Assembly (NCBI GenBank): GCA_027308685.1
Contig: DAIDEE010000067.1
Coordinates: forward strand, 1 to 64,000
DNA length: 64,000 nucleotides
Source: Acidocella sp.
GTDB lineage: Bacteria; Pseudomonadota; Alphaproteobacteria; Acetobacterales; Acetobacteraceae
Direction of reading: 5' to 3'
Shown here: piece by piece, positions 1 through 64,000 of the stretch
Layout of the letters: every line of letters starts with the position of its first letter
Position numbering within the stretch: position 1 is the stretch's first letter
Position numbers and translations under genes: made by a program
The notes under the pieces: model-generated
What the model was told of the DNA's origin: nothing
The model's input: the letters and a program-made list of their open reading frames with translations, nothing else
Databases searched by the model: none

Positions 1-786
1 CTGATATTCTTTGTCCGTCAGCGTCAGGGCCGGCGCGACCGTGATAGAATCGCCGGTATGCACGCCCATCGGGTCGATGTTTTCAATCGAGCAGATGATG
101 ATGCAATTGTCGTTTTTGTCGCGCACCACCTCCATCTCATATTCTTTCCAGCCGAGCACGGATTCTTCCACCAGCACTTCATCGGTGGGAGAGGCATCAA
201 GCCCCGAGGCCACGATCTCGAAAAATTCCTCGCGTTTATAAGCAATGCCGCCGCCGGTGCCGCCGAGCGTGAAAGAAGGCCGGATGACGGCGGGCAGGCC
301 GACAAGTTCCAAGGCCGCCGCTGCTTCTTCGCGGTTATGCGCAATCGCGGATTTTGGTCCGGCGATGCCGATTTCGGCCATGGCGTCACGGAATTTCAAG
401 CGGTCCTCAGCGCGGTCGATCACATCAGCCTTCGCGCCGATCAACTCCACGCCCAGCCGTTCCAGCGTGCCGGATTTCGCCAGCGACATGGCGGTATTCA
501 GCGCGGTTTGCCCGCCCATGGTAGGCAGCAGCGCATCAGGCTTTTCACGGATGATGATTTTCTCCACCATCTCCGGCGTAATCGGCTCGATATAGGTGGC
601 GTCCGCCAACGACGGGTCAGTCATGATGGTGGCGGGATTAGAGTTTACCAGAATCACCCGGTAACCCTCCTCGCGCAACGCCTTGCAGGCCTGGGCGCCG
701 GAATAGTCAAACTCGCAGGCCTGGCCGATGACGATCGGCCCTGCGCCGATGATCATGATGGATTTTATGTCGGTGCGTTTGGGCAT
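1..786 (-). CDS. carB: Carbamoyl-phosphate synthase large subunit, N-terminal part (runs off the window)
   Basis: The first 262 codons of CarB lie here; the rest is outside the window. CarB makes carbamoyl phosphate from bicarbonate, ATP and ammonia delivered by CarA, feeding arginine and pyrimidine synthesis. The translation opens [20 protein letters not shown], the standard CarB start, followed by [11 protein letters not shown], the [13 protein letters not shown] segment, and the ATP-grasp part with [15 protein letters not shown]. It follows carA on the same strand after a 63-base gap that holds a REP-like palindrome, so the two are probably cotranscribed. No break is seen in the visible part. 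Confidence 0.96.
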
Positions 787-814
787 AGGGAACTCGATTC
801 AATGGATAGAAGTC

Positions 815-844
815 GTGGATACCGGCCAGGGCCGGCGTGACGGG
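815..844. repeat. REP-like palindrome between carA and carB
   Basis: The core CCGGCCAGGGCCGG (822–835) is a perfect inverted repeat and is followed by CGTGACGGG. The same tail, preceded by a GC-rich inverted repeat, recurs in opposite orientation at 55393–55419. This fits a dispersed intergenic palindrome common in alphaproteobacteria. In mRNA it would form a short hairpin between carA and carB. Confidence 0.5.
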
Positions 845-849
845 AGCCG

Positions 850-2178
850 TCAGGCCATCATCTCGACGAAGCGTTTGAACAGGTAGGATGAGTCGCTCGG
901 CCCCGGTGAGGCTTCCGGGTGGTACTGCACCGAAAATACCCGTTTGGCCTTGCAGGCGATGCCTTCGTTGGATCCATCGAACAGGCTCTTATGCGTCACG
1001 TCCACGCCCGCCGGTAGTGAGGTTTCATCGACGGCAAAGCCATGGTTTTGCGAGGTGATTTCCACCTTGCCAGTGATCAAATCCTGCACTGGCTGATTGG
1101 CGCCGCGATGGCCGCGCTCGAGCTTGTAGGTTTTACCACCCAAAGCTGTCGCTAGTAGCTGATGGCCCAGACAAATCCCAAAAATCGGCACACCGGCAGC
1201 CATCACGCCCTGAATGGCGGGTACGGCATATTTGGCAGTCGCCGCTGGGTCGCCGGGGCCATTGGAGAGGAACACGCCATCAGGTTTGTGGCGCAGGATA
1301 TCCTCAACGTTGGAGGTAGCAGGCACCACGATCACCTTGCAGCCGGCCGAAGCCAGGCTGCGCAGAATATTGCGCTTGGCACCGTAATCGACCGCCACCA
1401 CCAGCTTGCTGGTATCGGGGGCGGCAAAGCCGCCCTCCCAACTCCAGGTGCCAGCGCTCCATTCGTAGCTCTGGGTGCAGGAAACTTCGCGGGCGAGGTC
1501 CAACCCGTCCAGCCCACCCCAGGCTGCCGCCCTGGCAGCCAACGCAGCCAGGTCAAACTTACCGTCAGCGGGGTATGAAAGCACGGCGTTCGGTGCGCCA
1601 AGGTCGCGGATACGCAATGTGAGGGCGCGGGTATCAACCCCCGCGATGCCCGGAATATTCTGCTTTTTCAGCCAGGTATCGAGGTTGCTGGTGGCGCGGT
1701 AGTTGGAAGGTTCGGTCGGGTCCTGCCCGGTTACCAGCCCGCGGGCCGCGATGCTGAAGGCTTCCAAATCTTCATCGTTGGCACCCACATTACCGATATG
1801 CGGGAAGGTAAAGGTAATAATCTGCCCGGCAAACGAGGGGTCGGTGAGGGTTTCCTGATAGCCGGTCATGCCGGTGGAGAAGCACAGCTCAGAGGGCTTG
1901 CTGGTGCCATGCGCCCCAAAACCGCGCCCCCAGAACACCGTGCCATCAGCCAAAACCAGGGCGGCGGTGGCGCCGGGCGGGGTGTCGGTTTCCATGGCGG
2001 CTCCTGGCAAATCTTCGATGTTTAATCCGGTTGCAGCCATAATCGCCGGCCAATGGCGCGTGGGAATCGCGTTAGCGCTGCGCCATTTGCGTATCGCTTC
2101 GGGCGAAACCCCTGTTAGAGTGGCGGCAGCATCCGTGCCGCCAAGACGGTCTAGTAGGTCGGTGATGGATATTGGCAT
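850..2178 (-). CDS. carA: Carbamoyl-phosphate synthase small subunit with N-terminal helix-turn-helix domain
   Basis: CarA is the glutamine amidotransferase subunit that passes ammonia to CarB. From about residue 72 (ALVLADGTVFWGRGFG) the protein is an ordinary CarA. The class I GATase domain carries the catalytic Cys in GICLGHQ and the His/Glu of QYHPEASPG. Residues 1–58 are extra: ITDLLDRLGGTDAAATLTGV, then SPEAIRKWRS and IPTRHWPAIMAATGL, which reads like a compact Cro/YdaS-type helix-turn-helix. I recall an NCBI domain model named carph-isopro for such heads on CarA and isopropylmalate isomerase subunits, but could not check. The long start (2178) has no Shine-Dalgarno; an internal ATG at 1995 has AGGAG five bases upstream and would give the usual 381-residue CarA. 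Both products may be made. It is divergent from yqeY. Confidence 0.93.
   Translation of the reverse strand: MPISITDLLDRLGGTDAAATLTGVSPEAIRKWRSANAIPTRHWPAIMAATGLNIEDLPGAAMETDTPPGATAALVLADGTVFWGRGFGAHGTSKPSELCFSTGMTGYQETLTDPSFAGQIITFTFPHIGNVGANDEDLEAFSIAARGLVTGQDPTEPSNYRATSNLDTWLKKQNIPGIAGVDTRALTLRIRDLGAPNAVLSYPADGKFDLAALAARAAAWGGLDGLDLAREVSCTQSYEWSAGTWSWEGGFAAPDTSKLVVAVDYGAKRNILRSLASAGCKVIVVPATSNVEDILRHKPDGVFLSNGPGDPAATAKYAVPAIQGVMAAGVPIFGICLGHQLLATALGGKTYKLERGHRGANQPVQDLITGKVEITSQNHGFAVDETSLPAGVDVTHKSLFDGSNEGIACKAKRVFSVQYHPEASPGPSDSSYLFKRFVEMMA
1993..2005 (-). promoter_or_regulatory. Internal ribosome binding site and alternative ATG inside carA
   Basis: On the minus strand AGGAG (2001–2005) is followed by CCGCC and ATG (1993–1995), in frame with carA. 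Translation from here removes the helix-turn-helix head and leaves a protein of normal CarA length. The long start has no comparable ribosome binding site. Confidence 0.5.
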
Positions 2179-2184
2179 AAAAAT

Positions 2185-2213
2185 AGTGTATCGGAATTTA
2201 TTTCCGGGTTCAA
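2185..2213 (-). promoter_or_regulatory. Candidate carA promoter giving a leaderless transcript
   Basis: On the minus strand TTGAAC (2208–2213) and TACACT (2185–2190) are separated by exactly 17 bases; each matches the sigma-70 consensus at 4 of 6 positions. Six bases separate the -10 from the ATG at 2178, so the expected transcript begins at or beside the start codon. A palindrome fills the spacer. Confidence 0.45.
2192..2206. promoter_or_regulatory. Operator-like palindrome in the carA promoter spacer
   Basis: CGGAA-TTTAT-TTCCG is a perfect inverted repeat with 5-base arms and a 5-base centre. It lies between the candidate -10 and -35 boxes of carA, where a bound protein would block RNA polymerase. 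The helix-turn-helix head of CarA is a natural candidate ligand (inference). Confidence 0.4.
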
Positions 2214-2229
2214 TGTTTTTGTAAAAAAC

Positions 2230-2244
2230 CGGAATTACTGTCCG
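2230..2244. promoter_or_regulatory. Second copy of the CGGAA-N5-TCCG element
   Basis: CGGAA-TTACT-GTCCG repeats the 2192–2206 palindrome with one arm mismatch, starting 38 bp away. It ends 12 bp before the yqeY start codon, so a protein bound here could also affect yqeY. Confidence 0.35.
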
Positions 2245-2256
2245 AAGGGAAGACTG

Positions 2257-2712
2257 ATGAGTTTGCGTGAAGATATTACCGCCGCCGTAAAAACCGCCAT
2301 GCTGGCCCGCGATGCTGAGCGCACCTCCACGCTGCGGATGGTCCAGGCCAAACTGAAGGACACCGATATTGCGGCCCGCCCGAAGGGCATCACCGCCATC
2401 CCGGATGACGAGATTTTCGCCATGCTGCGCTCGATGATCAAATCCCGCCGGGACGCTGTGGCGCTGTACCGCCAGGGTGGCCGTGAGGAACTGGCTGTGA
2501 AGGAAGAGGCGGAAATACTTGTTATTGAAAAATTTTTACCGCAAACCTTGTCAGGCGATGCGCTTACCGCCGCTGTCGCCGCCGCCATCGCCGAAACCGG
2601 TGCCACCACCGGTAAGGACATGGGCAAAGTGATCGGCGCGTTGAAGGCCAAGCATGGTGCGGCGCTCGATATGGGCGCGGTCTCGGTGGCCGTGAAAGCC
2701 GCTCTTGGCTAG
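2257..2712 (+). CDS. GatB/YqeY domain protein
   Basis: A 151-residue protein of the YqeY family, related to the C-terminal tRNA-binding tail domain of the GatB amidotransferase subunit. Its own role is not firmly established. Typical features are the opening MSLREDITAAVKTAMLARDA, the TLRMVQAKLKD segment, IKSRRDAVALYRQGGREELA, EKFLPQTLS and the closing MGKVIGALKAKHG. A purine-rich GAAGGGAAGA precedes the ATG. It sits between carA (divergent) and dnaG, the usual place in alphaproteobacteria. Its 3' end overlaps dnaG by 8 bases, indicating translational coupling. Confidence 0.93.
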   Translation: MSLREDITAAVKTAMLARDAERTSTLRMVQAKLKDTDIAARPKGITAIPDDEIFAMLRSMIKSRRDAVALYRQGGREELAVKEEAEILVIEKFLPQTLSGDALTAAVAAAIAETGATTGKDMGKVIGALKAKHGAALDMGAVSVAVKAALG

Positions 2713-4540
2713 TCTCTCGCCCGCGTTTCTGGACGAGTTACGGGCCCGTACGCCGATCGCGGCGTTGATTGGCCGCAGCGTGCGGCTGACCAAATCGGGG
2801 CGCGATTCAAAAGGCTGCTGCCCGTTCCATGGCGAGAAGACCCCATCGTTCTACGTCTATGACGACCATTTCCATTGCTTTGGCTGTGGCGAGCATGGCG
2901 ATGTCATCAGCTTCGTGATGAAATCCACCGGCGCCGGTTTTATGGAGGCGGTGGAAACTCTGGCCGCCGAGGCCGGGCTGGAAGTGCCGAAAGCCAGCGC
3001 GCAGGCCGCCGAGGCCGAGCACAAACGCGCCGGTATTGCCGAGGTGCTGGAAGCCGCAGCCGCGCAGTATCAAAAATGGTTATTATTACCGGAGGGCAAA
3101 CCGGCGCTGGACTATCTGCGCGGGCGTGGCCTTAGCGATGCCACCATCACGAAGTTTCAGTTGGGCTGGTCAGGTGAGGGCCGAGGTGCACTTGCGAGTA
3201 TGCTTTCGCGCCAGGGCATCAAGCCCGAGCAACTGATCGAAGCCGGGTTGATGAAGACCAGTGATCGTGGCCCGGTCGATATGTTTTTCTCTCGCGTTAT
3301 GTTTCCCATTACCGACCGCAGAGGCGGAAAAATTAGCTTTGGCGGGCGGATATTGGGCGATGGCCAGCCGAAATACGTCAACGGCCCGGAAACCCCGGCC
3401 TTCTCCAAGCGTCGTTCGCTCTACGGGCTTAATTTTGCCCGCGAGGCTGTGCGTAAGGGTGAACCGCTGATCATTGTGGAAGGATATATGGACGTTATCG
3501 CCCTGGCGCAGGCGGGCTTTGGCGGAGCGGTCGCCCCGCTTGGCACAGCGCTGACCGAGGAGCATCTGGAGGATATTTGGCATCTCAGCCCCGCGCCGGT
3601 CATTTGTTTCGACGCCGACAACGCCGGCCGCCGTGCGGCCATGCGCACGGTGGAACTGGCGTTAAGCGGCCTGGCACCAGACCGCACCCTGAAATTTTTA
3701 CGCCTCCCGGAGAAAGAAGACCCCGACAGTTTGATCCGCAGCCAAGGCCCGGCCGCCTTCAAAGCCCAACTCGCCGCCGCACTTCCGCTCTCGGCCATAT
3801 TATTCGATATGCTGGCTGAAGGTGCGCTGACTGACACGCCGGAAGGCCGGGCGGCGCTGCGGGGGCGTTTGGTCGAAATTTCAGGAAAAATCCCTGATAA
3901 AGCCCTGGCAGGCGAATATCGCGCCATCCTGCTGGACCGGTTTTTTGCTGAACGGCCCCGCACCGGTAGCAAAATCGGGAGCAAAAAATTTGGCTCGCCG
4001 GTAAAAACGTCTTTGCTGCGGGTGCCTCGCCCCGCCATCAACCCCGCCACTGCCGATATTGAACGTGGCAAAATTCTCACCGCGATTCTGCTCAACCACC
4101 CACAATTACTCCCCGATGTTGAGGAAGCCTTTGCCCTGATCGATTTACCGGCTGATTGCGCCCGGCTGCGAGAGGCGTTCTCAGCCTATATGGCGTCGGG
4201 TCCGGACTTAAAATTGCATCAGAGCAATGAAAGCCTTGACTTACAAGGCCACCTCACCCACTTACCCGAAAATGCGCTGCGCATTGCGGCGGCGCGGATT
4301 CTCGCCATGTCTCCCTTGCCGGCCGGTGCCGCACCGGGTGCCACGTTGGCGGAAGCTGCTGACCTATGGTGGGAGATGTTCGGTTTGATGAGGTCCAGCC
4401 GTTTGAAGTTGCGTGATCAGAGGGATGAGCAGCGCCAGCGCTACATGGCGGCCCCTGATGACCCGGAGACCGTGCAAAAATTTATCAAGCTCAATGCGGC
4501 GCTGTCCCGTGCCGAGCGCGCAGAGCGGGACCCTGATTAG
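2705..4540 (+). CDS. dnaG: DNA primase
   Basis: DnaG makes the RNA primers for replication. The 611-residue protein has the CHC2 zinc ribbon (CCPFHGEKTPSF, then HCFGCGEHGD, residues about 38–65), the primase core, and the TOPRIM motif IIVEGYMDVIALAQAGF followed by FDADNAGRRAA. The DnaB-binding C-terminal region is divergent, as usual. The start is a TTG inside the end of yqeY; it gives MASLSPAFLDELRARTPIAA, which aligns with the start of other primases, and no better start lies between it and the zinc ribbon. It is followed after 66 bases by rpoD, the conserved macromolecular-synthesis pairing. Confidence 0.95.
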   Translation: MASLSPAFLDELRARTPIAALIGRSVRLTKSGRDSKGCCPFHGEKTPSFYVYDDHFHCFGCGEHGDVISFVMKSTGAGFMEAVETLAAEAGLEVPKASAQAAEAEHKRAGIAEVLEAAAAQYQKWLLLPEGKPALDYLRGRGLSDATITKFQLGWSGEGRGALASMLSRQGIKPEQLIEAGLMKTSDRGPVDMFFSRVMFPITDRRGGKISFGGRILGDGQPKYVNGPETPAFSKRRSLYGLNFAREAVRKGEPLIIVEGYMDVIALAQAGFGGAVAPLGTALTEEHLEDIWHLSPAPVICFDADNAGRRAAMRTVELALSGLAPDRTLKFLRLPEKEDPDSLIRSQGPAAFKAQLAAALPLSAILFDMLAEGALTDTPEGRAALRGRLVEISGKIPDKALAGEYRAILLDRFFAERPRTGSKIGSKKFGSPVKTSLLRVPRPAINPATADIERGKILTAILLNHPQLLPDVEEAFALIDLPADCARLREAFSAYMASGPDLKLHQSNESLDLQGHLTHLPENALRIAAARILAMSPLPAGAAPGATLAEAADLWWEMFGLMRSSRLKLRDQRDEQRQRYMAAPDDPETVQKFIKLNAALSRAERAERDPD

Positions 4541-4606
4541 AGCCCTTCAACCGCGACGTTTCATCACCAAGTAAATCTGTCCCGCCGACCCGGAGTTTCG
4601 CCTCAT

Positions 4607-6517
4607 ATGGCCATAAAGCCCACGCCCGCCGCCGAACAACCCGCCCCTGAGGCTGAAGCTGATGCCAATGTGCTCGACACTCAATCAGCCTCCGTCAAAC
4701 GGCTGATCGCCAAGGGCAAGGAGCGCGGCTACATCACATTCGATGAGCTGAACGCGGTTTTGCCCGCCGAGCAGAATTCCTCTGAGCAAATTGAAGACAT
4801 TATGGCGATGCTCTCCGAAATGGGCATCCAGGTGGTGGAATCCGAGGAGGGTGAAGACCCCGAAGCTGCCCCGGTTGCCAAGGAAGAAGCCGCCGAGGAC
4901 GAGGATAGCCCGGCCGGCAATATCAGCGAGAACTCGGTTTCCCGCACCGATGACCCGGTGCGGATGTATTTGCGCGAAATGGGCACTGTTGAATTGCTCT
5001 CGCGCGAGGGCGAAATCGCGATCGCCAAACGTATCGAGGCTGGCCGCGACATGATGATCCGCGGGCTGTGCGAAAGCCCGTTGACCTTCCGCGCCATTAT
5101 TGCCTGGCACGAAGCCCTCAATAACGGCCGGGTGTTGCTGCGCGACGTGATCGACCTGGAAGCCATGCAGGCCGGCAACGAGCCGGTGCCGACCGAGGGC
5201 TTCCAGACTCAGGAAGAAATTGAGGACGATGAGGATAACGAGGGCGTGGGCATGTCGCTCTCAGCTCTTGAGGAAAAGCTCAAGCCCGAGATTTTTACCT
5301 ATTTTGAGGATATCGAGAAGCTTTACGAAAAACTGGCTAAAATTCAGCAGAAGCGGCTTGATAACCTCACCGCCGGTGCGGATGTAAACACCCGCTCGGA
5401 GAAGAACTACGAGAAGCTGCGCGATGAATTGGTGGCCAAGGTTGAGCAGGTGCGCCTACATAACAACCGCATCGAGGAGTTGGTGGCGCAGCTCAAAGTG
5501 CTTAATCAGCGCCTGAATGGTCTCGAGGGGCAACTTCTGCGCCTCGCCGAGGGGGCAAAGGTTAGCCGCGAGGAGTTTTTGCAGCATTACCGGGGCCGCG
5601 AGATGGACCCGAACTGGTTGAATGATGTTTCCGCCTTGCCGGGCAAGGGCTGGAAAACCTTCGTTCAAAAATACATGCCGCAGGTGAGCGAACTGCGTGC
5701 CCAGATCAGCAAGGTTGCCAGTGAAGGCGGCCTGCCGATTGAAGAATTCCGCCGCGTTTATTCCACTGTTTCGCGCGGCGAGCGCGATTCCACGCGCGCC
5801 AAGAAGGAGATGATCGAGGCGAATTTGCGTCTGGTGATTTCCATTGCCAAAAAATACACCAATCGCGGCCTGCAGTTTTTGGATTTGATCCAGGAAGGCA
5901 ACATCGGGCTGATGAAGGCGGTGGATAAGTTCGAATATCGCCGTGGCTATAAGTTCAGCACCTACGCCACCTGGTGGATCCGCCAAGCGATTACCCGCTC
6001 GATCGCTGACCAGGCTCGCACCATTCGCATTCCGGTGCATATGATTGAGACGATTAACAAGCTGGTACGCACCTCGCGCCAGATGCTGCATGAAATTGGC
6101 CGTGAGCCGACGCCGGAAGAATTGGCTGAGAAGCTCGGCATGCCGCTTGAAAAAGTCCGTAAGGTGCTGAAAATCGCCAAGGAGCCGATCTCGCTTGAAA
6201 CCCCGATCGGTGACGAGGAAGATTCCCATCTCGGTGATTTCATCGAGGACAAGGGCGCGATTATTCCGCTCGATGCCGCCGTGCAGGCGAATTTGCGTGA
6301 AGCTGCGACGCGGGTGCTCTCATCGCTCACCCCGCGTGAAGAGCGCGTGCTGCGGATGCGTTTTGGCATTGGCATGAACACCGACCACACGCTTGAGGAA
6401 GTTGGCCAGCAGTTCAACGTGACGCGCGAGCGTATCCGCCAGATCGAGGCGAAGGCGCTGCGCAAGCTGAAGCACCCATCACGCTCGCGCAAGCTGCGCA
6501 GCTTCCTGGACGACTAA
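4607..6517 (+). CDS. rpoD: RNA polymerase primary sigma factor (sigma-70)
   Basis: A full-length housekeeping sigma factor of 636 residues. Region 1.1 has [20 protein letters not shown]. Region 1.2 has [21 protein letters not shown] long acidic non-conserved region follows ([11 protein letters not shown]). Regions 2.1–2.4 run through [40 protein letters not shown] and RTIRIPVHM; region 4.2 ends with [16 protein letters not shown]. It sets promoter recognition for the cell, so sigma-70-type -35/-10 boxes are the right thing to look for in this window. Start ATG at 4607 is preceded by CGGAG, rather distant. The next gene begins only 4 bases after its stop. Confidence 0.98.
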
Positions 6518-6521
6518 GCCC

Positions 6522-7106
6522 GTGGATTATGCTCGCTTGGCCCCGGGTGAGCAGGCCGACCGGATTGCGGTGATCGTGACGTTTTTACGGCTGAATGCCC
6601 GCAAGCCGGCACCGCCTACAATCTTCCCACCGGGGGTTAGCCTCGCCACCGAGCAGTTAGATGTTGCTGCGTACCGGCAGATTTATAATGAGGTTGGTGC
6701 CCCGTGGGTGTGGTGGCTGCGGCGTTTGATGCCTGATGATCAACTGGCTCGCCATCTCGCCAGCCCGTCATTGTGCATTAAAATTTTGTGGGTAAACGGC
6801 GAGATTGCAGGGTTTTTTGAGACCGATGCGACGCCGTGGCCGGATGTGAATTTGAATTATTTTGGCTTGTTGCCAGGCTTTATTGGTCAAGGCCTCGGCG
6901 GGTTACTCCTGGCGGCCGCCATCGACAGCGTGTTTATTCAAGCCAGCCCATTGCGTGGGATGACCGTGAATACCTGCACCGCCGACCACCCCAGGGCGCT
7001 ACCGAATTATCTGGCTGCCGGGTTTGTTGAAACGCGCCGGGTGCGTGAAATATGGGATATTCCACGCCGCCTGGGGCTGGTGGTGCCTGAGCATCTACGG
7101 GTGTGA
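6522..7106 (+). CDS. GNAT-family acetyltransferase
   Basis: A 194-residue protein beginning with GTG four bases after rpoD. The acetyl-CoA-binding core is visible as LNYFGLLPGFIGQGLGGLLL (motif A, with the pyrophosphate-binding GQGLGG), followed by TVNTCTADHPRALPNYLAAG and FVETRRV, the usual motif B ending. The N-terminal half (about residues 30–90) is less typical and includes PWVWWLRRLMPDDQLA. The substrate is unknown. It overlaps the next gene by 4 bases (GTGTGA) and so is translationally coupled to the pseudouridine synthase; a role in RNA or protein modification is possible but unproven. Confidence 0.85.
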   Translation: MDYARLAPGEQADRIAVIVTFLRLNARKPAPPTIFPPGVSLATEQLDVAAYRQIYNEVGAPWVWWLRRLMPDDQLARHLASPSLCIKILWVNGEIAGFFETDATPWPDVNLNYFGLLPGFIGQGLGGLLLAAAIDSVFIQASPLRGMTVNTCTADHPRALPNYLAAGFVETRRVREIWDIPRRLGLVVPEHLRV

Positions 7107-7747
7107 CTCCCAGTATCCTATTCACCAGCAATCGCCTGCTCATCATCAATAAACCTGCCGGTCTGCCGGTTTATCCGGGCCGCGCCGGTGGCCCCAGTGT
7201 CGAGGATTTTTATCCGGTCTGGGGGCACGGTAAAACCGGCCCCTGGGCGGCGCATCGGCTAGACCAGGACACTGCCGGGTGTCTGGTCATCGCCTTAAAA
7301 AAAGCGGCTCTGCTGGCGGCCCAGGCGCTGTTTGCGTCCGGCGGGGCTGAGAAAACCTACTGGGCGCTGGTGCGTGGCAATTTTCGCCAAACCAGCGGTG
7401 TGGTCGACCAGCCTTTGGCAAAGCAAACCATTGCCCGGCATTGGAAAATGGTACCCGATGCGAAGGCGCCGCCCGCCGTCACCAAATGGGAACTCAAGGG
7501 GCAGGGGGCAAATATGGCGTGGCTGGAACTGCACCCTAAAACCGGACGCACCCATCAAATCCGCGCCCATTGCGCCGCTCTCGGCTACCCGATTGTGGGT
7601 GACGGGATATATGGCGGCGGGCATGGGCCGCTATGTTTGCTGGCGCGGCACATTCATTTGCCTCTCGACCCCCCTGTTGCCGCCACCGCGCCGGTGGCAC
7701 CTCATATGCTTAATCTCATGCGGGAGTGTGGTTATGATCCGAAGTGA
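7103..7747 (+). CDS. RluA-family RNA pseudouridine synthase
   Basis: Converts uridine to pseudouridine in rRNA or tRNA. The 214-residue protein has the RluA catalytic core: LLIINKPAGLPVYPG, then AAHRLDQDTAGCLVIA with the catalytic Asp of HRLD, EKTYWALVRG, and LHPKTGRTHQIRAH near the end. There is no N-terminal S4 domain, so it belongs to the short RluA/TruC-like type; the target site cannot be predicted. The GTG start lies in the stop of the acetyltransferase gene. Its 3' end overlaps the DUF3553 gene by 14 bases. Confidence 0.92.
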   Translation: MTPSILFTSNRLLIINKPAGLPVYPGRAGGPSVEDFYPVWGHGKTGPWAAHRLDQDTAGCLVIALKKAALLAAQALFASGGAEKTYWALVRGNFRQTSGVVDQPLAKQTIARHWKMVPDAKAPPAVTKWELKGQGANMAWLELHPKTGRTHQIRAHCAALGYPIVGDGIYGGGHGPLCLLARHIHLPLDPPVAATAPVAPHMLNLMRECGYDPK

Positions 7748-7910
7748 ATTCGAGCCTGGTAACTATGTCTGTAATCCGCGCCAACCGGATTGGGGGCTGG
7801 GGCAGGTGCAATCCGCCATCGGTGAAAAAGTCACTGTGATGTTTGAACATGCGGGTAAGGTGGTGGTGAACACCAATCAGGTAAGCCTGGAGCGGGTTGA
7901 CGAGCCTTAA
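7734..7910 (+). CDS. DUF3553 small protein
   Basis: A 58-residue protein that fits the DUF3553 family, short alphaproteobacterial proteins of unknown function. Readable family features are EPGNYVCNPRQPDWGLGQVQ and KVTVMFEHAGKVVVNT, a small beta-rich fold that resembles the SH3-like or CarD-like domains attached to some helicases. The start chosen is the ATG at 7734 inside the end of the pseudouridine synthase gene. A longer reading of the same frame upstream only shadows that gene. Confidence 0.85.
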   Translation: MIRSEFEPGNYVCNPRQPDWGLGQVQSAIGEKVTVMFEHAGKVVVNTNQVSLERVDEP

Positions 7911-7931
7911 GCAAACAAAAGGGGGAATAGA

Positions 7932-8622
7932 GTGACATCACAAACCGTCACCAGCAGCCACCCGCGTGGAATTGCTCTCAATTCCGGCCAGTTTAACTTG
8001 CAAGCCTTGCAGGTGTTTTTCGTTGGCCTCGTCATCGGCATGGAGCGGGCGGTTCTGCCCTCAGTCGCCCGTGAGTTTGGGGTGACACCGGGGGCATTTT
8101 TGTTTCTGGCCAGTTTTGTGCTCTCGTTTGGGCTGGTGAAAGGCCCGCTTAATCTGGTCGCGGGTGGGTTGGCTGATCGGTTTGGCCGCAAGCCAGTTCT
8201 CATCATGGGCTGGTTGGCCGCCATTCCGGTGCCGCTGCTTATTTATGCAGCGCCCAACTGGTGGTGGATTGTGGTGGCCAACATGTTCCTAGGTGTTTCC
8301 CAGGGGTTTTCCTGGACCATGACCGTCACCAGCCAGATTGATCTGGCTGCCAGTCACCAGCGTGGCCTGGCGGTGGCGGTTATTATGGGGGTTGGCATTG
8401 CTTTACCCGAACCTCATCGCCGCAATGTCGGATCGCGCCCCACCTCTGATCTGTGGCAAGGCGCTGGGAACCTATCGATTCTGGCGTGATGGCGGCTACG
8501 CCATCGGAGCGCTGTTGCTGGGTGGTGTTGCCCAAATGACCCATACAATATTGCCGGTTGTCTTTCTCACTGCGGCCCTCACCGCGGCCTCCGGCGTTTG
8601 GCTGGTGCTGGCATTGCCTTAA
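7932..8622 (+). pseudogene. MFS transporter remnant with internal deletion and frameshift
   Basis: The first part (GTG at 7932, after GGGGGAATAGA) reads as the N-terminal third of a major facilitator: ERAVLPSVAREFGV, FGLVKGPLNLVAG, the loop 2–3 motif GLADRFGRKPVLI, and SQRGLA-like ASHQRGLAVAV near residue 149. At about 8398–8406 the frame shifts by one base. The downstream frame reads [35 protein letters not shown] and a last helix, which belong to the C-terminal end of such transporters. Together only about 225 residues remain instead of about 400, so roughly helices 6–9 are missing. I infer a decayed gene. Assembly error could explain a one-base shift but not easily the missing middle. Confidence 0.8.
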
Positions 8623-8663
8623 CCCCTCTTGCGTTTACGCCCCTGGAGCGCGAAGTATCCGTT

Positions 8664-9650
8664 ATGATTGATCCTTTTGGCCGCGCCGTAACGTACCTGC
8701 GCGTTTCCGTAACAGACCGCTGCGATTTTCGCTGTGTGTACTGCATGGCCGAGGACATGGTGTTTCTGCCCAAAAAAGACCTGCTCTCGCTCGAGGAGCT
8801 TAATCGTTTGTGCGGTGCTTTTATCCGTCACGGTGTGACCAAGCTGCGCCTCACCGGCGGCGAGCCGTTGGTGCGGCGCGATGTGATGTGGCTGATCCGT
8901 AAACTGGGTGAGCGCATTGGCAATGGGTTGGACGAGCTTACCATCACCACCAATGGCAGCCAGTTGGCGAAATACGCTGATGACCTGATGGCTGCCGGTG
9001 TGAAACGCATCAATGTCAGCATCGATACGCTGAATGCGGATAAATTTGCCGAGATCACCCGCTGGGGCAAATTGCCGGCGGTGCTGGAAGGCGTGATGGC
9101 CGCGAAGACGGCTGGCCTGAAAATTAAAATCAATGCGGTTGCGCTGAAAGGCGTGAACGAGGATGAATATGACAGCATGATTGAATGGTGCGGTGTGCAC
9201 GGGTTCGATTTATGCCTGATCGAAACCATGCCGTTGGGTGAAATTGATACCGACCGCACCGAGCAATATCTTCCACTTTCCTTGGTGCGCTCGCGCCTGC
9301 AACGGCGTTGGACGTTAAGCGACTCCAATTACGTAACCGGTGGCCCGGCGCGTTATATGCATGTTGCTGAAACCGGCCAGCGGATTGGTTTCATTACACC
9401 GCTCACCCATAATTTCTGCGAAGGTTGCAACCGTGTGCGCCTTACATGCACCGGTACTTTGTATATGTGCCTCGGCCAGGATGATGCTGCGGACTTACGC
9501 ACCCCGTTGCGTGCCACTGAGTCCGATGTAGCCCTTGATGCGGCGATTTTTGAAGCGATCGCGCGCAAGCCGAAGGGTCACGACTTCGTGATAGACCGGG
9601 CCAAAGCGCCTCCAGCGGTGGCACGGCATATGTCGGTTACGGGCGGTTAA
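8664..9650 (+). CDS. moaA: GTP 3',8-cyclase (molybdenum cofactor biosynthesis)
   Basis: MoaA is a radical SAM enzyme that begins molybdenum cofactor synthesis from GTP. The 328-residue protein has the first 4Fe-4S motif CDFRCVYC (Cys 20, 24, 27), the SAM-binding [14 protein letters not shown], and the second cluster region [20 protein letters not shown]. It ends in Gly-Gly, which is needed for activity in known MoaA. The start at 8664 gives [20 protein letters not shown], the usual beginning; the frame stays open upstream to 8598 but that part has no family match. No other moa/mob gene is in the window. Its last 14 bases overlap the tetR gene on the other strand. Confidence 0.95.
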
Positions 9651-10314
9651 GCGCCTCGCAACCGCTTAAAAATATATCCACGGCGTTGCGAACCCGGTTT
9701 TCCAGCACAGCTCGGCTAGGCGTTGAGCGGAATCCGATCAAAGCGCCGAGCAAAAATTCGCCAATCGCCATGCCAAATAACATGCCGGACATCTCGCGCA
9801 CATTGCAGATGTTACAGCCGTAGCGCGCGGCAATGTCAGCGAGGCATATTTCCAGCTTGGAGCGGGCTTTCTGGACGCGCTTGAGGTGAAACACCCTGCC
9901 CAGGTCAGGGCTGTGCGTATATTCAGCCATAATCAGCCGCACAATGGCGATTTGTTCTTTTGAAAGCAGGAACCTCGCCAAGCATAATAAATTGGCGTTC
10001 AGAATATCGCGCACTGTCCAGCCGGGTTGCTCAGCAGGGAAATTCAATAATGATTGATGGTGGGCAAGCAGTGCTGCAAACAGCTCGGCTTTGGATTCGA
10101 CAAGTTGGTAAACGGTTTTTTTCGACATGCCGGCGGCTTTGGCCACATCACTCATGGTTGCAGTATGATAGCCCTTCAGCAGAAATATATCCTCGGCAGC
10201 ATCAAACAGCTTTAGCATCCGGGCCGAACTTAAGGGTTCCCCCCGCAGTGAGGGCTTCGCGGCAGCCTTACGGGGCGCGGTAGAAGCTGGTTTGACGTTT
10301 TCACCCCTGACCAT
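9637..10314 (-). CDS. TetR-family repressor, probably of the adjacent efflux operon
   Basis: A 225-residue regulator. After a basic N-terminal stretch the helix-turn-helix is clear: [20 protein letters not shown], then [20 protein letters not shown] (about residues 35–80). The C-terminal ligand-binding part resembles the AcrR/AefR C-terminal type ([20 protein letters not shown]), and two close Cys residues occur in GCNICNV. It is transcribed away from the RND operon with 102 bases between the start codons, and a strong palindrome lies in that gap. This arrangement suggests it represses the pump and itself. The effector is unknown. Confidence 0.9.
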
Positions 10315-10319
10315 AACCC

Positions 10320-10347
10320 TTTATAGGATGCACATGGAAACTTACAA
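10320..10347 (-). promoter_or_regulatory. Candidate tetR promoter
   Basis: On the minus strand TTGTAA (10342–10347) and TATAAA (10320–10325) are 16 bases apart. The -10 ends 5 bases before the ATG at 10314, so the transcript would have almost no leader. The -35 lies inside the 10336–10353 palindrome. Confidence 0.4.
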
Positions 10348-10353
10348 GTTTCC
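10336..10353. promoter_or_regulatory. 18-bp palindrome, candidate TetR operator
   Basis: GGAAACTTACAAGTTTCC has perfect 8-base arms around a 2-base centre. It is the only strong palindrome between tetR and the efflux operon and overlaps the -35 of the candidate tetR promoter, as expected for an autoregulatory TetR site that also controls the divergent operon. Confidence 0.6.
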
Positions 10354-10416
10354 TTTTTTGAAATTATTGAATTATTGTTCCTTGACGAAGACAAAATTCC
10401 CTCGTAGCTAGCGCTT

Positions 10417-11925
10417 ATGAAACCAACGGGTTTCCTTTTTTCGTCGGCTTTACTAGGCACTGTTCTGGCTCTGAATGCTTGTGCAGTAGGGCCTGACTAT
10501 CATGCGCCAGTCGCCCCGGCGGTTGCCTCCATCACACCATCGCCACTGCCGCCTGCCACAATACGGGCTGGAGGAACGGCGCAACATTTTGTATCGGGCG
10601 TTGATATTTCAGGTGAGTGGTGGAGCCTGTTCCACTCCGAGGAATTGAATGCGCTGATCAACGCGGCGCTGGTAAATAACCCTACCTTGCAAGCCTCACA
10701 GCAAACGCTGGTCGAGGCGCAGGAGAATGTTCGGGCCGCCTATGGCCAATTGATCCCGGCCTTCTCAGGTAGCTTCCAGAGTGAGCGGCAACAAGCCTCT
10801 TCCGCCTCCTCAGCGGCGTTTGGTGGCAGCGCTACGAAATCAATCGCGCCCTATACGCTGTATAATGCCTCGTTGAGCGTCTCCTACGGCCTTGATATCT
10901 GGGGCGGGGCGCGCCGCGACGTTGAAAGTTTGCAAGCGCAAGCAGACTACCAACGCTATGAATTGGAAGCAGCTTATCTTTCATTAACGGCCAATATTGT
11001 AACAGCATCGGTAAGTGAAGCCTCACTTCATGCGCAAATTGACGCGACCAACGCCATCATCGCCACCGAGCAAAAACAACTTGATATTCTCAACCGGCAA
11101 TATGCGCTGGGCGGCGTGCCCAAGGCCAACATCATCAGTGAGCAGGCCACGTTAGCGAGCACTCAGGCAACCTTGCCGCCGCTGCAATCGCAACTAGCTC
11201 AAACTCGTAATCAATTAGCAGATTATGTCGGTAAGTTTCCATCGGATTACCACGAGGCTGACTTTACGCTGGCTAGCTTGCATCTGCCTGATGATCTGCC
11301 TGCCAGCTTACCGTCGGCGCTGGTTGATCAACGTCCCGATATTCAGGCTGCAGCCCAGCAATTGCATGAGGCGTCTGCCAATGTTGGTGTCGCAACAGCG
11401 CAAATGCTGCCGCAAATTACAATTTCGGCCAGCATCGGTCACGATGCGTTGACAACCGCCAGCTTATTCACCCCGCAAACCCTGCTTTGGAGTTTGATAG
11501 CCGGTGTTACCCAGCCGATTTTTCAAGGCGGTGAGTTGGCAGCGAAACGTAAGGCATCGATTGCAGCTCTGCATGTTGCCGGTTCACAGTATCAGGCAAC
11601 AGTCCTGGCCGCTTTTCAGAATGTTGCAGATGCTTTGCAGGTGTTGCAGTTTGACGCCCAAACGTTGCAGGCGGCGCAGTTGGCGGAAGCTTCATCGGCC
11701 CAAAGTCTGGCAGTGTCTCAAAGTCAGTTCAAATATGGCAGTCAGCCGTTCACGGCAGTTCTCACTGCACAGGCTACATATCAAAACGCATTGATCGCTC
11801 GTGTGAAAGCACAGGCGGCGCGTCTGGCGGACACGGCGGCATTGTTTCAGGCATTGGGCGGCGGCTGGTGGCATCGAGATGATGTGAATGAAGCAGTTAA
11901 AACTTGTTGCGGGATCATTCCATGA
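10417..11925 (+). CDS. Outer membrane efflux lipoprotein (OprM/NodT family)
   Basis: The outer membrane channel of a tripartite efflux pump, 502 residues. The signal peptide ends in the lipobox LNAC, so Cys 22 should be lipidated; CAVGPDYHAP is the usual start of mature NodT-family channels. Two OEP repeats follow: SGEWWSLFHSEELNALINAA with an alpha-hairpin, then LPSALVDQRPDIQAAAQQL, and later QPIFQGGELAAKRKASIAAL. No clear Shine-Dalgarno is visible before the ATG. It is first in the operon; the adaptor gene begins 22 bases after its stop. The order channel–adaptor–pump is less usual than adaptor–pump–channel. Confidence 0.93.
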   Translation: MKPTGFLFSSALLGTVLALNACAVGPDYHAPVAPAVASITPSPLPPATIRAGGTAQHFVSGVDISGEWWSLFHSEELNALINAALVNNPTLQASQQTLVEAQENVRAAYGQLIPAFSGSFQSERQQASSASSAAFGGSATKSIAPYTLYNASLSVSYGLDIWGGARRDVESLQAQADYQRYELEAAYLSLTANIVTASVSEASLHAQIDATNAIIATEQKQLDILNRQYALGGVPKANIISEQATLASTQATLPPLQSQLAQTRNQLADYVGKFPSDYHEADFTLASLHLPDDLPASLPSALVDQRPDIQAAAQQLHEASANVGVATAQMLPQITISASIGHDALTTASLFTPQTLLWSLIAGVTQPIFQGGELAAKRKASIAALHVAGSQYQATVLAAFQNVADALQVLQFDAQTLQAAQLAEASSAQSLAVSQSQFKYGSQPFTAVLTAQATYQNALIARVKAQAARLADTAALFQALGGGWWHRDDVNEAVKTCCGIIP

Positions 11926-11947
11926 TGAATTTAATAAAGGCGTTGCC

Positions 11948-13075
11948 ATGATCAAGCGTCTTATTATCATGCTGCTGGCAGTGGTGCTGGTTTTTGGCCT
12001 CATCTTCGGGTACGGTACATTTCGTGGCATCATGATTGGCAAGTTCCTTGCCACACTTTCAAACCCACCACAGACGGTTTCAACAGTTACCGCCACCGAG
12101 TCCGCCTGGCAGTCTTCTATCAATTCGGTTGGCAGCGTGGTCGCGATCAACGGGGCTAATATTTCCTCGGAAGTTGCCGGTATCGTCAATACTATCAATT
12201 TTAAATCTGGCGAAAATGTTGCAGCCGGCGCCTTGCTAGCGACCTTAAGGCTTAATAACGACAGCGCCATACTCACTCAGTTGCAGGCTACTGCGAAGCT
12301 CAATGCGATTACGTATCAGCGTGACTTAAAGCAGTTGCAGGCAGATGCTGTGAGCCAGGCGCAGGTGGATACTGACAAAGCCACGCTCGATGCAGCCGAG
12401 GCGCAAGTGCATGCGCAACAGGCTCTCATCGATGAAAAGCAAATCAAGGCACCGTTTGCTGGAACCCTTGGCATCAGACAGGTGAATATTGGGCAGTATC
12501 TTGGTGCAGGCACCCAAATTGTTACATTGCAGCAGCTAAATCCGCTATTTGTGGATTTTTATGTACCCCAGCAGGCGTTGGCGCAAGTGAGTGTCGGGCA
12601 GGCGGTAACAGTCAAGGTGGATACCTTCGCTGATCAGACTTTTGCCGGCAAAGTTTCATCAATCAATTCAGCGGTCGATACCACGACCCGCACAGTGCAA
12701 GTGCGAGCAACAATCGATAACGATAAATTGTTGCTGCGACCTGGCATGTTTGCCACCGTAACGATCGACGTCGGGGCTCCCTCTAACCTGATCACGCTGC
12801 CGCAAACCGTGATCGCCTATAATCCGTATGGCGATACAGTTTACACGGTCAGTCATGGTAAGGATGCCAGTGGCAAGGATAAATTGTTTGCCCATCAGGT
12901 GTTCGTGCAGGTAGGCAACACACGTGGCGACCAGATTGCCATTATCAAAGGTATAAAGGCCGGCGATGTTGTGGTCACGGCAGGGCAGTTGAAGCTCCAC
13001 AATGGGGCCATCGTGAACATCAATAATGATATCGCGGTGAGCAACAGCCCTCATCCAAATCCGCCAAACGAATAG
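11948..13075 (+). CDS. RND efflux periplasmic adaptor (membrane fusion protein)
   Basis: Links the inner membrane pump to the outer membrane channel. The start at 11948 gives MIKRLIIMLLAVVLVFGLIF, a membrane anchor; the frame is open upstream to 11888 but that would run into the preceding gene. The lipoyl-like halves are seen in ISSEVAGIVNTINFKSGENV and IKAPFAGTLGIRQVNIGQYL. Between them is a short coiled coil (TYQRDLKQLQADAVSQAQVD). The beta-barrel part has VKVDTFADQTFAGKVSSINS and RPGMFATVTIDVG. It belongs to the MexH/AcrA-like adaptors. The pump gene begins 11 bases after its stop. Confidence 0.94.
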   Translation: MIKRLIIMLLAVVLVFGLIFGYGTFRGIMIGKFLATLSNPPQTVSTVTATESAWQSSINSVGSVVAINGANISSEVAGIVNTINFKSGENVAAGALLATLRLNNDSAILTQLQATAKLNAITYQRDLKQLQADAVSQAQVDTDKATLDAAEAQVHAQQALIDEKQIKAPFAGTLGIRQVNIGQYLGAGTQIVTLQQLNPLFVDFYVPQQALAQVSVGQAVTVKVDTFADQTFAGKVSSINSAVDTTTRTVQVRATIDNDKLLLRPGMFATVTIDVGAPSNLITLPQTVIAYNPYGDTVYTVSHGKDASGKDKLFAHQVFVQVGNTRGDQIAIIKGIKAGDVVVTAGQLKLHNGAIVNINNDIAVSNSPHPNPPNE

Positions 13076-13086
13076 AGCCTGGTCCG

Positions 13087-16000
13087 ATGAAATTTTTCAC
13101 CGACCTCTTTATCAGGCGTCCCGTGCTTGCCGTTGTGGTGAGCACTCTGATCCTTGTGCTTGGTCTGAAGGCGGTTGGCTCTTTGCCGGTGCTGGAATAC
13201 CCGCAAACTGAAAATGCCACGATTACGATTACCACTACCTATCCGGGCGCATCGCCCGATGTGATCGCGGGGTTCATCACCACGCCGCTGGAAAATGCGG
13301 TTTCGCAAGTTAACGGTATCGATGACATCACTTCCAGCAGCTTAACCAGCCAGAGCGTCATCACCATCAATCTGGTGCTGAACCACAACGCGGATTCCGC
13401 CCTCACGGAAATTAGCTCGAAGGTCAATTCGGTTCTAAACCAGTTGCCCACGGGCACCCAACAACCGGTGCTGGTGCTTACCGTGGGGCAGACGATTGAT
13501 GCGATGTATATCGCGTTCCGTAGTTCGGTGTTGCAGCCAAACCAAATCACCGATTACGTGACCAGGGTGGTGCAGCCGCAATTGCAGGCGGTCAATGGTG
13601 TGCAAACCGCTGAGATCCTCGGCCCCCAGAATTTTGCCATGCGGGTCTGGCTCGACCCTACCAAACTTGCTGCCTACGGCTTGACAGCTTCTGACGTGAA
13701 TGCGGCGCTAGCAAATAACGACTTCATCGCGGCCCTAGGCAACACCAAAGGCCAGATGACACAAATCTCGCTGACAGCTTCTACTGGGCTGCACAGCGTA
13801 GCGGAGTTTGAGAATCTAATCGTTAAGCAAGCCAATGGCGCCATTATCCGCTTGAAGGATGTAGCGAGAGTTGAATTGGGTGCTGATGATTACGATCAAC
13901 ACGTAACGTTTGATAATAAAAGTGGTGTGTTCATCGGAATCCAGGTGGCCCCAACGGCAAGTTTATTAAACGTTATTGCCGGCGTCAAAAAAGTGTTGCC
14001 CACAATTCAGGCACAGCTCCCCACCGGCCTCGAGGCTTCAGTTCCCTACGATTCCACGGAGTTTGTAAACGGCTCGATCCATGACGTGATCATGGCATTG
14101 ATCGAGGCGCTCGGGATCGTGACGTTGGTGGTATTCGCGTTTCTGGGTTCGCCGCGTTCTGTTATCATTCCCGTCATAGCCATCCCACTTTCGTTGATCG
14201 GGGCGTTCGCGATGATGGCCGCGCTCGGCTTCACCATCAATTTGCTGACACTGCTGGCGCTGGTGCTGGCAATTGGGCTGGTGGTTGATGACGCCATCAT
14301 TGTCGTGGAAAACGTCAACCGTCATTTGGATAACGGCGAAACACCATTCAATGCCGCGATCGAAGCCGCACGCGAGCTTGGTGGCCCGATCATCGCGATG
14401 ACCGTAGTGTTGATCGCAGTATATGTGCCGATCGGCTTTCAATCAGGCTTAACCGGCGCATTATTCACTGAATTCGCCTTTACGTTGGCGGGTTCTGTAA
14501 CGATTTCGGCCATCATCGCCCTGACTCTGACCCCGATGATGAGCTCAAAAATTCTGAAGCCGATCAATCGTGATCATCCATCGTGGGACAGCAAAATCGT
14601 CAGCTTTATCGACCGCCAGTTCGGTAAGGTGCAGAGGTTTTACAACAGGCTGTTGCGCGGCAGTGTAAATAACGTTCCACTGGTGATGATATTTGCAGTT
14701 GCTATTTTCATCAGTATTTACTTCCTCGCCAAAGGGGCGACCGCCGAGTTGGCCCCGCAGGAAGACCAGGGGATTGTGATCATGTTCGCAACCTCCGCTC
14801 CGAACGCCACCATTCCCCAAAAAACCATGTGGGATGAGCGTTTGAATGCCATGATGCTTGCCCATTCTGAAGCCGCGGGAACGTTCCAGATCGATGTTCC
14901 GGGCCAGGATATTCTGGGCGTAGTGATGAAGCCTTGGGATCAACGCACCACCAGTTCAACGCAGTTCCAGAATGCTTTACAAGCCGAAGCGAACGCTAAA
15001 ATTGCCGGCCAACAGGTGGTGGCGTTCCAACCACCTTCGCTACCTGGTTCCAACGGTTTGCCAATCGGATTTGTGTTGAAAACCACCTCGGATTTCTCAC
15101 AACTTTACCCGGTCTCGCAAAAATTTCTGGCGGCTGCCTTAAAGACTGGCAAGTTCATGTTCCTGCAAAGCGATTTGAAGCTGGATCAGCCGCAGGCCAC
15201 GGTGACAATCGACCGTGCGAAAGTCTCTGAACTCGGGCTGACAATGAGCAGCGTCGGTGCTGCGCTCTCAGAAGCTCTCGGTGGCGGCTATGTGAATTAC
15301 TTCAGTCTCGATGGTCGTTCGTACAAGGTTATCCCGCAGGTCCAACGCAAGTTTCGCCTCAATGTCGCTGATTTGAATGATTACCCGATCACCTCGGTCA
15401 ACGGGGTCAACGTGCCGCTGTCCTCGGTTGCCACCATCACAACCTCGGTGATTCCGGAATCGATCAATCATTTCCAGCAACAAAACTCTGCTACCATCCA
15501 AGGCGTTGCGGCTCCGGGCGTTTCCGAACAGGAAGCGCTGGCCACATTGCAGCAAGTGGCAGCCCAGGTTTTACCTACCGGCTATAGCGAGGATTACGCC
15601 GGGCCGTTGCGGCAATATGTACAGGAAAATGCCAGCTTTATTGTCACCTTTGGTTTTGCGGTGATCATTATTTTCCTGGCGCTTGCCGCATTGTTCAATT
15701 CGTTCCGTGACCCACTGATCATCCTGGTGTCGGTGCCAATGTCGATTGCTGGGGCTTTGGTGTTCATCTATCTCGGCTTTGGCGGCGTATCATTGAACAT
15801 CTATACCGAGGTTGGGCTGGTGACGCTTATGGGCCTGGTCAGCAAACACGGCATCCTCATGGTTGAGGTGGCGAACGAGGCCCGCTACGCCGGCATGTCG
15901 AAACGCGCTGCCATCGAACACGCGGCCAACATCCGGCTCCGGCCAATTTTAATGACGACGGCGGCGATGGTGCTGGGCGTGTTGCCCTTGGTGCTGGCCA

Positions 16001-16155
16001 GTGGGGCAGGGGCGGCGGCGCGGGTAAATATGGGCGTGGTGATCGCTGGTGGCCTCTCGATTGGCACGATGTTCACGCTGTTTGTGGTCCCGGCGGTGTA
16101 TATGGTCCTCTCGGGTCCCAAAACCCCAATCGCCACGGCTAACTCAACCATCTAG
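13087..16155 (+). CDS. RND efflux pump, inner membrane transporter (HAE1 family)
   Basis: A 1022-residue proton-driven exporter. It opens with FFTDLFIRRPVLAVVVSTLI (first membrane helix). The N-terminal porter loop has TTYPGASPDVIAGFITTPLE. The proton relay in helix 4 carries the paired Asp of IGLVVDDAIIVVENVNRHL, which marks it as a hydrophobe/multidrug type rather than a heavy-metal pump. The second half repeats the fold, with GLVTLMGLVSKHGILMVEVA and LRPILMTTAAMVLGVLPLV. Length matches MexF/MexI-like pumps. Substrates are unknown. It completes the operon; 46 bases separate its stop from radC. Confidence 0.95.
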   Translation: MKFFTDLFIRRPVLAVVVSTLILVLGLKAVGSLPVLEYPQTENATITITTTYPGASPDVIAGFITTPLENAVSQVNGIDDITSSSLTSQSVITINLVLNHNADSALTEISSKVNSVLNQLPTGTQQPVLVLTVGQTIDAMYIAFRSSVLQPNQITDYVTRVVQPQLQAVNGVQTAEILGPQNFAMRVWLDPTKLAAYGLTASDVNAALANNDFIAALGNTKGQMTQISLTASTGLHSVAEFENLIVKQANGAIIRLKDVARVELGADDYDQHVTFDNKSGVFIGIQVAPTASLLNVIAGVKKVLPTIQAQLPTGLEASVPYDSTEFVNGSIHDVIMALIEALGIVTLVVFAFLGSPRSVIIPVIAIPLSLIGAFAMMAALGFTINLLTLLALVLAIGLVVDDAIIVVENVNRHLDNGETPFNAAIEAARELGGPIIAMTVVLIAVYVPIGFQSGLTGALFTEFAFTLAGSVTISAIIALTLTPMMSSKILKPINRDHPSWDSKIVSFIDRQFGKVQRFYNRLLRGSVNNVPLVMIFAVAIFISIYFLAKGATAELAPQEDQGIVIMFATSAPNATIPQKTMWDERLNAMMLAHSEAAGTFQIDVPGQDILGVVMKPWDQRTTSSTQFQNALQAEANAKIAGQQVVAFQPPSLPGSNGLPIGFVLKTTSDFSQLYPVSQKFLAAALKTGKFMFLQSDLKLDQPQATVTIDRAKVSELGLTMSSVGAALSEALGGGYVNYFSLDGRSYKVIPQVQRKFRLNVADLNDYPITSVNGVNVPLSSVATITTSVIPESINHFQQQNSATIQGVAAPGVSEQEALATLQQVAAQVLPTGYSEDYAGPLRQYVQENASFIVTFGFAVIIIFLALAALFNSFRDPLIILVSVPMSIAGALVFIYLGFGGVSLNIYTEVGLVTLMGLVSKHGILMVEVANEARYAGMSKRAAIEHAANIRLRPILMTTAAMVLGVLPLVLASGAGAAARVNMGVVIAGGLSIGTMFTLFVVPAVYMVLSGPKTPIATANSTI

Positions 16156-16201
16156 CCCCCTTCTCAAACCCCCCTGTTTTATGGCACGTTAAGATTGTGT
16201 C

Positions 16202-16954
16202 ATGAAAAAAATTACAACCAATGGTTTCTCAGATGCGACGATGTTCAGCACATTATCGCCCGAAATCCGCCCCATCCTCCCAGCCGCTAGCCTTGCGGGG
16301 CACCGTGAGCGGCTGCGCTCCCGGCTGATCAGCGCCGGGCCGGACTCCCTGGCTGACCACGAGATGATCGAGATGGTGTTGTTTTTGGCCATTCCTCGGC
16401 GCGACACCAAGCAACTGGCGCGCTTCCTGATTGCCCGGTTCGGCAGTTTCGCGGCGGTTATTTCCGCCAGTGTGCCAGATTTGCTGGCGATGGAAGGGCT
16501 GGGGGAGGCGGGCGTCGCCGCGTTGAAAATCGTGCAGGCAGGCTCACAGCGCCTGGCCCGCGCCGAGGTTCTGTACCGGCCGGTGTTGAGCAATTGGGAA
16601 CGGCTGATGGAATATCTGCAGGCGGTGCTGGCCCGCGAAAAAATCGAGCAGTTCCGGATTTTATTTCTCGACAACCGCAACCGCCTGCTGGCCGATGAAC
16701 CGCAGGCCAAAGGTACTGTGAACCACACGCCGGTTTATCCGCGCGAGGTGGTAAAGCGGGCGCTGGAATTGCATGCCACCGCCATTATCCTGGTGCATAA
16801 CCACCCGAGCGGTGACCCTTCGCCCAGCACCGACGACATCGACATGACCAAGGAGATCAAGAAAGCTGCCGCCACGCTCAGCATCGTGCTGCACGACCAT
16901 GTGATCGTAGGCAACGGCCAGTGGCTGAGCTTCCGAAAAACCGGGCTGTTATGA
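16202..16954 (+). CDS. radC: RadC-family JAB/MPN domain protein
   Basis: A 250-residue protein of the RadC family. An N-terminal helix-hairpin-helix region is suggested by LLAMEGLGEAGVAALKI (about 94–110). The C-terminal JAB/MPN metalloprotease-like domain has the metal-site motif HNHPSGDPSPS with a downstream Asp (199–212). The old DNA repair assignment of RadC is not well supported, and its substrate is not known. It follows the efflux operon with a short gap without a clear terminator. Its end overlaps the end of the methyltransferase gene on the other strand by 6 bases. Confidence 0.92.
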   Translation: MKKITTNGFSDATMFSTLSPEIRPILPAASLAGHRERLRSRLISAGPDSLADHEMIEMVLFLAIPRRDTKQLARFLIARFGSFAAVISASVPDLLAMEGLGEAGVAALKIVQAGSQRLARAEVLYRPVLSNWERLMEYLQAVLAREKIEQFRILFLDNRNRLLADEPQAKGTVNHTPVYPREVVKRALELHATAIILVHNHPSGDPSPSTDDIDMTKEIKKAAATLSIVLHDHVIVGNGQWLSFRKTGLL

Positions 16955-17728
16955 CGCCCAGCCGGTCATGATCGCCATTCGCAGGGTGGCCATGTACCGG
17001 CCCTGGCGCCTGGGAAGTTGTTCGAGTGCGGTTGGAAACATCGCTCGGGGCGGAATTTTACGGGAACGCGCCTGCACCGCGTTGGTCTCGCCGGCTTGGC
17101 GCAGCTCGTGCAGCAAGGCCAACGGGCTGGCGTACAAAAATTCAATTTCCTCAACATCAGCCACCGGCAAAGCAAAGCCGGCCCGTTGCAGCAATCCGGC
17201 GCAGTCGCGTAAGTCAGGAAACGGCGAGACGCGTGGGTTGACCGCGCCGGTGAGATCATGCTCGGCCTCCAGCAGCGCGGTGCGCAAATCCTGCAATGTG
17301 CCCAACGTCGGCATACTGGCTAAAAACAACCCATTGGGGCGCAGCGCCCGGCGTAGCTGGATGAGCGTGCCGGGCAGGTCATTTATCCAATGCAGGCTCA
17401 AATGCGCGACGATCAAATCGAATGTCTTGTCGCCAAATGGCAACGCCTCACCATCGACCGCTAAAGCCATGCCACCCGCCCGCGCTGCCATGGCGCCCGA
17501 TAGATCGGCGGAGACCACAGCCATGCCGCGTGCGGCCAATGAAGGCGCCACGCTGCCGCGGCCACCAAAATCCAGCGCCGTTTTAAAAGTGGTTTTGGTA
17601 TCATCCAGCCGGTCCAGCAATCGCGCCGCCAGGTCATCAAGCACCGGCGCCAATGTGGCTACGGTGCCCGCCGCCCGTGCCCGGTGCTGCCGGACCGCCC
17701 GCGTATCGAAAATTTCAGCACCACTCAC
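16949..17728 (-). CDS. SAM-dependent methyltransferase-fold protein (BioC/NDUFAF5-like)
   Basis: A 259-residue class I methyltransferase-fold protein. The SAM-binding glycine motif is modified to ALDFGGRGSVAPSLAARG, followed by VVSADLSGAM, and the post-motif FDLIVAHLSLHWINDLPGTL is typical of the BioC/NDUFAF5 group. In alphaproteobacteria this gene is the likely relative of the complex I assembly factor NDUFAF5 (family knowledge). I chose the GTG at 17728 (VSGAEIFDTRAVRQHRARAA), the usual start of the family. The open frame continues upstream to 17836 but there overlaps comF. The two divergent start codons are only 3 bases apart. Confidence 0.85.
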   Translation of the reverse strand: MSGAEIFDTRAVRQHRARAAGTVATLAPVLDDLAARLLDRLDDTKTTFKTALDFGGRGSVAPSLAARGMAVVSADLSGAMAARAGGMALAVDGEALPFGDKTFDLIVAHLSLHWINDLPGTLIQLRRALRPNGLFLASMPTLGTLQDLRTALLEAEHDLTGAVNPRVSPFPDLRDCAGLLQRAGFALPVADVEEIEFLYASPLALLHELRQAGETNAVQARSRKIPPRAMFPTALEQLPRRQGRYMATLRMAIMTGWAS

Positions 17729-17731
17729 AAC

Positions 17732-18478
17732 ATGACCCTTATCGCGTTCATCAAACCCATTGGCCGGGCGATCCTCGATACCCTGCTGCCGCCCAATTGT
17801 CTCGCCTGCGACGCGCCGGTGGAAACCGATGGGCAATTTTGCCTGCCATGCTTTCGCAAAACCAACTTCATCTCGGCTCCTTTATGCTATTGCTGCGGCG
17901 TGCCGCTACCGTTTGGGGAGGCAGCCGGGCAGGGTGGTCTTTGTGGCGTGTGTGAGGCGGTACCACCGGCTTTCACCCAGGCCCGTGCCGCGTTGCGTTA
18001 CGACGATGCGACCAAACATCTCATCCTGCCTTTCAAATACGCCGACCGCACCGAAACCGCCCGCGGGCTGGCCATCCTGATGGCAAAGGCCGGTGCCGCG
18101 CTGCTGGCTCGTGCCGATGTGCTTATCCCAGTGCCGCTACATATCTCACGCCTGCGGCAGCGTCGCTATAATCAGGCGGCGTTGTTGGCAGAACAACTCG
18201 GACGGCTGATCAAAAAGCCGGTGCAGCCGGATGCTTTGATTCGTAACCGCATCACCGTACCGCTTGGCCCGTTGGGGTTCGACGCACGGCGGAGCGAAAT
18301 GCAGGACGCCATTTCGGTGCGGGCGAAAAATATTGGCGGCAAGACGATACTATTGATCGACGATATCTTAACCTCCGGTGCCACCGCCAACGCCTGCGCT
18401 CGGGCCTTGCTGGGGGCGGGCGCTCCGCGGGTGGATGTGCTCACCGCCGCGCGCGTGCCTGATCCGCGTCTCACGTAA
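17732..18478 (+). CDS. ComF-family phosphoribosyltransferase-like protein
   Basis: A 248-residue ComF/GntX homologue. The N-terminal zinc-binding part has CLACDAPVETDGQFCLPC and CYCCGVPLPF with a further CGVC (residues about 19–73). The phosphoribosyltransferase motif is ILLIDDILTSGATANACARA near the end. In naturally competent bacteria ComF takes part in DNA uptake; here the role is unknown, though dprA elsewhere in the window is another competence-linked gene. The ATG at 17732 is preceded by ACAACATG with no good Shine-Dalgarno. The spacing after it to grxC is 52 bases. Confidence 0.92.
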   Translation: MTLIAFIKPIGRAILDTLLPPNCLACDAPVETDGQFCLPCFRKTNFISAPLCYCCGVPLPFGEAAGQGGLCGVCEAVPPAFTQARAALRYDDATKHLILPFKYADRTETARGLAILMAKAGAALLARADVLIPVPLHISRLRQRRYNQAALLAEQLGRLIKKPVQPDALIRNRITVPLGPLGFDARRSEMQDAISVRAKNIGGKTILLIDDILTSGATANACARALLGAGAPRVDVLTAARVPDPRLT

Positions 18479-18530
18479 CGCCCTCTTGCATCCGGCGCGG
18501 TTCCGGCTAGATGACGTAACGGAGACATTT

Positions 18531-18788
18531 ATGCCAAAAATTGAAATCTATACCCAGTATTTCTGCCCCTATTGCGCCCGCGCTGTGAAGCTGCTGACCG
18601 ATAAGGGCGTAGAATTCACCGAAATTGACGCCCCCAACGGCTCGGCCGCTCGCAAAACGGCTACGGAGCGTTCCGGCGGCCGTACCACCGTGCCGCAGAT
18701 TTTTTTTGATGGTCAAGCCATCGGTGGCTGCGATGAGCTTGTAGCCCTAAACCGCGCCGGCAAACTGGATACGATGTTAGCCGGATGA
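18531..18788 (+). CDS. grxC: Glutaredoxin 3
   Basis: An 85-residue dithiol glutaredoxin with the active site CPYC at residues 12–15 (IYTQYFCPYCARAVKLL), the cis-Pro segment TTVPQIFFDGQAIGGCDEL and the GSH-binding end. It reduces disulfides with glutathione. The start is supported by GGAGA seven bases before the ATG at 18531; a longer reading upstream has no family match. The stop overlaps the DUF1178 start by 4 bases (ATGA). In many relatives a nitrilase-family gene lies between these two; it is absent here. Confidence 0.95.
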   Translation: MPKIEIYTQYFCPYCARAVKLLTDKGVEFTEIDAPNGSAARKTATERSGGRTTVPQIFFDGQAIGGCDELVALNRAGKLDTMLAG

Positions 18789-19264
18789 TCCATTACCAAC
18801 TCCGCTGCGCTGGCGCCCACGAATTCGACGGCTGGTTTAAGGACAGTGAAAACTTTGAACGCCAGGCCAAGCGCGGCTTGATTACATGTCCCACCTGCGC
18901 CAGCACGAAGGTGGACCGCGCCCTGATGGCGCCACGCCTGCGCAAAAAGGGCAGAGTGATCGACCACGACCCCCAGCCGGAAGTTGCGCCGGTGCCCGCA
19001 CTGGTTGAGTCAACGCCGCTGCAATCCACGGCGGGCATGATCCCGGACCAAGTACGGGCGGTGCTGCATAAGCTACGCGCCGAGGTGGAAAAAAGCTGCG
19101 ATTACGTGGGCAATGAATTTGCCTCCGAGGCCCGTAAAATCCACCACGGTGAGGCCGAGCCACGCGGCATTTACGGTGAGAGCACCGAGGAAGAAGCCGA
19201 GGCATTGGCGGAGGACGGTATCGACGTGGCGCGCATACCATGGCTGCCACGGGCTGACAGTTAG
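18785..19264 (+). CDS. DUF1178 family protein
   Basis: A 159-residue protein of the DUF1178 family, found beside grxC in many alpha- and betaproteobacteria; function unknown. It begins MIHYQLRCAGAHEFDGWFKD and has the zinc-ribbon-like Cys residues of RGLITCPTCASTKVDRALMA, where the family's CPxC pair is seen. The C-terminal half has IHHGEAEPRGIYGESTEEEA and ends in the conserved DGIDVARIPWLPR. Translation is coupled to grxC. It converges on the VWA gene with 4 bases between stops. Confidence 0.93.
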   Translation: MIHYQLRCAGAHEFDGWFKDSENFERQAKRGLITCPTCASTKVDRALMAPRLRKKGRVIDHDPQPEVAPVPALVESTPLQSTAGMIPDQVRAVLHKLRAEVEKSCDYVGNEFASEARKIHHGEAEPRGIYGESTEEEAEALAEDGIDVARIPWLPRADS

Positions 19265-19268
19265 AAGT

Positions 19269-20462
19269 TTAGTGCATCAACCGATGCATCGCGGCGTCTA
19301 GTCCCTCCAGGGTCAGCCCATACATCCGGTTCTCGAACATCTCGCGGATGATTTTGGTGCTCTGTGTATAGTTCCAGTGTTTTTCGGGCACCGGGTTAAT
19401 CCACACCGATTTCGGAAAAGCGGTAACCAACCGCTGCAACCAATCCTGGCCAGATTCGGTGTTCCAGCTCGAAATGCCGCCACCAGGTTGAATAAGTTCG
19501 TAAGGACTCATTGCCGCGTCACCGATGAAAATGAGTTTCCAGGTGGCGTCGTATTTGTTCAGAATATCGTGAGTTGGCACGGCATCGGCGCTGCGAAAGC
19601 GTGCGTCGGTCCACAAAGTATCATACGGGCAATTATGAAAATACAAATGCACCAGGTGCTTGAACTCACCCTTGGTGGCGGAAAATAATTGTTCACAAAG
19701 GGTGATATGGTCATCCATCGAGCCGCCGATATCGAGCATCAGCAGCAATTTCACCGCATTATGGCGTTCTGGTACCATTTTGAGGTCCAAAAATCCGGCA
19801 TTACGCGCCGTTGAGCCAATCGTATCGGCTAAATCCAATTCCTCAGCCGCCCCTTCGCGGGCAAACCGCCGTAGCCGGCGCAGCGCCACTTTCATGTTGC
19901 GAGTGCCAATCTCAACATCCGATGCGAGATTTTTAAATTCGCGCTGGTCCCACACCTTCACCGCCTTGCGGTTGCGCCCGGTTTGCTGGCCGATCCGCAC
20001 CCCTTCAGGATTATAGCCATTCGCGCCAAACGGCGAGGTACCGGCGGTGCCGATCCATTTGGAACCTCCCTCATGGCGGGCTTTCTGTTCTTCCAGGCGT
20101 TTCGCCAGGGTTTCCATCAGCTTCTCGAAGCCGCCCATCGCTTCGATCTGGGCTTTTTCCTCATCGCTCAGCAGCTTTTCGGCCAGCAGTTTGAGCCATT
20201 CCTCGGGTAAGTCCTGCGCTTCCACGCCATTCAGCGCTGCCGGTTTGGGCTGTAAAATGCCCTTGAAGGATTCCGCAAATACCCGGTCGAACTTATCAAT
20301 AAACCGTTCATCCTTCACCAAAGTGGCGCGGGCCAGGTAGTAGAATGTATCGATATCATAATCCCCAAGCCCGGCCTGCATCGCTTCCTGCAAGGTGAGA
20401 TACTCCCGCAAGCTGGCCTTCACCCCCGCCGCCCGCAACGCCAGGAAGAAGCCGATGAACAT
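19269..20462 (-). CDS. VWA-domain protein of the CoxE type
   Basis: A 397-residue protein of the CoxE-like VWA family. It starts MFIGFFLALRAAGVKASLRE and carries the metal-ion-dependent adhesion site as MLDIGGSMDDHITLCEQLF, where the serine of the usual DxSxS is partly replaced (DIGGS), so one ligand position is Gly. In CO dehydrogenase clusters CoxE works with the AAA+ protein CoxD to insert metal into the enzyme. Here it is paired with a MoxR ATPase 76 bases upstream but no dehydrogenase genes are near, so the client protein is unknown. Confidence 0.88.
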   Translation of the reverse strand: MFIGFFLALRAAGVKASLREYLTLQEAMQAGLGDYDIDTFYYLARATLVKDERFIDKFDRVFAESFKGILQPKPAALNGVEAQDLPEEWLKLLAEKLLSDEEKAQIEAMGGFEKLMETLAKRLEEQKARHEGGSKWIGTAGTSPFGANGYNPEGVRIGQQTGRNRKAVKVWDQREFKNLASDVEIGTRNMKVALRRLRRFAREGAAEELDLADTIGSTARNAGFLDLKMVPERHNAVKLLLMLDIGGSMDDHITLCEQLFSATKGEFKHLVHLYFHNCPYDTLWTDARFRSADAVPTHDILNKYDATWKLIFIGDAAMSPYELIQPGGGISSWNTESGQDWLQRLVTAFPKSVWINPVPEKHWNYTQSTKIIREMFENRMYGLTLEGLDAAMHRLMH

Positions 20463-20537
20463 GATCAGACCGACACGGCTTGCTGTTGAAGCGCTTGGCG
20501 GTTCAACGAAGCCGTAAAGTTGATCGACAACAACAAG

Positions 20538-21383
20538 TCAGCCTCCACGCCGATGGATAAAGGCCAGACGCTCAAATAAATGCACATCCTGCTCGTTTTT
20601 CAACAGCGCCCCATGCAACGGCGGGATCAGTTTCGCCGCCGATTTTTCGCGCAGCAATTCCGGCCCGATATCCTCGGCCATCAACAATTTCAACCAATCC
20701 AGAAATTCCGATGTTGAAGGCCGCTTCTTCAACCCCGGCAATTCGCGCAATTCATAAAACGCCGTCAGCGCCTCGCGCAGCAGCAATGACTTCATGCCGG
20801 GATAATGCACCTCCACAATCCGCTCCATCGTCTCGCGGTCAGGGAATTTGATGTAATGGAAAAAACACCGGCGCAAAAACGCATCCGGTAATTCCTTCTC
20901 ATTGTTTGAGGTAATGATAATAACCGGCCGCTGCCTGGCCTTGATCGTCTGCCGCGTCTCGTAAACAAAGAACTCCATCCTATCGAGTTCCAGCAGCAAA
21001 TCATTCGGAAATTCAATATCGGCCTTATCAATCTCATCAATCAATAATACCGGTGCATTCTGCGCCTCAAACGCATCCCACAACTTGCCGTGAATAATAT
21101 AATTGCCAATGTCATGCACCCGCGCATCACCCAACTGGCTGTCGCGCAACCGGGACACCGCATCATACTCATACAAACCCTGCTGCGCCTTGGTCGTCGA
21201 CTTAATATGCCAGGATATCAAATCCTTCCCCAACGCCCGCGCCACCTCCTGCGCCAGCACCGTCTTGCCTGTCCCCGGTTCACCCTTAATCAACAACGGC
21301 CGCTGCAACGAAACCGCCGCATTCACCGCTACCTTCAAATCCTCAGTCGCCACAAAAGACGATGTACCCTCAAACCGTGCCAA
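20538..21383 (-). CDS. MoxR-family AAA+ ATPase (CoxD-like)
   Basis: A 281-residue chaperone-type ATPase. Walker A is GEPGTGKTVLAQEVARAL, Walker B LLIDEIDKADIEF, sensor 1 IIITSNNEKELPDAFLRRC. It probably acts with the downstream VWA protein to mature a metalloenzyme or other complex (family inference). The start is a TTG at 21383: AGGAG sits seven bases upstream and the protein then begins LARFEGTSSFVATEDLKVAV, the normal start of the family. The open frame continues to an ATG at 21461, but those 26 codons are translated from hairpin repeats. Confidence 0.88.
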   Translation of the reverse strand: MARFEGTSSFVATEDLKVAVNAAVSLQRPLLIKGEPGTGKTVLAQEVARALGKDLISWHIKSTTKAQQGLYEYDAVSRLRDSQLGDARVHDIGNYIIHGKLWDAFEAQNAPVLLIDEIDKADIEFPNDLLLELDRMEFFVYETRQTIKARQRPVIIITSNNEKELPDAFLRRCFFHYIKFPDRETMERIVEVHYPGMKSLLLREALTAFYELRELPGLKKRPSTSEFLDWLKLLMAEDIGPELLREKSAAKLIPPLHGALLKNEQDVHLFERLAFIHRRGG

Positions 21384-21411
21384 AACGCGCTCCTCAGTTG
21401 CAGTAAGGCAA

Positions 21412-21455
21412 AGGGGCTCTGCCCCTGTTAACCCCGCTAAGGGCTGAGCCCTTAG
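21412..21455. repeat. Two adjacent hairpins upstream of moxR
   Basis: AGGGGC-TCT-GCCCCT (21412–21426) and CTAAGGGC-TGA-GCCCTTAG (21437–21455) are perfect inverted repeats with three-base loops, ten bases apart. They belong to a block of four hairpins filling the gap between moxR and sodB. The design (GC-rich arms, three-base loop) is like dispersed intergenic repeats of Acetobacteraceae. Confidence 0.6.
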
Positions 21456-21463
21456 AACCATTA

Positions 21464-21528
21464 AGGGTTATGAAAGACGGGCGCCACAGGTGTTTCAACA
21501 TCCAGGAGCGTCCGCCTTTCATAACCCT
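21464..21528. repeat. Long imperfect inverted repeat, MITE-like
   Basis: The arms 21464–21484 and 21508–21528 are 21 bases each with two mismatches; the outer 13 bases (AGGGTTATGAAAG and its complement) match perfectly. The interior GGTGTT/AACATCC also pairs, so the whole 65 bases fold as one stem. No reading frame of note. It may be a small non-autonomous element or a transcript-folding structure. Confidence 0.55.
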
Positions 21529-21563
21529 CATAAATGTTGCCAAAGGCTGCGCCGTTGGTCGAG

Positions 21564-21588
21564 GGCCAGGGGGCAAAGCCCCCTGGCC
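21564..21588. repeat. GC-rich hairpin just after the sodB stop
   Basis: GGCCAGGGGGC-AAA-GCCCCCTGGCC: perfect 11-base arms and a three-base loop, 11 bases past the sodB stop codon. It could end or protect the sodB transcript, although no run of T follows, so it is not a standard intrinsic terminator. Confidence 0.6.
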
Positions 21589-21599
21589 TTGCTTCCAAC

Positions 21600-22208
21600 T
21601 CAGGCCGCCTTGAGCGCGGCTTCGGCGTATTCGTAGTTGGCGAGGTTATCGATCCAGTTTGTGAGGTAGTCGGGGCGGCGGTTGCGGAAGTCGAGGTAGT
21701 AAGAATGTTCCCACACGTCGATGCCGAGCAGGGCTTTGCCTTCGCCGGTGGCGAGCGGGTTGGAGCCGTTCGGGGTTTTGGTAATTTTCAACTTACCGTC
21801 GGGGCTAAGGACAAGCCAGGCCCAGCCGGAACCGAACTGGCCGATCCCGGCGGCTTTGAAGGCATCTTTGAAGGCGGCGACGGAGCCGAAATCGGCGGTG
21901 ATTTTGGCCTCAAGGGCACCGGGAATTGTGCCGCCGGTGGGGCTCATGTTTTGCCAGAATAGAATATGGTTCCAATGCTGGCCGGCGTTGTTGAACACTG
22001 GCGCCAGGTCGGGCTTGCCATGCGAGAAGGCGACGATTTCTTCCAGGGTTTTGCCCTTCAGCTCGTCATTTTTCTCAACGAAGCCGTTCAGTGCGGTGAC
22101 ATAGGCTTGGTGGTGTTTGCCGTGGTGCAACTCCAGGGTTTCCTGGCACATGCCCTTCGAGGCCAGAGCAGAGGCAGCATAGGGGAGGGTGGGGAGTTCA
22201 AAAGCCAT
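21600..22208 (-). CDS. sodB: Superoxide dismutase, Fe/Mn type
   Basis: A 202-residue superoxide dismutase that converts superoxide to hydrogen peroxide and oxygen. Metal ligands are visible: the His of LELHHGKHHQAYV, the His of NNAGQHWNHILFW, and Asp and His of GIDVWEHSYYLDFRNRRPDY. The Gln in AGQHWNH favours the iron type, but metal use cannot be settled by eye. The start at 22208 (MAFELPTLPYAASALASKGM) has GGAG upstream. It has no signal peptide and is cytoplasmic. It is divergent from the NDUFAF6-like gene with 39 bases between starts. Confidence 0.95.
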   Translation of the reverse strand: MAFELPTLPYAASALASKGMCQETLELHHGKHHQAYVTALNGFVEKNDELKGKTLEEIVAFSHGKPDLAPVFNNAGQHWNHILFWQNMSPTGGTIPGALEAKITADFGSVAAFKDAFKAAGIGQFGSGWAWLVLSPDGKLKITKTPNGSNPLATGEGKALLGIDVWEHSYYLDFRNRRPDYLTNWIDNLANYEYAEAALKAA

Positions 22209-22247
22209 CGGGCGGGTCTCCATGGGTTGAGGTTTTATTTCGTCGTG

Positions 22248-24001
<1,754 letters not shown>

Positions 24002-24085
24002 CTAGGGCGATTTTGCCACCCTGCCATCAGCCTGCCTTTGACGAGGCTTATTTCACATTGCCAAGGCGCATGTTAAACCCCCCGT

Positions 24086-24538
24086 ATGACACGTTCTCTG
24101 ATTGTGGCCATTGGCGCTGACCATGGCGGCGTATTGCTTAAAAACCGGCTGGCTGCGGTGCTGGCCAAAGCTGGTCATCAGGTGCTGGATTTCGGCACCG
24201 ACGGCCCGGCGAGTGTTGATTACCCGGATTTCGCTCAGGCGGTTTGCGGCGCGATCAGCCGCGCTGAAGCCGATTTGGGCGTTCTGGTGTGCGGCACTGG
24301 CATCGGTATGTCGATCGCGGCTAATCGCCACCCGGCCATCCGCTGCGCCTTGGTGCATGATGTTACTACCGCCCGGCTTACCCGCGCCCATAACGATGCC
24401 AACGTCATTGCCATGGGTGCGCGCATTATCGGCGAGGAAGTAGCGCTGGATATTCTCAACGCCTTCCTGACCACCAAATATGAAGGCGGGCGGCATGACC
24501 GCCGGATTGCCAAATTAAACCTCGAAAGTGCGGAATAA
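24086..24538 (+). CDS. rpiB: Ribose-5-phosphate isomerase B
   Basis: A 150-residue RpiB/LacAB-family sugar-phosphate isomerase, interconverting ribulose 5-phosphate and ribose 5-phosphate. Visible family features are [16 protein letters not shown], the catalytic Cys in [15 protein letters not shown], and [17 protein letters not shown]. It stands directly before glyA (4 bases between its stop and the chosen glyA ATG), the usual alphaproteobacterial pairing, and probably starts the long glyA–rib–nusB–thiL transcript. Ribulose 5-phosphate is also the substrate of the RibB enzyme downstream. Confidence 0.95.
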
Positions 24539-24542
24539 TCCT

Positions 24543-25841
24543 ATGAATAAAGCCAATCTCTCGCCGAGCTACGACCGGTTTTTCACTGCCCCTCTCGCGG
24601 AGACCGACCCCGAATTAGCAGGCATTCTAAGCCAGGAATTGACCCGCGAGCAGGATGGGATCGAACTGATCGCCTCGGAAAACATCGTCTCGGCTGCGGT
24701 GATGGAAGCGCAAGGCTCGGTGCTGACCAACAAATACGCTGAAGGCTACCCCGGCAAGCGCTACTATGGCGGCTGTGGCCCTGCCGATCTAGCTGAGACG
24801 CTGGCCATTGAACGCGCCAAAAAGCTGTTCGATGCTGGTTATGCCAATGTGCAGCCCAATTCCGGCAGCCAGGCCAACCAGTCCGTTTTTCTGGCGTTGC
24901 TGAACGCCGGCGATACGATTCTGGGTATGTCGCTCGCCGCTGGCGGGCATTTAACCCATGGTGCTGCGCCTAATTTGTCCGGCAAATGGTTCAAGCCGGT
25001 GCAATATGGCGTGCGCAAGGACGACGGCCTGATTGATTATGATGAAGTCGCCGCGCTGGCGCATGAACATAAGCCCAAACTCATCATTGCTGGTGGTTCG
25101 GCCTATCCGCGCTTCATCGATTTCGCAAAATTCCGTGCCATCGCCGATGAAGTCGGCGCGTTTTTCATGGTCGATATGGCGCATTTCGCCGGCTTGGTGG
25201 CGGCGGGTATTTATCCATCGCCGCTGCCGCATGCGCATGTGGTCACCACCACCACCCATAAAACTCTGCGCGGCCCGCGCGGCGGCATGGTGCTGACCAA
25301 CCATGAGGATATCGCCAAAAAAATCAATTCCGCCATTTTCCCCGGCCTGCAAGGCGGCCCGCTCATGCATGTCATCGCCGCCAAGGCGGTGGCGTTCGGC
25401 GAAGCGCTGCGTCCGGATTTCCGTACCTACCAAAAGGCCGTGGTGGAAAACGCCCGGGTGCTCTCTGAAACCTTGGTGGAGCAAGGTCTCGCCATTGTTA
25501 CAGGCGGCACGGACAGCCATTTATTGCTTGTTGACCTGCGCCCTAAAAATGTTACCGGCAAAGCTGCTGAGGCTAGCTTGGAACGCGCCCATATGACCGC
25601 GAATAAAAACGCCATTCCGTATGACCCGCAAAAGCCGTTTATCACCTCCGGCATTCGCCTCGGCACCCCCGCCGCCACCACGCGCGGCTTCGGTGCCGCG
25701 GAATTCCGTGAAGTGGGGTTGATGATCGGCGAAGTGCTGGATGGTTTGAGCAAATCCAACGATGGCTCGAATGATACCATTGAACAGGCGGTTGGCGCCC
25801 GGGCGAAGGCGCTATGCGCTCGCTTCCCGATCTACAGGTAA
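24543..25841 (+). CDS. glyA: Serine hydroxymethyltransferase
   Basis: Interconverts serine and glycine with tetrahydrofolate; PLP-dependent. The 432-residue protein has [47 protein letters not shown]-like [16 protein letters not shown] and the PLP lysine in [18 protein letters not shown]. The ATG at 24543 is preferred; a GTG at 24528 in the end of rpiB would add five residues. Glycine and one-carbon units link it to purine supply, hence to GTP for riboflavin. nrdR follows 8 bases later. Confidence 0.97.
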
Positions 25842-25849
25842 TTTAAAAA

Positions 25850-26329
25850 ATGCGTTGCCCCTTCTGTGGCGAAGCTGACACCCAGGTAAAGGACAGCCGG
25901 CCCACCGAAGATGGCAGTGCCATCCGGCGTCGGCGTTTTTGCAGCGTGTGTAGCCAGCGCTTCACCACCATTGAGCGCGTTCAGTTGCGTGAGCTGACTG
26001 TGGTGAAGTCCGACCAGCGCCGTGTTGCCTTCGACCGTGATAAACTGGCGCGGTCGGTTCGTACTGCTTTACGCAAGCGCCCCGTTGATGACGAGCGTAT
26101 CGAGCGTTTAGTAAATGGCATCGTCCGGCAACTTGAAGCCAGCGGCGAAACCGATGTGAAATCCAGTGAGATCGGCGAGCGCGTGATGCAGACCCTTAAG
26201 GACGTGGATACTGTCGCCTATGTCCGCTTCGCTTCGGTGTATCGTGATTTCCGCGAGGCTAAGGATTTTGAGATGTTTCTCGATTTGATGGCGCCGCCGT
26301 CCAAACCGGATGCGCCTAGTGAGCGATGA
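25850..26329 (+). CDS. nrdR: Transcriptional repressor NrdR
   Basis: A 159-residue repressor of ribonucleotide reductase genes. The N-terminal zinc ribbon is CPFCG with the second pair in [19 protein letters not shown] (residues 3–34), followed by an ATP-cone ([20 protein letters not shown]). It senses ATP/dATP. Its place between glyA and ribD is conserved in alphaproteobacteria. No nrd gene or NrdR box was recognised in this window. The ribD start lies 20 bases inside its 3' end. Confidence 0.97.
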
Positions 26330-27413
26330 GACTCTCATGCGCGGGGCGTTGGCGTTAGCGCGCCGTGGGTTGGGTGAAACCGCGCCGAACCCTTCAGTCG
26401 GGTGCGTGATCGTGAAAGATGGCCGCGTGGTTGGCCGCGGCCGCACGCAAATTGGTGGCCGCCCGCACGCTGAAACCCAAGCGTTGGGCGTGGCGGGGGC
26501 AGCGGCGCGAGGCGCCACGGCTTATGTGACTTTGGAACCTTGTTCGCACACCGGCAAAACGCCGCCATGCGCTGTCGCACTCGTGGATGCGGGGATTGCC
26601 CGAGTGGTGATTGGCACGCTGGACCCCAACCCAAAGGTGAATGGCCAAGGTGTTGCCATGCTGCGTGAGGCCGGCCTGCAGGTGACTGAAAATTGCCTAG
26701 CTAAAGAGGCGCGAGCAGTTATCAGCGGGTTCCTGAAGGTGATTGAATCTGGTCGGCCCCTGCTGCGTCTGAAACTGGCCTCGTCGCTCGATGGCCGTAT
26801 CGCCACCAAAACGCGCGAAAGCAAGTGGCTGACCGGTGAGCCCGCCCGCCGGGCCGCGCACGCTATTCGCGGCCGCCACGATGCCGTTTTGGTAGGGGTT
26901 GGCACCGTGCTTGCTGATGACCCGGAATTGAACTGCCGCATTGAAGGTTTTCGCAGCGCGCCTTTGGTGCGGATCGTCGTGGATAGCCATCTGCGCACGC
27001 CGTTGATGAGCAAGTTGGTGCGCGGCGCAACGGTTGAACCGGTTTGGATTTTGCATCGCGATGGCGCTGATGCCGCCCGCAAGCGGGCGCTGGAACAGGC
27101 TGGCGTGAAATTATTCAACCTTCCAGGCTGCGCTGCCGGAGTTGATTTGCCAGAAGCCTTGAAATTGCTGGCCAAGCTGGGCCTCACGCGCATTTTGGTG
27201 GAAGGCGGCGGCACCATTGCAGCGGCACTGTTGCGCGACCATCTGGTGGACAGATTGGCCTGGTTCCATGCGCCGGCGATTATCGGCGGCGATGGCTGGC
27301 CCTCGGCACAGGGGTTTGGAATTATGAGTCTTGCTGACATGCTGCGTTTCATTCCGGTGACGCAGGAGCGTTTGGGTGCTGATATGCTGAGCACCTTCAG
27401 GGTGGCGGCCTAA
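26310..27413 (+). CDS. ribD: Bifunctional riboflavin biosynthesis deaminase/reductase
   Basis: RibD carries out the second and third steps of riboflavin synthesis. The N-terminal deaminase has the zinc motif HAETQAL and [16 protein letters not shown]. The C-terminal NADPH-dependent reductase begins around residue 150 with [20 protein letters not shown] and contains [15 protein letters not shown]. Length 367, normal. The ATG at 26310 lies inside nrdR; a GTG at 26319 is an alternative that removes three residues. The stop overlaps the ribE start (TAATG). Confidence 0.96.
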
Positions 27414-28024
27414 TGTTTACCGGATTGATCACAGGCGTTGGTACCGTGCGCGAGGTTCTACCAATCGGGCAGGGCAGGGATGCCCGCTTTGTCATCGCAG
27501 TGCCGCCGACCGGCGAATGGGCCGCCATCAACGCTGTGAAGCTCGGGGCCTCCATTGCTTGCTCCGGTTGCTGCCTGACCGTGATTGAGCGCGGCGATGA
27601 TTGGTTTGCTGTTGAAGTTTCGGCGGAATCACTGGGCCTAACGACTTTGGGTGCGTGGAAACCAGGCGCCAATATCAATCTGGAAGGCTCGTTGAAATTG
27701 GGCGATGAACTCGGCGGGCACCTGGTTTCCGGCCATGTTGATGGTGTGGCCGTGGTGATCGAAATGACACCGGAAAATGGCTCGACCCGCTGGCGCTTTG
27801 AACTGCCGGTGGCGCTGGCAAAATTTGTTGCCCCAAAAGGCAGTATCGCCATCAACGGCGTTTCGCTGACGGTAAATGAAGTTGACGGCGTATGCTTTGG
27901 CGTCAACATCATTCCGCATACCACGCAGCACACCAACTTTGCGACGTTGGCGGTAGGTGACGCTGTGAATATTGAAATTGACATGCTGGCCCGCTATGTC
28001 GCGCGGCTTAGGGAGTTTGCTTGA
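27413..28024 (+). CDS. ribE: Riboflavin synthase, alpha chain
   Basis: Catalyses the last step, dismutating two lumazine molecules to riboflavin. The 203-residue protein shows the expected two similar barrels: [15 protein letters not shown] with GASIACSGCCLTV, then GHLVSGHVDGVAVV and GSIAINGVSLTVNEVDG. It shares one base with the ribD stop and reaches 3 bases before the ribB ATG, so translation along the operon is tightly coupled. Confidence 0.96.
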   Translation: MFTGLITGVGTVREVLPIGQGRDARFVIAVPPTGEWAAINAVKLGASIACSGCCLTVIERGDDWFAVEVSAESLGLTTLGAWKPGANINLEGSLKLGDELGGHLVSGHVDGVAVVIEMTPENGSTRWRFELPVALAKFVAPKGSIAINGVSLTVNEVDGVCFGVNIIPHTTQHTNFATLAVGDAVNIEIDMLARYVARLREFA

Positions 28025-28026
28025 CT

Positions 28027-29160
28027 ATGGATGGCATGAAAACCTCAACGTTGCGCGATTATATTTCGTCAGCCGTCGAAATTATCGAAGAAGCGCGGGC
28101 TGGCCGGATATTTATTCTGGTCGATGACGAAGACCGTGAAAACGAAGGTGATCTTGTTATTCCCGCGCAATTCGCCACACCCGATGCGATCAATTTTATG
28201 GCCAAGCACGCCCGCGGCCTGATTTGTCTGGCGATGACCAGGGGCCGCTGTGAGCGCCTTGGGCTGCCGTTGATGAGCCAGTCCAATGGTTCACGTCATG
28301 AAACCGCCTTCACTGTTTCCATCGAAGCCCGCGAGGGTGTGACCACTGGCATCTCAGCGGCTGACCGCGCCCGCACCGTTGCGGTGGCGATCAACCCCGA
28401 GTTGGGCCGTGATGATATTGTAACACCTGGTCACGTATTTCCTTTAATGGCGCGTGAGGGCGGCACGCTGGTGCGGGCTGGCCATACTGAAGCAGCGGTT
28501 GATATCGCGCGGCTTGCTGGTTTAATTCCTGCTGGCGTGATCTGCGAAATTATGAATGACGATGGCACCATGGCCCGCCTGCCGGATCTCATCTCGTTTG
28601 CGCAACGCCATAATCTCAAACTAGGCACCATCGCAGACCTCATCGCGTATCGTGGTCGTACCGAAAAACTGGTCAAACGCAAAGAAACCGGCATCGTCTC
28701 TGACGGCCACGGCGGCACCTGGCGGATGATCGCGTTCGAGGACTCGATTGAAAAAATTGAACATCTGGCCTTGGTCAAAGGCGATATTTCAGTACCGGCC
28801 CCGGTGCTGGTGCGGATGCACGCGATTGATTCTATCGGTGATATTCTGGGCGGCGCCCACCTCGCTACCTTGCAGGGCGCGATGGCACAAATCCGCGAGG
28901 CTGCGCGCGGCGTGGTTGTGCTAATCCGCGAGTCAAAACTCGACGCCGTATCATCGCGCATCCGCCAGTTGAGCAACGGTGTTCGCTTGACACCGGCCCT
29001 GCGGGACTATGGCGTGGGTGCGCAAATTCTTACCGATCTGGGCATCAAGGATATGATTTTGTTGTCCAACCATAAGCGCACCATCGTCGGTCTTGAAGGC
29101 TACGGGCTGAACATTGTCGAGCAGCGTGATATCGTGGTGCCGGATATAAAAACCCCATGA
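28027..29160 (+). CDS. ribB: 3,4-dihydroxy-2-butanone-4-phosphate synthase with degenerate GTP cyclohydrolase II-like domain
   Basis: The N-terminal half (to about residue 205) is an intact DHBP synthase: [37 protein letters not shown] and [17 protein letters not shown] carry the acidic metal ligands. The C-terminal half has the RibA fold outline ([16 protein letters not shown]) but lacks all three zinc Cys of real GTP cyclohydrolase II and the following catalytic segment (here [20 protein letters not shown]). So this protein should supply only the four-carbon unit, like the RibBX proteins described in other proteobacteria. GTP cyclohydrolase II must be encoded elsewhere. The ATG at 28027 is chosen; a TTG at 28021 is possible. 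Confidence 0.93.
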
Positions 29161-29639
29161 GCACAGCCGACGCTCCGTTACCCGCTGCGCCAAATTTACT
29201 AGGTGCCGCGCCACATATCCTCATCATCAAGGCGCCGTATTATATCGGCGTGGTGAATGGGATGGAGCAGGCAGCGCTCGAAATTTTCAAAGCAGTATCT
29301 GCAACCGTTGAGACCGCAGAGGTGGCTGGTGCGTTTGAATTACCGCAGGCGCTTCGCATTGCTGTGCGCGGCCGTAAAAAATTTGATGGTTTTATCGCGC
29401 TCGGTTGCGTGGTGCGCGGGGAGACCGACCATTACGAATTCATTTGCGCCAGCGCAATGGATGGATTGATGCAGGTGGCTTTGCAATTTGGTATTTGCCT
29501 GGGCACAGCTTTGCTGACCGTTGATACTTTAGCACAGGCCGAAGCAAGGTCGCGTGAAACTGGCTCCAATAAAGGTGCTGAAGCCGCTGTGGCGTGTCTG
29601 AAACAAATCGCGCTCGCGCGTACATTGGAAGCCGTATGA
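29157..29639 (+). CDS. ribH: 6,7-dimethyl-8-ribityllumazine synthase
   Basis: Joins the RibD/RibB products into lumazine. The 160-residue protein has IIKAPYYIGVVNGMEQAAL, GAFELPQALRIAVRGRKKFD, and LGCVVRGETDHYEFICASAM, the substrate-binding segments; FGICLGTALLTVDTLAQAEA follows. It begins inside the ribB stop (ATGA) and ends inside the nusB start. With ribD, ribE and ribB it gives all of riboflavin synthesis except GTP cyclohydrolase II. Confidence 0.96.
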   Translation: MSTADAPLPAAPNLLGAAPHILIIKAPYYIGVVNGMEQAALEIFKAVSATVETAEVAGAFELPQALRIAVRGRKKFDGFIALGCVVRGETDHYEFICASAMDGLMQVALQFGICLGTALLTVDTLAQAEARSRETGSNKGAEAAVACLKQIALARTLEAV

Positions 29640-30124
29640 CTGAAAATAACAAACCGCGCCCACGCACCCTCTCGCGTGTGGCAGCCGTGCAGGCGCTCTA
29701 CCAGGCCGAGCAAGCCGCTCAAAGTCCCGAGACCGTGATAGACCAGTTTGTCCGCCATCGAATCGGCAACATACCGGGCCGCGGTGGTCTCGATGACGGC
29801 CATCTGACGGAAGCCCAAGTGCCGTTGTTCGCCCGTATCGTGCGCATCGCCACTGAACAGCAGGATGTCATCGATAGCATGATCGTGCAGGCGCTGCCGG
29901 ATTCCTGGCCGTTGGAGCGCCTTGACCCCGTGTTGCGTGCCCTGCTGCGTGCGAGCGGTGCCGAGTTATGGATGGCTGATGGTCCACCGGCGAAAGTGGT
30001 CATCAACGAATATCTCGACGTCGCGCACGGATTTTTCGCTGGTGAGGAATCGCGTTTAGCCAACGGTGTGCTGGACCGCGTGGCCCATTTGCTGCGCCCG
30101 GCTGAATTTTCTCCCGCCGCCTGA
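29636..30124 (+). CDS. nusB: Transcription antitermination protein NusB
   Basis: A 162-residue RNA-binding factor that, with NusE, helps rRNA transcription escape termination. Features: RVAAVQALYQAEQAAQSPET at the start and LRALLRASGAELWMADGPPA, VVINEYLDVAHGFFAGEESR and LANGVLDRVA near the end, which form the conserved C-terminal helices. Coupling to ribH through ATGA is the common arrangement. The start at 29636 is preferred over an in-frame ATG 42 bases upstream. Confidence 0.95.
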   Translation: MTENNKPRPRTLSRVAAVQALYQAEQAAQSPETVIDQFVRHRIGNIPGRGGLDDGHLTEAQVPLFARIVRIATEQQDVIDSMIVQALPDSWPLERLDPVLRALLRASGAELWMADGPPAKVVINEYLDVAHGFFAGEESRLANGVLDRVAHLLRPAEFSPAA

Positions 30125-30130
30125 AATGTC

Positions 30131-31069
30131 ATGGGTGATGAATTCTCCCGCATCGCCCGCTATTTAGCCCCGCTCGCCGGACCAGAAGGGCTGGGGCTAA
30201 TCGACGATGCCGCATTATTCACCCCGCCTTGCGGACAGCAATTGGTTTTTACCACTGACCAAATGCTTGAAGGCGTGCATTTCATCCCCGGTGATCCACC
30301 ATCTCTGATTGCCCGTAAATTATTGCGCCGTAACCTATCCGACCTCGCGGCGATGGGCGCGACACCGCTCGGCTATTTGCTGACAACCGCGCTGCCACCT
30401 GGGACTGATGAAAGCTGGCTGGCGGAGTTTGCGGAAGGTTTAGCAAAAGACCAAGCCGAGTTCGGTATTAAATTATTCGGTGGGGATAGTTCCTCAGCCC
30501 TAACCCATATTTCACTAAGCGCCACGCTCATCGGGTTTGTAGCTCCCGGCGAGGCACTACGCCGCAGCGGTGCAAAACCTGGAGACGATATTTGGGTCAC
30601 CGGCACCATCGGCGATGCGGTTTTGGGCTTACAAGCGCGCCAGGGCACGCTGCATGATCCTTCAGGGTACCTCACCGATCGTTCAATGCTGCCGACTCCA
30701 CGAATGGGCTTGAGACTGGCTGGTATTGTCAGTGCTGCTATCGATGTCTCAGATGGCTTAGTTCAGGACCTGGGTCATATCTGCCGGACATCAAACTTAA
30801 CTGCCAGCATTCACGCGCACCTCGTTCCAAAGTCTCCTGCGGCAGCTTTGTTAGGCGAAAACTACCTCGAAGCCAGGCTCACCGGGGGCGATGATTACGA
30901 ACTACTTCTTGTGGCCCCGCCCGGTAATGCTGACCGTCTAGTCACCGCATGCGGCGTCCTCCCCATCACACGCATCGGCTCCATGAGTAGGGGGGTAGCT
31001 CATGTTATAACGCTTGACCAGTCTGGGAGTTTAATAAGCATACTCCAACCTGGCTGGCAGCATTTCTAG
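30131..31069 (+). CDS. thiL: Thiamine-monophosphate kinase
   Basis: Phosphorylates thiamine monophosphate to the active diphosphate. The 312-residue protein has GDEFSRIARYLAPLAGPEGL, the nucleotide/metal segment TTDQMLEGVHFIPGDPPSLI, RNLSDLAAMGATPLGYLLTT, FGGDSS, and IDVSDGLVQDLGHICRTSNL. It is the last gene of the rib–nusB operon, 6 bases after nusB. The last hundred codons are noticeably more AT-rich and use rarer codons than the rest, next to the AT-rich gene that follows. Confidence 0.94.
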   Translation: MGDEFSRIARYLAPLAGPEGLGLIDDAALFTPPCGQQLVFTTDQMLEGVHFIPGDPPSLIARKLLRRNLSDLAAMGATPLGYLLTTALPPGTDESWLAEFAEGLAKDQAEFGIKLFGGDSSSALTHISLSATLIGFVAPGEALRRSGAKPGDDIWVTGTIGDAVLGLQARQGTLHDPSGYLTDRSMLPTPRMGLRLAGIVSAAIDVSDGLVQDLGHICRTSNLTASIHAHLVPKSPAAALLGENYLEARLTGGDDYELLLVAPPGNADRLVTACGVLPITRIGSMSRGVAHVITLDQSGSLISILQPGWQHF

Positions 31070-31091
31070 ATGTGTAAAAACATGTTGACGC

Positions 31092-31112
31092 CATAGAAGT
31101 TTTCCTTCTATG
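31092..31112 (+). terminator. Hairpin after thiL
   Basis: CATAGAAG-TTTTC-CTTCTATG is a perfect 8-base stem with a 5-base loop, 22 bases after the thiL stop and 7 bases before the next gene. It has no T-run, so termination is uncertain; it could instead shape the leader of the next gene. Confidence 0.35.
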
Positions 31113-31119
31113 CGGAATT

Positions 31120-32304
31120 ATGATCTATAAAGAAATAAAATCTCAATGTAAGAGGTTTAATTTAAAAAACTATATTGCAATAATTTTTATGTTACCGTTT
31201 ATCATTGGCAGTATTCGTTACATTTTACATAAACACCATTGGTTTGTTGATTTTGAGGCACTCTCATGCGCTGGCGCGTCAGTAAGCTATAAATTATCTC
31301 CGTACACACAGCCTGTATCCTGCGCCAACGCTCAGCCTACAATTTTTGTCTATCCTCCTGCTGTCGCAAATTTTCTTTCGTTAATCCAAACGCATTTTGG
31401 GTTGACGTTAGAAATTGCTGCCTATGGTTTTATGTTTTTTGGTATAATATTCTACATTTTGCGTCGGCTAATCCGGCCCGATGAGTACCTATCTCTTCGA
31501 GCTCCTTTTTATGGCGAGATTCCCGGAAGCGCTTTACCATCGGGAAATATCTCAATTTTTCTGCATGGTCTGATATTTTTGCAAACCGTTTACTTTGGCG
31601 CGAGGCCAATTCTACTGGTACCGATCATTGTTTTAGCCACAATCATCAAGCCAACATTTGCCGTATATTTTGGCTTATTTTTATTTATAAATCACCCGAT
31701 ACGGCAACGGCTTTTTTTAATCTGCTTAGGTTTAACCTGTACATCTATCTATTTTTTACAATTCGACCTCTTTGACCACGCAACCTTTATCACGTGGCAG
31801 TTGGCGGCACATAATTCCGCATTTTTTGCGGATCACGGAAATTCATTCCTTGGCTTGCCATTTATAGAGCAGATAAAATCATTGGGCCTTCTGCTTTTTT
31901 TATACAGCATTTTTGTAATCATAATATTAAGTGCCGGACTGACCATCTCGGAACTTTGCCTCAACGATCAAGTAAAAAAATATCAACTTGGAATTACAGT
32001 TTGCCTGTTGTTGTACCCGCGTTTGATGAGTTACGACCTTTTGACACTACCATTTGGTTTAGCAGTTGCCTTGGGGTGCTTTAAGCAGTTTGGACGCTTT
32101 AGAGACATACATGTGGCGCCCATTATACAATTAGTCTGCGGTATTTTTATCATAATCGGTGGGCGGGCTGGTGAGCGACTGTTATTTGATTTTTATTGTA
32201 TGTTGATTTTGAGCTTGGCAGCCTTTGCTATTTACATAAAATACCAAGGTGAATCTCCATTGCAGGAGAGTAATTCAATCGGTATCATTAGTCTGTCGCT
32301 TTGA
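31120..32304 (+). CDS. Membrane protein resembling GT87-type glycosyltransferases
   Basis: A 394-residue multi-pass membrane protein, about nine to ten hydrophobic helices. Near the N-terminus it has WFVDFEALSCAGASVSYKLS followed by PYTQP and FVYPPAVANFLSLI, the pattern of DUF2029/GT87 polyprenyl-phosphate-mannose-dependent mannosyltransferases, where the Asp of the first loop is catalytic. KPTFAVYFGLFLF in the middle also fits. The gene is strikingly AT-rich, with TTT, ATT and AAA codons dominating, unlike everything around it; I infer recent transfer. It may add a sugar to an envelope glycan. Partner genes are absent, and assignment rests on topology and motif only. Confidence 0.65.
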   Translation: MIYKEIKSQCKRFNLKNYIAIIFMLPFIIGSIRYILHKHHWFVDFEALSCAGASVSYKLSPYTQPVSCANAQPTIFVYPPAVANFLSLIQTHFGLTLEIAAYGFMFFGIIFYILRRLIRPDEYLSLRAPFYGEIPGSALPSGNISIFLHGLIFLQTVYFGARPILLVPIIVLATIIKPTFAVYFGLFLFINHPIRQRLFLICLGLTCTSIYFLQFDLFDHATFITWQLAAHNSAFFADHGNSFLGLPFIEQIKSLGLLLFLYSIFVIIILSAGLTISELCLNDQVKKYQLGITVCLLLYPRLMSYDLLTLPFGLAVALGCFKQFGRFRDIHVAPIIQLVCGIFIIIGGRAGERLLFDFYCMLILSLAAFAIYIKYQGESPLQESNSIGIISLSL

Positions 32305-32322
32305 AAATTGTCGCACTGCCGT

Positions 32323-33192
32323 TCATATATTTGGCGTAACTTCAGGTTTGAATGAAAACGGATCACTAGGGTTACGCTGCGCCAAAATATCCTGCATCCG
32401 CAACTCAACCGAGCCCAGAATCTTCGGGTGCGTCAGACAATAAAACCGATTTTCCTTGATGCACTGAAAGGTTTTTTCAGCCACGTCAGCCGCTGTCAGC
32501 CGTCCGGATTCCACCGCCTTCATGGTTGCCGCTGCGGCAATCTGCTGGCTTTCAGTCAGGGGCGCATGATCTTGCATATCCGCCGGCCGGTTACGCTCAG
32601 AGGCTGCAATCCCCGTGCTCACAAAGGCCGGACATAACACTGTCACGCCGATATTGGCATTCGCAACGCGCAAATCCTGATACAAAGTCTCTGAAAGTGT
32701 CACCACCGCGTGCTTGCTCACATTATAAACACCCATGGTCTGAGCTGATAATAATCCAGCCACCGAGGCAGTGTTTACAATATGGCACGCATCACCCTGC
32801 GCCAGCATTTTGGGCACAAACAGCCGGATGCCATGGATGACGCTCCACACATTCACCCCCAGCACCCACGCCCAATCCTTGACGGAGTTTTCCCACACAA
32901 AGCCACCAACGCCGACACCAGCATTGTTGAACAATAACTGCACGCTCCCGAAACGCTCGAAGCTCGCTACCGCCAGGGCTTCCATATCCTCCGCCCGGCT
33001 CACATCGGTACGCATCGCCAGCACGTCCGCTCCCTGTGCCCGCATTTCCTCGGCCACCGCAGCCAGCGCCTCGGCATTGATGTCGGCCAGTACCATCTTC
33101 ATGCGCAGCGCCGCCGCTTCCCGTGCAAATTCACGCCCGAAGCCGCTACCGGCGCCAGTAATCACCGCCACTTTGTCGGCAAATTCCTTCAT
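32323..33192 (-). CDS. Short-chain dehydrogenase/reductase
   Basis: A 289-residue classical SDR. The NAD(P)-binding motif is VAVITGAGSGFGREFAREAA, followed by LLFNNAGVGVGGF (NNAG), NTASVAGLLSAQTMGVYNVS with catalytic Ser, and YNVSK with Tyr and Lys. It overlaps the upstream oxidoreductase gene by 4 bases and so belongs to the acyl-CoA dehydrogenase cluster. It could reduce or oxidise a hydroxyacyl or keto intermediate, but the substrate is unknown. Confidence 0.9.
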   Translation of the reverse strand: MKEFADKVAVITGAGSGFGREFAREAAALRMKMVLADINAEALAAVAEEMRAQGADVLAMRTDVSRAEDMEALAVASFERFGSVQLLFNNAGVGVGGFVWENSVKDWAWVLGVNVWSVIHGIRLFVPKMLAQGDACHIVNTASVAGLLSAQTMGVYNVSKHAVVTLSETLYQDLRVANANIGVTVLCPAFVSTGIAASERNRPADMQDHAPLTESQQIAAAATMKAVESGRLTAADVAEKTFQCIKENRFYCLTHPKILGSVELRMQDILAQRNPSDPFSFKPEVTPNI

Positions 33193-34160
33193 GGCCGCAC
33201 CACAATTTTACCAGTCACTTTCCGCGCCGCCATATCCTGCAACGCTTGCGGAACCTCGTCCAGACTATAGGTTTTAGAGATCAGCGGTTTAATTTTACCC
33301 TGCTTCATCCAGCCTAGCATCTCAGCCATGCCCTTCAAATTATTTTGCGGCTCGCGCCTGGCAAAATCGCCCCAGAATACGCCGACGAGCGAAGCCCCCT
33401 TCAACAACGCCAAATTTAATGGCAGGGCAGGGATATCGCCTGCGGCAAACCCAATGATCAAATGCCGTCCGCGCCAGCCAATCGAGCGAAATGCGGCTTC
33501 GGTATATTTGCCTCCCACCGGGTCATAAATCACATCCGGCCCGCGTCCGCAGGTGCGCTTAATACCCTCGCGTAAATCCTCGGTGCTATAATTAATCACG
33601 TCATCCGCACCATGCGCCAGGCAGATCGCGCATTTTTCATCGGATGAGGCTGCCGCTACAACTTTAGCGCCAATCGCCTTGCCGATCTCGACCGCTGCCA
33701 AGCCCACACCACCGGCAGCACCTAGCACCAGCATCGTCTCGTTGGGCTGTAATGCCCCCCGGTCACGTACCGCGTGCCACGATGTACCATAGGCCAGCAT
33801 GAAGCCCGCCGCGATATCGTAACTCAAAACATTTGGAATCTTCACGCATTTGCCAGCATCAACTGTCACGGCCTCAGCGAACCCGCCCAGCGAACACAAC
33901 GCCGCTACGCGGTCTCCCACCTGTAGCGCCGTCACGCCCTCACCAACAGCCATCACATCGCCGCTGATTTCAGCACCCGGCGTAAAAGGTAATTCCGGCT
34001 GCACCTGATATTTTTTCTGGATCATCAGCACATCAGGAAAATTCACACCAGCAGCGCGGATTTTCACCATCACTTCGCCAGGCTTTACCGAAGGTGCAGG
34101 TATTTCCTGCACGCTCAGCAATTCCGGCCCGCCCCAGGCCGAGCACACCACTGCCCGCAT
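33189..34160 (-). CDS. NADPH:quinone oxidoreductase-like MDR protein
   Basis: A 323-residue zinc-free medium-chain dehydrogenase. It opens [20 protein letters not shown], has AAGVNFPDVLMIQKKYQ, and the NADPH site MLVLGAAGGVGLAAVEIGKA. No catalytic zinc Cys are present, which fits the quinone oxidoreductase/enoyl reductase branch. It shares one base with the ACAD stop (TAATG) and overlaps the SDR by 4 bases. Within this cluster a role as an enoyl-CoA or quinone reductase is plausible but unproven. Confidence 0.91.
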   Translation of the reverse strand: MRAVVCSAWGGPELLSVQEIPAPSVKPGEVMVKIRAAGVNFPDVLMIQKKYQVQPELPFTPGAEISGDVMAVGEGVTALQVGDRVAALCSLGGFAEAVTVDAGKCVKIPNVLSYDIAAGFMLAYGTSWHAVRDRGALQPNETMLVLGAAGGVGLAAVEIGKAIGAKVVAAASSDEKCAICLAHGADDVINYSTEDLREGIKRTCGRGPDVIYDPVGGKYTEAAFRSIGWRGRHLIIGFAAGDIPALPLNLALLKGASLVGVFWGDFARREPQNNLKGMAEMLGWMKQGKIKPLISKTYSLDEVPQALQDMAARKVTGKIVVRP

Positions 34161-35443
34161 TAAATCGGCAACCCTGGGTGAGAAATCCCATCAGCCACCA
34201 TCACATCGCCCCAACCGCCGGTGCGGGCCGGGTCGGTGTTGGCCCACCGCTTGATCTCCATGCGGCCCAACTGGTCACGATGCACCTCGTCTGGTCCATC
34301 AGCAAAGCGCAACGCCCGTTGCCAGGTGTGCGCCGCCGCAAGCCAGGTGTCGGCCATACCGCCGCCGCCGAACGACTGGATGGCCCAATCGACGATTTTA
34401 TAGGCAATGTTTGGTGCCACTACCTTGATCATCGCAATCTCGGCCTTCGCGTGCTTGTTGCCGACTGTATCCATCAAATGCGCCGCGTGCAGGCACAGCA
34501 GCCGCGCCTGATCGATCATGATCCGCGACTCCGCAATCCGCTCGCGCCACAGGCTTTGCTCGGCCACCGGCTTGCCGAACGCCACACGCTGGTTAAGCCG
34601 CCTTATCATTCTCTCCAGCGCCCGCTCCGCGCAACCAATCGAGCGCATACAGTGGTGGATACGTCCTGGCCCCAAACGCCCTTGCGCAATTTCAAACCCG
34701 CGACCCTCGCCCAACAGCATGTTGGAGGCCGGCACCCGCACATTCTCAAATATCATTTCGGCATGGCCATGCGGCGCATCATCGCCTCCAAACACCGGCA
34801 ACGCCCGTTTCATCGTCACACCTGGATGCGGGTTCGGCACCAGAATCATCGATTGCTGCTTATACCGATCGGGGTTCGTCGGGTCTGATTTCCCCATCAC
34901 GATCAGCACTTTACAGCGTGGGTCCGGCGCACCCGAGGTCCACCATTTGTGTCCGTTGATTATATATTCATCGCCATCTCGAATGATTGAGGTTTCGATG
35001 TTGGTAGCATCCGACGACGCCACATTCGGCTCAGTCATCGCAAACGCTGAGCGGATTTCGCCGGCCAACAGCGGCTTCAGCCAGCGCTCCTTTTGCTCAG
35101 CCGTACCATAGCGCACGAACACTTCCATGTTGCCGGTATCGGGGGCCGAGCAGTTGAAAGCCTCTGGCGCAAATGGCGAGCGGCCCATGATCTCCGCCAG
35201 CGGCGCGTATTCGGTGTTGGTTAGCCCGGCGCCCAACTCGCTCTCTGGCAGGAACAGGTTCCACAAGCCCGCCGCCTTGGCCTTCTCCTTGATCTGCTGC
35301 AGCAAAACCAACGGCTGCCACCGGTCGGTTGCCAGGTGCGAGGCCTCAAACAGCGCGTTTTCGTTCGGGTAAATATGCTCGGCCATGAAATCCAGCAGCC
35401 GTGCGCGCAGGGCTTCAACCTTGGGTGAATAAGTCATCGTCAT
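34160..35443 (-). CDS. Acyl-CoA dehydrogenase of the ACAD10/11 type
   Basis: A 427-residue FAD-dependent acyl-CoA dehydrogenase. Visible are [20 protein letters not shown] and [20 protein letters not shown], both strongly reminiscent of the ACAD10/ACAD11 branch, then [36 protein letters not shown], and [12 protein letters not shown] with the C-terminal [16 protein letters not shown]. In mammals and in Pseudomonas levulinate use (LvaC), such enzymes act with a kinase to remove a 4-hydroxyl group from acyl-CoA. A kinase-family gene lies nearby (36354). The start at 35443 is backed by GAGGGA nine bases upstream. Confidence 0.92.
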
Positions 35444-35490
35444 CGTGCGGGTCCCTCGGAGGTTATCGTTAACGTCACTTTGCGGCGGTA

Positions 35491-35559
35491 ATAGCCTCAA
35501 CGCAAGCCCGGCGCACCACCTATTGACAGCACGCCCTTCCCCCCGGATTTTGAGGCTAT
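35491..35559. promoter_or_regulatory. 10-bp inverted repeat in the divergent ACAD/SDR gap
   Basis: ATAGCCTCAA (35491–35500) and its perfect complement TTGAGGCTAT (35550–35559) face each other across 49 bases. Each copy runs into a -10-like box for the gene it faces (TATTAC leftward, TATAAC rightward). The symmetry suggests two matched promoter or operator half-sites for one regulator. Confidence 0.4.
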
Positions 35560-35580
35560 AACGATTAGGGAAACCTCCAG

Positions 35581-36357
35581 ATGAGCAATTTATTCCGTCT
35601 CGACGGCCAAGTGGCCATCATCACCGGCTCGTCGCGCGGCATTGGCCGCGCCATTGCTGAAACCATGGCGGATATGGGCGCCTCGGTGGTGATTTGTTCT
35701 CGTAAGCTGGAGCCCTGCGAGGCGGTGCGTGATGGCATCATCGCCAAAGGCGGCAAGGCCATCGCGCTGACATGCAACACCGGCCGGAAGGATGAACTTG
35801 CAGCTTTAATCGCTGCCACTTTGGCGGCTTTCGGCAAGCTCGACCATGTGGTGGCCAACGTCGCGGTAAACCCGCATTACGGCCCGCTCTCCACGGTTTC
35901 CGATGAAGCCTGGGATAAAATCATGGCCGTCAACATCAAATCAAATCTGTGGCTGGCGAATATGGCAATGCCGGAAATCGCCAAACAAGGCGGCGGCAGT
36001 TTCACAATTATTTCATCGATCGGCGCGCTGCACGGCAACACGTTGATCCCGGCCTATAATATTTCCAAACTAGCAGATGTGGCGTTGGTGAAGAATCTCG
36101 CGGTGGAGTGGGGGCCAAAGAAAATTCGCGTCAATGCCATTCTGCCCGGCTTGGTGCGTACCGACTTTGCCAAAGCTCTCTGGGAAAACCCTGAAACTTT
36201 GAAAATCACCGAAGCCCACACGCCGCTGGGGCGCATCGGCGAGGTCGAGGACCTCGGCGGCGTCGGCGCGTTCCTTGCCACCCGTGCGGCGGCTTATATC
36301 ACCGGGCAATCGATCGTGGTCGATGGCGGCACCGTTACCACCAGCCGCTTTGCATGA
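35581..36357 (+). CDS. Short-chain dehydrogenase/reductase
   Basis: A 258-residue SDR. It has [34 protein letters not shown] (the NNAG position changed to ANVAV), [12 protein letters not shown], and the active-site YNISK, ending with the family [20 protein letters not shown] and GQSIVVDGG. Best fit is the DHRS4/FabG-like group. It begins the rightward half of the cluster, with its stop overlapping the kinase-like gene by 4 bases. Its substrate is unknown; an acyl-CoA-derived keto or hydroxy compound is likely from context. Confidence 0.92.
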
Positions 36358-37418
36358 GCAGCGCCCCCCAACTCATCGAGCCATTGGCGGCGCACCGGCT
36401 CGATACGGCAAAATTATTTGAATATCTGCAGAGCCATGTTGGTGGTTTTGCTATGCCTGCCAGCTTGCAACAATTTCAGGGTGGGCAATCCAACCCTACC
36501 TACCTCATCGCCACACCCACCCAAAAATATGTGCTGCGGAAAAAACCTCCCGGCCATTTGCTGCCTTCCGCACACATGATCGACCGCGAATACCGTATTC
36601 AAAAAGCCTTAAACGGCTCTGGCGTTCCGGTTGCCAAAATGTTCCATTACTGCACCGATATCGCCGTCATCGGTACGGAATTCTATGTCATGGAATTTCT
36701 CGAAGGTCGGGTATTCTCGGATGTGATGATGAGCGAGTTGCAACCGGCGGAGCGCGGCGCCATCCAGACGCAGCTTTTTGATACCATCGGTGCTTTGCAC
36801 GCTGCCGATTATACCGTGCTCGGTCTCGCTGATTATGGCAAACCCAGCAACTATATCGCCCGCCAGATCGAGCGCTGGAGCAAGCAATATATCGCCTCCT
36901 GTACCGAGGATTTGCCGGCGATGAACAACCTTATCGGCTATCTCTCCGCCAATATTCCAGCCGAAGAGACCACCTCGATCGTGCATGGTGATTTCCGACT
37001 CGGCAACATGATGATCCACCCTACCGAACCGCGTATCATCGCTGTGCTGGACTGGGAACTCTCAACCCTCGGGCATCCACTGGCGGATTTAGCCTATTGC
37101 TGCATGGCGTTTCATATGCCCGATAAAGCCGGGCCCGCCTACTCGGGCTATGCCAGCGTCAATCTCGCCGAACACGGGCTAAAATCCGAAGCCGAAATGC
37201 TGGCAATTTATTGCAAACGCACCGGCCGCGCTGGGATTGAAAATTGGAACTTCTACCTCGGTTTCTCGATGTTCCGAAGTGCGGCCATCGCCGAAGGCGT
37301 GTACGCCCGCTCGCTCGCCGGCAACGCCGCCGATGAACGCGGCAGCAAATTCCACGCCATGACCAAACTGACCTCGGAGACGGGGTGGGAGATTGTAAAT
37401 CGCAATGTGGCTAGTTAA
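36354..37418 (+). CDS. Phosphotransferase (APH)-family kinase, ACAD10/LvaA-like
   Basis: A 354-residue kinase-like protein. N-terminal QGGQSNPTY-like FQGGQSNPTYLIATPTQKYV is the ATP-loop segment, with Lys in YVLRKKPPG; the catalytic loop is IVHGDFRLGNMMIH (HGDxxxxN) and the metal Asp follows in AVLDWELSTLGHPLADLAY. This matches the kinase domains fused to ACAD10/11 in animals and LvaA in Pseudomonas putida, which phosphorylate 4-hydroxyacyl-CoA. Together with the divergent acyl-CoA dehydrogenase it could form a two-protein version of that route (inference). The last 8 bases overlap the next gene on the other strand. Confidence 0.9.
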   Translation: MSSAPQLIEPLAAHRLDTAKLFEYLQSHVGGFAMPASLQQFQGGQSNPTYLIATPTQKYVLRKKPPGHLLPSAHMIDREYRIQKALNGSGVPVAKMFHYCTDIAVIGTEFYVMEFLEGRVFSDVMMSELQPAERGAIQTQLFDTIGALHAADYTVLGLADYGKPSNYIARQIERWSKQYIASCTEDLPAMNNLIGYLSANIPAEETTSIVHGDFRLGNMMIHPTEPRIIAVLDWELSTLGHPLADLAYCCMAFHMPDKAGPAYSGYASVNLAEHGLKSEAEMLAIYCKRTGRAGIENWNFYLGFSMFRSAAIAEGVYARSLAGNAADERGSKFHAMTKLTSETGWEIVNRNVAS

Positions 37419-38265
37419 ACGTCTTGCGTAGTCCATCTGCCAAGGGCGTTGGTTGAATTTGTAAAATCTGACGCATCGGTTGGATATCGAAGTTTTTATC
37501 TTCGAGCAGCCGCTTGATTTCATCGCCGCCGACATGTGGCATTTTGGGAATAAAACGCAAAGCTGGCGCCAAGCTCTGTAATAGCCATACGGGCAATGGA
37601 ATAATCCGCGGTGTGGCCAGTGTGGCAGCGCTGGCCACACCGCGGACGAAGTCAGCATAAGTGACGGCCTCAGGGCCCGCGATCACCATTGCGTTCGGAC
37701 CAGACCATCTGTGAGCAAGTGCGGCTAATATCGATTTTGTGACATCATCCTGGTAAATTGGCTGAACCAAGGCCCGACCAGCACCCGGCAATGGAACGAC
37801 AGGCAGCCGGCTTAGCAAGTGCGCCAATCGCTGCACGTTATTCTCACCATCGGCGCCATAAATCATCGTGGGGTGCAGCATCACACCGCGCCGGTCCGAG
37901 GTAAGAAATGCGTGCTCACCTTTTAAGACTCCGTTACCATGATCATCCGGCCATTGCGAAAATTTGCGGGTGCTGCCGAGTAATACCAAGGTTGCATCGA
38001 CGGGCGCAGCTTTTATAATCGTTTCAGCGTATCTAGCATGGGCTCCCGAAACGATATGCGTTGCATTTGCGAGCGCGATGGTCAGCGATGCAATATCGGT
38101 TAAATCTGCAATGAGTGGTTTGACCGGTAGCGCGGTAAAGCGTGCTGCATTCCGTACCACTGGGATGACATTGATGTTCTGAGTGGCCAAGCCAAGGCAT
38201 AATGCGCTGCCGGAGCGGCCCGATGCGCCAATGACATGAACAGTTTCTAAAAGATGTTTTACCAC
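37411..38265 (-). CDS. NAD(P)-binding atypical SDR (NmrA/NDUFA9-like)
   Basis: A 284-residue Rossmann protein. The binding motif is VHVIGASGRSGSALCLGLAT (GASGRSG), then VVRNAARFTALPVKPLIADL, VLLGSTRKFSQW, and MLHPTMIYGADGENNV followed by VQPIYQDDVTKSILAAL. There is no YxxxK with a fitting spacing, so it may bind rather than turn over its ligand. It converges with the kinase-like gene. Partner and function are unknown. Confidence 0.8.
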   Translation of the reverse strand: MVKHLLETVHVIGASGRSGSALCLGLATQNINVIPVVRNAARFTALPVKPLIADLTDIASLTIALANATHIVSGAHARYAETIIKAAPVDATLVLLGSTRKFSQWPDDHGNGVLKGEHAFLTSDRRGVMLHPTMIYGADGENNVQRLAHLLSRLPVVPLPGAGRALVQPIYQDDVTKSILAALAHRWSGPNAMVIAGPEAVTYADFVRGVASAATLATPRIIPLPVWLLQSLAPALRFIPKMPHVGGDEIKRLLEDKNFDIQPMRQILQIQPTPLADGLRKTFN

Positions 38266-38388
38266 AGTGAACGCTACCTTCGGAAAATTACAACTAATCT
38301 CTGGTAATCATTTAACCACCTGCAGGCAAAGGCCCGCAATGCTTCCGCTGTTATTTGACAATTTCTTTGCTTCGGCCTTGCTTCTCCC

Positions 38389-39885
38389 ATGAAACAACCA
38401 AAACCCGCTGGCCACCGCTCTATGTCAGCCGCCCAGGCAGCCAAGTTGCAAGGGGCACCGGCGAAGCTGGTCAAGAGCCTGGCGAAGGGCGCAGTGGTGG
38501 AGCCACGCAATACTGAGGTGGAGACGCTAACCACCGCCTCTGCGCCATGGGAGGTGCGTGAGGCCACGGGCCGGGCGTTGCGGGCGCATAACCCGCGCGA
38601 ATCCCACGTCGGCTGGCAGCCCGCCCGGCACCGGCCAGACCCGCTTGAGCTGATAAACGCCAGCAACCAAGGCCGGGTGCCGGAGTTGGTGAAAATCCGC
38701 ATGGAGCGCATGGCTTCTTCGCCTTTTGCCTTTTTGCGCGGGGCGGCGGTGGTGATGGCCTGGGACCTGGCGCAAACCAAAACCATGGGGCTCGATGTGG
38801 TGGTCGATGGTGATTGCCATGTCGATAATTTCGGGCTGTTCGGCACCGCGCAGGACCAGGTGGTGCTCGACCTCAATGATTTCGATGAAGCCACCATCGG
38901 CCCTTGGGAATATGACCTCAAACGTCTGACCGCCAGTATAAATCTTTCAGGCCGTGAAAATGGTTTATCGCGGAAGGAACGCAAAAGGGCCGTGATGGCC
39001 GCGGTGAATGGATACCGCTTCTCGCTCAACCGCTTGCAAAGCCTGCCAGTGCTGGAACTCTGGAATCGCCATACCGTGCCGGAGCGGATGGACCAGCGGC
39101 AGATGAAGCTCGATAAAAAAACCGCCGCCATCATCCGCAAATCGGTTGCTAAAGCCCGCGCCACCAACAATACCACCTTCCTGGAAACCGCCGCCGAGCG
39201 CGATTGCAACGGCAGATGGCACATCAAGCTCGACGCCCCGATCACCACGGCGGTTGAGCCTGCCTTGAAAGCCCAAATCGTCGCGGCGTTGCGTGACTAC
39301 ATCGAAACACTCGCCCCAGAGCGCCAATACATGATCCGGCGCTATCACATTGTGGATATCGTCCGCCGCGTGGTTGGCGTGGGCAGCGTGGGACTGCGCG
39401 CCTACCTCATCATGCTGATCGGCAATGGCGATGATGACGGGCTTTTTCTGCAATTCAAGGAAGCGGCACCCGCCGCCCTGGCACCCTACCTGCCGGTACT
39501 GCCCAAGCCTTACAAGCACGAAGGCCAGCGTGTGGTGTACGGCCAGCGCCTGTTGCAAGCCGCCGGCGACCCGCTGCTAGGCTGGACCACCATGGACGAG
39601 CGGCCGTATTACGTCCGACAGATGCGCAACTTCAAAGGCGCCATCCCCACTGAATTTCTCTATGGCCAGCCCTTCAATTTTTTCGCCTTCGGTTACGGCG
39701 CCCTGCTGGCCCGCGCCCACGCCCGGGTGGGCGATGCCGCCGTTATCAGCGGCTATTGCGGTGCTTCTGAAACGCTCGACCTCGCCATGGCCAGTTGGGC
39801 GGAGGCCTATGGCGACCAGACCGAGGCCGACCATAAAAAATTCGTAAAGCAGTTAAGCGGCAGCGGGCGAGCGCCGAAAAAATAG
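38389..39885 (+). CDS. DUF2252 family protein
   Basis: A 498-residue protein of the DUF2252 family, widespread and uncharacterised, with distant resemblance to protein-kinase-like folds. Key family segments are KIRMERMASSPFAFLRGAAV, VVVDGDCHVDNFGLFG (like the kinase HGDxxxxN loop), and VVLDLNDFDEATIGPWEYDL, then KRLTASINLSGR. The C-terminal part includes PYYVRQMRNFKGAIPTE. No obvious operon partner. Its last 33 bases overlap the end of the acyltransferase gene on the other strand. A perfect TTGACA lies at 38355–38360 but the matching -10 is poor. Confidence 0.9.
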   Translation: MKQPKPAGHRSMSAAQAAKLQGAPAKLVKSLAKGAVVEPRNTEVETLTTASAPWEVREATGRALRAHNPRESHVGWQPARHRPDPLELINASNQGRVPELVKIRMERMASSPFAFLRGAAVVMAWDLAQTKTMGLDVVVDGDCHVDNFGLFGTAQDQVVLDLNDFDEATIGPWEYDLKRLTASINLSGRENGLSRKERKRAVMAAVNGYRFSLNRLQSLPVLELWNRHTVPERMDQRQMKLDKKTAAIIRKSVAKARATNNTTFLETAAERDCNGRWHIKLDAPITTAVEPALKAQIVAALRDYIETLAPERQYMIRRYHIVDIVRRVVGVGSVGLRAYLIMLIGNGDDDGLFLQFKEAAPAALAPYLPVLPKPYKHEGQRVVYGQRLLQAAGDPLLGWTTMDERPYYVRQMRNFKGAIPTEFLYGQPFNFFAFGYGALLARAHARVGDAAVISGYCGASETLDLAMASWAEAYGDQTEADHKKFVKQLSGSGRAPKK

Positions 39886-40944
39886 GGCTATCCGCCGTTC
39901 GAGCGTTTGGTTGATCAGCAAGGCGCCACTCTGCGCCACGGCCAGCACTACAATTACGTAGGTTACGCCAGCCAACTCTGATGTTAAATGCAAATGCCGC
40001 CATAGAATTGAAAAACTACGGATCACGAACGGATGGATCAGATACATTGCGTACGACGCATCCCCCAGCCGTACCAGCCAGCGCTCAAGCGTATTCAACA
40101 CCGCCGGCGAACGCCCTAAACACGCAGCACCAACCATCAAGGTTGCCGGAGCCCCAAACGCCAGCGCCCGCCACTCCAGTGTCCGCCCGGCGTTAAAATG
40201 CAGCGCGATGACGGCCACCACGATCAACAGCGGCCGCAGCCATTCTGGCAGCCGAACCCCTCGCGCAAACACCAGCGCGATCATCATTCCCGCGCAGAAT
40301 TCTAAAATAATCAGATTAGACCAATAAGAAAATTGAACATTATGAAAATGCATCAATTGTCCTGTTAGCACGAACAAACCTAACAGCGCCACCGCGCCCG
40401 CTACCGCTTTATAGCGGGTGAGCAGCAGAAACGGCGTGAAGACCAGGTAGAAAAACATCTCATAGTTCAAGGTCCAGCCGAGTCCGTAGGCCGGTTGTAC
40501 CATGCCGTCAGGACGCATCATGGGAATGAAAAAATAACTGGCGAAGCAATATAAAGGGCTGCCAATGTCACCATGAATTTCGTGCCGGTCCAGCAGTAAT
40601 ATCAGGAGGAAACCACTGCTGACGATCCAGTAAAGTGGCACAATTCGTGCCAGTCTTCGGCGCAGGAATACCAGTGGCCCACGAGCCACTCCGAACAATG
40701 AAGCCGAAGCGTGCACGATCACAAAGCCGGAAATGACGAAAAAAATATCAACCCCGGCCACCCAGGGCATGAAATTCATAATGGCGGTCAAAACCCCAGA
40801 AGGGTCGCCGCCATTATTCACGGCATCATATTCAACATGACTAAAAGCGACCGAGAAAGCCGCTAATGCCCGCAGCGCCTGAATCCAGGGCAGAAACCTC
40901 TGCGGCAACCGAGCCGTTGGCAGCGCCGGGCCGCTTGAGCGCAA
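39853..40944 (-). CDS. Acyltransferase 3 family membrane protein
   Basis: A 363-residue integral membrane O-acyltransferase of the OafA/exopolysaccharide type. It opens after a short tail with WIQALRALAAFSVAFSHVEY, where the His is the family catalytic His, then VDIFFVISGFVIVHA and RRLARIVPLYWIVSSG. About ten helices follow. It probably acylates a surface sugar. The only start in frame is TTG at 40944, with AAGG just upstream, four bases after the rpmG stop; translation may thus be coupled to rpmG. The stop lies within the opposite DUF2252 gene. Confidence 0.88.
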   Translation of the reverse strand: MRSSGPALPTARLPQRFLPWIQALRALAAFSVAFSHVEYDAVNNGGDPSGVLTAIMNFMPWVAGVDIFFVISGFVIVHASASLFGVARGPLVFLRRRLARIVPLYWIVSSGFLLILLLDRHEIHGDIGSPLYCFASYFFIPMMRPDGMVQPAYGLGWTLNYEMFFYLVFTPFLLLTRYKAVAGAVALLGLFVLTGQLMHFHNVQFSYWSNLIILEFCAGMMIALVFARGVRLPEWLRPLLIVVAVIALHFNAGRTLEWRALAFGAPATLMVGAACLGRSPAVLNTLERWLVRLGDASYAMYLIHPFVIRSFSILWRHLHLTSELAGVTYVIVVLAVAQSGALLINQTLERRIALFFRRSPAAA

Positions 40945-40948
40945 AACC

Positions 40949-41116
40949 TTACTTGATTTTGGCTTCTTTGAACTTCACATGCTTGCGCACAACGGGGTCG
41001 TACTTGTTCAGCTCCAGCTTGGTGGTCTGCGCACGCGCGTTCTTTTTGGTCACATAAAAGTAACCAGTGTCCGCGGTCGAAATAAGCTTGATTTGAACTA
41101 CGTTAGATTTGGCCAT
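40949..41116 (-). CDS. rpmG: 50S ribosomal protein L33
   Basis: A 55-residue protein, [20 protein letters not shown] at the start, then [20 protein letters not shown] and [15 protein letters not shown]: a zinc-independent L33 without the Cys pairs. GAGAT lies before the ATG at 41116 on the minus strand. It is near the rnr/S41 protease genes as in many alphaproteobacteria, separated from the latter by 65 bases. Confidence 0.97.
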
Positions 41117-41181
41117 GATATCGATCTCCAGTCGCGGGCGTATGCCCCATCGGGGCGGCTTTGGTCAAGGGCTGATTACAT

Positions 41182-42714
41182 TCAGGGCGGCAGCAATGCA
41201 GCGTTGTAGGCCGTTTTGGAGGCTAAAAGTGCCCGCGCTGCTGTGAAATCGAGGTTCCCGCCAATATCGGCGGGACACTGGTTGCGTATGTCCAGAATTT
41301 TATCGACCCCCAGCGGGGCCCGTGCCGCTCGTGAGGCCGCCAGGGCAGGGGCTAGCTTGTTCACCCCGCGGTACAGCGCCGCAAGCTGGCCATGCAAACC
41401 AGCCTCGCCGAGGCTGGTGCACACCTGCGGCAAAACACCCAGGGTCTGCAACGGCCAGCCGCGTGGCGCCAAAACCCGGCTCCAGGTCACGTAAAGCTCA
41501 CCACCATCGGGCAGCGACGTGACGGTTTGAACCAGGCCCTTGCCAAGCGTCGCACTGCCTACCACCACGGCGCGGCGGTCATCGGCCAGGGCGGCGGCCA
41601 GAATTTCGGCGGCACTGGCAGTTTGCCCATCCACCAAAACCACCATCGGTAACCCTGCGGTTAAATCGCTCCCTTCGGCGGTGAAATTCTGGTCAGCATC
41701 AACATCGCGCCCTGCGGCTTCAACAATTTTACCGCTCGCCAAAAGGGAGTCGGCAATCAGCACAGCCTGGCGCAACACACCGCCCCGGTTGCCACGCAAA
41801 TCCAAAACCAGGCTCGCTGGGGCGGGGGACATACTCAGCCCCGACTCCAGCGCGGCTGAAAACTGGTCACTGGTGCCTTTGTTGAACCCGGCGATTTTTA
41901 ACACCAGCGCTCCTGGTATGGCGCTGTCCTTGGTCTCATCAAACACCGTTTGCGGTGGTACCAGCGCCCGGGTGAGCGTGATGTCACTGCCGGCGGCGGG
42001 GTTGTTCGCATCAGCCACCCGTAGGGTGATGCTGCTGCCCTGAATACCGTTTAACCGGCTGTTCAATTGCGTAATCTGGCTCGCGTAAGCGGGCTTACCG
42101 TCAATCGCGAGCACTGTTGATCCCGTCGCCATTCCTGCTTCAGCGGCAGGGCCGGCAGCGGCAACGGCGGTGATCACAACCTTGTTGTCCTGACGGCCCA
42201 GCGTCAGCCCCGCCCCGGCAATGCCGGTGATCATCAGTTGGTCCTGTGCGGCCTGCAAAGGCGGCTCGTAACGCGAATAAGGGTCGAAATGGTTGAATAA
42301 TTCATCAAAAAAGCTGCCAATCACACCCTGCGTGCCCGCCTGCTGCAACCCCGGCGAGGCCGCATAAGCCGCCTGTGCCACCGCCGCCGCCGCCTTTCCC
42401 CAACCTGCCGCGTCATTGGGAGCCGGTGCCGGTACCGCGATCAATAATTGTTCCGGGCCGTACAGCCGTATCTGGTTATCCTGCAAGGTCGCGTTCAAAT
42501 CCGGGTCCAGCGCGGTCAAGCCGTTCAGCCCCCACAAGGTCATTTGCGGTACGCTCAACGGTTCAAGCGAGCGTGGTGCGATATATGATAGCGCCGCCCC
42601 CCACACCGAGGCCGCCGTCGCCGTATCAAACGCGGTCGCTGCCAGGGCAGGCTTCGCCCAGCCCGCCATTGGCAGAGCAATAATCAGCAGCAGCAATATG
42701 GCGCGGCGGCTCAC
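41182..42714 (-). CDS. S41 (C-terminal processing) peptidase
   Basis: A 510-residue exported protease. The signal peptide is SRRAILLLLIIALPMAGWA with a cleavage site near AKPALAA. A PDZ domain (about 155–225: GAGLTLGRQDNKVVITAVAA) is followed by the S41 core. LVLDLRGNRGGVLRQAVLIA leads to the catalytic Ser in DGQTASAAEILAAALADDRR and Lys in GSATLGKGLVQTV. The Ser-Lys dyad is therefore intact. It begins with GTG inside the rnr stop (GTGA), so it is coupled to RNase R. Periplasmic processing of envelope proteins is likely. Confidence 0.9.
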   Translation of the reverse strand: MSRRAILLLLIIALPMAGWAKPALAATAFDTATAASVWGAALSYIAPRSLEPLSVPQMTLWGLNGLTALDPDLNATLQDNQIRLYGPEQLLIAVPAPAPNDAAGWGKAAAAVAQAAYAASPGLQQAGTQGVIGSFFDELFNHFDPYSRYEPPLQAAQDQLMITGIAGAGLTLGRQDNKVVITAVAAAGPAAEAGMATGSTVLAIDGKPAYASQITQLNSRLNGIQGSSITLRVADANNPAAGSDITLTRALVPPQTVFDETKDSAIPGALVLKIAGFNKGTSDQFSAALESGLSMSPAPASLVLDLRGNRGGVLRQAVLIADSLLASGKIVEAAGRDVDADQNFTAEGSDLTAGLPMVVLVDGQTASAAEILAAALADDRRAVVVGSATLGKGLVQTVTSLPDGGELYVTWSRVLAPRGWPLQTLGVLPQVCTSLGEAGLHGQLAALYRGVNKLAPALAASRAARAPLGVDKILDIRNQCPADIGGNLDFTAARALLASKTAYNAALLPP

Positions 42715-44930
42715 CTTCGGCGTTTCGGTTTAGACTTTAGTGGTGGAATGAAGCGCTTTGGCACCCGTGGTGCGCTGGCGGTGGCGCCGGTAATAATATT
42801 GAACAGTAAACCGCCGGTTACCGGCTTGGCTTCCGCCAGCCGCACTTCAATATTTTGGGCCAATTGGAACGAAAGACGGGTGCGCTTACCGATCAGGCTC
42901 TGGCTGGCCTCGTCATGCACCCAATAATCATCCGGTAAACTCGCCATCGGCGCAAACCCACTCGCCCCTGTTTCTGATAAAGTGACGAATAAGCCGAACT
43001 TCGTCACCCCGGAAATCCGCCCCTCGAACAACTCTCCCACGCGGTGTTGCAAATACAGCGCAAGGTAGCGGTCGGTGGAATCGCGCTCCGCCAGGGTGGC
43101 GCGGCGCTCAGTGGCGGTAATATGCTCGGCGGTGTCTGCAAACTTCGCGATCTCGGCCACCGTCAGACCGTCCTTGCCCAGGTTCAGCCCTGTGATAAGC
43201 GCACGGTGCACCAGCAAATCCGCATAGCGGCGAATCGGCGACGTGAAATGCGCATATTTCGTCAGTGCCAGGCCAAAATGCCCGATGTTGTCCGGCCCGT
43301 ATTCCGCCTGAGACTGGCTGCGCAACATGGTCTCATTCACCAGCACCGCCTTATCCGTTCCGGCCACCAGTTTCAGCACATGGTCCAAGTCACGCGGGTG
43401 CAACTGGTCGGCGGCCTTTAGCGAAATATCCAAAGTCGCCAGGAAGCTGCGCAGATTATCAATTTTCTCCGGGCTGGGCGGCGCGTGCAGCCGGTACATG
43501 CAGGGTAGTTTGTGGTGCTCCAACTCCTCGGCGGCGCACACATTGGCCAAAATCATGAATTCCTCGATCAGCCGGTGGCTATTCAGCCGAGGTCGGGGCG
43601 CGATGCTCGCCACCTGACCATCCGGCGTCAGCTCAACCTTGCGCTCCGGCAAATCCAAATCCAGCGTGCCACGAGCGGTGCGCGCGGCCGACAGAGCTGC
43701 GAATGCCGCGAACAAATTGGCATGCGCGTTTGGGTGCGCATCGTGCTCGGCCTGCACCTCCTCATAGGTTTTACGCGCTGCCGAGCGCATCAGCCCGCGC
43801 CCGAACTTATGCGATTGTTTACGCCCCTCGGCGTTGATGACCATCTCGACAAACAAGCACCCCCGGTCCTCATGCGGCTTCAAGCTGCACCAACCGTTCG
43901 AGAGCGCTTCGGGCAGCATCGGCACCACCCGGTCGGGGAAGTAACAGGAATTGCCGCGCTCGCGGGCCGAGACATCCAACGCCGAGTCAGGCTTCACATA
44001 ATGCGCCACATCGGCGATCGCCACGATCAGCCGCATCCCCTTATCAACCGGCTCCGCGAACACCGCGTCGTCAAAATCTCTGGCATCAGCGCCATCGATC
44101 GTAATCAGCCCAACTTCGCGCAAATCAGTCCGCTTGCCCAACGGTGTGGCTTTGGCGCGTTCGGCTTCCTTCACCGCGGCATCAGGAAAGTCCACCGGAA
44201 TTTCATGTGTTGCAATCGCAATCAAACTGACCGAGCGTGCATCCGTCACCTGACCCAGGCACTCGGTCACCCGCGCAGGCTTCGGCCCATAACCGGAGCC
44301 GGGCAGGGGTTCGGCCCTCACAATCTCACCACTGGTCGCGCCCATCGTCTCGGAGGCAGGCACCACCCATTCGGCCTTCTGCTTCTTATCGGTTGGTTCA
44401 ATCCGCCCGCCGGCCCCCTCGGCGCGAAACACCCCGATGATACTGCCGGTTTTTTCGGTGATGCGTTTGAGCGTGCGGCCTTCGTATTTATCCGGCCCCA
44501 CCCGGCGCAGCCGCGCCAGCACCCGCGCCCCAGGTGCCAACGCCGGCTGCCCGCGGGCTTCGGCCATCATAAAGATAATCGGCGGTCGGCCTTGGCCTTC
44601 CCACACCACGGGCCGCGCCAGCGCCTCACCTTCACGGTCGATGCCAGTGACTTCCACCACCGCATTTTCAGGCAACCGTCCGGCCTCGCTGAATTGCTTC
44701 GGTCCCACCCGGTCCAGCCCACCATCGGCCTCCAGCGACTTCATCAGCCCCCGCAACGCCTTTTTATCATCCGGCCCAACCCCAAACGCCCGGGCAATCT
44801 CGCGCATGCCCACCTTGCCTTTCGCCTCCGCCAGAAAACTTTTTACGGCATCACGAGTCGGCAGCTTTTGCGCCGGTTTGGTCCCGGTTTTGGGCAGCTT
44901 TGGACGGGGTTTTTTATGGACTGTCTTCAT
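42711..44930 (-). CDS. rnr: Ribonuclease R
   Basis: A 739-residue 3'-5' exoribonuclease that degrades structured RNA. It has an N-terminal winged helix (EAKGKVGMREIARAFGVGPD), a cold-shock domain (AVVEVTGIDREGEALARPV), the RNB catalytic core with the metal Asp residues of IDGADARDFDDAVFAEP, RERGNSCYFPDRVVPMLPEA, and FTSPIRRYADLLVHRALI, and a C-terminal S1 domain (GELFEGRISGVTKFGLFVTL). A short basic tail ends the protein. It follows topA in the usual order, here with two small genes between. Confidence 0.96.
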   Translation of the reverse strand: MKTVHKKPRPKLPKTGTKPAQKLPTRDAVKSFLAEAKGKVGMREIARAFGVGPDDKKALRGLMKSLEADGGLDRVGPKQFSEAGRLPENAVVEVTGIDREGEALARPVVWEGQGRPPIIFMMAEARGQPALAPGARVLARLRRVGPDKYEGRTLKRITEKTGSIIGVFRAEGAGGRIEPTDKKQKAEWVVPASETMGATSGEIVRAEPLPGSGYGPKPARVTECLGQVTDARSVSLIAIATHEIPVDFPDAAVKEAERAKATPLGKRTDLREVGLITIDGADARDFDDAVFAEPVDKGMRLIVAIADVAHYVKPDSALDVSARERGNSCYFPDRVVPMLPEALSNGWCSLKPHEDRGCLFVEMVINAEGRKQSHKFGRGLMRSAARKTYEEVQAEHDAHPNAHANLFAAFAALSAARTARGTLDLDLPERKVELTPDGQVASIAPRPRLNSHRLIEEFMILANVCAAEELEHHKLPCMYRLHAPPSPEKIDNLRSFLATLDISLKAADQLHPRDLDHVLKLVAGTDKAVLVNETMLRSQSQAEYGPDNIGHFGLALTKYAHFTSPIRRYADLLVHRALITGLNLGKDGLTVAEIAKFADTAEHITATERRATLAERDSTDRYLALYLQHRVGELFEGRISGVTKFGLFVTLSETGASGFAPMASLPDDYWVHDEASQSLIGKRTRLSFQLAQNIEVRLAEAKPVTGGLLFNIITGATASAPRVPKRFIPPLKSKPKRRR

Positions 44931-44969
44931 ACCCCTAGTATGGGGCTTCGAAGCCTTACCGACAAAGGG

Positions 44970-45389
44970 TTATAGAGCGATCAACAGCGCCGCGACGCTG
45001 GCCCACCCCATCACCACCCAGGTCAGCACGACACCACCAAACCGGAATGGGTTGGGGGCAGGACGGCTCATGCCCACCGGATGCGCCACCCTGGCCACCA
45101 CCAGCAGCACCGCCTGTAATGTCACCATCCAATGCGCCGCCCCCGCTGCCTCGATGCCGCCCAGCAGAATCAGCGCTAGCGGCACATATTCAGCGAAATT
45201 GGCGTGGCATCGTACTGCAATCTGTAATCTCGGGGCTTTGGCTTCTTCTCCCAGCAGAATTCGTCCATCGGCATCGTCGCCTAAGCTGATATTGGTCTTG
45301 GCGCGCGCCATCACCACCCGCGCCGACAGCGCCACATATAGCAGGCCAAGCACACCAGCCGTCAGCAACGTGATGGGAATATTGCTCAT
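44970..45389 (-). CDS. MAPEG-family membrane protein
   Basis: A 139-residue protein with four hydrophobic helices. It contains LSARVVMARAKTNISLGDDA, RLQIAVRCHANFAEYVPLAL, with the MAPEG pattern RxxNxxE-like (RCHANFAEY), and ends VVLTWVVMGWASVAALLIA. The family includes glutathione-dependent membrane enzymes; this small bacterial branch (YecN type) has no proven reaction. The start at 45389 has a strong GGAGG upstream. It overlaps the MOSC gene by 4 bases. Confidence 0.9.
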   Translation of the reverse strand: MSNIPITLLTAGVLGLLYVALSARVVMARAKTNISLGDDADGRILLGEEAKAPRLQIAVRCHANFAEYVPLALILLGGIEAAGAAHWMVTLQAVLLVVARVAHPVGMSRPAPNPFRFGGVVLTWVVMGWASVAALLIAL

Positions 45390-45961
45390 ATCAAATTTCC
45401 TCCACTCCAATTTTTATTGTTCGGTATTCTCAAACGCACCGGCCCAGGCCGAATGCTACCCGCTTGTTCGACTGAGGCAACAATCCCCCGGCGGTTTTTG
45501 GCGGATTTCACGAACAACAAATCGAGATCAGCCTGCCCCGGATAATGCGCCGCCACTTCGCGCCCCGCAAACCGGCAAGGGGCGTTGTCGCCTTCGTTCA
45601 CCAGCGTTGCACCGTTTTCAAAAAACAGCCGCGTGCCCCAAGGGATATTGGTAAAGTCCGGCACGCCTTGGATAAGAATATTGGCGCCAATCCATTCCGG
45701 CTTCATATCATGCAACTCCATTGTCCGGGCGATCAACGCGAGGTCCTCAACCGAAACAATTGTTAGCTGCCGGCCACTGCGCATTGCCATTCCAGACGGA
45801 TACCATTTCTCCCGCGCCCCGGCAGCGCGCGTGAAACCATAATGCCGGTCGCCGGGAATTCCTTGCAGGTCCAGGTTGAGAGCTTCAACACGCTCGGTGC
45901 GGAAATGGCCGGCGTGAGGCGTGGCAAATACCGCAACAACAGTGGCTGTTATGGTGCTCAT
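45386..45961 (-). CDS. MOSC-domain protein
   Basis: A 191-residue MOSC protein, related to the C-terminal domain of molybdenum cofactor sulfurase. Present are VEALNLDLQGIPGDRHYGFT, RQLTIVSVEDLALIA, WIGANILIQGVPDFTNIPWG and the Cys of EGDNAPCRFAGREVA, the usual candidate sulfur carrier. It begins 33 bases after topA on the same strand and overlaps the MAPEG gene. Its link to molybdenum cofactor is a family inference; moaA is elsewhere in the window. Confidence 0.9.
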   Translation of the reverse strand: MSTITATVVAVFATPHAGHFRTERVEALNLDLQGIPGDRHYGFTRAAGAREKWYPSGMAMRSGRQLTIVSVEDLALIARTMELHDMKPEWIGANILIQGVPDFTNIPWGTRLFFENGATLVNEGDNAPCRFAGREVAAHYPGQADLDLLFVKSAKNRRGIVASVEQAGSIRPGPVRLRIPNNKNWSGGNLI

Positions 45962-45994
45962 ATTCTTTGCCCCATATTGGTCATGACGCCAGGA

Positions 45995-48670
45995 TCAGGG
46001 TTTGGCCTTAGCTTTCGGTTTGGCCACAGCCTTGGCCTTTGGTTTTGGCTTAGCCTTCACAGCCGCCTTCGCCTTCGGTGCTGCTTTGGCTTTTGCCTTA
46101 GGCTCCTTCACCAGCGCGGCGGCTTTCAGCTTTGGCGCGGCCTTCTTCACCGCCCCCTTTTTGCCCTTCGGCACCAGCACTTTGCCCTTCTCAGCTAACA
46201 ACGCCACCGCCTCATCGAGCGTAAAATCCGCCAACTCGGCGCCGCGCGGCAAATTCGCCACCATCTTGCCCCACTGCGCATACGGGCCAAACCGCCCCTT
46301 GCGGGCCACCACCGGCTCGCCATCCTTGGGGTGCGCGCCCAGGCTGCGGATGGAATCCTGCTTCTTGCCGATCAAATCCATCGCCCGGTTCAGCCCGATG
46401 TGCAGCACGTCGTCATCGCGGTCGAGCGAGGCATAGATCGCGCCCATTTTCACAAACGGCCCAAACCGTCCCACGCCTGCCTCAATCGGTTCCTTGGCTT
46501 CAGGGTGAATCCCCACCAGCCGCGGCAGTGAGAGCAGCCCCAGCGCGTCTTCCAAGGTCAGCGCATCCGCATCCATACCCTTGGTTAATGACGAGCGCTT
46601 CGGTTTGGATTTTTTATCGTTGGGGTCAGCTTCGCCGAGTTGCACATACAACCCATAAGGCCCGCGCTTGAGGGTGATATCCTGTTCAGTCTCTGGGTGC
46701 TTGCCCAACACCCGCATGCCATCTTTGAGCGAATCATCGGGGTTATCACCGCCATCAATCGCCAGTTTGCGAGTATATTGGCAGGCCGGGTAATTTGAGC
46801 AGCCAATAAAGCTGCCAAACTTGCCCAGCCGCAGCCCAATCCGCCCGGTGCCGCAGGCGGGGCAGGAGCGCGGGTCCGAGCCATCTTCGCGCGAGGGGAA
46901 AAAATGCGGCCCCAAATCAGCATCCAACGCATCGATCACGTCGGAGATTTTCAAATCCTTGGTCTCGGCAATCGCCGCCGAGAAATCCGTCCAGAATTTG
47001 CGCAGCACTTCGCGCCAGTTGGCCTTGCCCTCGGCAATGTCATCCAGCTGTTCTTCAAGGGCGGCGGTAAACCCGGTATCCACATAGCGGGTGAAAAAAC
47101 TCACCAGAAACGCTGTCACCAACCGGCCGCGATCTTCCGGAATAAACCGCCGCGCTTCAAGCCGTACGTAGTTACGGTCTCGCAACACTGTCAAAATCGA
47201 GGCATAGGTTGAAGGCCGGCCAATGCCAAGCTCTTCCATCTTCTTCACCAGCGAGGCTTCCGAATAGCGCGGCGGCGGCTGGGTGAAATGCTGGGTGGCC
47301 TCTACCTTGTTGGTCTTCGCGGCATCACCCTTGTTGATCGGCGGCAAAATCCGCGCATCGTCATCATCCGACGCATCATCCTGGTCTTCATGATAGAGTT
47401 TCAAAAACCCATCGAACGCCAGCACCGAGCCGGTGGCCCGTAAAATCTGTCCCTTGCTATCGTTCAAATCCACAGCCGTCTGATCCAGTTCAGCCGACTG
47501 CATCTGGCAGGCCAAAGCCCGCTTATAAATCAGCTCATACAGCCGCGCCTGATCATTCGAGAGCATTTTGGCAACCCGCGCCGGCACCAATGTAATATCG
47601 GTTGGCCGGATCGCCTCATGCGCTTCCTGGGCATTTTTCGACTTCGAGATATATTCGCGCGGTGCGCCCGGCAGATAATCCGGCCCAAACTCCGATTTTA
47701 TCTGTTCGCGCATCGCCAGCACGGCTTCCTTGGCCAACTGCACGCCGTCGGTCCGCATATAGGTGATCAACCCCACCGTTTCGCCACCAATTTCCACACC
47801 CTCGTAAAGCTGCTGGGCGGTGCGCATGGTCTGCTGCGATGAGAACCCCAGCTTGCGGCTGGCTTCCTGCTGCAAGGTGGATGTGATAAATGGTGGCGGC
47901 GGATTGCGCTTGCTGCGTTTTTTCTCAACAGCGGAAACTTCAAACGCGCCGGCCTGCACCGCCGCCTTGGCCGCCAGTGCCTTGGCTTCATTATTTAAGT
48001 CAAACTGGTCAAGCTTTTTGCCCTGATAATGCGTCAGCTTGGCCGCAAATGGTGCCCCGCTCGGCGTGGCAAATCCACCCTCAACCGTCCAATATTCCCG
48101 CGCCTTAAAAACCTCGATCTCGGCTTCACGCTCGCAAATCAGCCGCAACGATACCGATTGTACCCGCCCGGCGCTCTTGCTGCCCGGCAATTTGCGCCAT
48201 AGCACCGGCGAGAGGGTGAACCCCACCAGATAATCCAGCGCCCGGCGGGCCAAATAGGCTTCGATCAGCGGCTGATCTAACTCGCGCGGTGCCGCCATCG
48301 CGGCCTTCACGGCGGTTTTGGTAATTTCGTTGAAGGTAACGCGCAGAACATTCACGCCCTTCAGAGCGTTTTTATCCTCCAGCATCGCCCGCACATGCCA
48401 GGAAATGGCCTCACCCTCGCGGTCAGGGTCAGTTGCCAGATACAGGGTTTTGGCCCCCTTAACGGCCTTGGCGATGGCGGCCATGTGCTTCTGGCCGCGC
48501 TCATCGGCTTCCCAGGACATTGCGAAATCATCATCCGGACGGACCGAGCCATCCTTCGGCGGCAAATCGCGCACATGGCCAAACGACGCCAGCACGGTGT
48601 ACTTGTCGCCCAAATATTTGTTGATTGTCTTGGCCTTGGAAGGCGATTCGACGACGACGATATCAGTCAA
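45995..48670 (-). CDS. topA: DNA topoisomerase I
   Basis: An 891-residue type IA topoisomerase that relaxes negative supercoils. The TOPRIM part has VVVESPSKAKTINKYLGDKY and TDPDREGEAISWHVRAM; the active-site Tyr is in VGLITYMRTDGVQL. A single clear four-Cys zinc motif (SCPACGTGRIG...FIGCSNYPACQYTRK) follows, then three repeats of the GRFGPY type. The last 70 residues are a Lys/Ala/Pro-rich basic tail, typical of alphaproteobacterial TopA and probably DNA-binding. It lies 13 bases after dprA. Confidence 0.97.
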   Translation of the reverse strand: MTDIVVVESPSKAKTINKYLGDKYTVLASFGHVRDLPPKDGSVRPDDDFAMSWEADERGQKHMAAIAKAVKGAKTLYLATDPDREGEAISWHVRAMLEDKNALKGVNVLRVTFNEITKTAVKAAMAAPRELDQPLIEAYLARRALDYLVGFTLSPVLWRKLPGSKSAGRVQSVSLRLICEREAEIEVFKAREYWTVEGGFATPSGAPFAAKLTHYQGKKLDQFDLNNEAKALAAKAAVQAGAFEVSAVEKKRSKRNPPPPFITSTLQQEASRKLGFSSQQTMRTAQQLYEGVEIGGETVGLITYMRTDGVQLAKEAVLAMREQIKSEFGPDYLPGAPREYISKSKNAQEAHEAIRPTDITLVPARVAKMLSNDQARLYELIYKRALACQMQSAELDQTAVDLNDSKGQILRATGSVLAFDGFLKLYHEDQDDASDDDDARILPPINKGDAAKTNKVEATQHFTQPPPRYSEASLVKKMEELGIGRPSTYASILTVLRDRNYVRLEARRFIPEDRGRLVTAFLVSFFTRYVDTGFTAALEEQLDDIAEGKANWREVLRKFWTDFSAAIAETKDLKISDVIDALDADLGPHFFPSREDGSDPRSCPACGTGRIGLRLGKFGSFIGCSNYPACQYTRKLAIDGGDNPDDSLKDGMRVLGKHPETEQDITLKRGPYGLYVQLGEADPNDKKSKPKRSSLTKGMDADALTLEDALGLLSLPRLVGIHPEAKEPIEAGVGRFGPFVKMGAIYASLDRDDDVLHIGLNRAMDLIGKKQDSIRSLGAHPKDGEPVVARKGRFGPYAQWGKMVANLPRGAELADFTLDEAVALLAEKGKVLVPKGKKGAVKKAAPKLKAAALVKEPKAKAKAAPKAKAAVKAKPKPKAKAVAKPKAKAKP

Positions 48671-48683
48671 ACGACCATCCTAT

Positions 48684-49811
48684 TCATTCAGTAGCGACAC
48701 GCGCCACCCGGTTACCAACCAGCATTTCAACCCTGCCTGCAATCTCTAGTTCAAGGAGGACCGCCATTGTGGCGGCTGTGGACAACTGGCAGCGCCGGGC
48801 TATCTCGTCAACCATTACCGGGTCAGAACCCACCAAATCCGGGATTTTTCGCCTCCCTAAGGTCATTTCAGCCTCGCTGGCGGCCTCCCAGAGCGTCGGC
48901 TTTTCGGCAAATCCGCTCCGGGCATGCACAAACAGCGGGTCTCGCGCCAGGCCCTGGCGGGCCGGATGGTCCGGCAGATTGGCCAGCACATCGGCGGCGG
49001 TCTCGGTCAAATGCGCCCCTTGCCGGATTAAATCGTTCGAGCCTTTGCAGCGCGGGTCCAGCGGCGAACCGGGTACGGCAAATATCTCCCGCCCGGCTTC
49101 ATTGGCCATCCGCGCCGTAATCAACGAGCCTGATCTTACCGCGGCTTCGATCACCACCAGTCCCAAAGACAACCCGGCAATTACCCGGTTGCGTTTGGGA
49201 AAATGCTTCGCCATCGGGGCGGTTCCAAACGGCGCTTCGGCCACCACGCAGCCATTTTCCGCAATCTGCGCCTGCAGTTTTTCATTTTCCGGCGGGTAGG
49301 GGATATCAATGCCGCCGGCGATCGCGGCAATGGTGCGTCCGGTGGCCATCGCCCCCTTATGAGCCGCCGCATCGATGCCCCGTGCCAGACCGGAGACCAC
49401 GGTTAGCTTCTGTTGCGCCAAATCCATCGCCAGTTGCTCGGCCGTCCGCATGCCGTTGGCCGAGGCATTGCGCGCCCCTACCACGCCCACGCAGCGGGTT
49501 GAGAGCAATTTAATATCGCCCAGTACCGCCAAAACCGGCGGCGCATCGGCCATATCGGCCAAAAATTCCGGATATTCCGGCGTATCGACAAAAATGAACC
49601 TGCCGCCGATTTTGCTCAGTTGCGTCAGTTCGCGCTCAACATCGCCACGGCTGGGAATTTTCGTCGCCGCCCGGCCACCCGCCCGCGCCAATTCGGGTAA
49701 TACGGCCAGCGCCTGCGCCACGCCACCAAACCGCGCCATCAGCCGCCGGTAGGTGAGGGGGCCAACACCCTCTGTCCGGATCAGCCGCAGCCGATCAAGC
49801 AAGTCATTCAA
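48684..49811 (-). CDS. dprA: DNA-processing protein DprA
   Basis: A 375-residue DprA/Smf protein, which loads RecA on incoming single-stranded DNA during transformation. The Rossmann-like core has [38 protein letters not shown], and [20 protein letters not shown] with the conserved [20 protein letters not shown]. An N-terminal helix-hairpin-helix part ([16 protein letters not shown]) and a C-terminal winged helix are present. It overlaps plsY by 4 bases. With comF it hints that uptake of DNA is possible, but dprA is kept in many non-competent bacteria. Confidence 0.95.
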
Positions 49812-50389
49812 GTTTTTTGGCCGATTTTTGGTTCTGTTCCGGCCCGCAACCGGGCGATATTGGCGCTATGTTTCCAGAACACCAAACCGGCGATCAGCAT
49901 CGCCAGCGCCGCCAGCCTGAAATGCCCCAGAACCACTGAAGCAAAAGGCGCTACCGCAAACGCCATCAGCGCTGCGGTCGAGGAGGTACGCATCAGGAAC
50001 GCTGTCCCCAGCCAGGTGGCGCAAGCAATCAGGCCAACCGGAAAAGACCCCGCCAGCAATACGCCAAGGCCAGTGGCCACGCCCTTGCCGCCTTTGAAAC
50101 CCAGCCAAATTGGAAACAAATGCCCCAGCAACACCGCCAGCCCCACGCCGTAGGGGGCAAAATCGCCAAACTGCCCGGCAATCAACACCGCCAGATAGCC
50201 CTTGAATCCATCCAGAAATAACGTCGCCGCCGCCAGCTTTTTATTGCCGGTCCGCAGCACATTGGTGGCACCTATATTGCCCGAACCAATGGTTCGAATG
50301 TCCCCCAAACCCGCCTTTCGTGTTAGAATAAGACCAAAAGGTATTGATCCTAAAAGATACCCCAGCAAACAAAGTATCAGAATTGTCAT
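49808..50389 (-). CDS. plsY: Acyl-phosphate glycerol-3-phosphate acyltransferase
   Basis: A 193-residue integral membrane enzyme that adds the first acyl chain to glycerol 3-phosphate. The three family motifs are seen: [20 protein letters not shown] with [36 protein letters not shown], and the C-terminal membrane part ending [20 protein letters not shown]. It lies between dprA and the pyrC homologue with 4-base overlaps on both sides. Confidence 0.95.
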
Positions 50390-51651
50390 CCGAACACCCG
50401 CCGTCCGGCCTTCCAGGTGCCCAGCACCCGGCCCTCCAGCGCCCGGCCATCAAACGGCGTGTTTTGCGCCTTGCCTGGCAATTTACCGGCTTCTACCAGC
50501 CACGAACGCTCCGGGTGAAACAGGCATAAATCTGCCGCAGCACCTTTACGCAGCACCCCGGCATCCAGCCCGAGCCATTTCGCGGGTTTCTCGGTCAACA
50601 ATGCCAACGCCTGCATCATACTGAGTGTCCCTGCCTGCACCTGCGCCAATGTTACCGCCAGCAAGGTTGCCAGCCCTGCGCCGCCCGACGACGCCTCGGC
50701 AAAGGGCAGGCGCTTATCATCCGCGTCGCGCGGTTGATGGTCTGAGGCAATCGCATCAATGGTGCCATCCGCCAGCGCCGCCAGAATTCCCAACCGGTCG
50801 GACTCCGCCCGCAGCGGCGGCGAGAATTTCGCGTAAGTGCGGAAATCGCCAATCGCGGTCTCATTCAAATCAAAATACGGCGGGGCCGTATCGCAGGTAA
50901 CTTTAAGCCCCCTATCCTTGGCCTGGCGAATGAGCACACAGGCCTCGGCGGTGGTGATGTGAGCAAAATGCACTGCCCCGCCGGTGAGTTCAGCCAGGCG
51001 AATATCGCGCGCCACCATGATCGCTTCCGCCGCCGCCGGGATGCCGGGCAATCCCATAATGGTTGCCCGCGCCCCCGAGGTTGCCGCCCCGCCTGCCGCC
51101 AGTTCGGGGTCTTCCGGATGTTGCACAATCCGCGCCCCAAAGCCGCTGGCATAGGAAAGGGCATTGCGCATCAGACGTATCGAGGCCACCGCCTTGCGGC
51201 CATCAGTGAACGCCACCGCGCCCTCAGCCTTCAGCAGGCCATACTCCGCCAGCTCCTCGCCTTTGCAACCGCGCGTGGCAGCGGCGTAGGGAATCAGCGA
51301 AACCGTGCCGATTTCCTCGCCCCGCGCCCGGATAAACCGCACCAGAGCCGGGTCGTCGATGGCGGGTTTGGTGTCCGGCAGCACCGCGATGCTGGTAATC
51401 CCGCCCGCCGCCGCGGCCTGTGCCGCCGAGGCGATGGTCTCGCGGTACTCATAGCCAGGTTCCCCCAGCGAGGCCCGCATATCCACCAGCCCAGGGCATA
51501 AAATCGCACCGTCCGCCTCGATGATCTCAGCCCCGTCCGGGTTGCCCAGCGAGGGGCCAAAATCAGCAATCTTGCCATCCTTAATCAGCAATTCGCCGGC
51601 CACCAGCCCATCCGGTGCCGCCAGCCGCACCTTGCGGATCAGGGTGATCAT
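50386..51651 (-). CDS. Dihydroorotase homologue lacking the metal-binding HxH (PyrC')
   Basis: A 421-residue amidohydrolase-fold protein beside pyrB. At the position of the metal-binding HxH of true dihydroorotases it reads [11 protein letters not shown] (residues 56–66), so both His are lost (Arg59, Ser61). The usual HH segment is replaced by [13 protein letters not shown]; only later pieces such as HITTAEA and [17 protein letters not shown] remain. This matches the inactive PyrC' proteins that support aspartate transcarbamoylase assembly in Pseudomonas. I infer the same role with PyrB here; an active dihydroorotase should be encoded elsewhere. It overlaps pyrB and plsY by 4 bases each. Confidence 0.9.
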
Positions 51652-52568
51652 AAGCTCCCCCGCGCCAGTGTATCGAGCACCGCCATCCGTACCGCGACCC
51701 CCATTTCCACCTGCTCCTTGATCACCGAGCGCACCGCATCATCGGCCACCGCGCTATCGATCTCGACACCGCGATTCATCGGCCCCGGATGCATCACCAG
51801 CGCATCCGGCTTGGCATAGGCGAGCTTCTCGGCATTCAGCCCGTAGAAGGCGAAAAACTCCCGTTCGCTCGGGATCAGCCCTTTATTCATCCGCTCTTTC
51901 TGCAGCCGCAGCGCCATCACAATGTCGGCTCCGGCCAGCCCTTCGGCCATGTCGTTGCAAACTGTCACGCCCAGCGAGCCTATTTCCGCCGGCATCAGGG
52001 TAGGGGGCCCAACAACCCGCACAAAATTCCCCATCATCGCCAGCAACAGCATGTTTGAGCGCGCCACCCGCGAGTGCGCAATATCCCCGCAAATCGCGAT
52101 CGTCAGCCCATCTAAACGGCCTTTGTTACGCCTTATCGTCAGCGCATCCAGCAGCGCCTGGGTTGGGTGCTCATGTGTGCCATCGCCCGCATTGATCACC
52201 GAGGCTTCCACCTTGTGCGCCAAAAGTGCTGGCGCACCGGACTGGTTATGCCGTACCACCAGCAAATCGCAGTTCATGGCGTTCAGCGTGGCAGCGGTAT
52301 CCAGCAGCGTCTCGCCCTTGGTCACCGAGGAGGTCGAGACCGACATATTGATCACATCCGCGCCCAGCCGCTTGCCGGCCAATTCGAAACTGGTGCGGGT
52401 GCGGGTGGAGTCTTCAAAAAACAGGTTAATCAACGTGCGTCCGCGCAATAAATCGCGCTGGGTTTTGCCGGACCGGTTCAATAAAACGTAATTTTCCGCC
52501 AGATCGAGCAGCGACGTTATGGCGGGCGGGTTGAGACCCTGAATGCCCAGAAGGTGGCGGTTTGTCAT
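51648..52568 (-). CDS. pyrB: Aspartate carbamoyltransferase catalytic subunit
   Basis: A 306-residue enzyme joining carbamoyl phosphate and aspartate, the first committed step to pyrimidines. The carbamoyl phosphate motif is [20 protein letters not shown]; the 80s loop [15 protein letters not shown] and [14 protein letters not shown] follow. The start at 52568 gives [20 protein letters not shown]; the frame stays open 21 bases upstream. It uses the product of CarA/CarB at the other end of the window. It is first in the long minus-strand run pyrB–pyrC'–plsY–dprA–topA. Confidence 0.97.
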
Positions 52569-52647
52569 TAAAACATGGTTAGACCACAAACCTCCCCGCG
52601 CTGGGAAGCCTCACGATAAAAGTTATGTATATTGAAATAGTTAGCCT

Positions 52648-52661
52648 GCATGACAACATGC
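52648..52661. promoter_or_regulatory. Small palindrome between pyrB and the OmpA-like gene
   Basis: GCATG-ACAA-CATGC is a perfect inverted repeat with 5-base arms, in the 119-base divergent gap. No convincing promoter boxes are aligned with it, so the role is uncertain. Nothing else was seen in this gap. Confidence 0.2.
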
Positions 52662-52687
52662 CACTCTGAAGATTGATCGGGAGTATG

Positions 52688-53089
52688 ATGCGTAAAATTT
52701 TGGCTTTGGCAGCGTTATGTGGGGTTACCGGCTGCGCCCTTCTGCCGTTTGGCAACCCGCCGCTGCCCACCACCCCCGCGACCCCGGTGTTCTTTCAGCC
52801 GCTCTCATCGGCGCTGGACCCGGCAGCCCTGACCACCATCGCTACCGCCGCCAAGGTGGCCGCCGAGGAGCCCAACGCCAAAATCATCGTGGCAGGTGCC
52901 GCCGACAATACCGGCGACACATCGGATAACGAGGCACTATCGCGGGCGCGTGCGAAACATGTGTCAGATCAACTTGCCGCCGATGGCGTCGATAAAACCC
53001 GCATCACGGCGTACGGCATTGGCCAAACCGGCACGCTGGGCGACATGTCGCAATACAGCCGCCGGGTTCTGATCAAAATCAACAATTAG
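52688..53089 (+). CDS. OmpA-family lipoprotein
   Basis: A 133-residue lipoprotein. The signal peptide MRKILALAALCGVTGCALLP has a lipobox VTGC with Cys 16. A Pro-rich linker leads to a shortened OmpA-like domain with KIIVAGAADNTGDTSDNEAL, SRARAKHVSDQLAADGVDKT and SQYSRRVLIKI, although the family's NxxLSxxRA is kept only in part. It may bind peptidoglycan and anchor the outer membrane. The ATG at 52688 has GGGAG four bases upstream; the ATG three bases earlier would be too close to it. Confidence 0.85.
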   Translation: MRKILALAALCGVTGCALLPFGNPPLPTTPATPVFFQPLSSALDPAALTTIATAAKVAAEEPNAKIIVAGAADNTGDTSDNEALSRARAKHVSDQLAADGVDKTRITAYGIGQTGTLGDMSQYSRRVLIKINN

Positions 53090-53117
53090 CCGCTATACAG
53101 GCGCACCCGCCTTCGTT

Positions 53118-53792
53118 TTATGCGGGCGCCCCCGCTTGACGGTGCGGTGCGGCCATCGCGAATGCCTCGTGGCCCTGACAGGCCGCGAAAATCCGGTCGA
53201 TGATTGGGGTGTTCGGCACCTCAACCTTGAAGATCGGCATCACCACTTTGATGCTGGCGAGGCAAATATCCGCGATGGTGATGCGATCGCCATGGCAGAA
53301 CACCCCGGTCTCGGCTTCAGTGGCCAACCGCTGCTCAAACGCCTGCAGGCCGGTGCTGAACCAGTTGGCCCGCCAGGCATGAATCTGCTCAGGCGTAAAC
53401 TTCGCAACATTGGTGAGGTACTTTATCACCCGCGGTGTGATCAGCGGGTGGGTGTCGGCCACCAGCATCGACGCCAATGACCGCACCCTGGCGCGCTCAT
53501 GCAAATCCTTCGGCAGCAGCGGCGGGGCAGGGTAGAGTTCATCGAGAAACTCCAGTATCGCCAATGACTGCGTGATCGGTGGCGTCGGCTTCTTCGCTTC
53601 ACGGTCGATCACCGCCGGAATTGCCCCCAGCGGGTTGATTTCCAAAAACGCTGCGCTGCGGTTTTCCCCCGCTTCCATATTCACAAAACGCTCGTCGGCC
53701 TTCACCCCTTTCAGGTTAAACGCCACCCGCGCCCGGTAGGTGGCGGAGGTCCGCCAGAACGCGAACATCTCAAAGCGGGCTTGTTTGGTCAT
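53118..53792 (-). CDS. Zeta-class glutathione S-transferase / maleylacetoacetate isomerase-like
   Basis: A 224-residue GST. The N-terminal thioredoxin-like domain has FWRTSATYRARVAFNLKGVK, NPLGAIPAVIDREAKKPTPP and TQSLAILEFLDELYP (glutathione-binding SQSLAI type); the C-terminal helical domain has HPLITPRVIKYL and GDRITIADICLASIK. Closest by eye to zeta-class enzymes such as maleylacetoacetate isomerase, but no tyrosine catabolism genes are near, so I give no symbol. The start at 53792 has AGGAG eight bases upstream. It is divergent from dmeR. Confidence 0.87.
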   Translation of the reverse strand: MTKQARFEMFAFWRTSATYRARVAFNLKGVKADERFVNMEAGENRSAAFLEINPLGAIPAVIDREAKKPTPPITQSLAILEFLDELYPAPPLLPKDLHERARVRSLASMLVADTHPLITPRVIKYLTNVAKFTPEQIHAWRANWFSTGLQAFEQRLATEAETGVFCHGDRITIADICLASIKVVMPIFKVEVPNTPIIDRIFAACQGHEAFAMAAPHRQAGAPA

Positions 53793-53842
53793 GCGCAATT
53801 CTCCTGTTGATTTTACCCAAAGCTGGTGGATTTGGTGGCGCG

Positions 53843-53859
53843 ATACAAGAGGCTTGTAT
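53843..53859. promoter_or_regulatory. Inverted repeat over the dmeR -35 region
   Basis: ATACAAG-AGG-CTTGTAT: perfect 7-base arms with a 3-base centre. It covers the -35-like TTGTAT (53854–53859) of dmeR and, on the other strand, the same hexamer facing the GST gene. Confidence 0.4.
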
Positions 53860-53882
53860 AGGTATCCCCCCTATGCTATAAA
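53854..53882 (+). promoter_or_regulatory. Candidate dmeR promoter with metal-regulator operator in the spacer
   Basis: TTGTAT (53854–53859) and TATAAA (53877–53882) are 17 bases apart. The spacer contains TAT-CCCCCC-TAT (53863–53874), the run of six C flanked by A/T that RcnR-type repressors recognise. The -10 ends 5 bases before the dmeR ATG, so the mRNA would be essentially leaderless. Confidence 0.55.
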
Positions 53883-53887
53883 GCGTC

Positions 53888-54166
53888 ATGGTTCATACGG
53901 TTCATGAAAAACAAAAGCTGCTGGCGCGGGTCAGGCGCATCAAAGGCCAGGTTGAGGCCATTGAACGCGCGCTGGAGGGCGAAGCCGGGTGCGAGCAGGT
54001 GCTTCACCTCATCGCCGGCGCCCGCGGCGCCATGACCGGGCTGATGGGCGAGATCATTGAGGACCATGTGCGCAACCATCTGGTCGACCCAGAAAAACAC
54101 CCCACCGCATTGAACCAGGACGCCACCGAGCAACTGCTCGAAGTGGTCCGCACCTATCTGAAATGA
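53888..54166 (+). CDS. dmeR: RcnR/DmeR-type metal-sensing repressor
   Basis: A 92-residue CsoR/RcnR-family (DUF156) regulator. The four ligands used by RcnR for nickel and cobalt are all present at the same numbers: His 3, Cys 35, His 60 and His 64, within RRIKGQVEAIERALEGEAGC and GEIIEDHVRNHL. The formaldehyde sensor FrmR lacks His 64, so a Ni/Co sensor is the better reading. It lies 7 bases before the dmeF-like transporter gene. A C6-tract operator in its own promoter points to autorepression relieved by metal. Confidence 0.92.
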   Translation: MVHTVHEKQKLLARVRRIKGQVEAIERALEGEAGCEQVLHLIAGARGAMTGLMGEIIEDHVRNHLVDPEKHPTALNQDATEQLLEVVRTYLK

Positions 54167-54173
54167 GCCGCCA

Positions 54174-55379
54174 ATGAGCCAGCATACCCACGTTTTCCTC
54201 GGCGAAGGCCACGACGAGAACGCCAGCCGCACCTGGACCGTGATCTGGTTGTGCGGCGCCATGATGGTGCTGGAAATCGTCGGCGGCATCTGGTTCGGCT
54301 CAATCGCGCTGGTGGCCGACGGCATGCACATGAGCACCCATGCCGGGGCGCTATTATTGGCAGCACTGGCCTACACATTTGCCCGCAAGCACGCTAACGA
54401 CCCGAGATTTTCCTTTGGTACGGGCAAGCTGGGCGACCTCGCCGGTTTCACCAGCGCCATCATCCTGGCGATGATCTCGTTGCTGATCGGCTATGAAGCC
54501 ATCAGCCGGATTTTCTCGCCGGTGCCCATTCACTTCGCTGAAGCAATTCCCATCGCGTTTCTTGGCCTTGGGGTGAATGTTGTTTCCGCCTGGCTGCTCA
54601 GCGGCGGCGGGCATCATCATGGTCACAGCCACGGTCATGGTCATCACCACGAACACGACCATGATGAGTTGCAAACAATCACAACCGCCAGCGGCAGTTT
54701 GGCGCTTCAGGTGTTCGAGGATGCTGTGCCGCCGCGCTTCCGCCTTAGTGCCGCCACCGGCCCGCTGCCTGCCGCCGCCAGCATCGAAACCACTCGCCCG
54801 GACGGTACGCGGCAATTATTCTCGATGGTCGCGCAGGCGGATTATTTGGAATCCCTCGATGAAATCCCCGAACCGCACGCCTTCACCGCCCAGGTGATGG
54901 TCGCCGGGGAGGTTCATCCGGTTGTGTTTGAGGAACATGAGCATGCCACCGCCAAAGCTGGCCGCGATAACAACATGCGCGCCGCCGTGGTGCACGTGAT
55001 GGCCGACGCCGCTGTCTCGGTGCTGGTCATCCTGGGGCTTACATTGGCCAAACTGTTCGGCTGGCTCTGGATGGACCCGCTGGCCGGCATCGTCGGTGCG
55101 CTGGTCATCGCAAGCTGGGCGTTCGGCCTGATCCGCGACACCGGCGCCATCCTGCTGGATATGACCCCCGATGCTGACATGGAAGCCAAAATTCGCCAGA
55201 CCATCGAAGGGGAAGGGGACGACCTATCCGACCTCCACCTCTGGCGCCTCGGCCCCGGCCACCTCGGCGCCATCGTCAGCATTGCCACCGGCACAACGCA
55301 CGGCCCCGACTATTACCGCGCTAAACTATCCCGCTTCAAAGCGCTGTCCCACCTGACGGTGGAAGTCCGGCAGGGTTAG
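54174..55379 (+). CDS. dmeF: Cation diffusion facilitator (DmeF-like Co/Ni efflux) with His-rich loop and inserted domain
   Basis: A 401-residue inner membrane metal/proton antiporter. Helices 1–4 lie at about 22–142, with the transport site ADGMHMSTH in helix 2 (Asp 49, His 52/56). The cytoplasmic loop has a strong His cluster (147–163) and then an extra soluble segment of about 95 residues (168–262: FEDAVPPRFRLSAATG, DYLESLDEIPEPHAF, HPVVFEEHEH). Helix 5 carries the second site pair HVMADA (His 274, Asp 278). A normal C-terminal CDF domain ends it. With dmeR upstream, cobalt and nickel are the likely substrates. The inserted segment is longer than in ordinary CDF proteins. Confidence 0.9.
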   Translation: MSQHTHVFLGEGHDENASRTWTVIWLCGAMMVLEIVGGIWFGSIALVADGMHMSTHAGALLLAALAYTFARKHANDPRFSFGTGKLGDLAGFTSAIILAMISLLIGYEAISRIFSPVPIHFAEAIPIAFLGLGVNVVSAWLLSGGGHHHGHSHGHGHHHEHDHDELQTITTASGSLALQVFEDAVPPRFRLSAATGPLPAAASIETTRPDGTRQLFSMVAQADYLESLDEIPEPHAFTAQVMVAGEVHPVVFEEHEHATAKAGRDNNMRAAVVHVMADAAVSVLVILGLTLAKLFGWLWMDPLAGIVGALVIASWAFGLIRDTGAILLDMTPDADMEAKIRQTIEGEGDDLSDLHLWRLGPGHLGAIVSIATGTTHGPDYYRAKLSRFKALSHLTVEVRQG

Positions 55380-55392
55380 AGGCTTGATTTAT

Positions 55393-55419
55393 CCCGTCAT
55401 GCCCGCGAAGATGGGTACC
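55393..55419. repeat. REP-like element, second copy
   Basis: CCCGTCATGCCCGCG followed by AAGATGGGTACC is an imperfect GC-rich palindrome next to CCCGTCATG. The same CGTGACGGG-type tail occurs at 815–844 in the other orientation. It lies in the 100-base convergent gap between dmeF and the MBL gene, where nothing else was seen. Confidence 0.45.
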
Positions 55420-55479
55420 TCCCTAAACATCCAATAATCGCAGAATCAATATTATGGAAACTAAACCTATAGTAGCGCG

Positions 55480-56277
55480 TTAGAGTTCGATCACCATTCC
55501 ATCAAACCCCGGCTCCACTCCCTCCGGCAGTTCACTGAGTAGCGACCGATAATCCATTGTCGGCCCCATATGCGTCAAAATGGTCCGCTTGGGCCGCAGT
55601 ATTTCCACCCAGCCTAAAACCTGCTCCAAATTCGCATGCGTTGGGTGCGGCGGGCCGTTGGTGAAACAGTCCACCACCAGCACCTCCACCCCTTGCAGAG
55701 CTGCATGCGCGGTCTCGTCCAACCGCACCACGTCGGTGCAATAGGCAAAGCCGCCCACCCGCAGCCCCAGCGTGGTGATGTAGCCGTGGTCCTGGCCGAT
55801 CAACCGCACCGGCAATCCCAAAATCTCCACCATTTGCCCGGCCTCGATGGTGTGCGTGCTCAGTACCGGCCGGTAAAATCCGCTGCCGTTCCAGGGTTTG
55901 AAGGCATAGTCAAAACGCTTCTCAAGGTCGGCAAACACATCTTCAGTGGCGTAGGTCGGCATCGGCCCACCCAGCAGCCGGTTGAGAATGCGGATCTCGT
56001 CCAGCCCGGCGATATGGTCGGCATGGGCGTGCGTATAAATCACCGCATGCACCTCCGGCACGCTGCAACCGGTCAGTTGCAGCCGCAAATCCGGCCCGGT
56101 GTCCACCAACAACCGCTGGCCCGCGGGGCTTTCAATGACAATGCTGGGCCGGGTGCGGCGGTTGCGTGGCTCAGCGGGGTCCACGGCGCCCCAGTCACCT
56201 GCCCCATCCGCGCCACCAATCTGCGGCATGCCGGCGGAGCCGCCGACTCCCAGCAGCGTAACCTTAAGCGTGCTCAA
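55480..56277 (-). CDS. MBL-fold metallohydrolase, PhnP-like
   Basis: A 265-residue metallo-beta-lactamase-fold hydrolase. The metal motif is YTHAHADHIAGLDEIR (HxHxDH), with further ligands in LIGQDHGYITTLG, VDCFTNGPPHPTHANLEQVL and LTHMGPTMDY. This pattern resembles PhnP, a phosphodiesterase for cyclic ribose phosphates, but no phn genes are near. In alphaproteobacteria this gene regularly follows tatD; its start lies 14 bases inside tatD here. Confidence 0.9.
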   Translation of the reverse strand: MSTLKVTLLGVGGSAGMPQIGGADGAGDWGAVDPAEPRNRRTRPSIVIESPAGQRLLVDTGPDLRLQLTGCSVPEVHAVIYTHAHADHIAGLDEIRILNRLLGGPMPTYATEDVFADLEKRFDYAFKPWNGSGFYRPVLSTHTIEAGQMVEILGLPVRLIGQDHGYITTLGLRVGGFAYCTDVVRLDETAHAALQGVEVLVVDCFTNGPPHPTHANLEQVLGWVEILRPKRTILTHMGPTMDYRSLLSELPEGVEPGFDGMVIEL

Positions 56278-57052
56278 GCCGCGCCTTGGTATAGAGCTTG
56301 CGGAAGTTGGTGGTGGTCAGCGCCGCCATCGCCTCCGGCGCCATGCCCTTCACCTCAGCGAGCACCTTGGCGGTGTATTGCGTGTGGCCAGGCTCGTTTC
56401 GCTTACCGCGGAACGGCACCGGCGCCAGATACGGTGAATCGGTTTCCACCAGCAGCCGCTCCAGCGGCACCATCGCCGCAATGTCGCGGATTTCCTGTGA
56501 CTTCGGAAACGTCAAAATCCCCGAGAACGAGATATACCCACCCATCTCGATCGCCGCTTCCGCCAGCGCCCGGGTCGAGGAAAAGCAATGCAGCAAAAAG
56601 GCAAAATCCCCGCCCCCTGCCCGTTCCTCGGCCAAAATTCGCGCAATGTCATCATCGGCATCGCGGGCATGAATGGCGAGTGGCAGGCCGGTGATCTGCG
56701 CGGCGCGAATATGGGCGCGGAAATTCTCGTGTTGCGTCTCCTTCGGCGCCTTGTCGTAAAAGTAATCCAGGCCGGATTCCCCAATCCCGATCACCTTCGG
56801 GTGCTTGGTCATCTCCGCGATGGTTTCAGGCGATGCCACCGGCAGTTCATCCGCCGCATGGTTGGGGTGCACCCCAATACAGCACCACACATTCGGGTCA
56901 GCCTCCGCCATAGCAATCGCCTGCCGGGATTGGCTGAGCGTTACCCCGATGGTGACCATCTCGCTCACCCCGGCAGCCTTGGCGCGGGCGATGATTTCGG
57001 GCCGTTCAACCTCGGTGTAATAATCTAAATGGCAGTGCGAATCTATCAACAT
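56264..57052 (-). CDS. tatD: TatD-family metal-dependent deoxyribonuclease
   Basis: A 262-residue TIM-barrel hydrolase of the TatD/YcfH group. Metal ligands are in LIDSHCHLDYYTEV (HxH), GESGLDYFYDKAPKETQ (Glu), LAIHARDADDDIARIL (His), HCFSSTRALAEAA (His) and LVETDSPYLAPVPFRGKRNE (Asp). TatD enzymes act as 3'-5' nucleases; a YcfH-like repair role is possible. The start at 57052 (after TTTTGATG... leader) gives the usual MLIDSHCHLD beginning. It lies 7 bases after metG. Confidence 0.94.
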   Translation of the reverse strand: MLIDSHCHLDYYTEVERPEIIARAKAAGVSEMVTIGVTLSQSRQAIAMAEADPNVWCCIGVHPNHAADELPVASPETIAEMTKHPKVIGIGESGLDYFYDKAPKETQHENFRAHIRAAQITGLPLAIHARDADDDIARILAEERAGGGDFAFLLHCFSSTRALAEAAIEMGGYISFSGILTFPKSQEIRDIAAMVPLERLLVETDSPYLAPVPFRGKRNEPGHTQYTAKVLAEVKGMAPEAMAALTTTNFRKLYTKARLEHA

Positions 57053-57059
57053 CAGTATT

Positions 57060-58601
57060 TTATACCGTTTTTTCAATGTAACGTGGGAAGATGCCGGCGG
57101 GCGGCGGCAAGGCCGCACCATCCATCATCGGAGTTTCCAAAGCCGCAATCCGCCGCGCGTCCGGCACCACGCCAAGCTGGTCCAGCAGTATCGCCATGCT
57201 ATCCGGCATAAAGGCTTGCAGCAAAATCCCCACCGTGCGGATCGCCTCCAGCAGCACCCGTAACACCGTGTTCATCCGCTCTGTATCGGTCTTTTTCAGC
57301 GCCCAGGGTGCCTGATGGTCAATGTAGGCATTGGCATTGCGGATCAGCTTCCACACATCCTCCAGCGCCTCATGGAACGCCAGCCGGTCCAGTGCGTCGC
57401 GCACCTTATCGGGCAACGCATCGGCGGTGGCCAGAATTGTATGGTCGGCTTCGGTCAGCGTCCCGCGTGGCTGCACCACACCGCCGGCGTTTTTGGCAAT
57501 GAACGAGAGCGTGCGCTGGGCCAAATTCCCCAAATCATTCGCAAGTTCCACATTCAGCCGCATGATCAGCGACTTGCGCGAAAAATCCCCATCGCCGCCA
57601 AACGGCACTTCGCGCAGCAGGAAAAACCGCACGGCATCCAGCCCAAACTCATCCACCAGTGGCCGCACGTCGATAAAGTTGCCGAGCGACTTGCTCATCT
57701 TTTCGCCCTCAACCGTCCACCAGCCGTGCGAAAACACCTTTTTCGGCAGCGGCAGCCCCGCCGCCATGAGGAAGGCTGGCCAATACACAGCATGAAACCG
57801 GATAATCTCCTTGCCGACCAGTTGCACATTGGCCGGCCAGTATTTCTGGAAGCGCTCAGCGTTTTCATCTGGGTAGCCGCAGGCTGTGATGTAATTCACC
57901 AGCGCATCGAGCCACACATACATCACATGCGCTTCATCCCCCGGTACCGGAATGCCCCAGGAGAAGCTGGTGCGGCTGACCGAGAGATCATTTAGCCCGC
58001 CCTTCACGAACGAGAGAATTTCATTACGCTTGGCGGTGGGCGCAATGAAGTCCGGATGCGCCTCATAATGCGCTAACAGACGATCCTGAAACGCACTGAG
58101 TTTAAAAAAATACGAAGGCTCAACCACCCACTCCACCGCCGCACCCGAGGCGATGGCAACGCGCGTGCCATCCGGTTTCACAATGGTTTCGTCCTCGTCA
58201 TAAAACGCTTCATCGCGCACCGCGTACCAGCCCTCATATGCGCCCAGATAAATCGCCCCGGCCTCCACCAGTTTTTGCCATATCGCTTGGCACGAGCGTT
58301 TATGCCGAGCCTCGGTGGTGCGGATAAAATCATCGTTTGAGATGTTCATGCGTTTCGCCATATCGGCAAAATCAGCCGCCACATTGTCGGTGAATGTCTG
58401 CGGGTCAACGCCAGCCGCCCGTGCTGCGGACTCCACCTTCTGGCCGTGCTCGTCGGTGCCGGTGAGGAAAAACACGTCATAGCCATCCAGCCGCTTAAAC
58501 CGCGCCAGCACGTCAGCGGCGGTAGAGGTATAGGCATGGCCCAGATGCGGCGCGCCGTTGACGTAATAAATCGGGGTGGTGATGTAAAATGGCTTGCTCA
58601 T
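57060..58601 (-). CDS. metG: Methionyl-tRNA synthetase
   Basis: A 513-residue class I synthetase charging tRNA-Met. The HIGH motif appears as YYVNGAPHLGHAYTSTAADV, KMSKS as GEKMSKSLGNFIDVR; FLTGTDEHGQKVESAARAAG is typical of the short bacterial form without the zinc-knuckle Cys and without a C-terminal tRNA-binding domain. Its start overlaps the holB stop by 4 bases, and its neighbours match the conserved tmk–holB–metG–tatD order. Confidence 0.96.
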   Translation of the reverse strand: MSKPFYITTPIYYVNGAPHLGHAYTSTAADVLARFKRLDGYDVFFLTGTDEHGQKVESAARAAGVDPQTFTDNVAADFADMAKRMNISNDDFIRTTEARHKRSCQAIWQKLVEAGAIYLGAYEGWYAVRDEAFYDEDETIVKPDGTRVAIASGAAVEWVVEPSYFFKLSAFQDRLLAHYEAHPDFIAPTAKRNEILSFVKGGLNDLSVSRTSFSWGIPVPGDEAHVMYVWLDALVNYITACGYPDENAERFQKYWPANVQLVGKEIIRFHAVYWPAFLMAAGLPLPKKVFSHGWWTVEGEKMSKSLGNFIDVRPLVDEFGLDAVRFFLLREVPFGGDGDFSRKSLIMRLNVELANDLGNLAQRTLSFIAKNAGGVVQPRGTLTEADHTILATADALPDKVRDALDRLAFHEALEDVWKLIRNANAYIDHQAPWALKKTDTERMNTVLRVLLEAIRTVGILLQAFMPDSMAILLDQLGVVPDARRIAALETPMMDGAALPPPAGIFPRYIEKTV

Positions 58602-59563
58602 GATCCGTGCAGTTGGCTTAGTGCTACGATGATCGCGGCACGCTTATCTAAATTGAGGTTTTGCACGTCCCGTTCGAGCTTGCCAAATCCCTCCCATAAA
58701 TCTACCGCCCGCCCGAGGCCTGGCTGGCTGGCCCGCGCCGCTTGCCGCGTGGTGCTGGCGAGGCCGGTGCGCAGCAAATTCATAAAAACCTCATAGCCAT
58801 CCTCGCTGCGCGCCACCGCATCCGCCACGGCTTGCGCCCGCGCGGGGGCCAAAGGGGCGGCCAGCGCCTCATCGACCAGCCCGGCCATCGCCACGCCGTC
58901 CTCGGCGGCCAATGTCAGCGCGGTGCCGATGCTGCCTTCACTCAATCGCGCCACCCGGGCTGTATCCACGCTGCTCAACTCCGGTGCCTGCTCATGCAGC
59001 AGTGAGACCACATCGCGCTCCGCCAGCGGGCCTAAATTCAGCGTCCGGCATCGGCTGCGGATGGTCGGCAGCAAGCGCCCTGGCGCGTGAGACACCAGCA
59101 GCAAAATGGCCCGTTGCGGCGGCTCCTCCAGCAATTTCAGCAGCGCGTTGGCGGCGTTGCGGTTCATTTCCTCGGCGCCATCCACAATCACTACCCGCCA
59201 GCCACCCTCACCCGGCGTCAGGCGCAGAAATTTCCCCACCTCCAGCACGGTATCGACCACAATCTCGCTCTGCATCTTCTTGCGCTTCTCATCGAAGCGC
59301 CGTTCGATGGTCAGCAAATCCGAATGGGTATTGGCCGCCAACCGTTTGAAGGTAGGGTGGCTGACCGGCACCGACAAATCAGCGCTGCTTTCCCCGGCCA
59401 GCAGCCAGCGGGCAAAACGGTACGCCAAGGTGGCCTTACCAACGCCCACCTGCCCGCCAATCAGCCAGGCATGATGCAATCGACCCGACATCGCGGCGCT
59501 ATGCAACGCCGCTACCGCCGCTGGATGACCAATAAACGCCGGATTTTCGCGCGGCGTCGTCAC
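58598..59563 (-). CDS. holB: DNA polymerase III delta' subunit
   Basis: A 321-residue clamp-loader ATPase-like subunit. Walker A is WLIGGQVGVGKATLAYRFAR; VVIVDGAEEMNRNAANALLK and LLEEPPQRAILLLVSHAPGR with the following TIRSRCRTLNLGPL are the family's Walker B and SRC motifs. The usual zinc Cys cluster of clamp-loader subunits is absent, as often in alphaproteobacterial HolB. It overlaps tmk and metG by 4 bases each. Confidence 0.94.
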   Translation of the reverse strand: MTTPRENPAFIGHPAAVAALHSAAMSGRLHHAWLIGGQVGVGKATLAYRFARWLLAGESSADLSVPVSHPTFKRLAANTHSDLLTIERRFDEKRKKMQSEIVVDTVLEVGKFLRLTPGEGGWRVVIVDGAEEMNRNAANALLKLLEEPPQRAILLLVSHAPGRLLPTIRSRCRTLNLGPLAERDVVSLLHEQAPELSSVDTARVARLSEGSIGTALTLAAEDGVAMAGLVDEALAAPLAPARAQAVADAVARSEDGYEVFMNLLRTGLASTTRQAARASQPGLGRAVDLWEGFGKLERDVQNLNLDKRAAIIVALSQLHGS

Positions 59564-60177
59564 AACCCCAGCCGTTTCGCAACCAGTGCCGCCACGTCTG
59601 CAAACACCGCATCAGCCTCTGCGTTGGCATCCACCAGCACGCAGCGCTCAGGCTCCGCCACCGCAATGGCATGAAACCCGGCGGCAATCCGCGCCATCAC
59701 CTCCGCCCCCATCAGCTCATAGCGGTCAGCCACGCTACCGCGCGATACTAGGCGTCGTTTTGCTGTAAATTCAGACACTTCAAGAACAAATGTTAAGTCA
59801 GGCGTTAATCCCATAAGCCCGATCAACGCGCTGATCGCCGCTCTATCAACGCCCAGCCCATAGCCCTGATATGCCATGGTGGAATCATAAAACCGGTCAC
59901 AAATCACCACCGCCCCCCGCGCCAGCGCCGGGTTGATCACGCGGGCAACATGGTCAACCCTGGCGGCAAAATGCAGCAGCGTGTCGGCCAGCGGCGTTAA
60001 CTGCGTCACCGGGTCCAACAGCAACCCCCGCACCGCCTCGGCCCCTGGCGTGCCACCCGGTTCGCGTGTCAGCACCACCTCGCGGCTGCTCGCCTGCAAC
60101 GCCGCCGCCAGCCGCCGCGCTACCGTGGACTTACCCGCCCCTTCGCCGCCTTCAAACGTGATAAAAACACCGCTCAA
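59560..60177 (-). CDS. tmk: dTMP kinase
   Basis: A 205-residue kinase making dTDP for DNA synthesis. FITFEGGEGAGKSTVARRLA is the P-loop; VVLTREPGGTPGAEAVRGLL and VVICDRFYDSTMAYQGYGLG are the DR(Y/F/H) and lid-adjacent motifs. Coupled to rlpA upstream and holB downstream by 4-base overlaps. In many relatives a D-Ala-D-Ala carboxypeptidase gene lies between rlpA and tmk; none is present here. Confidence 0.96.
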   Translation of the reverse strand: MSGVFITFEGGEGAGKSTVARRLAAALQASSREVVLTREPGGTPGAEAVRGLLLDPVTQLTPLADTLLHFAARVDHVARVINPALARGAVVICDRFYDSTMAYQGYGLGVDRAAISALIGLMGLTPDLTFVLEVSEFTAKRRLVSRGSVADRYELMGAEVMARIAAGFHAIAVAEPERCVLVDANAEADAVFADVAALVAKRLGL

Positions 60178-61043
60178 CGGACGATGATTTCAGGCCCCGC
60201 CACCCCATCCTGCAACACCTGCTGCAGCGCGGCGTCAGCGTCCGAGACGTTCTCATAAGGCCCGATGCGCACTGCATACAGGGTTCGATCGCCACCAAAC
60301 ACCGGCACCGTCCGGGCTGGCAGGCCGCCGAGCTGGTTCATCACCCGGTGTGCATCATAAGCACGGCCAAACCCAGGTATCTGCACAAACAGCGGCCCCG
60401 GCTCCGGGTTCCCCACCGTGACCCGCCCGGACAATTGCCCAGGGTCAGTGGCGGCGGTGGCAGTATCCTGCGGTGTCAGGTTTTGCGTAACGCCGCCCCC
60501 CGCTGCTCCCGGCGGTCCCAAACTCTGCGCGACAATCCCCGCTTCCGGCGCGGCGGTCATCTTCGGCCCTTGCCCTAGTGTGGCGTCCAGTGCGGCGGTC
60601 TGCTGGCTGTTCAGCACCACCTCAACCTCCACCGGCCCGCTGCTTGGAAACCCCAGCAGGCTGGCCACCTTGGGTGTAACTGCCAGCACCCGCCCCGGAT
60701 CATCCGGCCCGCGCTCATTCACCCGTACATCCATGCTCTCACCATTTTCGAGGTTGGTCACAGTCACAATGGCCGGCAGTTGCAGCACCGGGCTGGCGGC
60801 GGCCAGCGCATCGGGGTCATAGGTCTCATTATTGGCGGTGTACGGCGCAGCATGAGCGGTAATGACAGTCGCCAGACCAGTTACGTCATAGTTGGCAAAC
60901 GCCCGCGGGTAGCGCCATTCCTCCTGCGACTGATAACCATCGCCCACCACAAATTTCGGCGGCCCCAGTGGTGGCGCGGCCCGTTGATGCACGCACCCCG
61001 ATAGCGCCACAAATAAACCCACCATCATTCGGTTCAGCGTCAT
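60174..61043 (-). CDS. RlpA-like lipoprotein with SPOR domain, altered catalytic residues
   Basis: A 289-residue lipoprotein (lipobox LSGC, Cys 17). A double-psi barrel of the RlpA type covers about 50–155: YTANNETYDPDALAAASPVL, VTVTNLENGESMDVRVNERG. A C-terminal SPOR domain (LFVQIPGFGRAYDAHRVMNQ to PEIIVR) should bind denuded septal glycan. In active RlpA the barrel has catalytic Glu, His and Asp; here Glu is kept (NNE), but His is Ser (AAASP) and Asp of VNDRGP is Glu (VNERGP). I infer weak or no lytic activity and a mainly structural septal role. It is coupled to mltB and tmk by 4-base overlaps. Confidence 0.85.
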   Translation of the reverse strand: MTLNRMMVGLFVALSGCVHQRAAPPLGPPKFVVGDGYQSQEEWRYPRAFANYDVTGLATVITAHAAPYTANNETYDPDALAAASPVLQLPAIVTVTNLENGESMDVRVNERGPDDPGRVLAVTPKVASLLGFPSSGPVEVEVVLNSQQTAALDATLGQGPKMTAAPEAGIVAQSLGPPGAAGGGVTQNLTPQDTATAATDPGQLSGRVTVGNPEPGPLFVQIPGFGRAYDAHRVMNQLGGLPARTVPVFGGDRTLYAVRIGPYENVSDADAALQQVLQDGVAGPEIIVR

Positions 61044-61999
61044 GACAACGCCATGCGACCAAGGGCTCCCACCGCCAATGCGTAAAAATCCGACGGGTTA
61101 TAACGGCGAATCACACTAAAATTCCGGAACACTAAAAACGCTTGTCCGCCAGCGCCATCGGGCATCAGCAACGCCGCCGGCGTTGCATTGCTCATCACTG
61201 GCGCCCCCGGCAGACGTTGCACCCCCCGGCTGGTCCAATACCCAATGGTGCGTTGATTCTGCCGGCCAGTCATCGCCGGGTTGATATTTGGCGGCACCAA
61301 TACCGATTCACTCGAAGGCTCATCCGGCCGCCAGCCGTCTTTCGCCAGGTAGTTCGCCATTGATGCCAAAGTATCGGCATCGCTCGACCAAATATCCGGG
61401 CGGCCATCGCCTGAAAACGCCACGGCGGTCGATAAATACACGCTCGGCATGAATTGCGGCTGTCCCATCGCCCCGGCATAGGAGCCGATCAGCCTATCGG
61501 CGGGTGCCTGCCCGCGCGCAATGATCTTCATGGCGGCAATCGCCTCGCCGGCGAAATATGAACTCTCGCGGTCCCAAGCCAGCGTCACCAGCGCGTCGAT
61601 TACGCCAAAATCGCCCTGGGTTTTGCCGTAATTGGTCTCAATCCCCCAAATGCCCAGCAACACGCCGGAGGCCACGCCAAACCGGCTGGTCACCGCCGCC
61701 AACAAATTCGCTGCCTCGGCGGATTTCGCACGTCCAGCCGCCACCCGCGTCTGGTTCAGCACATGCGAGCTATAGGTCTCCCAGGTTTCGGTGAATTCCG
61801 GCTGATGCTTGTCCAGCCGCAACACATCCGCATTAGGCACCAATGTTGCTGTGGTTTGGGCAATCACATCCTGTGGAATGCCCGCCGCCGCCGCCCTGGC
61901 CTGCAAACCCGCCAAATAACTGGCAAAATCACCGGCCCGTGCCGCCATCGGCAGCATTGAAGCCGCAATACCTGTCGTTAAAAATACCCGTCTATCCAT
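61040..61999 (-). CDS. Lytic murein transglycosylase B-type
   Basis: A 319-residue exported lytic transglycosylase of the MltB family. The N-terminal signal has RRVFLTTGIAASMLPMAARA, with two Arg in a Tat-like setting (DRRVFLT). The catalytic Glu is in LLGIWGIETNYGKTQGDFGV; YAGAMGQPQFMPSVYLSTAV and ANYLAKDGWRPDEP are the further family motifs. It cleaves peptidoglycan glycan strands. It is the first gene of the coupled run mltB–rlpA–tmk–holB–metG–tatD–MBL, a cell-division and replication mix. Confidence 0.92.
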   Translation of the reverse strand: MDRRVFLTTGIAASMLPMAARAGDFASYLAGLQARAAAAGIPQDVIAQTTATLVPNADVLRLDKHQPEFTETWETYSSHVLNQTRVAAGRAKSAEAANLLAAVTSRFGVASGVLLGIWGIETNYGKTQGDFGVIDALVTLAWDRESSYFAGEAIAAMKIIARGQAPADRLIGSYAGAMGQPQFMPSVYLSTAVAFSGDGRPDIWSSDADTLASMANYLAKDGWRPDEPSSESVLVPPNINPAMTGRQNQRTIGYWTSRGVQRLPGAPVMSNATPAALLMPDGAGGQAFLVFRNFSVIRRYNPSDFYALAVGALGRMALS

Positions 62000-62075
62000 G
62001 CCTTACACTGCCATGCCGAGCACCCGCGCCGCAACCGCATTACGGGTTATAACGCGGTAAGCAGGGCGGGCTAGC

Positions 62076-63080
62076 TTAAAACCGCGCCGAGATGGTGATC
62101 GATCCATACTGAAACGCTGGCGCAGCGCCGTGGAATTCCGGCGTGGTAAAAATCTCCGTGGCGGAAATCCGCAATCCATACAGGATCATCGCCAAACCCA
62201 CTTCCGCATCGCCCTGCGCCGGTACCAGCCCTACATGCCGGCTGGACTGAAAATCGTTACCCTGCACCAGCAAATCATGCGCTACCAACCTGCCAGAAAC
62301 TCCACCGAACACGTACCAAACAAATGGCTGGGTCGGCGTGTAGGCCTCGGTGCCACTCATTACTGGCCCGATGACCGAAGGGCCAAAATCTGAGTCCAGC
62401 CCCGAGCCAAGCCGAACGATGCTGCCTACCTGCCCATAAATCTCGGTATTACCGACCTGTGCGGATGCCTGCGAGAGCATCTGTAGTGTCAGGGCCCCTT
62501 GATCGAAGTTCGCCAGATCATAGCGCCACGTGCGGCTCGCCATGATATCCAGGGTTGGTTCATTACGAAGCTGGTAACTCCAGCCTTTGGAACTGGTGTT
62601 GCCTATCAAAAAATGAAAATCATTTTGCACCGGTTGCCCAAGTGCTGCAGGACCAACGACCCCGATGCTGGCCTGCAATACGCTACGGGTATCACGGGTA
62701 TCCTGAATAATCGCACCATTCAGTGACAAATGTCCGGCGTAAGGGCGGTCTTGCGGATTCGGATTCAGAGCCTGGGTATTAACAGGCGTATAAATCTCCT
62801 GGTGCAGGTCAATTTCCAATCGCTGCGCGCCATCGCCAAACACGGTATGGCCAAGCGCAGCGACTGGTGACGGCACTGCGCCGGTGGGGGAGACATATCC
62901 CAGGCTAAATCCATTAGTGTAGTAACGATCAGTGCCGGGTAGTGAATAGGCATCGTTCTCGGTCTGCAACGTTACAATAGTTGCCGGGTCATTCAACGGG
63001 TCCGTGGCTTGGGCCGCCGGAATCTCTCCCAACAAAATCATAGGGATTACGGCCACAACCCCGCCGATAGATATTTTCAT
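62076..63080 (-). CDS. LpxR-family outer membrane protein (DUF2219)
   Basis: A 334-residue protein with a signal peptide (KISIGGVVAVIPMILLGEIP, cleavage near AQA) and beta-barrel character ending in Phe (FQYGSITISARF). It has the LpxR start pattern TLQTENDAYSLPGTDRYYTN, including the Asn-Asp pair and Thr-Asp-Tyr-Tyr-Thr-Asn segment, and EIDLHQEIYTPVN and DRPYAGHLSLNGAIIQ further on. LpxR removes the 3'-acyloxyacyl group of lipid A. Whether this homologue is active is not certain, but the readable active-site residues are kept. It is alone; 106 bases without visible features separate it from the DsbA-family gene. Confidence 0.85.
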   Translation of the reverse strand: MKISIGGVVAVIPMILLGEIPAAQATDPLNDPATIVTLQTENDAYSLPGTDRYYTNGFSLGYVSPTGAVPSPVAALGHTVFGDGAQRLEIDLHQEIYTPVNTQALNPNPQDRPYAGHLSLNGAIIQDTRDTRSVLQASIGVVGPAALGQPVQNDFHFLIGNTSSKGWSYQLRNEPTLDIMASRTWRYDLANFDQGALTLQMLSQASAQVGNTEIYGQVGSIVRLGSGLDSDFGPSVIGPVMSGTEAYTPTQPFVWYVFGGVSGRLVAHDLLVQGNDFQSSRHVGLVPAQGDAEVGLAMILYGLRISATEIFTTPEFHGAAPAFQYGSITISARF

Positions 63081-63186
63081 GCCACCCTGTCCTTAATCGT
63101 GAGAGATAGAATTTATTAGCACTCGTTAATGTAGTGCGCCAACCACTATATTGAAGGTTAGCCTCACGGATAAGTCAGAAGTCCCG

Positions 63187-63852
63187 TTAAGGTCGTGGGG
63201 TACAAGCGGCAAGATCGATCAGCCGTTCCAGAACCTCCGGCTCCTGGGCCCCAGCAATCGCCTGATCGCCATCGATCAGGAAGCACGGCACCCCGTTGAT
63301 GCCCAGGCGGTGTGCATGCAAATTCTCGGCATGCACAAATTCAATTCCCTCACCAGACGTCAAAAATGCCCGAATTGCATAAGGGTCGAGTCCCTGGGCT
63401 GCGGCAATCGCTACCAGGATATCAGTGTTACCAATATCCAAACCTTCAATGAAATGCGCTCGGAAGATAAAATGCACCAATGAAGTGGCGACCCCCAGTG
63501 GAGCAATATGACGCACCAGCCGATGTGCATCCACGCTGCTGGGGGTGCGCCGGATATTGCCAAAATTGAACACAATGCCCTCGGCAGCGGCAATCTCAGT
63601 GATCGAGGCATACAGCCGTTTGGCACGGTCCTCAGCACCGAACTTGCGCACCATATAATCGGTCCGCGACATCCCCTGCCGTGGCATATCAGGGTTAAGC
63701 AAAAACGGCCGCCACATCAGATCAACCGATAAATCCGGTCGCCTGGCCAGCAAAAACGCCAACCTCTGAATGCCCAGGTAGCACCATGGACAAACGAAAT
63801 CGAACACAACCTCGATCGATAAACGGCCTGGACGGTGTGTGAGTACGTTCAT
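63187..63852 (-). CDS. DsbA-family oxidoreductase (FrnE-like)
   Basis: A 221-residue thioredoxin-fold protein with CPWC in EVVFDFVCPWCYLGIQRLAF. The inserted helical domain has RMDAHRLVRH-like SVDAHRLVRHIAPLGVATSL, and the closing GVPCFLIDGDQAIAGAQEPE is the cis-Pro region. No signal peptide, so it is cytoplasmic like FrnE and 2-hydroxychromene-2-carboxylate isomerase relatives. It may be a disulfide isomerase or a glutathione-dependent isomerase. No linked gene indicates which. Confidence 0.9.
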   Translation of the reverse strand: MNVLTHRPGRLSIEVVFDFVCPWCYLGIQRLAFLLARRPDLSVDLMWRPFLLNPDMPRQGMSRTDYMVRKFGAEDRAKRLYASITEIAAAEGIVFNFGNIRRTPSSVDAHRLVRHIAPLGVATSLVHFIFRAHFIEGLDIGNTDILVAIAAAQGLDPYAIRAFLTSGEGIEFVHAENLHAHRLGINGVPCFLIDGDQAIAGAQEPEVLERLIDLAACTPRP

Positions 63853-63958
63853 TATGCTATCTCATAGCGGGTTTTCAGGCGCACCGCGAGCTTATCCTGG
63901 TACTGATTTTACCAGAGCCACCAAGCGGCTTATAGAATACTATGCAAGGAGACCAAAT

Positions 63959-64000
63959 TTGAACCTTAAACCCCTACTGGCCGGATTTTTGTTTAGCACA
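63959..64000 (+). CDS. Start of a gene running off the window, probably exported protein
   Basis: A strong AAGGAG (63946–63951) stands seven bases before TTG at 63959. The 14 codons to the window end read as a positive then hydrophobic start (NLKPLLAGFLFST), like a signal peptide. An ATG at 63942 stops after six codons. Nothing more can be said of the product. Confidence 0.45.
   Translation, partial: MNLKPLLAGFLFST

Follow-up and report, generated by a model that had tools for sequence, protein, structure and literature searches.

The window analysed here is a stretch of 64,000 nucleotides from an Acidocella genome. It opens with the start of carB, the large-subunit gene (positions 1-786, minus strand; named by reading the sequence), which is probably cotranscribed with carA. 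The carA gene lies at 850-2178 on the minus strand, and its open reading frame and model matches describe a long form of 442 amino acids composed of a Cro-like head, a linker and the glutamine-hydrolysing small subunit of carbamoyl phosphate synthase. The ATG at 2178 is the first start codon downstream of the preceding stop in the carA frame. The protein scored 442.2 bits against the CarA model TIGR01368 (cut-off 307.35), and this match, together with alignment A3, places the enzyme part at residues 72-441 (856-1965, minus strand). Cys336, His420 and Glu422 are invariant in all 46 sequences of that alignment, and we take them to be the amidotransferase catalytic triad. By its sequence the protein is CarA, the glutamine-hydrolysing small subunit, with predicted enzyme activity. 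A yqeY-like gene (2257-2712, plus strand) diverges from carA and is followed by dnaG- and rpoD-like ORFs, all named by eye.

The linker between head and enzyme covers residues 58-70 (1969-2007, minus strand); residues 58-63 have pLDDT values below 50 in the full-length model, and its length varies among relatives. In three related loci (L077, L091 and L094) the linker is expanded into short in-frame repeats, SRAPEGGT in the case of L094, so the carA linker tolerates large changes in length. One relative (L089, genome G088) has a carA frameshift in a linker homopolymer, which is likely a sequencing error, although unproven. Another (L057, genome G033) has an in-frame TAG in carA, possibly also a sequencing error.

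The original prediction, made from the letters alone, was that residues 1-58 form a helix-turn-helix-like head of the Cro/YdaS type, and this reading held. The head proper comprises residues 6-57 (2008-2163, minus strand). The NCBI carph-isopro model (NF046037), named in the original prediction as a check, matched the whole protein with 60.7 bits and the head alone with 65.3 bits, both above the cut-off of 38. The YdaS toxin family (PF15943; 24.0 bits for the head alone, 19.7 for the whole protein) matched weakly and under its cut-off of 30, and nothing observed indicates a toxin role. P22_Cro (PF14549; 22.9 and 18.3 bits) likewise stayed under its cut-off of 30.2. When a profile of 59 heads was compared with the PDB, it matched N15 Cro (2hin, E 5e-4), XPH1 (E 0.002) and Xfaso 1 Cro (E 0.003), and P22 Cro weakly (E 0.044). 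The AF2 model of the head has four helices with a mean pLDDT of 83.2, and these helices are retained in the model of full-length CarA. The nine best Foldseek matches of the head model in the PDB are all Cro proteins or the Cro hybrid XPH1, and include the Cro proteins of N15 (also on DNA, 6on0), Xfaso 1 and P22. Their TMq values of 0.67-0.77 and E-values of 0.021-0.093, none below 0.001, at a probability of 1.00, are modest for 59 residues. The predicted structure nevertheless upholds a Cro-type helix-turn-helix fold. A phage source for the head did not emerge by search: it gave just 4 matches in 50,697 phage records, all weak.

Homologous heads are widespread among relatives. Of 397 genomes in the family, 375 gave a match to the head profile (E <= 0.001), counted per genome and not each placed on CarA; two of the 375, G075 and G637, matched weakly. 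In comparisons of close pairs, synonymous and nonsynonymous substitutions in the head numbered 9 and 0 between the window and L145, 8 and 1 with L146, and 17.5 and 7.5 with L147. The few amino-acid changes in these pairs and the presence of the head in 375 genomes indicate that it is conserved as protein. Relatives of the head are encoded in 411 public genome stretches. The named genera among the best 80 of these are Acidocella, Acidiphilium, Rhodopila, Acidisoma, Acidicaldus and Acetobacter, and the closest to the window within the same 80 are two loci from Acidocella sp. MAGs (L145 and L146, head identity 100%). Across the class the profile matched 53 of 385 genomes, and none of 25 headed loci outside the family, drawn from 48 matching genomes, was a CarA. 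The window's own genome has a single match, the window CarA.

For the comparison of carA loci, 120 family genomes were parsed into 112 loci, of which 109 are headed and three are not (L094, which is cut at a contig end, L111 and L112). Eight genomes in which carA was missing or cut were left out (G006, G019, G026, G039, G065, G069, G075 and G110). A yqeY-like gene stands upstream of carA in 99 of the 109 headed loci, and is divergent in all 99.

Two palindromes lie between carA and the yqeY-like gene in the window. The candidate operator O1 (CCGGAA-ATAAA-TTCCGA; 2191-2207, minus strand) is 17 bp long and agrees with CCGGAA-N5-TTCCGG at 11 of 12 arm positions. It fills exactly the spacer between a -35-like TTGAAC (2208-2213, minus strand) and a -10-like TACACT (2185-2190, minus strand), which is followed by 6 nt and the ATG; the whole promoter reads TTGAAC-[CCGGAAATAAATTCCGA]-TACACT-ATTTTT-ATG. 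A strict generic sigma-70 scan called no promoter at the window carA. The weaker candidate O2 (TCGGAC-AGTAA-TTCCGG; 2229-2245, minus strand; 10 of 12) lies 38 bp upstream of O1. In the 200 nt upstream of carA, all 109 headed loci had a site scoring at least 10/12 against one of two consensus sequences (TGGGAA-N5-TTCCCA or CCGGAA-N5-TTCCGG), with best scores of 12 in 71 loci, 11 in 32 and 10 in 6. In 2180 shuffled sequences 67 reached at least 10, namely 62 at 10, 5 at 11 and none at 12. With TGGGAA-N5-TTCCCA alone, the best score over the same length was 12 in 70 loci, 11 in 26, 10 in 5 and 8-9 in 8, against none at 12, 1 at 11 and 25 at 10 in the 2180 shuffles. The signal is also seen without a chosen consensus: in the 100 nt upstream, 76 of 109 loci have an exact inverted repeat of 6 bp around a 5-bp spacer, where 2.6 were expected. 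Spacers of 3 and 7 were raised too (36 and 26), since the arms of a single palindrome can be counted as longer or shorter. Two palindromes are present in 88 of the 109 headed loci, and 60 of these 88 pairs are spaced 38-40 bp apart.

The loci fall into two classes. In class A (73 of 109, the window included) a site scoring at least 9/12 starts 28-31 nt ahead of the ATG, within the -35/-10 spacer; shuffled sequences gave such a site in 22 of 2180 cases. These sites are preceded by TTG (98, 93 and 93% for the three letters) and followed by a -10-like TA (61 and 90%), beyond which the -10 profile is loose. In class B (36 of 109) no site occupies the spacer position, and sites are kept upstream of a leadered start. 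The palindromes are specific candidate operators in the promoter of the headed carA gene itself, with binding predicted. The proposal that the CarA head ties the enzyme to transcription gains evidence from these dedicated palindromes, while binding by the head itself is inferred.

O2 was also considered as an operator of the yqeY-like gene. In class A its distance to carA is steady (mostly 65-73 nt) and its distance to yqeY varies; it tracks carA rather than yqeY, and an effect on yqeY would be at most a side effect. In the window O2 ends 11 nt short of the yqeY-like gene, and binding of CarA might touch the yqeY/dnaG/rpoD-like operon here.

Outside carA the sites are rare. Sixty family genomes contain 52 exact TGGGAA sites, spread over 40 genomes, and 48 of these lie within 200 nt upstream of carA, where carA starts were estimated if the gene came in two pieces; a reversed control pattern occurred in 6 places in all. 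Beyond the family, in 187 genomes of the class, exact sites numbered 20 and the reversed control 15, which is no clear enrichment. In the window's own genome CGGAA-N5-TTCCG occurs at 2 places, one of them carA, and is no commoner than the reversed control (6 places). The sole other exact site (L225, G000:C8:205784-205798) is within the number given by that control. A wider regulon was discarded on these counts, with one site off carA in the own genome and 4 of the 52 exact family sites off carA.

The sites also appear to disappear with the head. Twenty-two family genomes had no match to the head profile, of which 20 are named: G029 and G116, known beforehand, and 18 others, which were searched for CarA. 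G029 and G116, which belong to one genus, have a headless CarA behind an ordinary leader, and the carA-proximal site is absent. At the headless locus L111 the best site scores 10 and lies more than 700 nt upstream. Among the 18 other genomes only G590 had a CarA that reaches its start, 4 had fragments and 13 had no CarA match. The CarA of G590 is headless and its best site score within 600 nt is 9. It is nearest to that of L107 (72.8%), and upstream sequence is common to L107 and the Acetobacter farinalis locus L218. There appear to have been two separate losses of the head (G029/G116 and G590), both without sites, which suggests that the sites go with the head.

The palindrome arms tend to vary with the recognition helix, in which RKW[RK] is followed by Gln in 102 loci and by Ser, His, Thr or Ala in the other 7. 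CGG-type arms fit better in 7 of 7 non-Gln loci, against 3 of 102 Gln loci (5 ties). A larger set of 189 loci, which counts some genomes twice and is secondary to the 109-locus figures, gave 39 of 39 against 4 of 150 (8 ties). On the tree there are 4-5 residue changes and 8 operator changes with a single independent pair on well-supported branches, so the covariation is consistent with recognition by the head but does not reach statistical significance.

The gene has two possible starts. The absence of a Shine-Dalgarno sequence ahead of the long start (ATG, 2176-2178, minus strand), noted in the original prediction, was confirmed. The ATG at 1995 also proved as described there: this codon (Met62; 1993-1995, minus strand) would give a plain CarA of 381 residues and is preceded by AGGAG (2001-2005, minus strand), with 5 nt between. 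The long start lacks a Shine-Dalgarno sequence in 71 of 73 class A loci and has one in 24 of 36 class B loci. Such sequences precede 50 of 79 ATGs in the linker, compared with 9 of 295 in-frame ATGs in the enzyme, 1 of 61 in the head and 79 of 1182 out-of-frame ATGs. The difference between linker and enzyme ATGs has a Fisher p of 4e-32, a value that overstates the certainty since the loci are related. Among the 108 in-frame loci (L089 left out), 56 have an internal start (ATG, GTG or TTG) backed by a Shine-Dalgarno sequence, 20 have an ATG without one and 32 have neither. The AGGAG-ATG arrangement is common to the window, L145 and L146; L147 has AGGAA, and the 17 other related loci compared lack it. 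These sequence patterns mark the internal start as a genuine signal in many lineages, the window's included. As 32 of 108 loci do without it, two forms of CarA are not a general need. The expectation that both starts would be conserved in relatives was borne out in part: both are conserved signals, but the internal one depends on lineage.

The promoter in the window would start the mRNA at ATG 2178 itself, which would explain the missing Shine-Dalgarno sequence there, and a leaderless carA mRNA is predicted for 73 loci from the hexamers and their spacing; the proposal of ATG 2178 as first codon is inferred from the promoter position. Gluconobacter is a member of the same family as the window, Acetobacteraceae. 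In Gluconobacter oxydans, the main text of a transcript study describes 61 leaderless mRNAs, nearly all with ATG, and this text contains neither carA nor carbamoyl (PMC5756330).

The same kind of head was found on GlmU, PyrB, HisZ, CoaBC and Ccr in other families. The scores of NF046037 (cut-off 38) were above the cut-off on PyrB (38.9) and Ccr (61.3) and below it on HisZ (35.0 and 27.1) and CoaBC (24.8), and on headed GlmU the model was not among the best 25 families. A Cro-like head with aspartate carbamoyltransferase (PyrB) was seen at L132, L232, L233 and L234, with an upstream palindrome. In one order, each of 3 headed PyrB loci had a palindrome about 60 nt ahead of the start, its arms 7-8 long and its spacer 5 bp. 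None of 6 headless PyrB loci of that order had one with arms of at least 7 and this spacer; two of the headless loci (L235 and L237) had GC-rich inverted repeats of other geometry. Headed HisZ was seen in another order (L131, L241-L255, also L138). Paired ATTCAT-N5-ATGAAT-like sites, exactly 39 bp apart and located at -21 to -24 and -60 to -63 before the start, were present in 15 of 15 loci (L241-L255; 15 of 16 counted), which are close kin with AT-rich genomes, are all headed and are enriched in spacers of 1, 3 and 6 too. Three unrelated headed enzymes have palindromes of similar size, with differing arms, just upstream. The PyrB and HisZ palindromes suggest that phage repressors were recruited on more than one occasion to regulate enzymes from within.

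Other headed proteins gave less regular pictures. The carph-isopro head on crotonyl-CoA carboxylase/reductase (Ccr) was seen at L128 (scanned) and, by likeness, at L130, L135 and L257-L283. A GTGTTG-N5-CAACAC site scoring at least 11/12 was present in 5 of the 23 upstream regions counted among 28 loci (shuffles, 1 of 460); with a clear palindrome in these 5 alone, from some genera, Ccr was rejected as a clean replicate. One locus each of GlmU (L120) and CoaBC (L141) has a Cro-like head and an upstream palindrome of other geometry. The head also occurs on long, seemingly coiled-coil or membrane-bound proteins (L123, L129, L136, L139, L140, L142 and L143), and no enzyme family scored above its cut-off in the three that were scanned (L123, L129 and L136).

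We consider it quite probable that CarA, through an acquired phage-type Cro head, regulates its own carAB promoter in a sequence-specific manner, and that this regulation is probably repression. Two heads, joined by oligomers of CarA or CarAB, would occupy one 17-bp palindrome, whose arms of 6 and spacer of 5 would place the arm centres 11 bp apart, about one helical turn. Since O1 lies between the -35 and -10 hexamers, its occupancy should block RNA polymerase, and O2, usually 38-40 bp further up, would aid cooperatively. The long regulator form would be translated from a leaderless mRNA starting at ATG 2178, and the same mRNA would yield plain CarA from the internal ATG 1995 with its Shine-Dalgarno sequence. 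UMP, ornithine and IMP are ligands of the E. coli enzyme. In the window protein the state of assembly of CarA, or ligands, may set DNA binding.

Blocking between -35 and -10 cannot hold everywhere, since 36 loci have no site in the spacer and 24 of them have long starts backed by a Shine-Dalgarno sequence. The head might instead bind the same sites and activate, or alternate between activating and repressing, O2 being one possible point of action. O2 lies about 66 bp ahead of the presumed start, a distance at which class I activators can bind; the class B loci also retain sites upstream of a leadered start. One site falls in the -35/-10 spacer in 73 of 109 loci, the typical position of a repressor, and we give activation only a small chance. 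Another regulator might bind the palindromes while the head serves some other purpose, for instance keeping subunits together. Elsewhere in the class, similar heads do sit on proteins without an enzyme match (three scanned). This second reading seems distinctly improbable to us: 48 of the 52 exact sites lie at carA, the sites are lost along with the head and tend to track its recognition helix, and the palindromes of headed PyrB and HisZ differ in their arms.

The 6-5-6 geometry would also fit an RNA hairpin with a 6-bp stem and a 5-nt loop in the 5' leader, controlling translation or termination, and a scan flagged O2 as terminator-like. The class A site, however, is upstream of the predicted transcription start, loss of the head removes the site and the 38-40 bp spacing is kept in 60 of 88 pairs, which makes a hairpin very improbable. 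That the internal start alone is used, leaving the head an untranslated relic, is scarcely credible. The internal AGGAG-N5-ATG is admittedly the better ribosome site, yet close pairs and the matches in 375 of 397 genomes show the head to be conserved as protein, an internal start is missing from 32 of 108 loci, and a Shine-Dalgarno sequence precedes the long start in 24 of 36 class B loci. Regulation of carAB by CarA is the reading that we prefer.

Arginine and pyrimidine synthesis both draw on carbamoyl phosphate. The whole family appears to have a regulator built into CarA. Dedication of the operators to carA would reduce the circuit to one protein and one promoter, and the palindromes beside headed PyrB and HisZ point to a likely function for the named domain carph-isopro. 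The paired starts, with a leaderless regulator and an enzyme led by a Shine-Dalgarno sequence, could couple translation conditions to the ratio of regulator to enzyme. More tentatively, and with considerable doubt, Alphaproteobacteria may repeatedly have placed Cro heads on enzymes (CarA, PyrB, HisZ and perhaps Ccr, GlmU and CoaBC), each repressing its own gene through its own palindrome, which for CarA and HisZ comes in pairs spaced by about 39 bp. The oligomeric state and ligands of CarAB would then set carAB transcription, and internal initiation would give an enzyme that does not repress.

The window head matches NF046037, for which no function or operator was found described. The name carph-isopro suggests that the curators had seen the domain on carbamoyl phosphate synthase, and since the model exists the CarA fusion itself is probably known to them. 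In the open-access literature, which misses most subscription journals, neither the term carph-isopro nor a DNA-binding head on CarA or these operators was found. Self-regulating enzymes are already known, and the new part is the palindromes of the carA promoter. The Cro repressors of lambdoid phages (N15, Xfaso 1 and P22) share the profile and the predicted fold of the CarA head, and phage Cro operators are palindromic. In the window, in contrast, a housekeeping enzyme bears the Cro head, which apparently serves the promoter of that enzyme alone. PutA and BirA are enzymes that regulate their own operon with a DNA-binding head in the same chain, of the ribbon-helix-helix type in PutA and of the winged-helix type in BirA. 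Window CarA is like them in that sequence and predicted structure give it a domain of DNA-binding fold fused to an enzyme. It differs in that its head is of the Cro type and that the internal start in many lineages could release plain enzyme. For E. coli, PMC6245113 describes carAB as under several separate regulators, one of which is the trigger enzyme PepA, a repressor of carAB. The likeness to PepA is that of an enzyme repressing carAB, repression by window CarA being our proposal. PepA, as presented in PMC6245113, is an aminopeptidase for which regulation is a second and unlinked function, whereas here the product of carAB itself carries the DNA-binding domain.
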